Positions 1 to 49,818 of a DNA stretch of 49,818 bases are shown piece by piece. Within the stretch, counting starts at the first letter, position 1. Each line of letters begins with the position of its first letter. The translations under genes were made by a program, and so were the position numbers. The stretch spans positions 1-49,818 of the forward strand of contig QIFG01000036.1 of assembly GCA_003228735.1 (NCBI GenBank), written 5' to 3'. Below the pieces are notes generated by a model. It was given only the letters and a program-made list of their open reading frames with translations, had not been told where the DNA came from and ran no database searches. The stretch is from Zetaproteobacteria bacterium (GTDB lineage Bacteria > Pseudomonadota > Zetaproteobacteria > Mariprofundales > Mariprofundaceae).

Positions 1-2
1 AG

Positions 3-923
3 ACGCCGATCGAGCATCTGATCGTGATCGGCGGCGGGCCGATCGGTATGGAAATGGCGCAGGCGCACCGGCGGCTGGGCGCAAACGTGACCGTTATGGA
101 GGTGGCCCGGTTGTTGCCAAAGGATGATCCAGAACTCACAGGCATCGTTATTGAACATCTGCGTGATGAAGGTATCGACTTTCATGAAGGCGGCCGCAAC
201 CTGAAGCTGGAAAAGGCGGTTGACGGCATTACCGCCTGTTGCGAGACCGGCGAGGGAAAACAGAGCGTGACCGGCTCACACCTGCTGATTGCCACCGGCA
301 GGCGCGCCAATGTTAATGGCCTGAATCTGGAGGCTGCGGGGGTGAAGTACTCGCCACGCGGCATCGAGGTGGATGCCAGATTGCGTTCATCGAATAAACG
401 GGTGTTTGCCGTGGGCGATGTCGCCGGCCCCTATCAGTTTACGCATATGGCGGCCTATCAGGCGGGCATCGTTATCCGCAATGTGCTGTTCAAACTTCCT
501 GCCAGGGTTAACTACTTGGCTGTTCCCTGGGTGACCTATACCGATCCGGAGTTGGCGCACGTGGGGTTAACTGAGGCGGATGCCAAGGCCAGGGACATGG
601 ATATCCGCGTGCTCAGGTGGCCTTTCTCGGAAAATGACCGCGCCCAGGCTGAAAGAAGGACCGAAGGCCTGGTCAAGGTCATCGTAACGCCGAAGGGGAA
701 GATACTTGGCGCCAGCACTGTGGGCCTGCATGCCGGCGAACTCATTCAGTCCTGGGTGCTGGCCATCAGTCAGGGCCTGAAGATCGGAGCGATGGCAGGC
801 ATGATCACGCCGTATCCGACGCTGGCTGAGGCGAACAAACGCATTGCCGGCAGTTTTTATACACCGAGGCTGTTCTCGGAGAAAACGCGTCGGCTTGTCC
901 GTTTTCTCATGCACTGGAGTTAA
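3..923 (+). CDS. Pyridine nucleotide-disulfide oxidoreductase (mercuric reductase / dihydrolipoamide dehydrogenase-like), 5' truncated by window
   Basis: The reading frame is open from base 3, so the gene begins outside the window; the GTG at 24 is an internal valine, not a start. The visible 306 codons cover the NAD(P)-binding domain (GGGPIGMEMAQA near the beginning), the second FAD-binding segment (FAVGDVAG) and the C-terminal dimerisation domain (HAGELIQSW, TPYPTLAEA). This is the usual order in the class I flavin disulfide reductases. The N-terminal FAD domain with the redox-active cysteine pair is not visible, so the substrate cannot be fixed. The C-terminal part looks more like the mercuric-reductase-like proteins of uncertain function than like Lpd of the pyruvate dehydrogenase complex. 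The gene ends at TAA, about 90 bp before the porin gene. Confidence 0.88.
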   Translation, partial: TPIEHLIVIGGGPIGMEMAQAHRRLGANVTVMEVARLLPKDDPELTGIVIEHLRDEGIDFHEGGRNLKLEKAVDGITACCETGEGKQSVTGSHLLIATGRRANVNGLNLEAAGVKYSPRGIEVDARLRSSNKRVFAVGDVAGPYQFTHMAAYQAGIVIRNVLFKLPARVNYLAVPWVTYTDPELAHVGLTEADAKARDMDIRVLRWPFSENDRAQAERRTEGLVKVIVTPKGKILGASTVGLHAGELIQSWVLAISQGLKIGAMAGMITPYPTLAEANKRIAGSFYTPRLFSEKTRRLVRFLMHWS

Positions 924-1015
924 CAGGCCCTAGTCCCAATCCCCTGAATTTGGTTTCCATCCGGCAAACGCGTTAGTGTCGCTGTAACAGCCATTGTTGA
1001 TGGGGAGAAACATCA

Positions 1016-2212
1016 GTGAAAAAGCTGGGGATATTTGCACTTTCTATTCTGATCTTCGCGTCGGGGAACGCCTTTGCTGGTGGCTTCCAGATTAAGGAGC
1101 AGGGAACCAAGTCCATGGGCATGGCCAATGCTTTCACAGCGATAGCCGATGATGCCTCGGCGCTGTGGTTCAACCCTGCAGGCATTGCTTTTCAGGAAGG
1201 AGCACAGGTTCTGGTCGGTGGAACCGTCATTATTCCCAAGGTTGATTTTACTTCGAATTCCAGCAATACAGTCGCTATTGGGACAACTTCCAGCATTTCC
1301 GATCAGGTATTCTTCCCACCACATTTGTATGTCAGTTACAACGCTCCAGATGGGAGAATTTCCTATGGTATTGGCGTTAATTCTCCATTTGGTCTGACAA
1401 CCGAGTGGCCTACCACGGCTCCATTTGCAGGAGCCGCTCAATACGGCAGGCTGGAAGCAATCAATGTTAACCCAAACCTTGCTTTTAAGGTAAATGACAA
1501 TTTCTCAATCGCTGCCGGGGTTGATTATGCCTTGATGTATAACGTTGACTTTAACGGCACGGCATTGCGGCAAAATTTTGATGGCGATGGCTGGGGCTGG
1601 AATGCTGCCCTCTTGTATAAAACCGATCAGTTCGGCTTCGGGGTGAGTTATCGGAGCAAAATAAAGGTCGATGCAACCGGCAAGTCGAGAAATGCAGTGG
1701 CAGAGTCAGCCAACGCCATCACGGTTACAGACCCAGAGATGTTAAATATAGGCGTAGCCTTTTTGCCGAACCCTGACTGGACGGTCTCTTTCGACGTGGA
1801 TTGGGTGAACTGGAAAAGGTTTACTGCACTGTCCTTTACATATACGCCCGCGCTGACCGGAGTAGGAGCATCCCTCAGTGTTCCCGAGAACTGGAAGGCG
1901 ACGACTGCCTTCAGGGCAGGCGCTGAATGGCGGTATGCGAAGAATATGCGGATTCGAGCCGGTTATGAGTTCGATCCGACCCCAGTCAAGGACGAAGACT
2001 TTTCCCCACTGCTTCCCGACAACGATCGCCATGCCTTTGCTTTGGGTTATGGCTATGACTTCAGCGATCATGCCACGCTGGATCTGGCCTATATGTATGT
2101 CTTGTTTCTAGACCGTAATCAGACAGCATCAACGGGAACGAATATAGTGCGTAACGGTCTTTACGAGGAAGACGTTCATCTTATTGGCATTTCATTTAGT
2201 TACAGCTTCTAG
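1016..2212 (+). CDS. FadL/OmpP1/TodX family outer membrane protein
   Basis: A 398-residue protein of the FadL family, beta-barrel outer membrane channels for hydrophobic substrates such as long-chain fatty acids or aromatics. A GTG start is supported by GGGGAG at 1002-1007. The first 22 residues form a signal peptide ending AFA, followed by mature GGFQI. The conserved N-terminal hatch motif appears as WFNPAGIA. The rest is an alternating aromatic beta-strand pattern, and the chain ends in YSF, a typical outer membrane insertion signal recognised by the BAM complex. Length is close to the roughly 400-450 residues of the family. The gene stands alone on the plus strand, convergent with the NTF2-like gene. 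The substrate is unknown. Confidence 0.9.
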   Translation: MKKLGIFALSILIFASGNAFAGGFQIKEQGTKSMGMANAFTAIADDASALWFNPAGIAFQEGAQVLVGGTVIIPKVDFTSNSSNTVAIGTTSSISDQVFFPPHLYVSYNAPDGRISYGIGVNSPFGLTTEWPTTAPFAGAAQYGRLEAINVNPNLAFKVNDNFSIAAGVDYALMYNVDFNGTALRQNFDGDGWGWNAALLYKTDQFGFGVSYRSKIKVDATGKSRNAVAESANAITVTDPEMLNIGVAFLPNPDWTVSFDVDWVNWKRFTALSFTYTPALTGVGASLSVPENWKATTAFRAGAEWRYAKNMRIRAGYEFDPTPVKDEDFSPLLPDNDRHAFALGYGYDFSDHATLDLAYMYVLFLDRNQTASTGTNIVRNGLYEEDVHLIGISFSYSF

Positions 2213-2308
2213 GCCTTTCATCTGATAAAAAGAAGCGTGGCCTTTGATGAAGCTTTTATCGGGCTCTGAAGGTTTTTGCCGTGATGTCTGGTTTGGTGTC
2301 ATGAAAGT

Positions 2309-2842
2309 TCATAGCCCGCTGCTGATCCGCCAGCCTTTATCCGTCTGCTTCAGCCTGATCTGTTCCCGTTCTACGATTTGCCGCCAGTCCGTGCCGGCTC
2401 GAACCTTGAGCCGGTAAGACTGTTTGCATTCGGCCTGTCCATCATCCAGCACGCGGATTTTCCGGTCGAATGAGTGCATTTGCAGTTCGATAAAAACATT
2501 GAACATATCCTCGACCTGCGCGATGACATCCTGTCTGTTGCGCTTGCCATCCAGGTAATCCTCGGCGATCAACCCTGCATAGGCTGAGATATCACGTTCC
2601 GAGATGGCCTGATCGCGTACGTCCAGCAGTGTGTTGATGTCCGCATCATCGTGCATGTTGAAGAAAATCAAAGCTGAGCAAAGAAGGAGAATACCGCCGC
2701 AAACTGCCCATATTCTCGGCTGGGATGCCTCGGCACATTGGCCCTGCAGCCATCTCCAAGCGGTGAGGACTTGGTTACAAGTCCGTTCTGTGAACTTCAT
2801 CAGCCCGGCGATATATGGCTCCGGATTCCATGCGGGACGCAT
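2309..2842 (-). CDS. Membrane-anchored NTF2-like (SnoaL-type fold) protein of unknown function
   Basis: A 177-residue protein with a cytoplasmic N-terminus of about 42 residues, one hydrophobic helix (ICGGILLLCSALIFF-like stretch, residues about 45-60) and a C-terminal domain of about 110 residues. The C-terminal pattern (LLDVRDQAISERDISAYAGL, then a conserved tail ending WRISSGL) resembles the NTF2-like cone fold used by many binding or scaffold proteins. The start lies 16 nt downstream of bamD, so the two are probably cotranscribed. That suggests an envelope role, but no catalytic residues or specific family are recognisable. Confidence 0.7.
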   Translation of the reverse strand: MRPAWNPEPYIAGLMKFTERTCNQVLTAWRWLQGQCAEASQPRIWAVCGGILLLCSALIFFNMHDDADINTLLDVRDQAISERDISAYAGLIAEDYLDGKRNRQDVIAQVEDMFNVFIELQMHSFDRKIRVLDDGQAECKQSYRLKVRAGTDWRQIVEREQIRLKQTDKGWRISSGL

Positions 2843-2858
2843 CGTTTAGCGTCTCAGC

Positions 2859-3581
2859 TCAGAGGAAGCGTTCCGCTTTTCTGCTCCACTCACTGTTGGG
2901 ATAGTTGTACAGCAACAGCCTGGCTGTGGTGCGGGCGGAGTTCCGGATATTCAGAGCCGAGTAGGAAGCGGCGAGACGGTACAGGGCCTCCTCAATAGCG
3001 GGGGTGGTCTGATATTCCCTGATGACAGCCTGAAAGCGGTTGGCTGCAGCGACATACCTGCCCCTGTCGAAATAGAATTTGCCGACATTGACCTCGTGTT
3101 TGGCCATGTTGTTGTACAGCTTCTGCAGCCTTCTGGCGCCATCCGCCGCGTATGGGGTCTTGGGGTGTTCGCTCAGCAGCCGTTTGAAGGCCTTGATGGC
3201 CTTTTTACTTTCGCCCTGATCTTTCTCAGGAGGCGAAACCTGTTTGTAATGACTCATGGCCAGCAGGTATTTTGCATAGGCGACATCCGGATGGCGCGGA
3301 TGCCGGCGGATGAACTCCTCGCAGACGATTTCCGAGACAGCATATTCCTCGCCCTTGTAGGCAGAGAAGGCGCGCAGCAATTCCGCCTGCACCGAATAGT
3401 GGCTGTAAGGATGTTCGGAAGCGAATTTCTCGAGTTCAAAAACCGCCTTGTTGTACCCACCCGTTTCAATTATCCGCTTGGCTTTCGCATAATCGCCTTC
3501 GGGCGTGCCCTCCATTGCTGCATCATCACTGGCGCAGGAGGCAAGCATGATTGCAAGACAGGGAATCAGAAGTTTTTTCAT
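2859..3581 (-). CDS. bamD: Outer membrane assembly lipoprotein BamD (ComL/YfiO)
   Basis: A 240-residue lipoprotein. A short signal peptide ends in the lipobox LASC with Cys16 as the lipidation site. TPR-like helical pairs follow, including the family's characteristic segments EKFASEHPYSHYSVQAELL and the YPNSEWSRKAERFL end. BamD is the essential lipoprotein partner of the BamA beta-barrel insertase and binds C-terminal signals of outer membrane proteins such as the FadL-type porin encoded nearby. Length is in the normal range of 240-260 residues. The gene lies 11 nt downstream of pgeF in the same direction, within the leftward group rne > rluD > pgeF > bamD. Confidence 0.95.
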   Translation of the reverse strand: MKKLLIPCLAIMLASCASDDAAMEGTPEGDYAKAKRIIETGGYNKAVFELEKFASEHPYSHYSVQAELLRAFSAYKGEEYAVSEIVCEEFIRRHPRHPDVAYAKYLLAMSHYKQVSPPEKDQGESKKAIKAFKRLLSEHPKTPYAADGARRLQKLYNNMAKHEVNVGKFYFDRGRYVAAANRFQAVIREYQTTPAIEEALYRLAASYSALNIRNSARTTARLLLYNYPNSEWSRKAERFL

Positions 3582-3592
3582 GGCTGCGTACT

Positions 3593-4354
3593 CTATGGAG
3601 CGCGCCTGCCGGCGACAATGGCCAGATGGCGGCCTGTCTGTTCGCCGTCACGCCGGTATGAAAAGAAATCATCTTTCAGACAACTCGTGCATGCCTTGAT
3701 ATGTTCAATGTGATGAGGCTCGACCCCGCATCGTAATAACTGCAAGCGATTGATTGCGGCAAGATCGGCATGGAAGTTTTTATCAAACTTGATATAGCCT
3801 TCTGCTCCGGAACAACTGTCTGCAAGCTGCTCTGCCGTAGCTTCATCCACCTCAAAACAGCATGGGCCGATGCATGGGCCGATGCATGCCAGAATATGCT
3901 CTGCTTGCGAGCCATGTGAGCACAGGGACTTGATGGCAGCTTTGGCGATGCATTTGGCGGTACCGCGCCAGCCTGCGTGCACGGCGGCGATCATGCCGGT
4001 TTTCAGATCGGCAAGCAGCACAGGCAGGCAGTCGGCGGTACGCACGCCAACCGCACAAGCAGGCTTCGCACCTATCAGAATATCCGCCTCTTCCTGATGC
4101 ACATACCCATCCCCCTGGCACATAAGGCCGCCGGCGCCATGGACTTGTATAGCCTGATGTGGCGTCGGAATCCCAGCCGTCTTCAGAAGAGTGCCCAGGT
4201 TTTCCTGTACATGTGGCTCATCGTCACCGATATCCAATCCCAGATTCAGGCTGTCGAAGGGGGTGATGCTGACGCCACCATGCCGCAGGCTGAAAATACC
4301 TGTGAAATCGTGCTGTGCCAGCAGGTCAGAGGACAAGAAGAGCCTGTCATTCAT
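3593..4354 (-). CDS. pgeF: Peptidoglycan editing factor PgeF (YfiH, DUF152 / laccase-domain family)
   Basis: A 253-residue protein of the YfiH/PgeF family, cytoplasmic zinc-dependent enzymes that remove mis-incorporated amino acids from peptidoglycan precursors (the family was first described as multicopper polyphenol oxidase). The three metal ligands are visible in order: His in QVHG, Cys in ADCLPVLL and His in HAGWRGT. An in-frame ATG exists at 4372, but the start at 4354 is preferred because GGAAG stands about 6-9 nt before it. The gene overlaps the end of rluD by 8 nt. Placement directly after rluD is the common arrangement in proteobacteria. Confidence 0.93.
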   Translation of the reverse strand: MNDRLFLSSDLLAQHDFTGIFSLRHGGVSITPFDSLNLGLDIGDDEPHVQENLGTLLKTAGIPTPHQAIQVHGAGGLMCQGDGYVHQEEADILIGAKPACAVGVRTADCLPVLLADLKTGMIAAVHAGWRGTAKCIAKAAIKSLCSHGSQAEHILACIGPCIGPCCFEVDEATAEQLADSCSGAEGYIKFDKNFHADLAAINRLQLLRCGVEPHHIEHIKACTSCLKDDFFSYRRDGEQTGRHLAIVAGRRAP

Positions 4355-5318
4355 AGCTTGCTTCCAGAGCATCGGCCAAGTTTTGCAGGTCGGCGGGCAG
4401 AGGTGCGATGCAATTCACCTGTTGACCGGTAACTGGATGTAAAAAGCCGAGAATTTCGGCATGCAGCGCCTGGCGCTTAAGCCCGGCAATGGTGCTGCGC
4501 GCGGGCTCCGGCACCTGCTTGCCCGGCTTGAAGGCGCGTGCATAGGTCTGATCTCCGAGGATGGGCATGTTCAGGTGGGACAGGTGGACCCGGATTTGAT
4601 GTGTGCGTCCGGTGTGCAGCGTCAGCCGCAGCCGGCAGAAATCCTGGTAGCGGCGTTCGACAAGCACATCCGTGACAGCGGGTTTACCGCTTTCAATGAC
4701 GCTCATTTTCTTTCTTTGAGTACGGTGCCTGCCGATGGGTTCTTCAATGCGCCGCTGCCCCCAGTTGGGCGCCCCCCGGCACCATGCCAGGTACTGGCGC
4801 TTGATATCGTGCCTGGCAAACAGGCCGCTGAGCCCGTGATGCGCCGCTTCTGTTTTGGCTACGGCAAGTGCGCCCGAGGTGTCTTTGTCCAGCCGGTGCA
4901 CAATGCCCGGGCGTTGAATGCCATTAATGCCGGGAAGGTCTGGACAGTGGTGAAGCAGGGCGTGAACGAGGGTGCCCTTGCTGTGGCCGGCACTGGGGTG
5001 CACGACAATGCCTGCTGGTTTGTTGATGACGAGCAGGTGTTCGTCCTCGAAAAGAATGTCCAAGGCGATGGCTTCCGGTTCAAGATTCAGGGGTTCGGGT
5101 GGCCGAACAGTGATCTGGTAGGCCTCGCCGGCTTTAACCCTCTGGGAGGCCTTTGTGTGGGAATAGGGGCCTTCAACCTGATGCTGCTTTAAAAGCTGTT
5201 GAATGTGGCTCCTGGATAACCCTGTCAGTTCTGACAGGGCTTGATCCAGTCGCTGTCCGTCTTGGAGGTTGCCTGTTTCAACAGCCAGTACCTGCCCGGT
5301 ATCCGGGCCTGAATTCAC
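4347..5318 (-). CDS. rluD: 23S rRNA pseudouridine synthase RluD
   Basis: A 323-residue enzyme that isomerises uridines in helix 69 of 23S rRNA (positions 1911/1915/1917 in E. coli), supporting ribosome assembly. An N-terminal S4 RNA-binding domain (GQRLDQALSELTGLSRSHIQQLL, residues about 21-44) precedes the catalytic domain, which has the RluA-family motif HRLDKDTSG with the catalytic aspartate at Asp144. GRTHQIRVHL lies further on. The start overlaps the stop of the RNase E/G gene as ATGA, which indicates translational coupling. A paralogue of the RluC type is encoded on the other strand at 7.6 kb, and the two have separate context. Confidence 0.95.
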   Translation of the reverse strand: MNSGPDTGQVLAVETGNLQDGQRLDQALSELTGLSRSHIQQLLKQHQVEGPYSHTKASQRVKAGEAYQITVRPPEPLNLEPEAIALDILFEDEHLLVINKPAGIVVHPSAGHSKGTLVHALLHHCPDLPGINGIQRPGIVHRLDKDTSGALAVAKTEAAHHGLSGLFARHDIKRQYLAWCRGAPNWGQRRIEEPIGRHRTQRKKMSVIESGKPAVTDVLVERRYQDFCRLRLTLHTGRTHQIRVHLSHLNMPILGDQTYARAFKPGKQVPEPARSTIAGLKRQALHAEILGFLHPVTGQQVNCIAPLPADLQNLADALEASYE

Positions 5319-7294
5319 TCGTCTCCAGCCGTCACAGGCTGTTTGTCGGGCTGGGCCTTTTGCTGTGCAGACTGGCTCTGTTCACCGTTACCGGCCGGCC
5401 TGCGCCGCCTGCGCCTGCGCTTGCGCTGTGGACGTTCCTGATCCGGTTTGCTGCCGTCAGCCGACTGTTGTGCATCAGCAGGTGTTTGCGGTTTACGGCC
5501 TGCCGTCTTTTCGCCGTCCTGCTGTGATCTCTGCTGATTCTTCTGGGTTTGCGATGGCCTGCGACCGCGACCGCCGCGGCTGCGCCTTCTCCTCGGCCGT
5601 TGTTCGTATTTCTCTTGCCTGGCCGGGCCAGCATTATCCTCTTCACCTGCACCAAAAAGTTTTTGCAGGAGTTTTTTGCCCCAGCCCGGCTCATCGGCAC
5701 TCTCTTGAGACGGAACACCAACAATGGGTTCGTTGGACTTGAGCCGGCGGCCGGAGCGGGCCGGCTTTTTTCCCTTGAGGGTGTCTTCCAGCACTTCGAC
5801 GCGCTGCTGGCCATCATCCGACCACTGTTTTTCGATACGGTAATGGGGAACCTCCAGATCCGGCCGAATCTGCAGATTGATCTGGATGCCGTAATTTTCC
5901 TCGATGCGCGCCACGTACTCGCGTTTGTTATTCATCAGGTATTCGCCGGTATCTGTCGGAACCTGAACGACGATCTTGGGGCCTTTTCCTAGTGCGGCAT
6001 GGTCTTCCATGCGGGTAAGCATTTGCAGGGCCATAGATTCCACCAGGCGGACGCGTCCGCGCCCTGTGCATCTCGGGCAGGTTTGGGTGGTGGCCTCTCG
6101 CACGGACAGGCGCAGGCGTTGACGGGACATTTCCAGCAGCCCAAATCGGGAAATGCGGGTGATCTGTACGCGGGCCTTGTCTTGTTTGCAGGCGGCGCGC
6201 AGTTCCTCTTCGACCTTCTGCGCATGCTTCCTCGAAGCCATATCAATAAAATCGATCACTATGAGGCCGCCGATATCACGGATGCGAAGTTGCCGGGCGA
6301 TTTCACGGGCCGCTTCGATATTCGTAGCCAGGGCGGTGTCATCGATATGCTTGGCCGAGGTGGAGCGGCCGGAGTTTACGTCGATCGAGGTCAGTGCCTC
6401 AGTCGGGTCGAAAACAATGGCGCCGCCGGAGGGGAGGCGCACTTCGCGTTCGTGAATCTCCTCACACTGATCCTCGATGCCGTAATGGCGAAAGATCGGT
6501 TTCTTGCCACGATACAGCTTGACCAGTTTTTCCTTGCCTGGAATAACAGCATGCACGAACTGTTTGGTGCGCTGATAGATATCGTGCTTATCCACCCAGA
6601 TTTCATCAATGTCATCGCTGAAATGATCGCGGATGGCGCGGGTAGCCAGGTCGCCATCCAGATAGATGAAGGATGGCGAAGGGGCGGATTCGCCCTTGAT
6701 GCGAATCTCATCCCACAGCCTTTGCAGATAAGAGAAATCGCGCTGCAGGGCGGTCAGGGTCTGATCCTTGCCGGCGGTGCGTACGATAAGGCCCATGTTC
6801 TCGGGAACTTCGAGTTCCGCCAGAATCTGTTTCATGGAGCGGCGATCCTCGTCCGACAGTTTGCGCGAGATGCCAATACGGGTCGTGTTCGGGCTGAACA
6901 CCAGATAGCGGCCTGCCAGTGAAATATATGTGGTGAGCGCGGCGCCCTTAGTGCCGCGTTCTTCCTTGACTACCTGTATGAGAACGGATTGTTTGTTTTC
7001 CAGCACATCCTGAATGTTGGCCTTGCGCGGATCGGTATCCGCAGTGCCTCCCTTCCAGTAATCCGGGTGGATTTCACCAAGTGGCAGAAAGCCCTGCCGG
7101 CTGGAGCCGTATTCAACAAACGCCGCCTGCAGGCTTGCCTCAACCTTGGTGATTGTGCCTTTGTATATATTGCTTTTGGTTTGGATTCTGTCGGAGGACT
7201 CGATGTCCAGTTCCTGCAGATATCCGTCTTCGACGATGGCGACCCGGGCTTCTTCCGGGTGCGCGGCATTGACGAGCATGAGTTTTTTCTTCAC
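5315..7294 (-). CDS. rne: Ribonuclease E/G family protein (RNase E-like)
   Basis: A 659-residue endoribonuclease involved in mRNA turnover and rRNA/tRNA processing. The order is an S1 domain (residues about 35-120, including VEYGSSRQGFLPL), an RNase H-like/5' sensor region, the catalytic metal-binding aspartates Asp305 (SIDVNSG) and Asp348 (VIDFIDM), and the zinc-link CPRCTGRG with Cys406 and Cys409. The tail beyond residue about 515 is low complexity and extremely basic (runs of Arg around 575-590 and 625-635). It is longer than RNase G and much shorter than E. coli RNase E, so this is probably a compact RNase E with a reduced degradosome/RNA-binding scaffold. Start is GTG with AGGA upstream at proper spacing. 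Confidence 0.94.
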   Translation of the reverse strand: MKKKLMLVNAAHPEEARVAIVEDGYLQELDIESSDRIQTKSNIYKGTITKVEASLQAAFVEYGSSRQGFLPLGEIHPDYWKGGTADTDPRKANIQDVLENKQSVLIQVVKEERGTKGAALTTYISLAGRYLVFSPNTTRIGISRKLSDEDRRSMKQILAELEVPENMGLIVRTAGKDQTLTALQRDFSYLQRLWDEIRIKGESAPSPSFIYLDGDLATRAIRDHFSDDIDEIWVDKHDIYQRTKQFVHAVIPGKEKLVKLYRGKKPIFRHYGIEDQCEEIHEREVRLPSGGAIVFDPTEALTSIDVNSGRSTSAKHIDDTALATNIEAAREIARQLRIRDIGGLIVIDFIDMASRKHAQKVEEELRAACKQDKARVQITRISRFGLLEMSRQRLRLSVREATTQTCPRCTGRGRVRLVESMALQMLTRMEDHAALGKGPKIVVQVPTDTGEYLMNNKREYVARIEENYGIQINLQIRPDLEVPHYRIEKQWSDDGQQRVEVLEDTLKGKKPARSGRRLKSNEPIVGVPSQESADEPGWGKKLLQKLFGAGEEDNAGPARQEKYEQRPRRRRSRGGRGRRPSQTQKNQQRSQQDGEKTAGRKPQTPADAQQSADGSKPDQERPQRKRRRRRRRPAGNGEQSQSAQQKAQPDKQPVTAGDE

Positions 7295-7505
7295 GCCATT
7301 TCCTGTTCGTCGCCCGGAGGTTCATATACGAAAAGACACTGTCCCGGGGATGCGGGGCAGGTGTAAACAACTATGGTCTTTCTCACCGGCTCTCAGCCAT
7401 TTTGCAGGCCGGACGCCAGTATGAACTTCAGGGCGAAACCTTTTAATTTCCCACAGGCTCAACACGCGAAACGCTTCCTACATTCGATCCGTGACTTGCA
7501 CGTTC

Positions 7506-7540
7506 CCGGCCCTGTAAGCTTGAGTTCCTCAAGGGGCCGG
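7506..7540. other. Strong composite hairpin in the rne-rluC divergent intergenic region
   Basis: The 335-bp region between the divergent rne and rluC-type genes (7295-7629) contains a two-tier hairpin. The outer stem is CCGGCCC (7506-7512) with GGGCCGG (7534-7540); the inner stem is CTTGAG (7519-7524) with CTCAAG (7528-7533), closed by a TTC loop. No T-run follows on either strand, so it is not a simple terminator. It could be a 5' UTR structure of either gene, since rne leaders are known to be structured and autoregulated in enterobacteria. Nothing else recognisable was seen in this gap. Confidence 0.4.
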
Positions 7541-7629
7541 ATGGTTATAGCACTCCAAAATTCGCGCGGAGCTTGCCTGAATTAACGGCGCAGACTAACG
7601 AAAAGGGGCATGGTTTGGCAAGTTTGCAG

Positions 7630-8598
7630 ATGGATAACGCCAGATTGCAGATTAATGAGGACGAGTCCGGCAGCCGGCTGGACCGCATGCTTCTGCGCCG
7701 CCTGGGCAGTAATCACAGGCCGTTGATCATGCGGCTTATCCGGCGCGGCAATGTGCGCGTCAATGGCAAACGGGCCAAACCGGATCAGCGCCTGCACAGT
7801 GGTGACGTGGTCTATGTGCCGGCGAGTTTACGGGATGATCCCGTCAAACCATCCCGGTCAGCCAGCCAGGCACAACCGGCACGATGGCATGGGGGAGATA
7901 TCCCCATCCTGTACGAGGACGAGCATATCATGGCAATCAATAAACCGGCCGGCATGGTCGTGCACAGCGGCAGTGGTCATCATTCAGGCATCATTGAGCA
8001 TCTGCGTGAAGAAAGAAAATCGCCTGATCTGCGCCTGGTGCACCGGCTTGACCGCGATACCAGCGGTTGTCTGCTTCTTGCCAAGCGCCTGCCTGCTTTA
8101 CGCTGCCTGACGCAGGCCTTTCGTGAGCGAGAAGCGCATAAAACCTATCTGGCCTGGGTGAAAGGTCATCCGTATCCGTATGCAGGCCGCCTGCAGTCGC
8201 GTCTGGCCAAGGGAGTGCTGCGTGGTGGCGAGCGTATGGTGGTCGATATGGAACAGGGCAAGCATGCGGTTACCGATTATCAGGTTGTGCTGCCGGCAAG
8301 TCATAATGGCAGGCCGTTTTCCCTTCTGGCATTGCAGCCGGAAAGCGGCCGCACGCATCAGCTCCGTGTGCAGTTGCAAAGCGAAGGTCATGCCATTCTT
8401 GGTGATGCCAAGTATGCGGACAGGGAAAATCGGCAGCATTTTCGGGAAATGGGCGGCAAGGGGTTGGCGCTGCATGCCTGGCGGCTGCGTTTTTCTCATC
8501 CGCAAACAGGAGAACATCTGGAACTGCGGGCGCCCTGGCCGGCATGGTGGTCGCGATGCTTTGCCGACATGAAAAGCCTTATTTCCACCTCAGTATAA
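7630..8598 (+). CDS. rluC: RluC/RluA-family 23S rRNA pseudouridine synthase
   Basis: A protein of about 322 residues with an N-terminal S4 domain (GSRLDRMLLRRLG, then IRRGNVRVNGKRAKPDQRL) followed by the RluA catalytic core. The catalytic motif is HRLDRDTSG and the C-terminal motif GRTHQLRVQL is present. By architecture and length it matches RluC, which modifies 23S rRNA positions 955/2504/2580 in E. coli. RluC is often encoded divergently from rne, as here, which supports the assignment. Start choice is open: ATG at 7630 is used here, but an in-frame TTG at 7615 has a better ribosome site (AGGGG at 7604-7608), and a further TTG lies at 7573. Confidence 0.9.
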   Translation: MDNARLQINEDESGSRLDRMLLRRLGSNHRPLIMRLIRRGNVRVNGKRAKPDQRLHSGDVVYVPASLRDDPVKPSRSASQAQPARWHGGDIPILYEDEHIMAINKPAGMVVHSGSGHHSGIIEHLREERKSPDLRLVHRLDRDTSGCLLLAKRLPALRCLTQAFREREAHKTYLAWVKGHPYPYAGRLQSRLAKGVLRGGERMVVDMEQGKHAVTDYQVVLPASHNGRPFSLLALQPESGRTHQLRVQLQSEGHAILGDAKYADRENRQHFREMGGKGLALHAWRLRFSHPQTGEHLELRAPWPAWWSRCFADMKSLISTSV

Positions 8599-8704
8599 CG
8601 GCGGAGGATGGGGAGCCGTTATTTACATCATCGGTTACGTCGATTGCCTCGGCAACAGGTGATCGGCCTTATCCGGACGACGAGGAATCAGTGTGGAATC
8701 AGGA

Positions 8705-8893
8705 CTATTTCCCCGCAGCCCTGAAGAACAGGTAGGCCAGCAGGATCAGGACAAGGGCTGCGGGCAGGCTGGTCCATATGGGCAGTGCCCAGCCGTTAAT
8801 CAGCACCTCCACTTCCATTGCGAAACGCGTGATGTGCGTAGCGGCAACGAGCGCGAACAGAATACCTGCAATTATCAATAAAATTCGCTGCAT
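8705..8893 (-). CDS. Small two-helix membrane protein, unknown
   Basis: A 62-residue hydrophobic protein with two predicted transmembrane helices (residues about 4-24 and 36-57) separated by a short polar loop around THITRFAMEVEVLINGW. The gene is supported by a strong ribosome binding site, GGAGG five bases before the ATG. I recognise no family. It follows the DciA-like gene on the same strand at a short distance and may be cotranscribed. The 106-bp gap between it and the convergent rluC-type gene shows no clear terminator. Confidence 0.6.
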   Translation of the reverse strand: MQRILLIIAGILFALVAATHITRFAMEVEVLINGWALPIWTSLPAALVLILLAYLFFRAAGK

Positions 8894-8940
8894 TTAAGCC
8901 TCCGGACTTTCTTCTACTTCCAGTGTAGCACTCCGGAGGG

Positions 8941-9411
8941 TCAGGAGTTGAAGGCCTCCTGGGCCACACGCGCATCAAAGATGGCACGCTTCAGCTTGCG
9001 GTCTTCAATTTCGGCCAGTTCTGAGACAATTTTCTTTTTCTCATGCAGGGGCACTTTGGCAGGGCGGATTTTCTGCTTTGGTGTTGCGACGGCGATATCC
9101 GGCTGTACGCGGGTGCGCAGCCGGGAAATCCCTCCCACCTTGCATTTACGAAAGCAGGCATCGCGAATTTCCTGCTGCAGAAAACGAATCTGCTGGGCGA
9201 CGGTTGAATGATTGACTGCAATCAGCAGACAATGGGTTTCTATCGTGATCGGCTGGGTGCTGGAGGCCAGCATCGGGCCGACAATCTCAGGCCAGCGCCG
9301 CTGCAACCGGGTGATGTCGGCCAGTCTGGACAGCTTCTCCGCGCCCAGCACTTCGGACAGCCCGTTTTCAATGGACTTGAGTTGTGATCTCGGTCGTTTG
9401 GGGCGATTCAA
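8941..9411 (-). CDS. dciA: DUF721 / DciA-like protein
   Basis: A DUF721 family protein of about 156 residues. The conserved core contains the family pattern WPEIVGPMLASSTQP, then LLIAVNHSTVAQQIRFLQQEI. A basic, probably disordered C-terminal part follows (KQKIRPAKVPLHEKKK). Members of this family include DciA, the ancestral loader/operator of the replicative helicase DnaB in bacteria lacking DnaC; that role is inferred from the family. The start is uncertain. The frame stays open back to 9495 inside the HIT gene, but a TTG at 9411 just after the HIT stop gives a natural N-terminus (NRPKRPRSQLK). No strong Shine-Dalgarno sequence marks any candidate. Confidence 0.68.
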   Translation of the reverse strand: MNRPKRPRSQLKSIENGLSEVLGAEKLSRLADITRLQRRWPEIVGPMLASSTQPITIETHCLLIAVNHSTVAQQIRFLQQEIRDACFRKCKVGGISRLRTRVQPDIAVATPKQKIRPAKVPLHEKKKIVSELAEIEDRKLKRAIFDARVAQEAFNS

Positions 9412-9418
9412 GGCGTGG

Positions 9419-9748
9419 TTAAAACGGCAAAACCTTGCCGCCGAGAATATGGGCATGCAGGTGGAAGACCTCCTGCCCGCCGCCTGAGCGAACATTGATG
9501 ATCACCCGGTAGCCCTTGGCAAGGTTCAGCACCTCATCGGCGATTTTGCGCACGCGGTCCATCAGCATGCCAAGCAGGGCAGGGTCTTTCGCATCGGTGA
9601 GCGTGGCGACATGCTGCTTCGGAATAATGAGCACATGCACCGGCGCCTTGGGATGGATATCCTTAAAAGCGAATACATCGTCATCCTCATACACCTTGTC
9701 GGAAGGGATTTCTCCGGCAGCAATCTTGCAGAACAGGCAGTCAGTCAT
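9419..9748 (-). CDS. HIT family nucleotide-binding protein (HinT-like)
   Basis: A 109-residue histidine triad protein, probably a purine nucleoside phosphoramidate hydrolase. It begins MTDCLFCKIAAGEIPS with the Cys-x-x-Cys pair common in this subgroup and ends with the catalytic triad motif HLHAHILGG (His96, His98, His100). The ATG at 9748 is chosen because AAGGAG stands directly upstream; the longer frame to 9784 runs into a dispersed repeat. HIT genes commonly follow hisE or hisI-hisE in proteobacteria, and here the remnant hisE reading frame ends with TGA overlapping this ATG as TGATG. That suggests the HIT gene was once translationally coupled to hisE before the restriction-modification block arrived. 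Confidence 0.92.
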   Translation of the reverse strand: MTDCLFCKIAAGEIPSDKVYEDDDVFAFKDIHPKAPVHVLIIPKQHVATLTDAKDPALLGMLMDRVRKIADEVLNLAKGYRVIINVRSGGGQEVFHLHAHILGGKVLPF

Positions 9749-9762
9749 CAAAATCTCCTTCT

Positions 9763-9819
9763 CACCACAGAGGCACAAAGGCACAGAGAATCATTGTGTT
9801 CTTTGTACTTTGTGGGCTT
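9763..9819. repeat. Dispersed CACAGAGGCAC-type intergenic repeat, inverted pair (copy 1)
   Basis: The left arm CACCACAGAGGCACAAAGG is followed about 20 bp later by a reverse-complement-like arm (TTCTTTGTACTTTGTGGG), giving an imperfect hairpin. Related sequences occur in this window at 13005-13032, 17623-17651, 33819-33881 and 35254-35335, always between genes. The function is unknown. Confidence 0.6.
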
Positions 9820-9840
9820 CTGCTCACTCATCAGCGTCTG

Positions 9841-9942
9841 TTTTCTAGAAGCCTTTTCATCATGGCCGGAGATGCCGAAGCGGCGGGCGAGTTCGGCAAG
9901 CACGTCGTCAGCAGACAGGCCACGGGCTGCAAGCATCACCAT
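9841..9942 (-). pseudogene. Displaced 3' end of hisE (34 codons)
   Basis: These 102 bp match 12106-12207, the last 34 codons of the intact hisE, at 89 of 102 positions in the same orientation. The encoded peptide begins [14 protein letters not shown] and ends HDEKASRK. It differs from the intact HisE by a single residue (Arg for Lys), while 10 of the 13 nucleotide differences are synonymous. The hisE stop codon is absent, and the frame continues through the neighbouring repeat to a TGA that overlaps the HIT start. The upstream edge abuts the stop codon of the restriction endonuclease gene. It looks like the end of a formerly functional hisE, not random debris. Confidence 0.85.
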
Positions 9943-10841
9943 CAGTCAACCATCTCCCATAACGCCGAGCAGAAAAGCTTATCGATGGTGTCGATGTGCT
10001 GTCTAAGGAAAGGGTCTGTTTGCATATTTGGGCGAATATCACAATAGAACACGCCATCCAGTGGATTTAGCTTGACCGTGTATCCTTTGAAGTGTCCAGG
10101 AAGAAACGTCGCGCTAACCCCGTATTTGTTCTCCGCCTTAACATTCTTTCTCTGAATGTCGTTCAGAAAAATCGCGAAATGTGGGGTGTCTGTTTCGGTG
10201 ATGCGGTTATAGAGGAACTTATCCATGAAAATCTTATCAATGCGGTCTTTGCTCGATGTCTTCACAGACCCAATGGCTTTGATCAACTCGCCGCTTTCAA
10301 CAACGAGGTCATGCTGATAGTTCATGTTGAACTGCACTTTGCCATCAACCTTGATAGGCACCTGGACATTTCCGCTTCTGCATTGAATCCCAAGGCGCTT
10401 GATAAGTAGAAGGATCAACCTCTCGAAAAGATCGCCATTGACCTTCCGAGCGCGGTTTGATTCGCCTGCTGGAAGAGCATCAAGCGCAGATCCAATTGAT
10501 TGTTGGATTGTGTAAATCGAATTACAAAGTCGCCGCCTTGACGCATGGTCATCAGCGGGAAGGTCTTTAGCTCCATCGAGCGTAGGCAGAAACTCTTGCG
10601 TCACTTGAACAACATCGTCTACACCATACATGAGATTAGAATTAATCGGGCGAGTGATATTGAAGTTCCCGTTTTTACGGTATTGAAAAAAACGGTAGTG
10701 ATTCTCATTTTGTGAAACAATCGTTGCCTGAACCCCATCAGCCAAGAACTCAAGAAATTTTGCGGTGAAATCCAAGTAATGTTGGACAGTGCCGAACTGC
10801 TCTTTGTTGGCAGCAGTTGCGACTAACTTCTTCAAACTCAT
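9942..10841 (-). CDS. Putative type II restriction endonuclease
   Basis: A 299-residue protein encoded directly downstream of a DNA methyltransferase with a 4-bp ATGA overlap, the standard arrangement of a type II restriction-modification pair. I do not recognise the specificity family. A segment near residues 185-225 ([22 protein letters not shown], with downstream lysines) could contain a degenerate PD-(D/E)xK nuclease core, but this is weak. The stop codon TGA at 9942-9944 sits at the edge of the displaced hisE end. Base composition is more AT-rich than hisI-hisE, consistent with acquisition. The assignment rests mainly on context. Confidence 0.68.
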
Positions 10842-11779
10842 CTGATGCTCTCTCGTCGGGCTGCGGTCTTGCGATCAAGTTCGATCCAATATTCCTTTGT
10901 TCGGCGCTGAACGTTTTGCAACCTTTCGATGGCCCAGTTGTTGTATTCGGCGGAAAGATCACAGCCCGCCCACTTTCGGTTAAGCTGCTCTGCTACAACA
11001 AGCGTCGTGCCCGATCCAGAGAAGGGGTCGATGACTAAATCTCCTTCAAGCGATGCCCCTAGAACCAGCCTTCGAAGTAATTCCTCAGGCTTCTGCGTTG
11101 GATGCGGGGTTTTTTCTCCCATACCGTTGCAGGTTGTCGGTATTTCCAGCACGTCCTTCGGCTTTGCTCCCTTGGGATGAGGCGTCCAGTTATCCCGCTT
11201 CTTACCGTTGCCGAAGTTGCTGGTTTCTGCCTGCGGATGCGATGGATATTTCAATGTGTGAGTACCATACGGAATCCGGGCGTCATCCTGGTTCAAACGG
11301 AACTTGTTCGTTTTTCGGAGGTGTAAGATGCTCTCGTGAGAGCGTCCCCAATCCTTTCCAAGATTGGCCTTGTTGAGGTAGTGCCAGACAAGCCAACGGC
11401 ATGCGGTGAAGTAGCGAGAAGCGGGGTGCTTAATGTCTGCAAGAATTTCTGAGAAGCCGCAGATATAGAGCGAACCAGTGGGTTTCAAAGCTCTGGAAGC
11501 CGGGCCGATCCATTGCATCGACCAGTTTATATAAGCCTCCTGGCTCTCAAAGTTGTCCCACTCTGCCTTTTTTAGGTTGTAAGGCGGATCGGCAAAGATC
11601 AGATCCACCGACTCAGGTGTCAGAGATGCAAGCCATTCAATTGAATCACCTTGGTACAGCCTCCCGTGGGGGTGCTCAAACTGGCATCGGAGTCCAATTT
11701 TAGACTCCCCAATCTCGAACACCTGTCCCGGAGCAGTATCGGGGAATAGAGGAAGAGGTTGCGGAGACCTATTGGTCAT
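10838..11779 (-). CDS. Site-specific DNA methyltransferase, beta class (probable N6-adenine)
   Basis: A protein of about 313 residues. Motif IV, DPPYNL (in FADPPYNLKKAEWDNF), lies in the N-terminal third, and motif I, DPFSGSGTT, lies near the C-terminus. That order defines the beta class of amino-methyltransferases, and DPPY favours adenine N6 over cytosine N4 methylation. HPTQKPEELL before motif I is also typical. It is expected to protect host DNA against the endonuclease encoded by the overlapping downstream gene. The start could be ATG at 11779 or a TTG three codons earlier; neither has a strong ribosome site. The recognition sequence cannot be read from the protein. Confidence 0.9.
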   Translation of the reverse strand: MTNRSPQPLPLFPDTAPGQVFEIGESKIGLRCQFEHPHGRLYQGDSIEWLASLTPESVDLIFADPPYNLKKAEWDNFESQEAYINWSMQWIGPASRALKPTGSLYICGFSEILADIKHPASRYFTACRWLVWHYLNKANLGKDWGRSHESILHLRKTNKFRLNQDDARIPYGTHTLKYPSHPQAETSNFGNGKKRDNWTPHPKGAKPKDVLEIPTTCNGMGEKTPHPTQKPEELLRRLVLGASLEGDLVIDPFSGSGTTLVVAEQLNRKWAGCDLSAEYNNWAIERLQNVQRRTKEYWIELDRKTAARRESIR

Positions 11780-11846
11780 TGCAATCAATTACTACTGTTT
11801 TTCTTGTCATGACAGAGTTGATAGGCGGAGAAATCCATGAGTAGAG

Positions 11847-12023
11847 TCAGCCCCTGTTACCGTAGGATTGCCATCCACGGGTGTCATGCGCCTGTTCCCA
11901 TGAATTGGCTTCGTCTTCCGCATCCGATTGGTTGGCGCGAATCAATTGCCGAAGCGCCCCGTTGGCCAGAAGCTTGTCGGCATGCTCATCAAGACGGATG
12001 CTGGTAGTGGATGTTTGCGCCAC
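11847..12023 (-). CDS. Small ribbon-helix-helix-like protein upstream of the R-M genes (possible controller or antitoxin)
   Basis: A 58-residue ORF with GTG start and a near-perfect AGGAGG (12029-12034) five bases upstream, so it is very likely translated. The N-terminus VAQTSTTSIRLDEHADKL has the alternating pattern of the beta-strand in ribbon-helix-helix DNA-binding proteins (TTxIRLDE). The rest, ALRQLIRANQSDAEDEANSW, is an acidic helical tail. It lies 67 nt before the methyltransferase gene on the same strand, where restriction-modification systems often carry a small controller gene. Classical C proteins are helix-turn-helix, so this would be an unusual type. Alternatively it is the antitoxin half of a decayed toxin-antitoxin pair. 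Confidence 0.5.
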   Translation of the reverse strand: MAQTSTTSIRLDEHADKLLANGALRQLIRANQSDAEDEANSWEQAHDTRGWQSYGNRG

Positions 12024-12102
12024 GAACGCCTCCTGCAACACTTTGTGTTACTTTGGTGAAGGTTTATCGTTTTTGCAAGCAAGCCCAGCTTGCTACTCCT
12101 GA

Positions 12103-12432
12103 TTATTTCCTAGACGCTTTTTCATCATGGCCGGAGATACCGAAACGACGCGCGAGTTCGGCAAGCACGTCGTCAGCCGACAGTCCTTTGGCGGCAAGCA
12201 TCACCATGGTGTGAAACCACAGGTCGGCAGTCTCGTAGATGATTTGCTCGCGGTCGCCATTCTTGGCGGCAATGATGGTTTCGGTGGCCTCTTCGCCGAC
12301 TTTCTCCAGAATCTTGTCCATGCCCTTGTCGTAGAGCGAGGCGACATAGGACGCATCCGGGCTATCGCCCTTGCGCGCTTCCAGCACTTTCGTCAGTTCT
12401 TTCAGAATGTCGGTGCTCGCTGGGTTGTTCAC
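12103..12432 (-). CDS. hisE: Phosphoribosyl-ATP pyrophosphatase HisE
   Basis: A 109-residue enzyme hydrolysing phosphoribosyl-ATP to phosphoribosyl-AMP, step 2 of histidine synthesis. It has the all-alpha MazG-like pyrophosphohydrolase pattern with acidic metal-binding residues ([18 protein letters not shown], then YETADLWFH). Length is normal. It overlaps hisI by 4 bp (ATGA), so the two are coupled. The last 34 codons are duplicated downstream, beyond the restriction-modification block, so the present 3' end may have come with the insertion. The rest of the pathway is encoded 21 kb away in the murA-his operon. Confidence 0.95.
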
Positions 12433-12785
12433 TTCAGGGGCTCCTCGACGATGTTCCAGCCGTCACCTTCACGCAGCCGGTAAAAGCAGGACTCCCGGTT
12501 GGTGTGACAGGCCGGCCCTGCCTGATCGACCCTGAGCAGCAGCGTATCGCCGTCGCAGTCGAGATACATGTCCACGATCTTCTGCACATGGCCGCTGGTT
12601 TCGCCCTTCTTCCAGAGCGCCTTGCGCGAGCGGCTGTAGTAATGCGCGAAACCGGTTTCACAGGTTGCCTCGAAAGCCTCACGGTTCATCCATGCCACCA
12701 TCAGCACACGCCCGGACGATGCATCCTGGGCCACTGTTGGCAGCAGACCATGTGCATCGAACTTGAGATCGTCAATCAGACTCAT
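12429..12785 (-). CDS. hisI: Phosphoribosyl-AMP cyclohydrolase HisI
   Basis: A 118-residue monofunctional enzyme opening the adenine ring of phosphoribosyl-AMP, step 3 of histidine synthesis. Hallmarks are [13 protein letters not shown] with the Mg-binding aspartates and the zinc-binding cysteines in [13 protein letters not shown]. Tryptophan and Ser/Arg-rich [18 protein letters not shown] is the usual substrate loop. In many bacteria HisI and HisE are fused; here they are separate, overlapping by four bases. The upstream 250 bp to hemL is filled by repeats, and no clear promoter could be pointed out. Confidence 0.96.
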
Positions 12786-12799
12786 GCGAACACCTTTCC

Positions 12800-12990
12800 A
12801 GATTCTCTTCTTTCTTGCATGCCCAAGAAAGAAGCAAAGAAGGGCACTCGCAGGCAGAGATGAATTCCCTCGCGCATCTTTTCAAAACGGGCGCGGAATA
12901 AAGCACGAATTCCGCGCTGATTCCATTTTGAAAAGCTTCGCAAGGCATTTCTGCAAGCGAGAGAAAAAAGTGCAATCGGCATCAGTAGTA
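12800..12990. repeat. Long imperfect palindrome / MITE-like sequence between hisI and hemL
   Basis: This part of the 250-bp gap holds nested inverted repeats. TTTCTTG with CAAGAAA flank a 6-bp loop near 12811-12830. TTTTCAAAA near 12880 pairs with TTTTGAAAA near 12937, and inside that pair GGCGCGGAAT pairs with ATTCCGCGC across a short loop. Weaker complementarity extends outward on both sides. There is no transposase. Similar AAGAAAGAAGCAAAGAAGGGCAC-like strings are, from memory, common dispersed repeats in proteobacteria. Confidence 0.5.
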
Positions 12991-13004
12991 ATCTTATCAG
13001 ATTA

Positions 13005-13032
13005 CTTTGTGCCTCTGTGCCTCTGTGGTTCA
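13005..13032. repeat. Dispersed CACAGAGGCAC-type repeat (copy 2, single arm)
   Basis: The sequence CTTTGTGCCTCTGTGCCTC with following TGTGGTT is the reverse complement of the arm at 9763. It stands immediately downstream of hemL. Only one arm is evident here. Confidence 0.55.
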
Positions 13033-13035
13033 GTT

Positions 13036-14334
13036 TCATGTTGTAATCTTCGCCAGCGCGCGGCCGGCAGCGGCAATAGTGTTGTCGATATCTTCATCGC
13101 TGTGAGCAGCGGAGACAAAGGATGCCTCGAACTGGCTAGGCGCCAGATACACGCCTTCATCGAGCATGGCGTTGAAGTAGCGGCCGAAGAATTCAAGATC
13201 GCAGTTGCACACGTCCTGATAATCATTGCAGGCGTCGGCCCCGGTGAAGAATACGGTGAACATCGAGCCGAATCGGTTGGCTGTCGCGGCCACACCGGCT
13301 TTTTTGCAACCATCCAGCAGGCCCTCCACGAGCCGTGCCGATTTGGCTTCGAGTGTTTCGTAAAGCTTCGGGTCGCGCAGGCGGGAGAGGGTTTCAAGTC
13401 CGGCCCGCATGGCCAGCGGGTTGCCGGAAAGCGTACCGGCCTGATACACGGGGCCGTCCGGAGAAATCAGTCGCATGATTTCTTCGCGTCCGCCGTAAGC
13501 GCCGACCGGCAGGCCGCCGCCGATGATCTTGCCGAGGCAGGTGAGGTCGGGCGCGATGCCGAATCGCTGCTGCGCACCACCCGCTGCCACACGGAAGCCG
13601 CACATGACCTCATCGAAGATCAGCAGGGCGCCGTCTTCCGTGCAAAGATCGCGCAGACCTTGCAGGAACCCGGTCGAATACAAATCCATGACGCCGGTGT
13701 TACCGGGCACGGGCTCGACGATGATGCAGGCGATTTCGCCCCTGTTTTCCGCAAACAGCTTTTTCACGGCCTCCATATCGTTAAATGGCGCGGTTAGCGT
13801 CAGCTTGGCGTAGTCAGCGGGAACACCGGCCGAGTCCGGTACGCCGAATGTGGCTGCACCGCTGCCTGCCTTGACCAGCAGGCCATCGGCGTGACCGTGA
13901 TACCCGCCCTCGAACTTGACGATCTTGTCGCGGCCGGTGAAGCCGCGAGCCAGACGCAGCGCGCTCATTGTCGCCTCAGAGCCGGAATTAACGAAGCGCA
14001 CGACCTCGATGCCCGGAACCATGTCGATGACGAGCCTTGCCAGGTCAATCTCCAGTTCGCACGGGGCGCCGAAGGACATGCCAAGCGCCGCAGTCTCCTG
14101 AACTCCTTTGACCACATCCGGGTGCGTATGGCCGAGAATCATCGGCCCCCAGGAGCCGACATAGTCGATGTATTCATTGCCGTCCACATCCCAGATGCGG
14201 GAGCCGGCAGCCCTGGCGATAAAACGCGGCGTGCCGCCGACGGATTTGAAGGCGCGCACCGGCGAGTTTACGCCGCCTGGCAGCAGTTTCTGCGCCTGCT
14301 CAAAATCGGATTGTGATGTTGCGATTGAAGACAT
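13036..14334 (-). CDS. hemL: Glutamate-1-semialdehyde 2,1-aminomutase HemL
   Basis: A 432-residue PLP-dependent class III aminotransferase that converts glutamate-1-semialdehyde to 5-aminolevulinate, the second step of the C5 haem pathway. Family signatures include [13 protein letters not shown] at the N-terminus, [13 protein letters not shown], the PLP-aspartate region [13 protein letters not shown] and the PLP lysine in [16 protein letters not shown]. Length and ends match the family. It is encoded alone, leftward; the 97-bp gap to the upstream DUF1820 gene shows no evident regulatory site. Confidence 0.97.
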
Positions 14335-14431
14335 GGACCAGCCTTTTAAGAAGAGATATGGGAAAGGACGTTAGGAAGCGCAGGCGCGGGTGTCAACATA
14401 CGGGAGGCGGCACACACCTGAGGTGATTCGG

Positions 14432-14779
14432 CTACGATTTGCCCGTATCTCCACCCGGCGTATAGATGGGCATCGGGAACGGCGTCACCTTGTCATCTCC
14501 CTTCGCCTCGATCTTGGTGATCTTGGCTGTGCCCTGTTTTTCGACCTCATCGATGCGGATGATCGAGTGCATCGGGATATAGGTTGATTTCACGCGCTTG
14601 AATTCGCTCTTCAGGCCTTCCTCGTTCGGATCGAGCACCACGGAAGATTTTTCACCGAACAGCAGGCCGGAAACCTCAACAAAGCCGAGCATGCCGGCCT
14701 GACCGACATTGCTGGCATAGATTTCATAAATCTTGCCCTGATTCACAAAAATGATCTTGAATACGTGTTTGCCTGGCAT
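14432..14779 (-). CDS. DUF1820 family protein
   Basis: A protein of 115 residues starting MPGKHVFKIIFVNQGKIYEIY, the conserved opening of the DUF1820 family found mainly in Gammaproteobacteria and relatives. The family's VGQAGMLGFVEVSGLLFGE and YIPMHSIIRIDEVEKQG are both present. The function is unknown; an RNA- or membrane-associated beta-rich fold seems plausible but is not shown. The ATG at 14779 is preferred over an upstream in-frame start at 14890 because GAGGAAAC precedes it and conservation begins here. Confidence 0.85.
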   Translation of the reverse strand: MPGKHVFKIIFVNQGKIYEIYASNVGQAGMLGFVEVSGLLFGEKSSVVLDPNEEGLKSEFKRVKSTYIPMHSIIRIDEVEKQGTAKITKIEAKGDDKVTPFPMPIYTPGGDTGKS

Positions 14780-14951
14780 GTTTCCTCGCTGCAGCGGTGT
14801 GATGGCGTGAATTCTAGCATAACCGCATGTGGATTTAAGGCTGGATTGCGGATGTGCCCGTGCAGGCGTGTGGAATGAACATTGTGGCACTGGCAGTATT
14901 CAGACATCATCGTCAGCACTTATTTTTACGCCTTGAAACGGAGACCCCTGT

Positions 14952-15398
14952 ATGAGACTGAAATGTATCGCCACCTGTTTGCTCGCTATTGCCCTTGTTG
15001 CAGTTGCGGGTTATTTCGCCTATCCGCTGATTGCCGTAGAAGGTGCCCGGCCTGAGTGCGTTTTTGCAGGTGGCATCATTGTCGGCCTTCTGGTCGCCGG
15101 GTTGCTGGGTTGCCGCCGGCACAGATGCAAGGCATCCGAAGGTGAAGCGGTCAGCATTTATGTCGGCAACGCGCCGTACAAGACATCACAGGATGAGCTG
15201 CGCCAGTTGTTCTCCAGATACGGCGCGGTTCACGCCGTACGCATTGTCAGGGATCGGCAAACTGGCCGGCCGCGCGGCTTCAACTTTGTCGAAATGCCGG
15301 AGGCGGATGCCATGAAGGCTATCAAGGCGCTTGATGGCAGTGAGTTCGGCGGCCGCACGCTCAAGGTGAATCTGGCCGAGGACAAGCCCGGCAGATAA
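14952..15398 (+). CDS. Membrane-anchored RRM-domain RNA-binding protein
   Basis: A 148-residue protein with two hydrophobic segments (residues about 5-28 and 37-53), then a basic Cys/His linker (CRRHRCK) and a complete RNA recognition motif. RNP2 is IYVGNA (residues 69-74) and RNP1 is RGFNFVEM (108-115). The RRM resembles the glycine-rich Rbp proteins of cyanobacteria and proteobacteria, which bind single-stranded RNA and are often cold induced. The two membrane helices would place the RRM at the cytoplasmic face of the inner membrane. A terminator follows directly. Confidence 0.88.
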   Translation: MRLKCIATCLLAIALVAVAGYFAYPLIAVEGARPECVFAGGIIVGLLVAGLLGCRRHRCKASEGEAVSIYVGNAPYKTSQDELRQLFSRYGAVHAVRIVRDRQTGRPRGFNFVEMPEADAMKAIKALDGSEFGGRTLKVNLAEDKPGR

Positions 15399-15407
15399 CG
15401 GGAAAGC

Positions 15408-15441
15408 ATGAACAGAACCCGGAATGGCCCCGGTCTTTATT
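15408..15441. terminator. Intrinsic terminator between convergent RRM and L,D-transpeptidase genes
   Basis: A short GC hairpin (CCGG pairing with CCGG around AATGGCC, extended by flanking bases) is followed on the plus strand by TCTTTATTTTTT. It ends 3 bp before the stop codon of the convergent transpeptidase gene, so it may serve both directions, though the T-run favours the plus strand. Confidence 0.6.
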
Positions 15442-15443
15442 TT

Positions 15444-17135
15444 TTAATGCCGGATTTCTGATGGTGCTGGAGCGTTGAGAATCGGTCGCCTTCTGAATTT
15501 AAAGGGTTTTTTCAGGGCCTCCACGATTGCCCGGTCGCGTCCGTAGATGTCGTTCCTGAATAGCACACCACCATCGCTGTCCATGCGCACCGTCCAGTAC
15601 ATAAAGACCACGGTAACCGGTTTTGACAGCTTAACACGCCGTGTCTTCCCGGCATTAACGCCCTTTTTGATCTTTGCCACGCTCCAGTTCTGCGGGTCAT
15701 CCAGCAGAAGCTCTGCCAGGCGATAAGGATATTGCACGCGGACGCATCCGGAGCTGCTGGCGCGTTTCTTTTTCCCGAAAAGGGCTTTGGACGGGGTGTC
15801 ATGCAGATAGATGGAGTGTTTATTGGGCAGTACGAATTTAATTCGTCCCAGCGCATTTCCAGGGCCCGCTTCCTGCCGAATGCTGTAGGGAAAGTTTCGT
15901 TCGGAGTATTTTGACCAGTCGATGCCTGAGGCGTCCACATGGTTGCCTTTGTGGTCAATGACCTTGAGATTCCTTCTTTGAAGGTAGCGGGGGTCTCGCT
16001 TGATGGCCGGCAGGACATCCTCCTTCAGGATGGTTGGCGGCACAGTCCAGGTTGGGTTGAACATCAGGTATTTTATTTCCGCACGGAATACGGGTGTTTC
16101 GCGGTAGGCCTTGCCAACCTGAACCTTGGTTTCCCATGCGATTTTTCCATGCTTGATGTAGGTCAGGCTGAATCCGGTGATATCCACCAGCACAAACTCA
16201 TCCGGGAGAACAGGCAGTACCCAGCGGGCCCGCTCAAGGTTGGCGCGGATCTGGTTGACGCGCGCTTTTACAGGCACATTCAATGCCTTAAGCGTTGCCC
16301 CGCCGACCACGCCGTCGGGCGGCAGTCCATGCCGCCTCTGAAAATGACTGACGGCGGTTTTAACCCCATGATCATACAGCTCCGAATACAGATTGCCGGC
16401 AAGGATATCGCCCGTACTGCCCAGCCTTTCTCGCAGTCGAATAACGCGTTTGTCTGTCACGCCCAGTCTTAGGGTTGGCCCATTTGGTATTACGGGCCAG
16501 CCTCCCCTGGCCTGTATCGCCCTGTAAATCTGAAAGGCCCGATTGAGAGGCCCGGAAATCGAGAGCAGCGGAGTCATGTCCACAATCAACTCTTTTACGG
16601 CGCCCCGTCTGATCGCCTTTTCCTGTTTCAAAATATAGTCGGCCCGATCCAGCTTGCGATCGATGTTCCAACTGCTGTCCAAAGCAGCAGGGTCAACCTT
16701 GCCGAATTGCAGATGATAGCCCAGGCGCAGCAGGGCATCGGTCAGCAGCAGATCATAGTCTCCCTGTGTTTGAGCGTCGGAGTTGGCCTGAAGCCGCTGA
16801 CGCAGCTTCTTGAGCTTGGGCAAATGGTAGTCGGCAGGGTTGAGGCCTTCCCTGTCAATGGATTCCAGTACCGAAAAAAGCTGATCTACCGAGTACGGGT
16901 TTTTCCACAATGGCCTGAAGTTCTGTTTCTCATACAGCGCAGGAAGAACAATCCGGGAAGCCAGCCGGGAACCCGATGCCGTGACTTTGAATCCCTTTCT
17001 GATCAATTCAACACGGTCCCGGATATGATCCTGAACTTTTGTCGCCAAAGCTACGCCGGGGAAAAGCGTCAGCCAGATGATGACTGCTGCGAACCCAATA
17101 GCGCCATGCTTGTGTGAATTTCCGAAGGTCTGCAT
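15444..17135 (-). CDS. L,D-transpeptidase, YcbB/LdtD type
   Basis: A 563-residue periplasmic enzyme that forms 3-3 cross-links in peptidoglycan. The N-terminal signal segment (hydrophobic IGFAAVIIWLTLFPGVALA) is followed by the LdtD-type scaffold domain (YHLPKLKKLR), a peptidoglycan-binding domain 1 (FQRRHGLPPDGVVGGATLKALN) and the YkuD catalytic domain. The catalytic signature is HDTPSKALF followed by SSSGCVRVQ, with the nucleophilic cysteine. Length and order match YcbB (LdtD) and not the small Erf/Ybi types. It is leftward, upstream of queD by 72 bp with no clear link. Confidence 0.93.
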   Translation of the reverse strand: MQTFGNSHKHGAIGFAAVIIWLTLFPGVALATKVQDHIRDRVELIRKGFKVTASGSRLASRIVLPALYEKQNFRPLWKNPYSVDQLFSVLESIDREGLNPADYHLPKLKKLRQRLQANSDAQTQGDYDLLLTDALLRLGYHLQFGKVDPAALDSSWNIDRKLDRADYILKQEKAIRRGAVKELIVDMTPLLSISGPLNRAFQIYRAIQARGGWPVIPNGPTLRLGVTDKRVIRLRERLGSTGDILAGNLYSELYDHGVKTAVSHFQRRHGLPPDGVVGGATLKALNVPVKARVNQIRANLERARWVLPVLPDEFVLVDITGFSLTYIKHGKIAWETKVQVGKAYRETPVFRAEIKYLMFNPTWTVPPTILKEDVLPAIKRDPRYLQRRNLKVIDHKGNHVDASGIDWSKYSERNFPYSIRQEAGPGNALGRIKFVLPNKHSIYLHDTPSKALFGKKKRASSSGCVRVQYPYRLAELLLDDPQNWSVAKIKKGVNAGKTRRVKLSKPVTVVFMYWTVRMDSDGGVLFRNDIYGRDRAIVEALKKPFKFRRRPILNAPAPSEIRH

Positions 17136-17207
17136 ACGGTCAAATCTTAGCGCAGTTTGATGTGTTGGCCGAGGGCCGGAGTAAAAAAAGGCCGCTGCCC
17201 CTTACAT

Positions 17208-17582
17208 CTACGGCCAGTAGGTGACCTTGGCGGTACAGGTTTCGCCGATGACGATGCGCGAAACGCGAATGCGCCCATCGTCGAGGCGCCTGCTCATCTC
17301 TTCATACAGCACGCGGGCCACGTTCTCGCTGCTGGGGTTGATCGTATCAAATGGGGCGATGTCGTTGAGGTTGTAGTGATCCCAATCCTTCAATACGGCC
17401 TTTAATTCGTTTTTCAGAACCTTGTAGTCAACGGCGAGACCGAGCTTGTCCAGTTCCCCGCATTCAACATACAGCTCAACCTTCCAGTTGTGGCCGTGCA
17501 GGCGGGCGCAGTCGCCCGGATAATCGCGCAGGGAATGCGCGGCGGCGAAATGGGTCTCGATCATCAACTCATAGCGTGGCAT
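17208..17582 (-). CDS. queD: 6-carboxytetrahydropterin synthase QueD (PTPS family)
   Basis: A 124-residue enzyme converting 7,8-dihydroneopterin triphosphate to 6-carboxy-5,6,7,8-tetrahydropterin, an early step of queuosine synthesis. Zinc ligands are visible as HFAAAH and HGHNW, the catalytic cysteine as C in DCARLHGHNW, and the C-terminal glutamate in VIGETCTA. The length is typical of bacterial QueD. The queuosine link agrees with tgt, the tRNA-guanine transglycosylase, located 4 kb upstream in the same direction. The gap to the next upstream gene is occupied by repeats. Confidence 0.93.
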   Translation of the reverse strand: MPRYELMIETHFAAAHSLRDYPGDCARLHGHNWKVELYVECGELDKLGLAVDYKVLKNELKAVLKDWDHYNLNDIAPFDTINPSSENVARVLYEEMSRRLDDGRIRVSRIVIGETCTAKVTYWP

Positions 17583-17622
17583 TTAATTCTTTCTTGCTCC
17601 TGTATTTTAAAGACAAACATTT

Positions 17623-17651
17623 ACACCACAAAGGCACTAAGGCGCCAAGAA
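17623..17651. repeat. Dispersed CACAAAGGCAC-type repeat (copy 3)
   Basis: The sequence CACCACAAAGGCACTAAGG stands upstream of queD. A partial reverse-complement arm, CTTCTTTGTGCCTTTG, lies at 17731-17746 and runs straight into the multi-hairpin element at 17746, so the two repeat families are physically joined here. Confidence 0.55.
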
Positions 17652-17745
17652 TATCCATAATAGTAATGAACTCCCCGAACCCGTGGCTTTTAACCAAGCC
17701 TAACATCTATCCATTCAGCCGGGTTAATCCCTTCTTTGTGCCTTT

Positions 17746-17822
17746 GACTCGGGGCATTCATGCCCCTCGCCCTGCGGGCGGCCTTTGGCCGTCCAAACGG
17801 CTATCCTGCCTTTTGTGTGGTG
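17746..17822 (-). repeat. Multi-hairpin dispersed element, copy A
   Basis: Read on the minus strand, it shows the shared core GCCGTTTGGACG, then the stem CGGCC-AAA-GGCCG, the stem CGCCC-GCA-GGGCG and the stem GGGGCAT-GA-ATGCCCC, ending CGAGTC. It is one of five copies in the window (others at 22657, 22742, 22851 and 33738). It lies between the queD and Mth938-like genes, downstream of the Sec operon. Confidence 0.75.
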
Positions 17823-17841
17823 AATTCATGTAATGCCAGGA

Positions 17842-18225
17842 TCAGGCCTGGGGCAGCAGCATGGCGGCGGAGACATTTCTCCCCTCACCAATGAGCACAT
17901 TATACGTGCGTGCCGCAGCCCTTGAGTCCATGCACTCGAACCCGATATGTTTTTCTTCGAGTGCGGTGAGAATGTTTACATCGGGAAAGGCCGTTGTGCG
18001 TCCCGTACCGATGAGCAGCACCTCCGGCGCCTGTTCCATCACGGGCTTCAGATCCTCAAGTCTCAGGCTTTGCAGGCTCTCAGGCCCCCAGGGAGATGTG
18101 ATTTCCCCCTGATGCAGGAGGATGCCGGTTTCAATACGTTCATTGCCGATCTGGAAAAAACCCTCACCGTAGGCGCGGAAGATCGGCGTGCCCGCCGGAA
18201 TGTCGGGACTGACGTCCCCGCTCAT
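17842..18225 (-). CDS. Mth938-domain (DUF498) protein
   Basis: A 127-residue protein of the Mth938/C15orf40 family. Its marks are VLLIGTGRTTAFP (residues about 75-87) and the C-terminal HIGFECMDSRAAARTYNVL segment. The family has a small three-layer alpha/beta fold and no established biochemical function; the human relative NDUFAF3 is a complex I assembly factor. The gene starts 5 nt after the end of secF, and such proteins are regularly the last gene of secDF operons in proteobacteria, so cotranscription is likely. Confidence 0.88.
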   Translation of the reverse strand: MSGDVSPDIPAGTPIFRAYGEGFFQIGNERIETGILLHQGEITSPWGPESLQSLRLEDLKPVMEQAPEVLLIGTGRTTAFPDVNILTALEEKHIGFECMDSRAAARTYNVLIGEGRNVSAAMLLPQA

Positions 18226-18230
18226 GCCGC

Positions 18231-19175
18231 TCAGGGACGGGCCTCCATCTCCTTCATCTCCTCTTCGCTGGGCTTGAAACGTCCGGCCAGGGCCAGCATC
18301 ACCGGGCTGGCGATGTAGATGGAGGAATAGGTGCCGACCAGGATGCCGATAATCAGGGCGAACGAGAAGCCGTGAATGACTTCGCCGCCGAGGAAGAACA
18401 GCGCCAGCACCACCAGCAATGTGGTCAATGAGGTCATCAGGGTACGCGACAGTGTCTGGTTGAGGGAGGCGTTAACGACTTCTGTCTCCGAATCCGGCGT
18501 CTTTTTCTTGCGGTTGGCTGCAAAGTTTTCGCGGATGCGGTCGAAGACGACAATCGTGTCGTTCAGCGAGTAGCCGATCACGGTCAGGATGGCGGCAATC
18601 ACCGGCAGGCTGAACTCCTTGCCGGTGACGGCAAAGACGCCGAGCACGAGCGATATATCATGCAGCAGTGCGGCGTCCGCACCGAGGGCAAAGCGGAACT
18701 CAAAGCGAAAGGTGACGTAAACCAGAATGGCCAGCATGGCGACTAACACGGCCAGAATGCCGGCGCGGGCGAGTTCCTCGCCGACCTGCGGGCCAACGAA
18801 TTCGACGCGCCGCATTTCTACGGCATCGGCTCCGAAGCCCTGGGTCAGTCCATCAAGGATATCCGTGCTGATCTTCGAGGAGTCCATTTCCTCCCTGTTC
18901 TGCACACGAATCAGTATCTCCTCGGGCGAACCAAATTCCTGAATGATGGCCTGTTCAAAGCCCTTGGGGGCAATGGCCTGGCGCACCTCGCTGATTTCCG
19001 GCGCACTCGCAAAGCGAACCTCGACCAGTGTGCCGCCGGTAAAATCGATGCCGAAGTTCAGCCCCTTGAATACAAGAAATGCCAGGGATAACAGCAGTAA
19101 GGCGCCGGACAGCCTGAAGGCCAGCTTGCGCTTGCCGAGAAAGTCGATATGGGTATTTGTACGAATCAGTTGCAT
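18231..19175 (-). CDS. secF: Protein translocase subunit SecF
   Basis: A 314-residue inner membrane protein that with SecD and YajC uses the proton gradient to assist SecYEG export. There is an N-terminal helix, then the periplasmic motif [15 protein letters not shown], followed by five further helices with the RND-type motifs [17 protein letters not shown] and [15 protein letters not shown]. Length matches SecF. GGAAGG stands before the ATG. A 266-bp MITE ends about 15 bp upstream, separating secF from secD, yet the ribosome site is intact. Confidence 0.96.
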
Positions 19176-19190
19176 ATTTAACCTTCCTTA

Positions 19191-19456
19191 GGGCCTGTTA
19201 ACACTAATGATGGTCGTAGCGACGCGGCTATTTTTGTGTCTATGCAAGGCATTTTGAGCGCAGTGTGCTTGCTGCACATCAGCGAGAAATAACGCCGCAG
19301 AGCGCAAAAATGGCCCGTCCCGCAGGGCTGCGCCCCAAATGAGGCCATCCATCGTTGCTTGTCGTTTATTTGGATTCACCAAACTTCACTCCTCGCGCCT
19401 TGACTGGCCTCATTTGGGGCAACAGCGCTTCGATCATCATTAGTGTTAACAAGCCC
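19191..19456. mobile_element. MITE (non-autonomous element with 31-bp terminal inverted repeats) between secD and secF
   Basis: The two ends are inverted copies matching at 28 of 31 positions, with the shared core TGTTAACACTAATGATG, and each outer end begins GGGC. The element is flanked by TA on both sides (19189-19190 and 19457-19458), as expected for insertion at a TA target. A second, perfect 16-bp inverted repeat lies inside (GCCCCAAATGAGGCCA at 19332-19347 and its complement at 19405-19420). There is no transposase ORF. The TAG stop of secD is formed at the junction. TA target duplication is typical of IS630/Tc1-mariner-related elements. Confidence 0.82.
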
Positions 19457-21031
19457 TAAATGCTCAGGGATTCGACGCGGCCGCGCCTGCTTACCGCCAG
19501 GGCGACAACGGCGCGGGTGAACATGATGGCCGTGAACATCGAGGCCAGAATGCCGACCGACAGCGTTACGGCGAAGCCCTTGACCGGGCCGCTGCCGAAC
19601 TGAAAGAGCACGATGGCGGCGATCAGCGTCGTGACATTGGCGTCGATAATGGTCGACAGGGCCTTGTCGTAACCGCCGTCGATGGCGGCCAGTGGCGTCT
19701 TACCGAGCCGGAGTTCCTCACGGATGCGCTCGAAGATCAGCACATTGGCGTCCACCGCCATGCCAATGGTCAGCACCAGCCATGCCCGGCAGCGTCAGGG
19801 TGGCGCCGATCATGCTCATGGCGCCGAGAATCAGCAGCATGTTAAAGACCAGCGCCAGGTTCGCTACCATGCCGAAGGCGCGGTAGTAAACGGCCATGAA
19901 TATCAGCACCAGGATGCCGCCGATGATGATGGAGTTAAGCCCCTGCTCAACCGAGTCCTGACCCAGGCTGGGGCCGATCGAGCGCTCCTCGACCACCTTG
20001 ACCGGAGCCGGCAGGGCGCCGGCGCGCAGCACGATGGCCAGATCGTGCGCCTCGGAGGGAGAGAAGCTGCCGGTAATCTGGGCTGAGCCGCCGGAGATGC
20101 GTTCGCGGATCACCGGGGCGGATTTGACCACGCCTTCGAGGATGATCGCAAAGCGTTCGCCGACATGGGCGGCAGTCAATTTATCGAACTTTCTTGCGCC
20201 CTTGTTATTGAACTTCAGGGTGACGGCGTATTCGTTGAAGCGGGAGTCGATAGAGACGCGCGCATCGGATACCTCGCTGCCGGACAACTCGGTGCGTTTC
20301 TTCAGTAGATAGGGTTGCTTGAATGTCTTGCCGTTCACCGTCTGTGGTTTGCCGTAAACGATGACGTCGCCGGGAGGAATACTGCCGGAGAGCGCCTTGT
20401 CCAGGTCGCCCTTTTCGTCCACGAGCTTGAATTCAAGCTGCGCCGTGCGGCCGATCAGGCTCTTGGCGCGGGCGGTGTCCCCATAGCCGGGGATTTGCAC
20501 CAGAACGCGCCGAGTGCCCTGCTTGACGATGACCGGCTCCGTGGTGCCCAGCGCATCAACACGGTTGCGGATCACCTCGATGGTCTGATCCACGGCGAAC
20601 TTTCTGATTTCATCCGCATCCGCATCGCTAAGCGTCAGAAGGAAGCGTCCTTCCTCCTGCTGCTCAAGGGTGTAATTCGGGAAGGTTTCGACCAGCAGCT
20701 TCCCGGCGGCGGCAAGCTCACTTGCCTCTTTGATCACGACAATCATCTGCTGGCCGCTCGAGTCCAGCTTACGGTAGCGAATCCTGGCCTGGCGCAGGGC
20801 ATGGCGCGCCGCGCTGATCTCTTCCTCCACGCTTCTGGCTACGGCCTTGTCCACATCCACATCCAGCACCAGGTGCACGCCTCCCTTGAGGTCAAGACCG
20901 AGGTTCATCGGCTTGCTCATGGCGGCCGGCCACCATGAGGGGGCCGAGGTAATGTTGGGCAGAGCGCCCATGGCCGTGACCGTGAGTACGATCAGGATAA
21001 GCCATAGTTTCCAGCGTGGGTATGCGTGCAT
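19456..21031 (-). pseudogene. secD: Protein translocase subunit SecD, frameshifted near its 3' end
   Basis: The N-terminal 430 or so residues (19718-21031) carry the SecD hallmarks: LGLDLKGGVHLVLDVD, the P1 periplasmic domain, and YRAFGMVANLALVFNMLLI. Just after [10 protein letters not shown] the frame breaks. The remaining 105 residues continue in another frame (19456-19776: [21 protein letters not shown], then [16 protein letters not shown]), exactly where SecD should go on. At 19782-19792 the DNA reads like a 5-bp deletion relative to the expected G-(I/L)-V-L-T coding, possibly slippage between two CTGG repeats. SecD matters for export, so either an assembly error or a real, probably recent, mutation must explain this. 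The stop lies in the end of the adjoining MITE. Confidence 0.88.
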
Positions 21032-21068
21032 GGGAATGCCTTTGGTTTAAGTTTTCTCGCCCGAAACG

Positions 21069-21437
21069 TTATTCGGCCAGGGCGGAGATGGTGTCGGCTT
21101 TGACCTTTACACGGACGCCGTCGGCGATGTCCAACTCGACCAGGCCTTCCTTGACCTTGGCAATGGTGCCATAGATGCCGCCACCGGTAACGACCTTATC
21201 GCCCTTCTTGAGTTCGGCAATCAGGTTTTTGTGTTCCTTGGCCCGCTTCTGTTGCGGGCGGATCAGCAGAAAGTAGAAAATAACCATGATCAGGATGAGT
21301 GGCACGAAAGAGGCGATGCCACCGCCAGCCGGTTCGGCCTCGGCGTGGGCATTGCCAATGAAGGTCATACTGAAAAGGCTTGCAGCGCCGAATAGACCCA
21401 GGGGGCGCAGGGTGTTGAGGAAGCGTGTGTGAAGCAT
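21069..21437 (-). CDS. yajC: Preprotein translocase accessory subunit YajC
   Basis: A small inner membrane protein of about 122 residues that joins SecD and SecF. One strong helix (FVPLILIMVIFYFLLI) runs into the invariant RPQQKRAKEHKNL, followed by the soluble LKKGDKVVTGGGIYGTIAKV domain. An additional hydrophobic N-terminal segment ending NAHAEA looks like a signal sequence, which some YajC proteins have. The frame opens at 21467 inside tgt. ATG at 21437 is chosen because GGAG stands 9 bases before it; ATG at 21443 is also possible. Order tgt-yajC-secD-secF is conserved. Confidence 0.93.
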   Translation of the reverse strand: MLHTRFLNTLRPLGLFGAASLFSMTFIGNAHAEAEPAGGGIASFVPLILIMVIFYFLLIRPQQKRAKEHKNLIAELKKGDKVVTGGGIYGTIAKVKEGLVELDIADGVRVKVKADTISALAE

Positions 21438-21459
21438 GTTCATTTTCTCCAGAAAATCT

Positions 21460-22578
21460 TTATTCATTTCGATAGCTACGTAAAAAATTGTCGCGAAACC
21501 CGGGCCATCTTCCGTCTTCGATAGACGCCCTGGCCCGGCGCACGAGAGCGCAATAGTAATGAAGATTGTGCAAGGTATTCAACCGCGAACTTAAAATCTC
21601 TCCCGCCTTGTACAAATGGCGCAGGTAGGCGCGCGAAAAATGGCGGCAGGTATAGCATTCGCAGCCGGCCATGATCGGGGCCGGATCCTCTGTATATTGC
21701 GATTGTTTGATGTGCATGATGCCGTGATCGGTGAACAGCGTGCCGTTTCTGGCATTTCTCGTCGGCATAACGCAGTCGAACATGTCGATGCCGCGATCGA
21801 TGCCTTCGATCAGATCCGCTGGCGTGCCCACGCCCATCAGATAATGCGGCTTGCCCTCCGGCAGGTTTGGCGCCAGCGCGTCGAGCATGGCGAACATCTC
21901 ATCCTTGGGTTCACCCACGGAGAGCCCGCCGATGGCGATGCCCTCGAAATCCATGTCCTTGATGGCTTCCAGGTTTTCCAGCCGCAGATCGGCATGCATG
22001 CCGCCCTGCACGATGCCAAATAATGCCTGTTCATTATTCACCGGCAGGTGCTCGCGGCATTCAGCCGCCCAGCGCATCGACACATGCATCGAGTCGCGCG
22101 CTTCGTCAAAGGTTGCCGGATACGGCGTGCATTCGTCGAAGGCCATGACGATGTCGCTGCCAAGTTGCTTTTGAACCTGCATGCTCTCTTTCGGGCCGAG
22201 GAAGAATTCGGAGCCGTCAATATGCGACTGGAAGCGCACGCCGTGCGCTTCAACCTTGCGGATACTCCCCAGCGACCAGACCTGAAAGCCGCCGGAGTCG
22301 GTGAGGATAGGTTTGTTCCAGGCCATGAAGTCATGCAGTCCGCCCAGATTCCCGATGGTGTCGCCGCCCGGCCGGAGCATGAGGTGGTAGGTGTTGCCGA
22401 GGATGATCTCGGCGCCAATGTCGTCCAGGTCCTGCGGCGTCATGGCCTTGACCGTGGCCTGCGTGCCGACCGGCATGAACACCGGCGTTTCAACCACGCC
22501 GTGCGGCAGTGTCATGCGGCCGCGGCGGGCCAGGCCAGCGGTATCTTTGGCCAGAATTTCAAAGCTCAGTGCGGACAT
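21460..22578 (-). CDS. tgt: Queuine tRNA-ribosyltransferase (tRNA-guanine transglycosylase) Tgt
   Basis: A 372-residue enzyme exchanging guanine-34 of GUN-anticodon tRNAs for preQ1 in bacteria. The catalytic residues are in [13 protein letters not shown] and in [17 protein letters not shown] (nucleophilic aspartate). The substrate pocket includes GIVQGGMH and [13 protein letters not shown], and the C-terminal zinc site is CECYTCRHF with a following histidine. The length is standard. It heads the leftward tgt-yajC-secD-secF-Mth938 group. Together with queD it indicates queuosine-modified tRNA in this organism. Confidence 0.97.
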
Positions 22579-22656
22579 GGCGGCGCAGCCTGCCCAAAGT
22601 GTGGCCTGTCAGCAATCAGAGCTTCATTAAAACGGTTTTCCTTCTTCTTTACTTGC

Positions 22657-22727
22657 CCACAAAAAGGCGTGAGCCGTTTGGACGGCCAGAGGCCGCCCGC
22701 AGGGCGAGGGGCAGGATGTCCCGAGTC
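22657..22727 (+). repeat. Multi-hairpin dispersed element, copy B
   Basis: It begins CCACAAAAAGG, then the core GCCGTTTGGACG, the stem CGGCC-AGA-GGCCG, the stem CGCCC-GCA-GGGCG, and GGGGCA-GGA-TGTCCC with one G-T pair, ending CGAGTC. It is the first of three copies in the 365-bp gap between tgt and the glycosyltransferase gene. ORFs seen here are artefacts of the repeats. Confidence 0.75.
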
Positions 22728-22741
22728 AAAGAAGAAGCAAG

Positions 22742-22814
22742 ACAAATCGGCATTCCGCCGATTTGGACGCCCACAGGGCGGGGCTTCAGCCCCGAGGGCC
22801 GAATGGCCCGAGTC
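22742..22814 (+). repeat. Multi-hairpin dispersed element, copy C (diverged)
   Basis: Same orientation as copy B and 14 bp after it. The first stem is longer (AAATCGGC-ATTCC-GCCGATTT). The second stem of the other copies is missing: GATTTGGACG leads directly into CGCCC-ACA-GGGCG, then GGGGCT-TC-AGCCCC and an additional GGGCC-GAAT-GGCCC hairpin before CGAGTC. Confidence 0.65.
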
Positions 22815-22850
22815 AAACAAGAAGAAACTTCTTTAAGCCATCTTTTTCGT

Positions 22851-22931
22851 GTGATTCGGGGCGGTTTGCCCCTCACCCTGCGGGCGGCTTGCAGCCGTCC
22901 AAACGGCAGGACTGCCTTTTTGTCTCTGTGG
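22851..22931 (-). repeat. Multi-hairpin dispersed element, copy D
   Basis: Inverted relative to B and C. On the minus strand its first 36 bases (starting CCACAGAGACAAAAAGG, ending GTTTGGACG) are identical to copy E at 33738, 11 kb away. The following stems differ from E but keep their pairing: CGGCT-GCA-AGCCG here versus CGTAC-GCAA-GTGCG in E. Confidence 0.78.
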
Positions 22932-22943
22932 CAACTGCTCTTC

Positions 22944-24371
22944 TTATGTCTTCTGTTCGAGGTAGTCCCGGAGAAATTTGGTGTCATCCAGGTCAGGCAG
23001 GGCAAAACCATTATGATGTGCCTGCGCCGCACCCTGCCGGATGACGGATAGATAGGCTTCGGCGGTCTTGTCCCAGGTATATTTTTCTTTTACGCGCCGC
23101 TGCCCCATCTCGGCGTACTTCTCCTGTCCGGCCAGGGCCTTCGACAGGCCGGCTGCGATATCTTTCTCATCAAAGGGGTCGATAAGAACACCTTCGCCAT
23201 GCTCGAAGATATCGGATGGGCCACCGTTTTTGGTTGCCGCCACGGCCAGGCCACAGGCTGCGGCCTCGATCGGGGCAAGGCCGAAGGGTTCGTAGAAGGC
23301 GGCCAGGGCGAAGACCGAGCCGAGTTGGGCGTAATAACGGTAGGTGGCCGCCAGAGCCCGCTGTGACTCGATGTTGATAAAGTGAACCTTATCCTGCATT
23401 CCGGATTTCCTGATGATATCCAGCATGGGTTCAAGCACCCTGAGGGTGTCTTCAGGCAGGCCCTCCGTACTCGTATATGGATTGTCGATGCCGCGGATGA
23501 AGATCGCCAGATCCGCGTCCTGCAACTCTCTGGATTGCACATAGGCTTTCAATACGCCGACATGATTCTTCTTTTCCTCGAAACGGCTGGCCATGATGAT
23601 GGCAGGCCTGGCCGGAGGATACTGTTCGGCAATGGCGCGGTGTACGGCTTCTTCCTCCAGGCCGGCGTCCGTTGTGAATATCCGCGTGTTGACGCCCGGC
23701 GGGATGACAGAGAATTTTGTGTCGTCTTTGACGTTTACAGTGCCCTGGTACAGCGGATGTGAATACTGTTCAAAGCGTTCCTGATCGGTTGAGGTGATGA
23801 TGTTGTAGGCATGCGCCATGCTGAGGCGTTCGGCGTTGATGCGCCTGGAGAAATGGTAGTGATCTTCCATCTCCTCAAAGTTGCCGAGATTCATGCCCAG
23901 CTTGTCGAGTTTCTGCGCGCCCAATGAATGGCCGGTCAGGGTGTAGCCGATACCGGCCTTCTGTTTCAGCAGCGCCGCACAATAGCCGCCGTCGCCATAA
24001 TGGCCGGTGGCAAAATCAGGGGGATTGTCGCCGTAGAAGGCAAGGATGTTGTCGGTGAATTCGTCGAGGTGATCCCAGAGAAGCTCTTTCTGGAGAAATT
24101 CTTCGCCGCCGCAGTCGATGCGCACGATGCGCAGGTTGTCCTCATAGCCGGGGTAGTAATCGATGGGTTCGGAGAATTCGGGCCAGGCCGCATCAATGAT
24201 GCGGCGGGTGACGATATCGGCCTTGATGCCCATATTGGCCATGGCCATGCAGACTTCCTTAACGTAGATCAGCTGACCGCCGAAGTCGGGATGCTCGGTC
24301 AGATGGGCGTCGGTCGGGTCGAAGTTCCCCTGCGGGTTCAGGAATATGACGTGCATGGCTTTGTTTCCCAT
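22944..24371 (-). CDS. GT4 glycosyltransferase, sucrose synthase / sucrose-phosphate synthase-like
   Basis: A 475-residue retaining glycosyltransferase. The N-terminal part reads LNPQGNFDP and then DFGGQLIYVKE, the acceptor-domain signature of sucrose(-phosphate) synthases, with TGHSLGAQK further on. The C-terminal Rossmann domain has RFEEKKNH and the GT4 E-x7-E motif in FYEPFGLAPIEAAACG. Related bacterial enzymes make sucrose-6-phosphate, mannosylfructose phosphate or mannosylglucosylglycerate, mostly compatible solutes. The acceptor cannot be fixed from sequence alone. It directly follows a P-loop kinase gene with no intergenic base, so both probably serve one nucleotide-sugar or solute pathway. 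No phosphatase gene is adjacent. Confidence 0.85.
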   Translation of the reverse strand: MGNKAMHVIFLNPQGNFDPTDAHLTEHPDFGGQLIYVKEVCMAMANMGIKADIVTRRIIDAAWPEFSEPIDYYPGYEDNLRIVRIDCGGEEFLQKELLWDHLDEFTDNILAFYGDNPPDFATGHYGDGGYCAALLKQKAGIGYTLTGHSLGAQKLDKLGMNLGNFEEMEDHYHFSRRINAERLSMAHAYNIITSTDQERFEQYSHPLYQGTVNVKDDTKFSVIPPGVNTRIFTTDAGLEEEAVHRAIAEQYPPARPAIIMASRFEEKKNHVGVLKAYVQSRELQDADLAIFIRGIDNPYTSTEGLPEDTLRVLEPMLDIIRKSGMQDKVHFINIESQRALAATYRYYAQLGSVFALAAFYEPFGLAPIEAAACGLAVAATKNGGPSDIFEHGEGVLIDPFDEKDIAAGLSKALAGQEKYAEMGQRRVKEKYTWDKTAEAYLSVIRQGAAQAHHNGFALPDLDDTKFLRDYLEQKT

Positions 24372-25022
24372 CTATCTTTTGCTTTCCACTTCGTAGTCTT
24401 TGGTGATGACGATATCGGCCACGTCCTTGTGGGCCGATATCATCTCGTGTTCCCTGATCAGGATGTTCGCCGTGAATTCGTCGAGCTCGGATTTGGCCCG
24501 TTGACGTTTCTGTCTGTGCGCCAGGGTGTCCGTGTAGTTGCGTGCAATGAAGATGTGCGCATTGGCGGATTTCACCAGCGTCGTATACGTGCCTTCGGCA
24601 ATGACCACTTGAGCATCGGCTACCGGCATGGTTTCCCGGCCGATGTTGTCCTTATCGTAGTTCACCAGCGGCTTCTCAATCTCGTCTTTGCCGTCGAGCA
24701 CATCGCGCACATTCGCATCCAGCACATCGAGGCGCACCTCTTTCGGCCCCAGCCAGTCCGGGTCTTTGCGCCGGGTGGCGTCGTTGGTTTTTGGCGGGTG
24801 AACGTAGTAATCGTCCTGTTGCAGGATGACGCTTGTGATGCCTTTGTCTTCAAGTGCATCGGCGATGGCCGTAGCTGTTTCGGATTTGCCGCTGCCGGAT
24901 TCTCCGGCCACGGTCAGGGCGTACTTGCCGGGAGCGTTCTCAATGTCGGACAGGAGGATGTTGACGACCTGTTTTCCTGCCCTGGCATGATGTTCCTCGA
25001 CAATGATGACATCGCCCTGCAT
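24372..25022 (-). CDS. Uridine kinase / phosphoribulokinase-family P-loop kinase
   Basis: A 216-residue protein with the Walker A motif GESGSGKS (residues 40-47), then ILQQDDYYVHPP in the position of the substrate-binding aspartates of uridine kinases, and VIAEGTYTTL as Walker B-like strand. A 35-residue N-terminal strand-rich extension (MQGDVIIVEEHHARAGKQ) precedes the P-loop. GGGGGAG lies six bases before the ATG. The stop codon is directly followed by the glycosyltransferase start. Probable substrate is a nucleoside or a sugar-like acceptor of the neighbouring transferase. This is inferred from neighbourhood only. Confidence 0.8.
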   Translation of the reverse strand: MQGDVIIVEEHHARAGKQVVNILLSDIENAPGKYALTVAGESGSGKSETATAIADALEDKGITSVILQQDDYYVHPPKTNDATRRKDPDWLGPKEVRLDVLDANVRDVLDGKDEIEKPLVNYDKDNIGRETMPVADAQVVIAEGTYTTLVKSANAHIFIARNYTDTLAHRQKRQRAKSELDEFTANILIREHEMISAHKDVADIVITKDYEVESKR

Positions 25023-25143
25023 GTTATTCTCCCCCTGTCAGCATTCAGTTAGCAATCAGACCAGTAAGCCGACATTAAATGCCATATTAGCATTTACGGG
25101 TGGGGATGTCCTCAGCAGGGCAGGGGATTTATGAGGAAGCGGA

Positions 25144-25743
25144 CTACTTCTTTGCCACTGTAACCATGCCGCTTTTCAGATAGGCCGTTTTGCCGGAAGG
25201 GAGCTTCAGCCTGAACCATGTTGATTTGCCGTTTCGATGGGTATCCAGTTCTGCGCTCGGGCGGTACCAGCCCAGCCGCGCGGTCTTTACGTCCGGTCTT
25301 GTCCTCAGGTTGTGGTAGCCGGCAAAGAGGAAACGCTGCTTTGTGTTCATGCGTTCCAGCTTTGTCCGAACCAATTCGATAATGGCCCGTTCAACCGAGG
25401 CTTCACGCGTTTTGCTGCGCACCTTGACGTACATGGTTGTCAGTCCTGGCGTCATTTTTTCCAGCGTGATTTTACCATTGAGCTTTTTGTTGCCGAAAAC
25501 GATGCCGTAGCCGCTGTCCTGAATCTCCAGTACATCGACATCCAGTTTCATGCTGCGCAGGCTTAACTGAACGGCTGCGAGCGTTGGGCGGATGTTGCGG
25601 GGGAAACTTTCTTCTTCGCTGCTGAACTGGGCGGCAATCACGCCATACAATGCGCCCGGCACCGCTGAAACCGCTGTCATGGCCGCGCATCCGGGCAGCC
25701 ACAGGGCGGCAAGCAATAGCGGGAGAAGGGTTAAGCGTCGCAT
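25144..25743 (-). CDS. Lipoprotein with DUF3568-like domain and SH3-like C-terminus
   Basis: A protein of about 199 residues. The ATG at 25743 gives a typical lipoprotein signal (MRRLTLLPLLLAALWLPGC) with the lipobox LPGC. The central segment (FPRNIRPTLAAVQLSLRSM to IIELVRTKL) resembles the DUF3568 pattern. The last 30 residues (STWFRLKLPSGKTAYLKSG) look like a bacterial SH3 strand pattern. The frame remains open upstream to 25821, but that part is not signal-like. The function is unknown. It is separated from the kinase by 121 bp with no visible signal and lies 127 bp from the EamA gene. Confidence 0.72.
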   Translation of the reverse strand: MRRLTLLPLLLAALWLPGCAAMTAVSAVPGALYGVIAAQFSSEEESFPRNIRPTLAAVQLSLRSMKLDVDVLEIQDSGYGIVFGNKKLNGKITLEKMTPGLTTMYVKVRSKTREASVERAIIELVRTKLERMNTKQRFLFAGYHNLRTRPDVKTARLGWYRPSAELDTHRNGKSTWFRLKLPSGKTAYLKSGMVTVAKK

Positions 25744-25869
25744 GGCCGCTATGCTGGTAAGCCAGATAGTTGAAGCTGTGTCATCGGTCACACAGCACGT
25801 GCACGGCGCATACCGGGGCAAAGGCCCTGCAATGCAAGCAGGACCTTTGCTTCCGGCCGGATCAATGCT

Positions 25870-26775
25870 TCAGAGCCTTTGGAAAAATGCCCTGCCCCGG
25901 ATGACAAGACCATCGGTGCGCCCGCCCATCTCGAACATGGCCAGACCCGAAAGGATCAACGCAGCACCGAGCACGATCTCCATGCTCAGCGGTTCGCCGT
26001 TGAGCATATTGCCCAACCCCAGGGCCAGCACAGGCGAGACCAGCGCAATCATGGCCACGCGTGTCGCCTCTACATGCTTGAGCACATAGAAGTACAGGGT
26101 GAAGCCAAGCACCGAGCCAAGCAGGGCCAGATAGGCAATCGAGCCGACGGTTCGTGCCGACATATCCACAGGCAGCCCGTTGCTGCTCAGGTGCCAGGTC
26201 AGCAGAAACAGGGGCGTGGCAATCACCAACCCGCCGCTGGTCATGACAATGGCCGGCACATCGGCATTGATGCGCTTGACCCACACGCTGCTGCCCGAGT
26301 GGATGACCGTTGATAACAGCATGCCGCAGATGCCGTAAGCCGCACGGTCATCCATGTACATGCCTGTCGCGAAGATCACCGCCAGTCCCATCAGCCCAAG
26401 GATCATGCCTGCCAACCGGGCAGGGGAGATCTGCTCACCCTCCAGCCAGATGCACGCCATCAGCCCGGTGATGACCGGGCTCATGCCGAAGATCAGCGAC
26501 ATCCAGCCGGAGGGGATGAACTGTGCCGCCCAGTAGGCCGAAAGCATGGCGCCATAGATGCTGATGCCTGCTATCAAATATGCCTTTATGGCATGGCGGT
26601 GCCATTTCATGCCGTTGCCGAGCAATGCCGCGACGACCAGCGCCAGTACCGCACCAATCGCCATGCGGCTGGTGACGCCGAAAACAAAGCCGACTTCCTC
26701 GCTGCTCCACAGAACAGCAAGAGGCGTTGTGCTCCAGATGATGATGACTCCTATGTATGCCATGGGCACAGACAT
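25870..26775 (-). CDS. EamA/DMT-superfamily transporter
   Basis: A protein of about 301 residues with ten predicted transmembrane helices arranged as two EamA repeats (first from VPMAYIGVIIIWSTTPLAVLW, second beginning AAYGICGMLLSTVIHSGSSVW, with SVLGFTLYFYVLKHVEATRV near the end). The family exports metabolites and amino acids; the substrate is not deducible. ATG at 26775 is chosen because AAGGAGAAGG stands directly upstream; a longer frame starting at 26841 lies inside a terminator hairpin and is rejected. The transcript probably begins about 200 bp upstream and must pass an intrinsic terminator, which points to attenuation control. Confidence 0.9.
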   Translation of the reverse strand: MSVPMAYIGVIIIWSTTPLAVLWSSEEVGFVFGVTSRMAIGAVLALVVAALLGNGMKWHRHAIKAYLIAGISIYGAMLSAYWAAQFIPSGWMSLIFGMSPVITGLMACIWLEGEQISPARLAGMILGLMGLAVIFATGMYMDDRAAYGICGMLLSTVIHSGSSVWVKRINADVPAIVMTSGGLVIATPLFLLTWHLSSNGLPVDMSARTVGSIAYLALLGSVLGFTLYFYVLKHVEATRVAMIALVSPVLALGLGNMLNGEPLSMEIVLGAALILSGLAMFEMGGRTDGLVIRGRAFFQRL

Positions 26776-26809
26776 TTCCTTCTCCTTTTCTCCTCGTTGG
26801 TCAGGCCAT

Positions 26810-26850
26810 AAAAAAACGGCCACGGATTCGTTTGAACCCATGGCCGTTTT
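26810..26850 (-). terminator. Intrinsic terminator (attenuator) in the leader of the EamA gene
   Basis: A 10-bp perfect stem AAAACGGCCA (26813-26822) / TGGCCGTTTT (26841-26850), extended by further pairs inward to a GTTT loop, is followed on the minus strand by seven U residues. It lies about 35 bp before the EamA start codon and behind a promoter-like sequence in the same direction. Readthrough is therefore needed for transporter expression. Confidence 0.72.
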
Positions 26851-26977
26851 GTAAAACCTGATTGTTAGTTGTTAGCTACATCAGAACGCTTGAGCACACA
26901 GGTATGGGTCACGCTTGACTGGAAGCCAGGCGATTGCGCGTACCGTTGAGTGTGCGAACTGCGTATTCATGGCGCGA

Positions 26978-27005
26978 ATCATCGTTTGCAGGCGTTAGAT
27001 GTCAA
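26978..27005 (-). promoter_or_regulatory. Sigma70-type promoter candidate for the EamA leader transcript
   Basis: On the minus strand a perfect TTGACA (27005-27000) is followed after 16 bp by GATGAT (26983-26978). Start of transcription would be near 26971, giving a leader of about 195 nt before the EamA ATG. The leader has a small ORF from ATG near 26970 to a stop at 26881 and ends in the terminator at 26810-26850. Confidence 0.5.
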
Positions 27006-27087
27006 CGACTCAAGCCCGCGACTGAGGTGGTTTGACTCAGCTTTGTAGGCTTTCTGCTGGTTGTTTTTTCCCCGCGCATCAAGGCTC

Positions 27088-27107
27088 TATACGTAGTTCT
27101 ACGTATA
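27088..27107. promoter_or_regulatory. Operator-like palindrome ATACGTA-N4-TACGTAT, site 1
   Basis: Both half-sites ATACGTA and TACGTAT are intact, separated by GTTC. It lies 43 bp before the start of the AT-rich membrane ORF at 27150. The same architecture with identical half-sites occurs at 47973-47998. Confidence 0.5.
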
Positions 27108-27149
27108 TGCATCCCGTTTAGAGCGGTTTAATGTGCTTGGGTTGATAAT

Positions 27150-27620
27150 GTGTCTATAGATGATTTCATCTTCGCTTTGACACCCGTTAAGTATGTCACA
27201 GTGACTATGTTAGTTATGATGTATGTATGTGTTCCTATAACGATATTCATGCTTGGAATAGGCTGGGTATTTCTTGCACAAATTGCTGTGCTTTATCTTC
27301 TTACTGTTGGGGCTTTAGTTTGGGTTTGGTTAAAAAAAGATGTTTTGCAAATATCAAATAAATTTTATTTTGGCATAGCATCAGATTCTCTATTGTGTAT
27401 TCCGTTTGCTATTAATTTAGCGAGAAAAATTTCGCTAAAATATACATGGCAGGAAGAATCCTTGCAGTTCGCTAAAAGAACCTTTGAGAAAAATAAGTTT
27501 GAAGCACTACTAAGGGCACTCATGAAAAGAGTGGATAGATCAATTAAGGTTTCGGACAAAGGCAGCGGACACAGAGATGAATTGAAGGAATATCAAAAAT
27601 ATCTACAGGGGATGAAATGA
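27150..27620 (+). CDS. Hypothetical membrane protein of AT-rich insert
   Basis: A 156-residue protein with GTG start, two transmembrane helices (residues about 18-37 and 39-60) and a basic, helical cytoplasmic tail (RKISLKYTWQEESLQFAKRTFEKNKFEALLRALMKRVDRS). No family is recognised. Codon use is distinctly AT-rich compared with the neighbouring operons, suggesting acquisition. It overlaps the next small ORF by 4 bp (ATGA), so the two are translated together. A palindrome upstream could be its operator. Confidence 0.6.
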   Translation: MSIDDFIFALTPVKYVTVTMLVMMYVCVPITIFMLGIGWVFLAQIAVLYLLTVGALVWVWLKKDVLQISNKFYFGIASDSLLCIPFAINLARKISLKYTWQEESLQFAKRTFEKNKFEALLRALMKRVDRSIKVSDKGSGHRDELKEYQKYLQGMK

Positions 27621-27793
27621 TGTCTCTTCCTGAGATTCTCACAATTGTAGCTGGCCTTATTTTGGGCTACTGGATTGTTTCCAAATTTATCAATAGAAAA
27701 CCTAAACTTAAGCAAGAAAAACTTTACATTGTGAGTTGTCTAGACGTCACCTCACTGCATATGAGTAGCCCCTGTTTTTCTAGACACTATTGA
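27617..27793 (+). CDS. Short single-helix membrane ORF, probably truncated
   Basis: A 58-residue ORF starting MMSLPEILTIVAGLILGYW with one transmembrane helix (residues about 4-22), then a basic stretch INRKPKLKQEK. It overlaps the preceding gene as ATGA, so it is likely real. The last 18 or so codons run through a sequence that resembles an IS end (27762-27787). This suggests that the original C-terminal part was lost and the present end is accidental. Confidence 0.5.
   Translation: MMSLPEILTIVAGLILGYWIVSKFINRKPKLKQEKLYIVSCLDVTSLHMSSPCFSRHY
27762..27787. mobile_element. Possible solitary IS3-family terminal repeat
   Basis: TGAGTAGCCCCTG followed by TTTTTCTAGACAC resembles, from memory, ends of IS3-family elements (TGA...CCCCTGTTTTT..GACAC). 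No transposase and no second end are present in the window. It lies in the last codons of the 58-residue membrane ORF. Confidence 0.3.
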
Positions 27794-27813
27794 TCTTCTG
27801 CGCAGTGAAATGG

Positions 27814-28182
27814 CTATTCCTTGTTTTCCAGCAATTTCTTAAGGTCTGCGAAGGCCTTGTAGGTAGAAGGGGATTCCTGGCCGCTGTCGAGCTTGCCGCC
27901 ATGAGCATCGGCTTCCAGGAAACGCTGGTGCTCATTGTCATGACAATAGACACATAACAACTCCCAGTTGCTGCCATCCAGCGGATTGTTGTCGTGATTA
28001 TGGTCCTTATGGTGAACCGTCAGTTCACGAAGGTTTTTTTCATTGAAGTCGCGGGTGCAGCGCGTACACACCCAGGGGAATAGCTTGAGCGCCTGCGCCC
28101 GGTAATCCTGTTCACGCTTTCCCCGATTTTTCCGGGCCTCGGCAACAATGCCATCGAGCCTGCTGCTGTCCTTGAGAGCCAT
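27814..28182 (-). CDS. yajD: HNH endonuclease family protein, YajD-like
   Basis: A 122-residue protein matching E. coli YajD in length and layout. A first zinc cysteine pair lies in WVCTRCTRDF, the catalytic His-His-Asn element in LTVHHKDHNHDNNPLDGSN, and the second cysteine site in LLCVYCHDNEHQ. YajD proteins are single-domain HNH proteins of uncertain substrate, usually in the core genome and not within restriction systems. The gene is leftward. A strong terminator lies just upstream, at the end of the cold-shock gene, so it has its own promoter. Confidence 0.9.
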   Translation of the reverse strand: MALKDSSRLDGIVAEARKNRGKREQDYRAQALKLFPWVCTRCTRDFNEKNLRELTVHHKDHNHDNNPLDGSNWELLCVYCHDNEHQRFLEADAHGGKLDSGQESPSTYKAFADLKKLLENKE

Positions 28183-28220
28183 ACCGGATCATAGACCGTT
28201 ATGAAATGAGGCTGAAGCAT

Positions 28221-28249
28221 AAAAACCCCCCGCCTTGCGGCGGGGTTTT
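28221..28249 (-). terminator. Intrinsic terminator of the cold-shock gene
   Basis: An AAAACCCC / GGGGTTTT stem with an inner CCGC / GCGG pair closes a compact GC-rich hairpin. The A5 on the left gives a U-run on the minus strand, and TTTT follows on the plus strand. It ends transcription of the csp gene before yajD. Confidence 0.85.
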
Positions 28250-28278
28250 GTATTCGGTCTGCTTATGCAGTCCTCGGG

Positions 28279-28482
28279 TTATGCAGGGAAAACATCCGTT
28301 GCCTGCGGGCCTTTCTGGCCCTGGCCGACTTCAAACGTCACCTTCTGACCTTCTGCCAAGGTCTTGAAGCCTTCGCCCTGAATCGCGGAAAAGTGCACAA
28401 ACACGTCTTCGCCGCCATCATCGGGAGCAATAAAGCCGAAACCCTTGGATTCGTTAAACCATTTAACTGTACCTGTAGCCAT
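28279..28482 (-). CDS. Cold-shock protein, CspA family
   Basis: A 67-residue single cold-shock domain protein that binds single-stranded RNA and DNA. RNP1 is KGFGFI (residues 13-18) and RNP2 is VFVHF (27-31). The start [17 protein letters not shown] and the end ATDVFPA are classical. GAGG stands about ten bases before the ATG. As in other csp genes, a long purine-rich leader (about 28483-28600 on the plus-strand map) probably forms the 5' UTR. Monocistronic, with its own terminator. Confidence 0.96.
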
Positions 28483-28772
28483 TATAAATATACCTCTAGT
28501 TTATATATTGTTCGCTTGCATGTCGTGAGAGGGAGTTAATGGGAGAAAATCAGGAGAAAACTTCCGAGAACAACCAAAAAAACCAACAACAATCAGTGCA
28601 ACTGCGGCCGGCAGTGTAATCGACCCTTGCCAGAAAAACCACCCCCCTTTGAGATGGCCCATAACTTCCTCCACGTTTTTGCTCCGTCGCTACCGGTTTT
28701 TATGCAAATCGGCTAGATTGAGACTCGTTTGAAAGTTGCGTTAAACTTATCCTGAATTGTGAGGAGATACCT
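28483..28772. other. Divergent intergenic region csp / bacteriohemerythrin
   Basis: This 290-bp region should contain the csp promoter and long 5' UTR on one side and the bacteriohemerythrin promoter on the other. A weak TTGAGA/TTAAAC pair on the plus strand near 28719-28747 could serve the hemerythrin gene. No palindromic operator or ORF stands out. Confidence 0.4.
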
Positions 28773-29180
28773 GTGCCATTGATTGCCTGGACTGACGAAT
28801 ACAGCGTCAATATCAGGGAAATCGACAATCAACATAGGGGATTATTTGCCTTACTGAATAAACTTTTTGATGCAAAAGGATCGAATCAGGAAAGGGAAAT
28901 TTTGGCTGGGATTCTGTCGGAGCTTGTGGAATACACGGAAACGCATTTTGCGACGGAAGAACGGCACATGAAATTATATGATTATCCTGATCTGGCTTCC
29001 CATATTAAAGAGCATGAGGCGTTTATCCAGAAGGTGGCCGATTTTCAGCAGCGTTTCGAGGACGGTAAGGCGGGGCTGGATATAAGCATTCTTAACTTTC
29101 TGCTGAGCTGGCTTAAAAATCACATTCAGGGCAGCGACAAAGCATTTGGCCCGTTCCTGAACGAAAAGGGCGTAAGTTAA
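28773..29180 (+). CDS. Bacteriohemerythrin
   Basis: A 135-residue single-domain hemerythrin that binds O2 at a di-iron centre; it may deliver or sense oxygen or protect iron enzymes. All seven ligands are in place: His21, His58, Glu62, His77, His81, His117 and Asp122. The conserved opening WTDEYSVNIREIDNQH is present. GTG start with GAGGAG upstream. The stop overlaps that of the convergent radical SAM gene by 2 bp. Such proteins are common in microaerophilic and iron-oxidising proteobacteria, fitting a micro-oxic host. Confidence 0.96.
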   Translation: MPLIAWTDEYSVNIREIDNQHRGLFALLNKLFDAKGSNQEREILAGILSELVEYTETHFATEERHMKLYDYPDLASHIKEHEAFIQKVADFQQRFEDGKAGLDISILNFLLSWLKNHIQGSDKAFGPFLNEKGVS

Positions 29181-30268
29181 ATGCGGCCCTGCATGGGATG
29201 CATGCTGACGGGGATGCGCCGGTTGCCGAAGGCGCTGGTAAAATGCGCGAAGTGGCCGGCGATGGAATGGCCGCAATGTGAGCAGCTTCCATCATCCGTT
29301 AGCGCGTAGTCGCCGATTTCGTACCAGTCGCGCACGATGAGCCCGGCCTTGCAGGCAGGGCAATAGGTCGTGCCGCCAGAGGTGTCGTGCACATTGCCGG
29401 TATAGACGTAATGCAGCCCGGCCTTCAGGGCGATATCCCTGGCCCGGCTTAAGGTCGAGGCAGGTGTGGGCGGCACGTCCATCATCTTCCAGTCTGGATG
29501 GAAGGCGGTGAAATGCAGGGGCACATCCGCCCCCAGATGCTCTGAGATCCAGGCGCTCATTTCAGATAGTTCGGCATCCGAATCGTTTCTGCCGGGAATA
29601 AGCAGTGTAGTGATTTCGAGCCATACGCCGGTTTCCTGTTTCAGATAAACAAGCGTATCCAGTACCGGCTGCAAATGCCCTGAACACAGCTTGTGGTAAA
29701 AGCCATCCGTAAATCCCTTGAGATCGACATTGGCGGCATCCATATGTTCAAAAAACTCGCGTCGTGCCTCGGCATGAATGTAACCGGATGTTACGGCAAC
29801 CGTCTGGATGTCCACCTCATGACACGCCCTGGCGGTATCCACGGCGTACTCGAGAAAGATCACGGGATCGTTGTAGGTGAAGGAAACACTCTTGCATTGC
29901 ATGTCTTTGGCTGCCCTGGCGATAGCTTCAGGCGTGGCTTCATCACACAGCCGGTCAAACTCACGCGATTTGCTGATATCCCAGTTCTGGCAGAATTTGC
30001 AGGCCAGATTGCAGCCGGCGGTGCCGAACGAGAGTACGCTGCTGCCGGGATAAAAGTGATTCATCGGCTTTTTTTCGATGGGATCTATGCAGAAGCCGGA
30101 TGAGCGTCCGTAGGTGGTGAGTACGATCTGATTATTTTCACATTTGCGCACGAAACACAGGCCGCGCTGGCCGTCACTCAGTTTGCAGTCACGCGGGCAT
30201 ATGTCGCACTGGATACGCCCGTCCTCCAGCTTGTGCCAGTAGCGGCCGGGGAAATGTTCGCTGATCAT
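29177..30268 (-). CDS. amrS: AmmeMemoRadiSam system radical SAM enzyme (AmrS)
   Basis: A 363-residue radical SAM protein. Cys86, Cys90 and Cys93 in GTAGCNLACKFCQN bind the 4Fe-4S cluster. Additional N-terminal cysteines (Cys21, 24, 28 and 38 in CDICPRDCKLSDG) and a C-terminal CPACKAG / CSHCGH pair suggest further metal sites. The family was formerly annotated as PflA-like. It is the third gene of a leftward trio amrB > amrA > amrS, linked by an 8-bp and a 4-bp overlap. The trio is conserved across bacteria and archaea. Its exact substrate is not established to my knowledge. Confidence 0.93.
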   Translation of the reverse strand: MISEHFPGRYWHKLEDGRIQCDICPRDCKLSDGQRGLCFVRKCENNQIVLTTYGRSSGFCIDPIEKKPMNHFYPGSSVLSFGTAGCNLACKFCQNWDISKSREFDRLCDEATPEAIARAAKDMQCKSVSFTYNDPVIFLEYAVDTARACHEVDIQTVAVTSGYIHAEARREFFEHMDAANVDLKGFTDGFYHKLCSGHLQPVLDTLVYLKQETGVWLEITTLLIPGRNDSDAELSEMSAWISEHLGADVPLHFTAFHPDWKMMDVPPTPASTLSRARDIALKAGLHYVYTGNVHDTSGGTTYCPACKAGLIVRDWYEIGDYALTDDGSCSHCGHSIAGHFAHFTSAFGNRRIPVSMHPMQGRI

Positions 30269-30834
30269 GTTTCCACTTTCTTCTGCCGCTCGGTATATTT
30301 TCCAACCGTATACCGAAACAGCTTCACATCTTCATGCCAGAAGCTGGCAGACAGGCCGGCCTTTTGCTTCAAATGCGCCAGGAATTGTTCCGGTCCGGGC
30401 AACTGTTCCCATACCTGCGGCAGAAAGGTGCCGCGGTGTGCGCCGTATTTAAGGACGACGCCGTCCCGGAACGGTCTCAGCTTGGCCGCAGCGTCCGCTT
30501 CGCTAGACACAGGCAGTGGTTGCAATGGGCTAAGCAGCGACACCTCGACATCTGTTGCGCCGAACTCATCTCTGGACAGGGGAGGGAAGCGGGGATCGTG
30601 GAAGGCGGCGGAAACCGCATTGGCGCGCAGATCCTCCAGCAGCGGGCGATGTGCCTCGATGCTGCCGATACAACCGCGCAGGGCGCCTTTTTTTTGCAGG
30701 GTGACAAAGCAGGCGCCGGTTTCATACAGCCAGCCAAAATCCGTACAAATGTCTGTTTCGTGGGGGGTGTCCAGCCGCTCAGCAATGGCGGCGCGGGCGA
30801 TGGAAAGAAGAACGAGTCCCTTGTTCTCAGTCAT
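30265..30834 (-). CDS. amrA: AmmeMemoRadiSam system protein A (AMMECR1 domain)
   Basis: A 189-residue protein with the AMMECR1 domain: ALRGCIGSIEAHRPL (the invariant LRGCIG), DPRFPPLSRDEF, and LPQVWEQL near the end. AMMECR1 is conserved from archaea to human, with unknown biochemical activity and a nucleotide-binding-like fold. ATG at 30834 is chosen: it begins MTENKGLVLLSIAR, the typical N-terminus, and overlaps amrB by 8 bp. The longer open frame to 31014 is a shadow of amrB. Tight coupling implies a common complex or pathway with AmrB and AmrS. Confidence 0.92.
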   Translation of the reverse strand: MTENKGLVLLSIARAAIAERLDTPHETDICTDFGWLYETGACFVTLQKKGALRGCIGSIEAHRPLLEDLRANAVSAAFHDPRFPPLSRDEFGATDVEVSLLSPLQPLPVSSEADAAAKLRPFRDGVVLKYGAHRGTFLPQVWEQLPGPEQFLAHLKQKAGLSASFWHEDVKLFRYTVGKYTERQKKVET

Positions 30835-31636
30835 CTGAATCTTCCGTAAATGCAAAGGCGCAATACCCAACCACATGGGCCTTGTCGCCCGCCGTATCGC
30901 CTGAATTGCGTAAATCGAGCAGGTGAGGGCGCAGACCCTTTTTGCGGGAGAGATGCAGCAGGCCGTTGATTGGCGTGGCGCCGCAGGCCTGCTCATGCCG
31001 GATGGGCAGCGCAAGTTCGCAGATTAGTTGGGTGGTTGCTTCATCCATCCGCTGTGCTTCATCGTAGGGCAGGTAATGCGACAGATCGGAGCTGATAACG
31101 ATCAGGGTTTCCTCTCCTCCCCATAGGAGATCAAGAACTTCCGCCACCTCCTCGGGGCTGGCGTCGCCAACAGCCAGGGGGGTGAGTAGGAAATCGCCGA
31201 GCACCTTTTGCAGGAAGGGGATATGTACCTCCAGTGAATGCTCCCGGGCATGGGCGGCATCGTTGATGACAACCTGAGGCAGGCCGGAAATATCCTCCAT
31301 GGCATCCTTGTCGAGTGGAACCGTTCCCATTGGTGTGGCAAATGCATCGGCATCGGGCAGGGCCAGACCGCGTACAGGAACGCGATGCACGGGCCCCAGA
31401 AGTACAATGCGTTCAATCGAATTTGCAAGAGGCACCAATTGAACAAAGGCACTGGCGGCGATGGGGCCGGAATAGATGTAGCCGGCATGCGGCGCGATCA
31501 ACGCCTTGGGGGCTTCTGCCAGATCGGCCGCAAGCGCTTCTGCCAGCATGGCATCAAGCATTTGCGACAGTTCGCCTTCACTGCCCGGATAAAAGGCGCT
31601 AGCCACAGCAGGGGGCCGGATGGTTGCACCTGACAT
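30827..31636 (-). CDS. amrB: AmmeMemoRadiSam system protein B (Memo-like)
   Basis: A 269-residue Memo family protein, a relative of extradiol dioxygenase (LigB-type) enzymes. Landmarks are IRPPAVASAFYPG, LIAPHAGYIYSGPIAASAF with the metal-binding histidine, DHSLEVHIPFLQ-like AREHSLEVHIPFLQKV, and ISSDLSHYLPYDEA. Human MEMO1 has been described as a copper-binding redox protein. GAGGA stands seven bases before the ATG. First gene of the trio with amrA and amrS. A role in a radical-SAM-driven modification is inferred from context. Confidence 0.93.
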   Translation of the reverse strand: MSGATIRPPAVASAFYPGSEGELSQMLDAMLAEALAADLAEAPKALIAPHAGYIYSGPIAASAFVQLVPLANSIERIVLLGPVHRVPVRGLALPDADAFATPMGTVPLDKDAMEDISGLPQVVINDAAHAREHSLEVHIPFLQKVLGDFLLTPLAVGDASPEEVAEVLDLLWGGEETLIVISSDLSHYLPYDEAQRMDEATTQLICELALPIRHEQACGATPINGLLHLSRKKGLRPHLLDLRNSGDTAGDKAHVVGYCAFAFTEDSDD

Positions 31637-31682
31637 TTCGTGATCCTCTAATCAAAGCATAGACCAAGCCGGGATCGTCTGG

Positions 31683-32291
31683 TTAGTCGTCCTTGTCAGG
31701 GTTCTTTAGAACCAGATGTTTGCGCACATGGTGATGGCCGTATTTGACATAGAGGCCCAGGCTGATGATGGCGATGATGGCGATGGCAACGAGCAGACCG
31801 ATTACGCCAAAACGGTGGACAACAGCCAGGGCGGTCATGCCCAGAAAATGGCCGGCGGCATAGATGATGAAGGCCCAACTGATGCAGTTGACGATCTGAA
31901 GCCAGAAAAATCGCCAGAAGCTGATGCTGGAACAGCCGAACAGGAGGGCTGCAACCAGTCTCGTGCCGTACAGGTACTGAAAGATGAAAATAGTCCAGTT
32001 GCCATGCTGATCCAGATATTTATCCATGATCTGCTTGGCCTTGGGATAGTGATTACGCAGGAACGGCAGGGCCTGGATAATCTGCATGCCGCGCCAGTGT
32101 CCGAGGCCGAAGTAGAACAGGTGGCCGGCGAAAGCGCCGCTCGCGGCGGTAACAATGACCTTGGCCGGATCCATCAGGCCGGCGCCAGCCAGGGCCGCGG
32201 CCACGATAAAGACGGTTTCGCCTTCGATGAATGTCCAGATAAATACGGCCCAGTATCCGTACTGTTCAAGGAACTGCTGTGCCCACTCCAT
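31683..32291 (-). CDS. DedA family membrane protein (VTT / SNARE-associated domain)
   Basis: A 202-residue inner membrane protein with five to six hydrophobic segments. DedA landmarks are the acidic FIEGETVFIVAAALAGAG near the N-terminus and the conserved arginine in YLYGTRLVAALLFGCSSI. DedA proteins act as undecaprenyl-phosphate or lipid flippases/transporters in several bacteria and support envelope integrity. The histidine-rich tail KYGHHHVRKHL is unusual but may be peripheral. The gene begins 9 nt after the end of the frameshifted ORF and may be transcribed from the his operon. Confidence 0.92.
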   Translation of the reverse strand: MEWAQQFLEQYGYWAVFIWTFIEGETVFIVAAALAGAGLMDPAKVIVTAASGAFAGHLFYFGLGHWRGMQIIQALPFLRNHYPKAKQIMDKYLDQHGNWTIFIFQYLYGTRLVAALLFGCSSISFWRFFWLQIVNCISWAFIIYAAGHFLGMTALAVVHRFGVIGLLVAIAIIAIISLGLYVKYGHHHVRKHLVLKNPDKDD

Positions 32292-32300
32292 TGTGAAAGC

Positions 32301-32935
32301 TTACCCCGAAGATTCTCTTATTTCGTATTGGTCTTCGTATCTGATGAACAATAGCAATGACCGATTTATATCATTAATCATTTGTTTTTGGCGCTCTATG
32401 TTTTGTCCACCTCCAATCTGAAAAAGACCTTCTTTTCCAATATCACTCCAATCGATATGAAGGGAATCATTCTTGTTGCCGACATGAGAGACTCCACTAA
32501 GGGTACTATAACTTTCCCTGATATCTGTTACATCGTACCCTAAAGATTCAAGCTTTTCCTGATTTCAACTGGTCTAGGACTATTTTTTTGGTCGTATAAC
32601 TCGGCTGCATTTGTGTCCAAGCAAACTAACCAGTTCATTGCAATAACTTCTGTTGCGCTTCTGATACAGGTAGCTGCATCAAAATATAATCCTCTTTCCA
32701 CCAAGATGAGATATGAAAGTAAATGGTTTATGAAACGGCAACATAGTGACATTTTTACATTCTTCTGTAGCGACTTTGGCAAGCCTTCCAAATAAGAACA
32801 GTGTTGACCCAAGAATGAGAACACACCTTTGATTTTATTAATGTCTTGTCTCAGAATTTTTTTTGTCGTTGAGCAGATGATATCTGAATGAGTTATCAGG
32901 TTTTCGTAGGAGTACTTATTCTGTCTCTTACTCAT
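32301..32935 (-). pseudogene. Frameshifted AT-rich ORF of unknown function between hisF and dedA
   Basis: The first part starts ATG at 32935 (MSKRQNKYSYENLITH) and runs 131 codons to LYDQKNSPRPVEIR, then stops. A second frame continues without a gap: QEKLESLGYDVTDIRES to YEIRESSG, with stop at 32301-32303. The two together give about 215 residues, as if one base had been lost near 32560. The pattern RSATEVIAMNWLVCLD in a helical context recalls DUF5677-like proteins, but this is weak. Composition is AT-rich compared with the his genes, so the ORF was probably inserted downstream of hisF. It could also be intact with a sequencing error. Confidence 0.6.
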
Positions 32936-32969
32936 ATTAGGTGTCGCAAAAAGAGTGTAACAAGGTCTA

Positions 32970-33728
32970 TTAGGGCATGCGTACAGGGATACCCTGTTCG
33001 CTAAGGTAGGTTTTGGTCTCAGCAATGGAATATTCACCAAAGTGGAAAATGCTGGCCGCCAGAACTGCATCGGCTTTTCCTTTAGTGAGGCCCTCGGCCA
33101 GGTGTTCAAGCGCGCCGACTCCGCCGGAGGCAACAACATTGGCGGTGACTGCCTCAGCAACGGCGGCGGTCAGGGGGATATCATAGCCGTTCTTGGTGCC
33201 GTCGCAGTCCATGCTGGTCAGCAGGATTTCTCCGGCGCCGTAATCCGACATGCGCCTGGCCCAGTCGACAGCATTGATGCCGGTCGGCTTGCGGCCGCCA
33301 TGCGTAAAGCACTCCCAGTGATCTCCAGTGCGCTTGGCATCGACGGCGACGACGATGGTTGAAGAGCCGAAGCGTTCGGCTGCCTCGCGCACGAACTCGG
33401 GGCGGAAGAGGGCTGCCGTATTGATCGACACCTTGTCGGCACCGGCATGCAGCAGGTTTTCTACATCGGCCAGTTCTTTCACGCCGCCGCCGACTGTAAG
33501 CGGCATAAAGACGTTTTCAGCTACATCGGTAACCATGTGATATAAGGTGTCGCGGTTTTCATGCGAGGCGCGGATATCCAGGAAACACAATTCGTCCGCT
33601 CCCTGTTCATCGTAGCGGATGGCGGCCTCGACCGGATCGCCGGCATCAACGATATCGACAAACTTCACGCCTTTGACGACGCGGCCGTTGGCGACATCGA
33701 GACAGGGAATGATCCTTTTACTCAGCAT
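32970..33728 (-). CDS. hisF: Imidazole glycerol phosphate synthase cyclase subunit HisF
   Basis: A 252-residue (beta/alpha)8 barrel enzyme that with HisH forms imidazole glycerol phosphate and AICAR. Signatures: [20 protein letters not shown] with the catalytic Asp11, [24 protein letters not shown], and [14 protein letters not shown] with the second catalytic aspartate. The usual start at 33728 has no recognisable ribosome site because a repeat element begins 10 bp upstream. The element thus separates hisF from hisA, which normally sits immediately before it. Confidence 0.96.
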
Positions 33729-33737
33729 GGGGATGAA

Positions 33738-33820
33738 CCACAGAGACAAAAAGGCAGTCCTGCCGTTTGGACGTACGCAAGTGCGCCCGAAGGGTGAGGG
33801 GCGGACTGCCCCAAATCACA
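33738..33820 (+). repeat. Multi-hairpin dispersed element, copy E
   Basis: Inserted between hisA and hisF. It starts CCACAGAGACAAAAAGG, forms GGCAG-TC-CTGCC, then GTTTGGACG, CGTAC-GCAA-GTGCG, CGCCC-GAA-GGGTG and GGGGC-GGACT-GCCCC, ending AATCACA. The first 36 bases equal copy D. It fuses directly with the CACCAAGGCAC hairpin that follows. Confidence 0.78.
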
Positions 33821-33881
33821 CCAAGGCACTAAGGAATACAGAGAAAATATTTTCTTCTCTGTGTCTTTGTGCCTTGGTGGT
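33819..33881. repeat. Dispersed CACAAAGGCAC-type repeat, long hairpin (copy 4)
   Basis: CACCAAGGCACTAAGG on the left pairs with CTTTGTGCCTTGGTGG on the right, and the arms continue inward through ACAGAGAA / TTCTCTGT to an AATATTTT-rich loop. It forms a nearly complete hairpin of about 60 bp in the hisA-hisF gap, which would be transcribed with the his operon. Confidence 0.65.
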
Positions 33882-33891
33882 AAATAACTTT

Positions 33892-34620
33892 TCATTTCAG
33901 AATGTCCAGCGCAGCGGCAAAGTCGAGCGTACCCTCATAGATGGCGCGGCCGGTGATGGCTCCGCAGATGCCGTCTTTTGCATGCGGCGCCAAGGCCTCG
34001 ACATCCTCGATACGGGCGATGCCGCCTGAAGCAATGACCGGAATCGAAACGGATTTGGCCAGCTTCAGGGTTTCCTCGACATTCGGGCCGGTGAGCATGC
34101 CGTCGCGGGCGATATCGGTGTAAATAATCGCGGCCACGCCGGCATTCTCGAAGGACTTGGCGAGTTCCGTGGCGGCTACGCCGGTGACATCATCCCAGCC
34201 GTGTACGGCCACGAGCCCTTGTTTTGCATCAATGCCAACGCATACCTGACCCGGAAACGCCTCGCAGGCGGCAGTTACAAGATCAGGATTCGATACGGCG
34301 GCAGAGCCTAGGATGACCCGTTGCACACCCAGCGACAGGGTTTGCTCAATGGTTGCCAGATCACGCAGGCCGCCACCGAGTTGCACAGGGATATCAAGAG
34401 CCTTGCAGATGCCCTGTATGGCCTGTCGGTTCTCAGGTTTTCCTGCAAAGGCGCCATCCAGATCAACGACATGCAGGCGTGTAGCGCCTAAAGATTGCCA
34501 GTGGCTTGCCATGGCAACCGGATCGTCACTGTACACGGTGACGTCATCCATGCGCCCCTGTTTCAGGCGTACGCAATTTCCCCCCTTGAGGTCGATGGCG
34601 GGGATCAGTTCAAATGTCAT
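33892..34620 (-). CDS. hisA: ProFAR isomerase HisA
   Basis: A 242-residue (beta/alpha)8 barrel isomerase for step 4 of histidine synthesis. Signatures: LIPAIDLKGGNCVRLKQG with the catalytic aspartate near residue 8, LHVVDLDGAFAG, PVQLGGGLRD, and IYTDIARDGMLTGPN with the second catalytic aspartate. ATG at 34620 overlaps the hisH stop as ATGA and is preferred over a GTG nine bases upstream. Normal length. Downstream, two repeat elements separate it from hisF. Confidence 0.96.
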   Translation of the reverse strand: MTFELIPAIDLKGGNCVRLKQGRMDDVTVYSDDPVAMASHWQSLGATRLHVVDLDGAFAGKPENRQAIQGICKALDIPVQLGGGLRDLATIEQTLSLGVQRVILGSAAVSNPDLVTAACEAFPGQVCVGIDAKQGLVAVHGWDDVTGVAATELAKSFENAGVAAIIYTDIARDGMLTGPNVEETLKLAKSVSIPVIASGGIARIEDVEALAPHAKDGICGAITGRAIYEGTLDFAAALDILK

Positions 34621-35246
34621 GGCTTCCACTTCAGGAATGCTTCCAGCATGGCCAGGCCTGCGCGCTGGCTTTTTTCAGGGTGAAATTGAGTGGCGACGAT
34701 ATTGTCGCGGCCGATGCACGATGCGAACGGATAATCACCATAGTTGCATGCGGCCAGAATATGTTCCGGGTTATCGGGGATACAGACATAGGAATGAACA
34801 TAGTACACCTGCTGTTCGGCCAAAGGTGCGAGAACAGGGTGAGGGGACGCGCCGCTGGAAAACGTCACATCATTCCAGCCCATGTGCGGAATCTTCAGTC
34901 CGCGCGACGGAAAATCATCGGGAAATGGCTTCACCACGCCCGGAATCAGGCCAAGACCCTGGTAACGGCCAAACTCGAAGGATGCGCTCATCAATACCTG
35001 CATACCAAGGCAGATACCGAGAAAGGGCGTGCCCTTGCCGATTTCGTCTTTCAGCGCTTCGTCCAGTCCATTGGTTTGCAGTGCACCAACACAATCACGA
35101 AAGGCGCCGACGCCGGGAAGGACAATGCGTGAAACGTCCTTTAATTCATCCGGCTTCTCAACAAGCCGGACATTGCCGCCAACGCGGACGAGCGCTTTGG
35201 CAATCGAGTGCATGTTGCCCATACCATAATTAATCAGTCCAATCAT
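34617..35246 (-). CDS. hisH: Imidazole glycerol phosphate synthase glutaminase subunit HisH
   Basis: A 209-residue class I glutamine amidotransferase that supplies ammonia to HisF. The nucleophile is Cys79 in FLGICLGMQVL, and the His189/Glu191 pair lies in QFHPEKSQ. The opening MIGLINYGMGNMHSI and VLPGVGAFRDC are typical. It is coupled to hisA by a 4-bp overlap, while 95 bp with a repeat hairpin separate it from hisB upstream. Confidence 0.96.
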   Translation of the reverse strand: MIGLINYGMGNMHSIAKALVRVGGNVRLVEKPDELKDVSRIVLPGVGAFRDCVGALQTNGLDEALKDEIGKGTPFLGICLGMQVLMSASFEFGRYQGLGLIPGVVKPFPDDFPSRGLKIPHMGWNDVTFSSGASPHPVLAPLAEQQVYYVHSYVCIPDNPEHILAACNYGDYPFASCIGRDNIVATQFHPEKSQRAGLAMLEAFLKWKP

Positions 35247-35253
35247 AAGAGTG

Positions 35254-35335
35254 CACCACTAAGGCACTAAGACACAAAGGAGAAACAGGGTCTTTCTATC
35301 GTCTGGTAACTTGGCGCCTTCGTGTCTTTGTGGTT
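35254..35335. repeat. Dispersed CACAAAGGCAC-type repeat, inverted pair (copy 5)
   Basis: CACCACTAAGGCACTAAGAC on the left and the complementary-type CGTGTCTTTGTGGTTG on the right enclose about 45 bp. It fills nearly the whole hisB-hisH gap and would form a hairpin in the his mRNA. Confidence 0.6.
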
Positions 35336-35341
35336 GTATTT

Positions 35342-35929
35342 TTACAATGCTCCTTTGGTTGACGGAATGCCGGATTGGCCGGGATCCCTTGCCACGGCCA
35401 TGCGCAGGGCGCGGCCGAATGCCTTGAAGACCGTTTCGATGATATGGTGATTGCTGTCGCCCCGCAGCGCATCGACGTGCAGCGTAACACGCCCGTGGTT
35501 GGCGATGGCCTGAAAGAACTCCCTGAACAGATCGACATCAAAATCGCCAACCTTTTCCTTGGGGAAGCCGACATGAAACTCGAGCCCCGGCCGGCCGGAC
35601 AAGTCCAGGACAACACGGGATAAAGATTCATCCAGAGGCACGTATGCGTGGCCATAGCGGATGATGCCAGCCTTGTCGCCCAGCGCATCACGTAGCGCCT
35701 CGCCGAAACAGATGCCGATATCCTCGACTGTGTGATGGTCGTCAATCTCGCGGTCACCGCTGGCCGCAACATCCAGGTCGATCAGTCCGTGACGCGCAAT
35801 CTGCTCCAGCATGTGATCCAGAAATGCAATGCTGCTGTCGATCTTGGCCTTGCCACTGCCGTCCAGGCTCAATGACAGCTTGATGTTGGTTTCCTTGGTG
35901 ACCCGTTCGATGCTTGCATTGCGGCTCAT
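35342..35929 (-). CDS. hisB: Imidazoleglycerol-phosphate dehydratase HisB
   Basis: A 195-residue monofunctional dehydratase (no fused HisN phosphatase domain). The manganese-binding repeats are seen as [15 protein letters not shown] and [17 protein letters not shown] in the first half, and [19 protein letters not shown] in the second. ATG overlaps the hisC stop by 4 bp. Histidinol-phosphate phosphatase must be encoded elsewhere. Confidence 0.97.
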
Positions 35930-36960
35930 GGCAGTATCTCCTTGAGTACGTGCAGGAAGCGCTTATTTTCTTCCGGCAGGCCGATAGTGACGCGCAAACA
36001 GTTTTGCAGCAAGCCGTCCGAATCGCGCATGTTTTTGACCAGAATGCCGCGTTCCAGCAGGCCGTTAAAGGCTGCTTGTGCATCCGCTACGCGCAGCAGG
36101 ATAAAGTTGGCCTGCGAAGGGTAAACCTCGACATTGGCCATTGAGTCCAGCGCCTTGATCAGGCGCTGGCGTTCCGAACAGATTTTTTTGGCCTGTTTCT
36201 CGAATACATCGATATGATCCAGAAGGAAGTCGGCGCTGGCCTGGGCCAGGCTGTTCAGGTTGTAGGGCAGACGAACCTTATTCAGATGGCCGATGATTTT
36301 CGCATCTCCGAGCACATAGCCCAGCCTCAGGCCGGCCCAGCCGAGTTTGGAGAAGGTGCGCAGCACGATCACATTCGGTGCGATCAGATCGGTATGCGTG
36401 CGATCCGAGAAGGGTTCGTATGCCTCGTCAATGACGACCAGACCGGTAAAGTTTTCGACGATGTATTCAATGCTCTTGCGTGGCCACATATTGCCCGTCG
36501 GGTTGTTGGGACAGGAGAGAAAGACAATCTCTGCCTTCTCACGTGAACAGACACGCAGGAAGGCCTCTGCATCGAGTGAGAAATCTGCTTTGAGTGGCAC
36601 GCTGGCCACAGGTCGTTTCAGCCATCGCGCAATCAGCTCGTACATGGCAAAGCTGGGCTTTGGCACTGCGCAGGCGCCAGCATCCACCGCCATAATCAGC
36701 ATCTGAATGATTTCGTCCGAGCCGTTGCCAAGAAGCGCCTGATCGGCGCTTAATCCGTCGCGGGCCGCAATCTTTTGGCGCAGTGATTGCATATCCGCAT
36801 CCGGATAACGATTGATATCGACCGAGGCCAGGTGATCGGCCAGCTTTGTGCGCAGTTCATCCGGCAATGGATATGGGTTTTCCATGGCATCCAGCTTGAT
36901 CATGTTTTCGCTGTCCGGCACGTGATATGCGGACAGCGACCGGATATCGGCGCGGATCAT
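35926..36960 (-). CDS. hisC: Histidinol-phosphate aminotransferase HisC
   Basis: A 344-residue class I/II PLP aminotransferase. Visible landmarks: [15 protein letters not shown] at the N-terminus, [29 protein letters not shown] and the PLP lysine in [15 protein letters not shown]. Normal length. Coupled at both ends by ATGA overlaps with hisD and hisB. Confidence 0.96.
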
Positions 36961-38261
36961 GATTCCTCGTCCTGCAGGCGCAATTCCAGACTGAGGGCAT
37001 GCGCCTGCAGTCCTTCACGATGTGCCAGGTGGATGGCGGCAGGCCCGACGATCTCAAGCGCCGCCTTGTCTGCCCGGATGATGCTGCTGCGCTTGGTGAA
37101 GTCGTAGACGCCCAGCGGCGAGGAGAATCGAGCCGTGCGATTGGTCGGCAACACGTGATTGGGGCCGGCGATGTAGTCGCCCAGGGCCTCGGCCACGAAG
37201 TGGCCAAGAAAGATGGCGCCGGCATGTTTGATATACGGCAGAAGCACGTCCGGGTCATCCATCGTCAACTCCAGGTGTTCGGGGGCGATATGGTTGATGA
37301 CATCTGCGGCCTCAGCGAGGTCGCGGACATGAATCAGGGCGCCATGCATTTCCGCCGAGGCGCGGGCGATACCCATACGCGGCAATGTCTTCAGGTGTTT
37401 CTCGATGGCCTTGTCGACGGCGTCGATCAGCGCCGCATTGGTGGAGATGAAGATGCTTTGCGCCGCTTCATCGTGTTCGGCCTGCGACAGGAAATCCGCT
37501 GCCAGCCATGCCGGGTTGCCATTGTCCGAAACCACGACGATCTCGGAAGGGCCGGCAATCATATCGATGCCGCAGGTGCCGAAGACCTGCCGTTTGGCGG
37601 CAGCTACGAATTTATTGCCGGGGCCGACGATCTTGTCTACGGCCGGTACGCTCCCGGTGCCGTAGGCCAGGGCCGCCACGGCCTGGGCGCCGCCAATGGC
37701 GAAGGCGCGGTGTACGCCGCTGATGAAGGCGGCCGCCAGCACCAGTTCGTTAACCTCGCCTTCGGGCGTGGGCACAACCATGACGATGTTTTCCACGCCC
37801 GCCACGTGCGCCGGTACGGCATTCATCAGCACGGAGGTTGGATAGGCGGCCTTGCCTCCCGGTACGTACAAGCCGGCGCGATCCACCGGGGTGATGCGCT
37901 GGCCCAGGGTTAACCCTTCATCGTCCGTGTATTCCCAGCTTTTCTGCTGTTGGCGCTCGTGGTAGGCGCGAATGCGTTTCGTAGCCAGTTCCAGGGCGTC
38001 CCGATCCTGCTGGCAAACACCGTGCCAGGCCTGTTCAAGGCGCGCATGCGGAATCTCAAGCGTATCGGGGGCACACTGCCAGCCATCGAAGCGTTGCGTG
38101 AACTCGCACAATGCCGCATCGCCCCTGGCTTTAACCTCCGCAAGAATGTTTGCCACCACGCCCTGCACATCGGCGCCCGTATCCGCCTCGCGGCAGAGTA
38201 TCTCGTCCAGTCTGGCTTCGAAATCCTTTTGTGCCGTACTCAGGCGAAGGATGTTGCTCAT
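36957..38261 (-). CDS. hisD: Histidinol dehydrogenase HisD
   Basis: A 434-residue zinc enzyme oxidising histidinol to histidine in two NAD-dependent steps. Signatures: [62 protein letters not shown] and [12 protein letters not shown]. The start at 38261 overlaps the hisG stop as ATGA; the in-frame start at 38318 lies within hisG and is not used. Normal length. Confidence 0.97.
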
Positions 38262-38920
38262 GCCGTCTCCTTTGCCGCCACCGCCGCCCTGAGGGCTTCC
38301 ACGACAGGAAGTATGCACTCCCTGCGCGTGGCGAAGCTGGCCGGATTGGCGATCAGGCGGCTGGAAATATCAAACAGGGTTTCTTCTTCCACCAGGCCGT
38401 TTGCCTTCAGGGTGTCGCCGGTTGAAACAAGGTCGACAATGCGATCCGCCATGCCGGTCAGGGGTGCCAGTTCCATGGAGCCGTACAGGTGAATAATGTC
38501 CGCCTGAATGCCGCGGGAAAGGAAGTGCTGCTCCGCCAGATGGTCATACTTGCTGGCCACGCGGATGCGGCTGCCACGCTTGGGCTTGCCTCTGGCGATG
38601 ATCTTCTTCGGGCCTGCCACACATAGACGGCAGCGGCCGATGCCAAGGTCCAGGGGTTCAAATACATGTGGCCGGGATTCAAGCAGAACATCCTTGCCGA
38701 CGATGCCGAGGTCGGCGGCGCCCTGCTCGACAAAGGTGCAGACATCGGCAGCCCGGATAATCAGAAAGCGGATGCCTTTGGGGCCATCCACCACCAGTTG
38801 ACGTGTCGTGGTCAGGTTTTCCTGCGGCATAAGCTCCGCCAACTCCAGCAGCGGCAGGGTTTCAGTCAGAATACGCCCCTTGGACAGGGCGATGGTGACC
38901 GTTTGTTTTTTAGAAGTTGA
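38258..38920 (-). CDS. hisG: ATP phosphoribosyltransferase, short form (HisG_S)
   Basis: A 220-residue catalytic subunit for the first step of histidine synthesis. Signatures: [30 protein letters not shown], and the PRPP-binding loop [18 protein letters not shown] start at 38920 is proposed because GGAGG stands five bases before it and the family N-terminus begins there; the start lies within the last codons of murA. The C-terminal ACT-like regulatory domain of long-form HisG is absent. Short HisG normally needs the HisZ regulatory subunit, which is not encoded in this window. Confidence 0.94.
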
Positions 38921-40208
38921 CAACCTGTCCTCCGTACACCATGTGCTCGCTGGGGGTGATGCGTTCAATGTTGGCGCCCAGCCGCTTGAGTTTTTCCTCG
39001 ATGCGCTCATAGCCCCGGTCAATGTGGTAGACGCGCGACACGCTGGTTTTGCCTTCTGCGGCGAGTCCTGCCAGCACGAGGCTGGCCGAGGCGCGAAGGT
39101 CGGTGGCCATGACCGGGGCGCCCGACAGGTGCTCTACGCCCTGCACGATGGCCGTATGCCCATCCAGTTGAATGTTGGCGCCCATGCGTTGCAGCTCCTG
39201 CACGTGCATGAAGCGATTCTCGAAGATCGTTTCACTGATCACGCTTTTGCCTTCGGCGACGCACATGATCGCCATGAATTGCGCCTGCAGGTCGGTGGGG
39301 AAGCCGGGATGCGGGCTGGTTTCGATGCTGATTCCACGCAGGCGGCCGTTTGCCCTGCAGCGTATCCAGTCATTTCCCGTTTCGATGTGGGCGCCAGCCT
39401 CGCTAAGGCGCTCCAGATATGCTTCCAGCATGCCTGCATCCGTATCTGTTACCGTCACATCACCACCAGTAATGAGACCGGCAGCCAGATAGGTGCCTGT
39501 TTCGATGCGGTCGGAGACAACGGTGAGGGTGCCGCCCGACAGGCGATCAACGCCCTGAATACGGATGCAGTCCGTGCCATCGCCTTCGATACTGGCCCCC
39601 ATTTGCCTGAGGCTTTCGGCCAGTCCGACAACTTCAGGCTCGCGTGCGGCATTTTCCAGAGTGGTGTCCCCGCGCGCCAGCACGGCTGCCATCATGAGGT
39701 TTTCCGTGCCCGTTACAGTGACGTTGCTGAATACGACAGGTGCGCCCTTGAGGCCGTTCTTGGCATCGGCATACACGTTTCCCTGCTCCACGTGGATTTC
39801 AGCGCCCATGGCCTCCAGGCCCTTCAAATGCATGTCGATTGGCCGTGCACCGATGGCGCAACCACCCGGAAGGCTGACCATGGCGGTGCCGAAGCGCGCC
39901 AGTAGCGGTCCCAGCACGAGGGCTGAAGCACGCATGGTCTTGACCAGTTCGTAGGGGGCCTCTGCGCGCGTGCTGCCAGTCGTGTCGACCCGGATCTGCT
40001 CTTTGTCGTCGATAGAGACATCGGCGCCCTGATTGGCCAGCAGCGTCAGCATCGTGGAGATGTCACGCAGGTGCGGCATCCGGTGAAAAATGACCGGTTC
40101 GTCGGCGAGAATGGCGGCGGCGAGTAAGGGCAGGGCGGCGTTTTTTGCGCCACTTGCGGTAATGCTTCCCTGCAGCGGTTTCCCGCCTTGTATGATGATG
40201 CTATCCAA
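38910..40208 (-). CDS. murA: UDP-N-acetylglucosamine 1-carboxyvinyltransferase MurA
   Basis: A 432-residue enzyme catalysing the first committed step of peptidoglycan synthesis. Lys22 ([11 protein letters not shown]) and the fosfomycin-reactive Cys117 ([13 protein letters not shown]) are both present, so the enzyme should be fosfomycin sensitive by this criterion. [20 protein letters not shown]-like [18 protein letters not shown] is near the C-terminus. It is the first gene of the murA-hisGDCBHAF operon, an arrangement seen in many Beta- and Gammaproteobacteria. hisG overlaps its end by 11 bp. Confidence 0.97.
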
Positions 40209-40235
40209 TAGTGATGCTTTCCACTTGAAATCAGT

Positions 40236-40263
40236 ATTATACTACTGCGGAAACGCTAACCAA
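40236..40263 (-). promoter_or_regulatory. Sigma70 promoter candidate for murA-his operon
   Basis: On the minus strand TTGGTT (40263-40258) is followed after 16 bp by a perfect TATAAT (40241-40236), placing the start of transcription near 40229, about 20 nt before the murA ATG. No attenuator or histidine-rich leader peptide is visible. Confidence 0.5.
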
Positions 40264-40353
40264 TGCGCATGAACCTAACAATGCCTGTCGGAAGTCCAGA
40301 AGATTGTGGGGCACCTTGGCGTCCATGCACCATCAGACGGAGAAAAGCGAGAC

Positions 40354-41289
40354 ATGTCCGTATATACCGAACTTGGCCCGGATGATATTGAACTGATTCT
40401 GAAGGACTATGCCCTGGGAGAACTCGTCTCCTTTGAGGGTATTGCCGCCGGCATTGAGAACAGCAATTTCTTTGTGAATACATCGAACGGCCGCTATGTG
40501 CTCACCATCTTCGAGCGTATGGATGAGGCCGAATTGCCTTATTTCATGCATTTGATGCACTACCTGTCCGAGGGTGATTTTCCGTGCCCGGCTGTGCAGA
40601 TCAGAAACGATGGCGGCATGATATTCAGCTTCGGCGACAAGCAGGGGTGTCTGGTTTCCTGCCTGCCGGGGGATACCCTGGATGTGCTGCACAAGGTGCA
40701 ACTGCGTTCAGCGGGAGCAGTCTTGGCCCGGCTGCATCTGGCGGGAGATGGCTTTGCCGAGCGCCGAAATAATCCGACTTATCTGGACTGGATTGTACGT
40801 ATCGGCACGGACATGCAGGCCGATGTGGCCGCTCAATACGGCGCCAAAGCCGCAAAATTATTGCGTGAGGAGTTGGTCTGGCAACAGAGGAATCCTGCTA
40901 AGGGCCTGCCCGGCGGCGTTATCCATGCCGATTATTTCTGCGACAATATTCTGTTCTGCGGCAATATTGTGACTGGCGTGATCGATTTCTATTACGCCTG
41001 CGATGGCGTTTTTGCATACGACCTTGCCATCGCAGTCAATGCCCTGGCCATTGACCCTGAATCCACAGTGAAGGCTAATCTGGAGGCGTTACTGGCCGGC
41101 TATGAGAAGGTGCGCCCGCTGTGTGATGCGGAAAGGCAGGCACTTCCTCAAATGTTGCGGCTGGCTGCCGTACGCTTCTGGGTTTCGCGCTTGTACGATG
41201 CGTTATATCCCAGAAAAGGCGCCATGGTTCAGGTCAAGGATCCGGAGGAGTATCGCAGAAAACTCCTATGGTGCAGAAACTTTAGCTGA
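40354..41289 (+). CDS. thrB: Homoserine kinase, ThrB type II (APH-fold)
   Basis: A 311-residue kinase of the aminoglycoside-phosphotransferase fold that phosphorylates homoserine in threonine synthesis in many proteobacteria. The N-terminus SVYTELGPDDIELIL and GIAAGIENSNFFVNT are characteristic of this ThrB family. The catalytic loop is VIHADYFCDNILF and the metal-binding aspartate is in GVIDFYYACDG. ATG at 40354 is favoured over the frame opening at 40306. The 3' end overlaps the convergent TPR gene by 24 bp. Confidence 0.92.
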   Translation: MSVYTELGPDDIELILKDYALGELVSFEGIAAGIENSNFFVNTSNGRYVLTIFERMDEAELPYFMHLMHYLSEGDFPCPAVQIRNDGGMIFSFGDKQGCLVSCLPGDTLDVLHKVQLRSAGAVLARLHLAGDGFAERRNNPTYLDWIVRIGTDMQADVAAQYGAKAAKLLREELVWQQRNPAKGLPGGVIHADYFCDNILFCGNIVTGVIDFYYACDGVFAYDLAIAVNALAIDPESTVKANLEALLAGYEKVRPLCDAERQALPQMLRLAAVRFWVSRLYDALYPRKGAMVQVKDPEEYRRKLLWCRNFS

Positions 41290-43341
41290 ACCCTTGGGTT
41301 TGGGCGCCTTCCTGGCCTGAGAGCTAATGGCCTTATTGATTTGTTCCAGCGTGTCGATGATCTCAGGCCGCTCTGGTTCAACAAGTAAGGCTTGTTCTGT
41401 TAACTTTTTTGCCCGCTCAAGGTCTTTATTGGTTTTCAGCAGGCAGTAAGCCAGGTTGTTCAAGGTGAGGATATCATCAGGCGCTATCTTCAAGACCTTT
41501 TCCCATACCTTGACTGCCGAGGGCCAATTTTTTTGAACCATATATGCTTGAGCAAGAAATACATTGTTTATATTACCCATGAGGGTTCCCGGCCAGCGAA
41601 GAGACACTTCTTTCCATGTACTGATAGCCGCTTTGTGTTGGCCAAGCTTATACTGCACCTCCCCAAGGAGACTTCTCACTCCAGGGCCGTCGGCCCCTGA
41701 TGCAATTGCTTTTTTGAGGCCTTTTAGCGTGGCTTCAGGTTTAGAGTTACTAAACAAACGCCCCCAAAGAATCCATATACTTTCATTGTCTGGATATTGG
41801 CCAGTTAATGACTCCAATTGTTTTATGGCTTTTTTCTCCTGCCCTAGTTGGAGCAGGGCCAGGATTCCGGCTACTTGGGTTTCAATGTTCAGAGTTTTTT
41901 TGCCTTTTTGTAATCGAAGAACCTCATTAGCCTTGCCTTGAGCCAGAAGGATCCGGGAACGCGGCAAGATATCGAACTGTGTCAGCCTTTCCTCCACGCC
42001 CTTGAGTTTGCCCAGCCTTTCCCTGGCTGCCCTTGAAACCTCCAGGTTTCCCTCACCTTTTAATGATATCAGTTTTTCAAACTCTTTCTCGGCCTTTTCT
42101 GTTTTGCCTGTTTCAAGATCAATTGCTGTTATTAGCAGGCGCTGCTGTCCTTTGTCAGAAATTTTCGCAATAACCTTTCGTGCAGCACCGAAGCGGTGCA
42201 TTTCGATTAGGGCGCTGGCCTTTAGTGTCTGTATGTTTTCCGCATCCATATCTGGGGGGGTGTATTCTTTTAGCAATTTCAAACCCCAGAGCGGCTGTCC
42301 CCGGTCAATACACCAGCTTACCAGCCCGGTAAAATCAACCTCGTTTATTTCCGGCATCTTATCTCTGAGGAGTTGGAAAAAATGAGTTTCTTCGTTTGCC
42401 AGTACATCGTATTGCATTTGTAGCAATATGCTTTCGCGGGTATCCGGGAAATGCGAGACGAGTTGGTCAATAAAGTGGATTTTTGCATCCCTTAACTGGC
42501 CAAGGTTTATTGCAAACAGTCCACCATTGATCAGGTTGCCAAGTCGTGGGTTCGTGGACACCAATGAAGCCCGGATATAGGCACGCAGGGCCTCATTTGT
42601 CTTGCCCATTGAAGCAAGCGTTGTAGCAAGGCCATGGTTGGCTTCTGCATCGTCGGGGGAGGATTCAAGAATTTTCTGGTATATCGACTGAGCTTCCCTA
42701 ACTTTTTCAGCAGCAAAAAGGCTCTGGGCCAAGTCTATTTTGATTCGGCGGTTTTCGGGCTTGTCTATAAGTATCTGGCTGAACAGAGAAATTGATTTAT
42801 CAAACTCCGAATCTATAAAGTGGGCACGCGCTATCAGCATGGTTGGCATCCACTGTTGTGCAGGGGGAAGTATTTTCTCCAGTTTCGTGATTTGAGCTAA
42901 TATTGGTTTGGTATCTGAGGAAGTGCGCATGATATTGTAGTAGGTTTGGAAAAGTTGCTTATAGGTATCTTCTTCAAAGGGGGGCAGCATTAGCGCATTT
43001 TCCATCTCGGCAATGCCTTCCTGCGTTTTCCCGGCACCGAAAAGGGTGTTGGCCAGCATCCAGCGAGTGGGACGGTCATGCGAATAAATATTGGCGGCCT
43101 TGCGCATAGCAACAGCAGCCTCATCCCAGGATTTTTCGGCGATCTTTTCCTGAGCATGGGCGATCAAGCGTTCACTGCGCTTGCCCGGCGTCATCATGTA
43201 TCCACCCCAGCCGAGGATTGATATAATGACAAGAGAAACGAGCGCCCTCACAATCCACTTGAATCCAGGCCACATACGGAAATTCATCCACACCAGTTTA
43301 ACGCGCCGAATCATGGGGATAGTAGGTTGATAGATTTCCAT
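41266..43341 (-). CDS. TPR-repeat membrane-anchored protein of the exosortase locus
   Basis: A 691-residue protein with a short cytoplasmic N-terminus, one transmembrane helix (residues about 32-51: IVRALVSLVIISILGWGGYMM) and a long series of TPR units (for example IYQKILESSPDDAEANHGLA, VWEKVLKIAPDDILTLNNLA). TPR proteins such as PrsT accompany PEP-CTERM/exosortase systems and probably act as periplasmic scaffolds in export or surface polymer assembly; the role here is inferred. CGGAG five bases before the ATG at 43341 supports this start. The gene therefore overlaps the divergent exosortase gene by 15 bp. The C-terminus is Lys/Pro/Ala-rich. Confidence 0.82.
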   Translation of the reverse strand: MEIYQPTIPMIRRVKLVWMNFRMWPGFKWIVRALVSLVIISILGWGGYMMTPGKRSERLIAHAQEKIAEKSWDEAAVAMRKAANIYSHDRPTRWMLANTLFGAGKTQEGIAEMENALMLPPFEEDTYKQLFQTYYNIMRTSSDTKPILAQITKLEKILPPAQQWMPTMLIARAHFIDSEFDKSISLFSQILIDKPENRRIKIDLAQSLFAAEKVREAQSIYQKILESSPDDAEANHGLATTLASMGKTNEALRAYIRASLVSTNPRLGNLINGGLFAINLGQLRDAKIHFIDQLVSHFPDTRESILLQMQYDVLANEETHFFQLLRDKMPEINEVDFTGLVSWCIDRGQPLWGLKLLKEYTPPDMDAENIQTLKASALIEMHRFGAARKVIAKISDKGQQRLLITAIDLETGKTEKAEKEFEKLISLKGEGNLEVSRAARERLGKLKGVEERLTQFDILPRSRILLAQGKANEVLRLQKGKKTLNIETQVAGILALLQLGQEKKAIKQLESLTGQYPDNESIWILWGRLFSNSKPEATLKGLKKAIASGADGPGVRSLLGEVQYKLGQHKAAISTWKEVSLRWPGTLMGNINNVFLAQAYMVQKNWPSAVKVWEKVLKIAPDDILTLNNLAYCLLKTNKDLERAKKLTEQALLVEPERPEIIDTLEQINKAISSQARKAPKPKGSAKVSAP

Positions 43342-44913
43342 CTTAACTCCGCTCTATGGTGGCTGGCCGTATGCCTGTTGGCCATCGTTGGTGTGGAAAT
43401 CGTTCCCTGGTTCTATCACTCATGGATTTCAGACCCATACTTTAGCCACGGTTCGCTGGTGATGCTGTGGGGTATCGGCTTGGCCGTTTATCGCCATGTA
43501 TCGTATTCGGGCACGTCAAACGATTCACCCCGGCAAGATAACTCAAAGCAGGCTTTGCCGCCATCGGCTAAATGGGAGGCTTTCCTGTTTCCTGCTGGGG
43601 GCGCTTTGATGTTCGCCAGCATGGCTTTGAATGTTTTCAGCCTTAAGGCGTTGGGCTGGATGCTGATTCTGATTGGCCTCGTTCGCTGGCGCGTAGGTGC
43701 GGAGCGGTTTCGGATCATTGCCATGCCACTTTATTTTACCCTGCTTTCCATCCCCTGGCCGTGGGGAGTAGTGCAGATGATTGCACTGCCATTACAGGAG
43801 ATATCTGCTACTTTGGCTCGCATTTTCCTTGATCTGTCTGGTTTGCCTGTATTACAGGAGGGAATCGTCCTCGATACAGGACGGTTCAAACTGGTGGTTG
43901 AGGAAATATGCTCGGGACTCCGTTCGTTTGTAGCTTTGTTGACTGTGGCGATTTTTCTTATTGCCACTGGCTGGGGATCAAGGAACCAGCGTTGGGCAGC
44001 GCCCTTTGTTGTGTTGGGAATCATCTTGTGTGGCAATGCTACTCGGTTGATCACGGCGCTTGCTATTGGTCACTGGTTTTCTCCTGAGTGGGCCATGGTC
44101 TGGGTCGAAGATATATCACCATTTATGCTAATTTTGGCAGAAGCAGCGATATTGTTATTGTGGCTCAACGCCCCTGCTCGAAAGCATATCTATCGCAAGC
44201 CACGGCTCAATGTAGCCATGGTAAAGCAAGGGCTGTCAAAATTTATTGCCGGGAGCCCTGTTGGCGTCATAAACAAAAGCCGGGTGACAGCAGTTGGGTT
44301 TATGGTTGTAGCTATGGTGACTTATGTGGTTCCAACCCCAGATAAAGATGTCTTCCTTCCTGAGTGGCCAGTCCCTGATGGATGGCATGCCGTGTATGCG
44401 GATTATCTGACTGAAACTAAAAATATCATTCTTTCCGCCATGCAGGGAGGGGCAATTGCCAAAGTCGTGCGCGTGCAATCAGATTCCAATCCTGCCGATA
44501 TTGTGGATGGGCAGATGATTATCAGCAAAGGTGGACCGGGCAGGGATGTGGATGACCCACGCTTTTGTTACCGCTCACAGGGCTGGCGCATGCTGATGGA
44601 GAAGGTGCATACTCTGCCTCTACTTGGCGCAGAAAGCGCCAATGTGCCAAAGGTCTCAGAAATTCTTGAAGAGCATCCCGGCACAGGTGTAATTCGACTA
44701 GACTGGTTTGCCTATAAAGTAGGCAACCGCTGGACAAATGGCTATGGCGAACTTCGCTTTTATCAGCTGCTGGCGCGCGCCATGCGCAGTCTTGACAGTA
44801 TAGCTGTTGTCCGTGTCTCGACACCTGTTGGATATGGCGCAGATCGTGAGGCTGAACTTGCTCAGGCTCGACTGCGGCTTGCCTCTTTATGGCAGAGCAT
44901 GCCCTTGCGCTAA
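43327..44913 (+). CDS. Exosortase fused to EpsI domain (XrtA-like)
   Basis: A 528-residue inner membrane protein. Residues 1-290 are an exosortase with about eight helices. SDPYFSHGSLVMLW is the characteristic N-terminal motif, and the transpeptidase residues are Cys195 (EEICSGLRSF), Arg240 (GNATRLI) and His249 (AIGHW). Residues about 325-528 form an EpsI/DUF3485 domain (DDPRFCYRSQGWRM). Exosortases cleave and anchor PEP-CTERM proteins; the next gene encodes one. The start is TTG with GGGGAT upstream; it lies inside the coding sequence of the divergent TPR gene. Confidence 0.92.
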   Translation: MIDFHLNSALWWLAVCLLAIVGVEIVPWFYHSWISDPYFSHGSLVMLWGIGLAVYRHVSYSGTSNDSPRQDNSKQALPPSAKWEAFLFPAGGALMFASMALNVFSLKALGWMLILIGLVRWRVGAERFRIIAMPLYFTLLSIPWPWGVVQMIALPLQEISATLARIFLDLSGLPVLQEGIVLDTGRFKLVVEEICSGLRSFVALLTVAIFLIATGWGSRNQRWAAPFVVLGIILCGNATRLITALAIGHWFSPEWAMVWVEDISPFMLILAEAAILLLWLNAPARKHIYRKPRLNVAMVKQGLSKFIAGSPVGVINKSRVTAVGFMVVAMVTYVVPTPDKDVFLPEWPVPDGWHAVYADYLTETKNIILSAMQGGAIAKVVRVQSDSNPADIVDGQMIISKGGPGRDVDDPRFCYRSQGWRMLMEKVHTLPLLGAESANVPKVSEILEEHPGTGVIRLDWFAYKVGNRWTNGYGELRFYQLLARAMRSLDSIAVVRVSTPVGYGADREAELAQARLRLASLWQSMPLR

Positions 44914-45145
44914 AATTGAGCTTGGAGAAAAGTGATATGGGCCACAGTTTTTCCTTTCGGGTGTCATATCATTAATTATCCGACGGTTTTGCGCTCTGGA
45001 TATAAGGTGTTTGGAAATTGTTAAACCAGCTAATGCCTTGGATGCCGGGGTTCAAAAGGTTGTAGCCTTTGGCTTTAGGCACTATAATACGGGCCAGAGT
45101 ATGTAATTAGCTGGGCATAAGAGGCTCCACTTTAAGGAGGTTGCC
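44914..45145 (+). other. Leader region of the PEP-CTERM gene
   Basis: A 232-bp region between exosortase and its substrate gene. It contains the promoter candidate at 45060-45088 and AAGGAGG at 45134-45140. A small inverted repeat (AAAGG and CCTTT) brackets the -35 box. Nothing else was seen. Confidence 0.4.
45060..45088 (+). promoter_or_regulatory. Sigma70 promoter candidate for the PEP-CTERM gene
   Basis: A perfect TATAAT at 45083-45088 is preceded, 17 bp upstream, by TTGTAG at 45060-45065. The -35 box lies in the loop of the inverted repeat AAAGG / CCTTT, so a repressor site is possible. The substrate gene can thus be expressed separately from the exosortase gene. Confidence 0.55.
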
Positions 45146-45775
45146 ATGAGAAAATATACTTTACTAGGTCTAGGAACGCTATTATCAATGGCGATGATAG
45201 TCATTCCTGCATGGGCTGCTCCTACATGGAGTGGCACATCTACATTTACTTTTTCTGGATCATCAACGACAGTCGATTGGGCTGTTTATCAGCTGGGAGA
45301 TACAGGCCCTGGCTATATAAGTGCTACTGAGTATACGTATGCTTACACAATCAATGGTTGGAGCGGTGAGAATGGCTGGCTCCAGTATTCTGTAAATCTG
45401 ACTGCATCAGATGTTACGGGTGCAGGCACCTCTATTACTGGTGGGGCGCAGACACTTATGCCCACTCCGCCTGGAGCTGCGTCAGGCATTACTCAGATTA
45501 AAGGCAGTTACCCCGCTGGCTCCATAGGTGTTGGCAATACCAGCACTGTATTCTGGACGAGCGGATATTCACCGGTTACGGCATCGGGAGGGTCTTCATT
45601 GTCAATTGGAGGCCAGACAGCCACAATGAGTGGAGCACTTGCTATGGCGCCATCTGCGCCAGGCGTTCCAGAGCCGGAGACTTGGGGGCTGCTGATCATG
45701 CTGTCTGCATTCACGATGTGGTGGATGAGGCGTAGGCAGGATGAAAACGTGGCTGAAGAGGATTTCACTGCATAA
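45146..45775 (+). CDS. PEP-CTERM sorting domain protein
   Basis: A 209-residue secreted protein with a signal peptide ending at about PAWAA (residue 25), then a Gly/Ser/Thr-rich beta-type region without recognisable catalytic motif. The sorting signal follows: VPEPETWG at 174-181, a hydrophobic helix (LLIMLSAFTMWWM) and RRRQ. An acidic 11-residue tail extends beyond the arginines, longer than usual. The exosortase encoded just upstream is expected to cleave near the PEP motif and release the protein to the surface or matrix. Strong AAGGAGG site. Confidence 0.93.
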   Translation: MRKYTLLGLGTLLSMAMIVIPAWAAPTWSGTSTFTFSGSSTTVDWAVYQLGDTGPGYISATEYTYAYTINGWSGENGWLQYSVNLTASDVTGAGTSITGGAQTLMPTPPGAASGITQIKGSYPAGSIGVGNTSTVFWTSGYSPVTASGGSSLSIGGQTATMSGALAMAPSAPGVPEPETWGLLIMLSAFTMWWMRRRQDENVAEEDFTA

Positions 45776-45796
45776 GAAGTAGTTCTGAAGTAATAC

Positions 45797-45828
45797 AAAA
45801 ACGGCCCCTTAAACGGGGCCGTTTTTTT
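45797..45828. terminator. Bidirectional intrinsic terminator between PEP-CTERM gene and panD
   Basis: AAACGGCCCC (45799-45808) pairs with GGGGCCGTTT (45815-45824) around a 6-base loop; a T8 run follows on the plus strand and A-rich sequence precedes it for the minus strand. It overlaps the panD stop codon. Confidence 0.88.
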
Positions 45829-46207
45829 ATTGTACCGCAGCGAGTTTTCCGTAGCTGGTATGGGAGATGTGGTTGAAGCCTTTCATGTACACCAGTGTTG
45901 GCTGGAAGCTGCGTGCCTCATTGGCCTCCAACTCGGCATAGGTGCAGATAATCACCCGATCTTCGACGCTGACCTTGTGGGCTGCCGCGCCATTCATGCC
46001 AATGGCGCCGCTGCCTCTTGGCGCAGTAATCGCATAGGTGGTAAAGCGTTCACCATTGGTGACATTGTAAATATGAAGCTGCTCGAACGGCAGGATGTTT
46101 GCCGCATCCATGAGATCCTGATCGATGGCGCATGAGCCTTCGTAGTCAAGATCCGCATGCGTCACCATGGCCCGGTGCAGTTTCGATTTAAGCATTGTGA
46201 TCTTCAT
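45827..46207 (-). CDS. panD: Aspartate 1-decarboxylase PanD
   Basis: A 126-residue proenzyme that makes beta-alanine for pantothenate. The self-cleavage site is Gly24-Ser25 in [13 protein letters not shown], where Ser25 becomes the pyruvoyl group. [13 protein letters not shown] and the C-terminal [16 protein letters not shown]-like region are typical. ATGA overlap with panC. Third gene of the leftward panB-panC-panD operon. Confidence 0.97.
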
Positions 46208-47046
46208 AAAGGCTCCAGTGCAATATTATCAATCAGGCGCGCGTTGCCAACCTTCGCTGCGACAAAGGCCCGCGCATCAGCTCCACCCAGTTGGTCGATG
46301 GATGCCAAATTAGCGGCTTCGCGTATCTCCAGGTACTCGGGTTTGATGCCGTGTTTTTCCAGCCAGTCACGTCCGCTGGCAATAAGGGGTGACGCCTGTG
46401 TTTCTCCGTCCTTATAAGCATCACATATGGCCTGAAGAGAAGCCCGTAACTCTTTGGAAACGTTACGTTCGTCCGATTCCAGGTAACGGTTGCGGCTGCT
46501 CATGGCCAGGCCATCGCTTTCACGCACAGTAGGCGCTCCAGCAATCTCTATAGGCATGTGCAGGTCACTCACTATACGGCGGATAATGGATAACTGCTGC
46601 CAGTCTTTCTCACCGAACACAGCCACATCCGGCTGTATGATGTTGAACAGGATGTTGACGACGGTGGCGACGCCGTCGAAGTGGCCGGGCCTGCTTTTTC
46701 CACACAGGCAATCGGCTAATTCGCTTACGGCAAGTGTCACTTTCGGGCCGCCCTTCGCATACAGGTTTTCGGGATGAAAGAGATAATCCACGCCTTCGGC
46801 TTCGCATGCCGCCGCATCGGCATTGAAGGTGTGCGGATAGGCGTCCAAATCCTCATTCGGGCCGAACTGCATCGGATTGACATAGATGCTTACGATTATG
46901 ATATCAGCCACTTCACGCGCCTTGCGGATCAGCGACAGATGCCCTTCGTGCAGGCAACCCATGGTTGGCGCCAAAGCTATCTTGCTCACACCCCTGTGAG
47001 ACTTCAGCCGTTCGCGGATGTCTGCAGTTGACTCTACAATCTTCAT
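46204..47046 (-). CDS. panC: Pantothenate synthetase PanC
   Basis: A 280-residue ATP-dependent ligase joining pantoate and beta-alanine. Nucleotidyltransferase-type motifs are visible: [16 protein letters not shown] with Hx[32 protein letters not shown] and [11 protein letters not shown] with KMSKS-like function. Normal length. Overlaps panB by 4 bp and panD by 4 bp. Confidence 0.97.
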
Positions 47047-47834
47047 GATTTCGGGAATGTTCCGTTTCGCACATCAGCAGCCCAACGGCCAATGGCATCC
47101 GATATGATTTCACGCAAGTTAGCATAAGCCGGAGCGAACGACGGGTTTTTCTCCGACAGGCCGAGCAGATCGTGCCAGACCAGAACCTGTGCGTCACAAC
47201 CTGGGCCTGCGCCGATACCGACCGTTGGGATGCCAAGTTTCCCGGTGATTTTTGCCGCCAGGCCTTCGGGAATGCATTCCAGCACAAGGGCTCCGGCTCC
47301 GGCCTGTTCCACCGCCTGCGCATCGGCCAATAGCTGCGCCTGCGCATCTTCGGTTTTCCCCTGCATTCCATATACACCAAGCTTTTTGATGGATTGCGGC
47401 GTCAGGCCGATATGGCCGACCACGGCGATGCCGCGCTCGGTCAGGAATCGGATGGTTTCCGCCATATGCGCGCCGCCCTCAAGCTTCACGGCATCGCAGC
47501 CCGTTTCCTGCATGACGCGCACGGATGTTTTAACAGCCTGCTCCGGCGATTCCTGGTAACTGCCAAAGGGGAGGTCGCAGACCACCCAGGCGGTTTTATT
47601 GCCGCGCACCACGGCTTTCGTGTGGTGAATCATGTCTTCAAGCATGACGGGGATGGTTGTGTCGTAACCGAGACAGACCATGCCTAAGGAATCACCGACC
47701 AGCAGCACGTCGGCCCCGGCGGCTTCGGCAATGGATGCACTGGCGGCGTCATAAGCCGTCAGCCATACGGTTTTTTCGCCATTCTGCTTGGCGCGCAAAA
47801 GCGTCGCCGCAGTGACTGGTTTCTTATCAATCAT
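47043..47834 (-). CDS. panB: 3-methyl-2-oxobutanoate hydroxymethyltransferase PanB
   Basis: A 263-residue TIM-barrel enzyme producing ketopantoate. Signatures: LTAYDAASASIAEAAG, LVGDSLGMVCLGY with metal-binding Asp, GCDAVKLEGGAHMAE, GHIGLTPQS and VGIGAGPGCDAQVLVWHD. First gene of the pan operon. Its upstream region now carries the left direct repeat of an inserted cassette, 43 bp before the start codon. Confidence 0.97.
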   Translation of the reverse strand: MIDKKPVTAATLLRAKQNGEKTVWLTAYDAASASIAEAAGADVLLVGDSLGMVCLGYDTTIPVMLEDMIHHTKAVVRGNKTAWVVCDLPFGSYQESPEQAVKTSVRVMQETGCDAVKLEGGAHMAETIRFLTERGIAVVGHIGLTPQSIKKLGVYGMQGKTEDAQAQLLADAQAVEQAGAGALVLECIPEGLAAKITGKLGIPTVGIGAGPGCDAQVLVWHDLLGLSEKNPSFAPAYANLREIISDAIGRWAADVRNGTFPKS

Positions 47835-47876
47835 TCCGCCTTCCGCTTCGGTCTCAAACGAGTACCGTCTTCAGGA

Positions 47877-47915
47877 TTCGGCGAATCTTACACAGGAGTA
47901 TGTGAATTGGCTATC
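47877..47915 (+). repeat. Left direct repeat of the terminal cassette
   Basis: It begins TTCGGCGAATCTTACACAGG. It matches 49660-49698 at 34 of 39 positions in the same orientation, with the first 20 bases identical. The two copies bracket the low-GC cassette with the small protein and the HQxxH protein. Confidence 0.7.
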
Positions 47916-47972
47916 CGGTATTAATTAAGAGTCTTGAACCGACATCTCGCCAATCTTCAACGAATCAAATTT

Positions 47973-47998
47973 GTCAATACGTAATATTACGTATTGAC
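47973..47998. promoter_or_regulatory. Perfect 26-bp palindrome, ATACGTA-N4-TACGTAT site 2
   Basis: The sequence is its own reverse complement over 26 bp (GTCA at one end, TGAC at the other), with half-sites ATACGTA and TACGTAT separated by ATAT. It lies 120 bp before the small-protein gene and 139 bp from panB. The half-sites are identical to site 1 at 27088-27107. A dimeric repressor operator is the simplest reading. Confidence 0.62.
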
Positions 47999-48118
47999 TC
48001 CTTTAGCAGTTTGCGACGATTCTGAATGTTGCGCAGGGAAGAGGGGAGTGAGAATACGTGAAACAAGATCTGACCCTCGAGGCTTGTGCATATACTATAA
48101 ACAGCATGGAGTATACTT

Positions 48119-48385
48119 ATGGCAATAGTAACAGATATACACCCAACAACTAAGCATAAAGCACAGGAGATGTCGCTTGATGAGTTCATGAAAAGTGCGG
48201 GGACTGCGGAGGTCAAAGAGTTAAGCAACCTCATGAGCCGCTTCAATGGTGGCACCTACATGGCCTGTCATGTCAGGTTCTACGAAGCAACCGGAGTATG
48301 GATTAAGGAGTTAGTTCCGGTCTTCCAGAAAATGGATGCCATGGTCGCGCTTGGCGAACCTGTTCGCCCACAAGAGCTGACTTAG
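48119..48385 (+). CDS. Small protein of the terminal cassette (RiPP precursor candidate)
   Basis: An 88-residue protein of unknown family, ATG preceded by GGAG and a TATACT-rich stretch. Residues 1-40 are polar and helical (HPTTKHKAQEMSLDEFMKS); the second half is richer in aromatic residues and methionine (NGGTYMACHVRFYEATGVW, then VFQKMDAMVALGEP). No Cys-rich or repetitive core is obvious, so a precursor role is only a hypothesis from its place: a short gene in front of a peptide-modification-like gene, separated from it by a strong hairpin. It could equally be a partner or regulator of the HQxxH protein. Confidence 0.5.
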   Translation: MAIVTDIHPTTKHKAQEMSLDEFMKSAGTAEVKELSNLMSRFNGGTYMACHVRFYEATGVWIKELVPVFQKMDAMVALGEPVRPQELT

Positions 48386-48399
48386 AGCATAGGTGGCGC

Positions 48400-48431
48400 C
48401 CGCTGCTGCACCAATAAAGGTGCAGCAGCGG
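48400..48431 (+). promoter_or_regulatory. 13-bp perfect hairpin between the two cassette genes
   Basis: CCGCTGCTGCACC (48400-48412) and GGTGCAGCAGCGG (48419-48431) enclose AATAAA. There is no T-run after it, so it is more likely an mRNA-stabilising or partial attenuating structure than a full terminator. Such hairpins often lie behind highly expressed precursor genes. Confidence 0.6.
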
Positions 48432-48460
48432 AACTTCCTGATTAAGGCGATTTAATACTT

Positions 48461-49642
48461 TTGAAAGATAACACACTCAACTGGGCATGCTGGCTTCCCA
48501 GAGTTCACGAAGGTCAACACAATCTGTCTCTTTTATCGAGAAAGATTATTTTCAATGTCAGGCTTGATCTGTTTGAGAGGCTCGACTTTGAAGATGATTT
48601 CACCTTCCTGGAGCCGCTGCTGTTTTCCGCATTTGCCAGCCCGGAAGCAGCCGTAGAAATGGAAAGTTTAGTTGTTGGATATATTTGCAGTGAGTACTCT
48701 CCTTTCAAATTTTCTGTGCGATCTAACAAGGATCAAACTCTGGTTATTCCAGCAATTGGTTCCCGAAAATTCGCACAAGAAGAGATGAGCCTGTTGGCTG
48801 AAATAACCGATGAAAACCGGCATTTGGTCGATATTGGCTCTTCGGATAACAACGAACTCTGTTTTGTACCCGATCTAAAAACCAGTATCGATAACTTTAC
48901 TATCTACCAGGAGATTCACTACCTCCTATACCCTCTGTTCAAGTTTGTTGATGAAACGGTAGGGCCTGTTTGCAAAAAGGATCTTGTTGGGGTTAAGTAC
49001 TCACAATTATTAGAACGTGGATTGAAGCTGATATCTACAGCTTATCCCGATTTTTTTTCTGCTTTATCGTCAGTCACACGAGGATTTCTGGTGTTTCGAC
49101 AACACGGCATGAATTCATACTATTCGGAATCGGCGCATGGCATATCATTTCTTTCCGTACCGGATTTTGTGAGCATTCCCTATTTTGTGGAGGATATAGC
49201 GCATCAGTGCGGCCACATTATATTTAATTCCATGTTTTTCAGACATGAGGAGCTGCTTGCTGATCCTGAACGCTCAATCTCACAATTTAGTCACGATCCG
49301 GAAGATTCAAGGAGTGCCTTCATTCTGTTCCATGCCGTCTTTACCGAACATGTGATTGCTATATGTCTATTGTCATTCCTTGAAAGTGATCAGTGCAGCG
49401 ATGAGGAAAGAGAAGAGACAGTTGGCCGCCTTGCATTTATTATGAAGAAATATGAAATCGACCTTCATAGCTTAAAGCAGGTGGACGGGCTGACAAAAGT
49501 TGGCGAAATTATGCGTACAGAATTGGAGGGGTCTTTCAAAAAACTGTATTCGTATTGCCATTACCAAATCGCAGATATTAGCCTGGCAGGCCAGCCATAC
49601 AATTTTGATTTCAACAAATACAAAGAGATTAATCTAAGATAA
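48461..49642 (+). CDS. HQxxH protein resembling HExxH-type peptide beta-hydroxylases
   Basis: A 393-residue protein with TTG start. The C-terminal half follows the pattern of HExxH-motif peptide modification proteins: SESAHGISFLSVPDFVS (residues about 222-238), then DIAHQCGHIIFN with His248 and His252, DPEDSRSAFILFHAVFTEH (279-297) in the place of the usual DPRP...LHG segment, with His291 and His297 as candidate further ligands. The glutamate of HExxH is replaced by Gln249. The first 200 residues have no recognised domain. Family members modify ribosomally made peptides in an iron/2-oxoglutarate-dependent way; that is family knowledge and is unproven here. AT-rich codon use. Confidence 0.5.
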   Translation: MKDNTLNWACWLPRVHEGQHNLSLLSRKIIFNVRLDLFERLDFEDDFTFLEPLLFSAFASPEAAVEMESLVVGYICSEYSPFKFSVRSNKDQTLVIPAIGSRKFAQEEMSLLAEITDENRHLVDIGSSDNNELCFVPDLKTSIDNFTIYQEIHYLLYPLFKFVDETVGPVCKKDLVGVKYSQLLERGLKLISTAYPDFFSALSSVTRGFLVFRQHGMNSYYSESAHGISFLSVPDFVSIPYFVEDIAHQCGHIIFNSMFFRHEELLADPERSISQFSHDPEDSRSAFILFHAVFTEHVIAICLLSFLESDQCSDEEREETVGRLAFIMKKYEIDLHSLKQVDGLTKVGEIMRTELEGSFKKLYSYCHYQIADISLAGQPYNFDFNKYKEINLR

Positions 49643-49659
49643 CCGATGAAAGCTCAAAG

Positions 49660-49698
49660 TTCGGCGAATCTTACACAGGGCTGTGTGATTTTGCTATC
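49660..49698 (+). repeat. Right direct repeat of the terminal cassette
   Basis: It starts TTCGGCGAATCTTACACAGG, identical to the left copy at 47877 over 20 bases, then diverges moderately up to GCTATC. It lies 18 bp after the stop codon of the HQxxH gene. Confidence 0.7.
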
Positions 49699-49729
49699 AG
49701 CTTTGCTTTGTGAACAAGGCTGACGTCTA

Positions 49730-49818
49730 GGGAAGCTCTGAACAAGTCTCACATGGCCGCGACAACGGCTTTGCGGGATGGGATGCAAGGCGGGAGGCGA
49801 AATGCATGGTGGTTCCAT
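49730..49818. mobile_element. Possible IS/MITE end, cut by window edge
   Basis: GGAAGCTCTGAACAAGTCTC after CTAG resembles terminal inverted repeats of common proteobacterial insertion sequences. The remaining bases are non-coding. The other end would be outside the window, so this remains tentative. Confidence 0.35.

Follow-up and report, generated by a model that had tools for sequence, protein, structure and literature searches.

Upstream of panB, at the end of a zetaproteobacterial contig, a pair of genes lies between two direct repeats. The locus raises two questions: what does the pair encode, and does it move as a unit? The DNA analysed here, which we call the window, is 49,818 nucleotides long and represents one entire contig out of the 100 that make up a 1.88 Mb assembly. 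Features of the locus are collected in Table 1, in which homologous loci carry L numbers.

Table 1. Features of the two-gene locus, with positions in the window.
Feature	Position	Strand	Remark
Left direct repeat, 39 nt	47877..47915	.	directly upstream of Zeta-pan RNA, at the panB promoter position
Perfect 26-nt palindrome GTCAATACGTAATATTACGTATTGAC	47973..47998	.	possible operator, or minus-strand terminator
88-aa small protein, putative precursor peptide	48119..48385	+	homologues beside HQ enzymes in L020, L021, L043, L082 and L083
Invariant Cys50-His51 codons of the small protein	48266..48271	+	predicted modification site
13-bp perfect hairpin, intergenic	48400..48431	+	possible attenuator
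HQxxH enzyme (393 aa), a relative of aKG-HExxH peptide beta-hydroxylases	48461..49642	+	TTG start
HQCGH motif codons, residues 248-252	49202..49216	+	
His291 codon, invariant	49331..49333	+	probable third metal ligand
Right direct repeat, 39 nt	49660..49698	.	34/39 identical to left repeat

The first-pass annotation had described the repeats (34 of 39 positions identical), the open reading frames of 88 and 393 residues that they enclose, a shift in base composition and the motif His248-Gln249-Cys250-Gly251-His252 in the larger protein, and all four descriptions proved accurate. Both reading frames are intact. The repeats share an exact core of 20 nt, which is not expected by chance in sequences 1.8 kb apart; this core occurs at only two sites in the 1.88 Mb genome, both flanking the cassette, and is absent from 74 other genomes when up to one mismatch is allowed. 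GC content between the repeats is 0.432, as compared with 0.563 in panBC and 0.544 in the window as a whole, and about 0.1% of stretches of equal size are as low. Two further elements had been overlooked: the 26-nt palindrome that precedes the small-protein gene and is unique in the window, where the runner-up has 16 nt, and the hairpin between the two genes, which is the longest short-loop stem in the window and has a folding z of −4.9.

On the panB side, a Zeta-pan RNA (RF03111) was detected before panB at 47,832–47,878 on the minus strand (45 bits, E 2e-6, under the gathering score), and the same RNA precedes panB in six relatives; its presence indicates a zetaproteobacterium. The RNA terminates at the left repeat, which therefore sits at the position of the panB promoter; the repeat separates the RNA from the cassette, at a place where relatives have the panB promoter region. 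On the other side the contig stops 120 nt past the right repeat, at a point that lies within a dispersed repeat. This dispersed repeat (49,727–49,818) has 17 matches in the genome and turns up in some relatives too; at a number of sites a second, inverted end lies 0.2–0.3 kb away, an arrangement that is MITE-like.

Other identities for the 39-nt repeats were considered and set aside. A genome-wide element family is ruled out by the presence of two copies only, and the GTTRRRY/RYYYAAC ends of integron attC sites are missing, as judged by eye only. A resemblance of the repeat to a PEP-CTERM promoter motif was likewise dropped, there being no further copies in the window.

What is the larger protein? 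HMM scans of both window proteins against NCBIfam, Pfam, PADLOC and PHROGs gave nothing useful, and a direct profile scan of the 393-aa protein yielded no NCBIfam match, TIGR04267 included. Scans of viral and genome collections with a single sequence as query turned up no relative, and weak single-query matches in Pseudomonadota genomes, of which one locus (L004) was inspected, were taken as chance. A scan of the genome collection with a small mixed alignment recovered seven relatives that are closer, of which Planctomycetota supplied two and Bacteroidota five (E-values of the candidate stretches 7e-46 to 3e-16), and profile searches added two further enzyme loci, L043 and L044. When the 393-aa query was aligned by hhalign with five TIGR04267 proteins from other genomes, the match covered residues 166–363 with a probability of 94% and an E-value, valid for that one comparison alone, of 1e-7; H248, H252, H291 and A292 are invariant in this alignment. 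Two of the relatives, L020 and L024, match TIGR04267 directly at E 8e-5 and 5e-5, with at most 23 bits, and the window protein and its relatives alike remain under the curated cut-off of 40 bits.

The structure points in the same direction. An AlphaFold2 model built on a ten-sequence alignment reached a pLDDT of 79 and a pTM of 0.83; prediction from the single sequence (pLDDT 39) was useless. A Foldseek search with the AlphaFold2 model returned only five PDB chains under E 0.001, four of them from the HExxH domain of ChlB (8s5f; best E 1.4e-9, probability 1.00) and the fifth from SjiH (22ob; E 2e-8). The model thus has the fold of the ChlB HExxH domain at moderate TM-scores of 0.5–0.6, although two of the ten sequences in its input alignment were ordinary HE members and the model is for that reason not fully independent of the aKG-HExxH family; the hhalign comparison is independent. 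Identity as a zincin peptidase is ruled out by Gln249 together with the fold search. The kinship with HExxH peptide beta-hydroxylases proposed at first pass is largely upheld by the fold and by the TIGR04267 matches of the relatives at about 5e-5, although the window protein itself misses that model; no unrelated family came up, the aKG-HExxH fold being the only one matched.

Glutamine in place of the signature glutamate is found in the window protein and in every homologue. The motif reads HQCGH in most of them, HQGGH in L043 and HQAGH in L083. These homologues are known from Planctomycetota, Bacteroidota and Alphaproteobacteria. All of them, across at least three phyla, keep the three histidines H248, H252 and H291, which are invariant in HE and HQ sequences alike, so that the putative metal site around His248 and His252 on which the hydroxylase proposal depended is conserved. 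R284, a candidate anchor for 2-oxoglutarate, is not conserved in L083. Ten HQ and six HE sequences form separate groups in a maximum-likelihood tree, at 99/99 support; L082 and L083 came to light only later and are absent from it. The window protein sits on a long branch, and its position within the HQ clade is tentative. Judged by these sequences, the HQ motif is the hallmark of a clade, as opposed to a mutation in a single protein, and the HQ proteins probably form a branch of the aKG-HExxH enzymes that has diverged and bears glutamine. A search of the literature available to us for an HQxxH peptide oxygenase found nothing relevant.

Loss of the signature glutamate from every member could also mean that the HQ protein descends from the aKG-HExxH enzymes but has lost all catalytic activity, and serves the small protein only as a binding partner (a chaperone, a carrier or an immunity protein) that leaves it unmodified. 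In zincin proteases the motif glutamate is the general base, and changing it to glutamine is a classical way to inactivate them. Nevertheless, a dead enzyme would not need the three candidate metal ligands, invariant over at least three phyla, and no other recognised modification enzyme was found near the peptide gene in the Bacteroidota loci L023, L024 and L026. We consider it unlikely that the protein has lost its activity.

The smaller gene is conserved together with the enzyme gene that adjoins it. Directly upstream of the planctomycete enzymes lie homologues of the 88-aa protein (blastp E ∼1e-10 in a search space of 1 Mb), with which it shares the segments M[TS]LxEF, CH and GxWIxELVPVFxKxD. 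By eye, the planctomycete proteins open with twin-arginine-like segments, MTRRKAMGSVAAS and SRRKAIRTVAAS, which the window version lacks. The Cys-His pair is invariant in nine aligned small proteins, peptides from Bacteroidota included. Among 294 Planctomycetota genomes, three gave a match to the enzyme profile, and it was these three, next to the enzyme, that the small-protein profile matched as well. As the earlier enzyme scan had already yielded two of them, the result is chiefly evidence against orphan copies of the small protein in these genomes. Searches that start from the small protein are a cleaner test of the pairing than this count. In viral contigs, the small-protein alignment led to L082, where a 407-aa HQCGH enzyme is encoded ∼20 nt downstream; in plasmids, the 88-aa protein led to Pseudorhodobacter turbinis NZ_CP039965.1 (L083; E 2e-3), in which the gene for a 285-aa HQAGH enzyme follows immediately downstream of the small-protein gene. 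Tested in both directions, the pair is therefore found elsewhere, and the failure of the small gene to co-occur with the enzyme gene, which would have spoken against the first-pass proposal, was not seen. We conclude that the two genes are a genuine conserved unit.

The context of the HQ enzymes in Bacteroidota bears on what this unit does. Clusters from Spirosoma (two genomes) and from one MAG each of Pseudarcicella and Cytophagales combine the enzyme with a 52–54-aa peptide (LSLxELKAK...GG...CH), a C39 peptidase–ABC exporter and HlyD. A GG leader accompanied by C39-ABC machinery for export and cleavage is RiPP architecture. At L044 (2272–12,055) the HQ enzyme lies beside full-length lantibiotic dehydratase and LanC-like genes and a C39 exporter; no recognisable precursor was found at this locus. 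The locus L022 is cut by a contig end. Metallo-beta-lactamase-fold proteins of secreted type were identified in two of the Bacteroidota clusters (L024 of Spirosoma lacussanchae, 6103–7575; L023, 2837–4225), and in the Cytophagales MAG (L026, 4448–5633) the HQ enzyme gene is split over two frames, as a broken gene or through an assembly error. In sequence, the Bacteroidota peptides show no significant match to the 88-aa protein, and a cross-group profile did not score clearly above shuffled sequences; their likeness in leader pattern and Cys-His pair is suggestive only.

We infer that the small protein is the substrate, and the strongest argument is provided by the Bacteroidota clusters, with their GG-leader peptides and C39 exporters. 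It might instead be a stable partner subunit or targeting factor of an enzyme that oxidises some other protein or a metabolite. The C-terminal segment GxWIxELVPVFxKxD is as conserved as the Cys-His region, which is unusual for a variable core peptide and would suit a subunit, as would the lack of an exporter next to the pair in the planctomycete loci and in the window, where neither an exporter nor a protease gene is visible beside the pair and the contig ends 176 nt past the enzyme gene. The Bacteroidota counterpart, however, is a GG-leader peptide encoded beside a C39 exporter, as is the arrangement for precursors, and we regard a role as subunit or targeting factor as quite improbable.

Does the pair move? 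The distribution of the HQ family is patchy: in its own class it was found in the window's genome only, among 78 genomes; it occurs in 3 of the 294 Planctomycetota sampled; and the 297 Bacteroidota sampled contained, besides the seed genome, a single other clear member and a match that was weak and partial. The flanking direct repeats and the shift in composition are features of a mobile cassette. Nevertheless, no integrase was found, in relatives synteny does not extend upstream of panB, which leaves no empty site for comparison, and around the pair in L020, L021, L024, L082 and L083 there are no direct repeats of at least 20 nt; movement as a cassette is therefore plausible only. The same window holds a restriction–modification pair at 9841–12,207 (N6/N4 DNA methylase at 10,841–11,788 and its partner at 9945–10,841, both on the minus strand), flanked by direct repeats of 102 nt (87%), of which the right copy falls within the 3′ end of a gene that we read as hisE. 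Its layout is similar to that of the HQ cassette, and both insertions look as if they had duplicated a terminal piece of the target gene.

Pairs of alphaproteobacterial type adjoin phage genes in L082 (1952–3449 of IMGVR_UViG_2924165586_000010), near a Mu-like repressor and a transposase, and in L083 (5935–7072), directly after genes for a phage head protease and head decoration protein. This setting would suit an accessory system of phages or prophages, of moron type, such as a toxin–antitoxin or defence pair. Such a role is very improbable, given that there was no PADLOC match, that no phage genes surround the window pair or the planctomycete pairs, and that no relative was found in 50,697 phage genomes.

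We believe it likely that the pair is a minimal RiPP-type post-translational modification system, in which an HQxxH metal oxygenase acts on the 88-aa precursor, and that HQ pairs probably constitute an undescribed RiPP-like family. The compact two-gene modification system suggested by the first-pass annotation has thus gained a conserved pair, a fold and a RiPP context in Bacteroidota, although its substrate and chemistry, like the cofactors, the modified residue, the role of the glutamine and the horizontal arrival of the pair, are what we infer. The 88-aa protein would be a ribosomal precursor, with an MSLDEF segment probably used for recognition, followed by Cys50-His51 and then by the conserved GxWIxELVPVF segment. 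The 393-aa protein would be a metal oxygenase of the aKG-HExxH fold, probably dependent on iron and 2-oxoglutarate, in which His248, His252 and His291 bind the metal and Gln249 replaces the family's glutamate. Its target would most likely be a residue at or near Cys50-His51. As the motif glutamate is the general base of zincin proteases, glutamine should remove hydrolysis and keep the metal-binding histidines; the replacement may in this way suppress the peptidase side reaction of HE enzymes with metal binding retained. The intergenic hairpin would be consistent with different expression levels of precursor and enzyme, and the palindrome with an operator.

A bolder version of this model is possible, although we hold it doubtful: the HQ clade may be a distinct class of metal oxygenase, in which the glutamine, usually with the cysteine that follows it, sets a different active site and chemistry. 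Enzymes of this class would oxidise the Cys-His pair of a widespread, undescribed precursor family to give a metal-binding or redox-active peptide, exported by Tat in Planctomycetota.

With HExxH zincin metalloproteases, the HQ protein has in common the two-histidine HxxxH helix, but the catalytic glutamate is glutamine in all HQ members and no zincin is among the significant structure matches. A second comparison is with the C39-exported GG-leader peptides of Bacteroidota (NHLP/bacteriocin type, with TIGR04149-like leaders), since LSLxELKAK...GG leaders and C39-ABC/HlyD genes adjoin HQ enzymes. In contrast to these systems, the window pair and the planctomycete pairs are without an adjoining exporter, the planctomycete small proteins start with a twin-arginine-like segment, and all keep a long conserved C-terminal part.

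The closest known systems are the aKG-HExxH peptide beta-hydroxylases (TIGR04267/IPR026337), represented by the ChlB HExxH domain (PDB 8s5f), BpmH, PflC/PosC and PesO. With iron and 2-oxoglutarate, the characterised members hydroxylate His, Asp, Phe, Gln or Pro residues of their precursor peptides, and PflC also cleaves the backbone oxidatively, or hydrolytically on truncated substrates (PMC12636437, PMC13060819). They have only recently been recognised as oxygenases, and the characterised members already bring several reactions. A clade that lacks the signature glutamate and is accompanied by one and the same partner protein offers a natural experiment on the role of that residue in the aKG-HExxH fold; the pair, a minimal two-gene system, lends itself to direct expression and measurement, and the partner's invariant Cys-His is a testable modification site. 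HQ members differ from the aKG-HExxH enzymes in having glutamine for the motif glutamate, in scoring under the family cut-off and in forming a separate clade, and their partners differ from the known precursors in belonging to an invariant Cys-His family that Pfam and NCBIfam do not recognise. Common to both are the fold, the HxxxH motif with a third histidine, a small precursor gene adjoining the enzyme gene and, on the HQ side in Bacteroidota, the context of a RiPP cluster.
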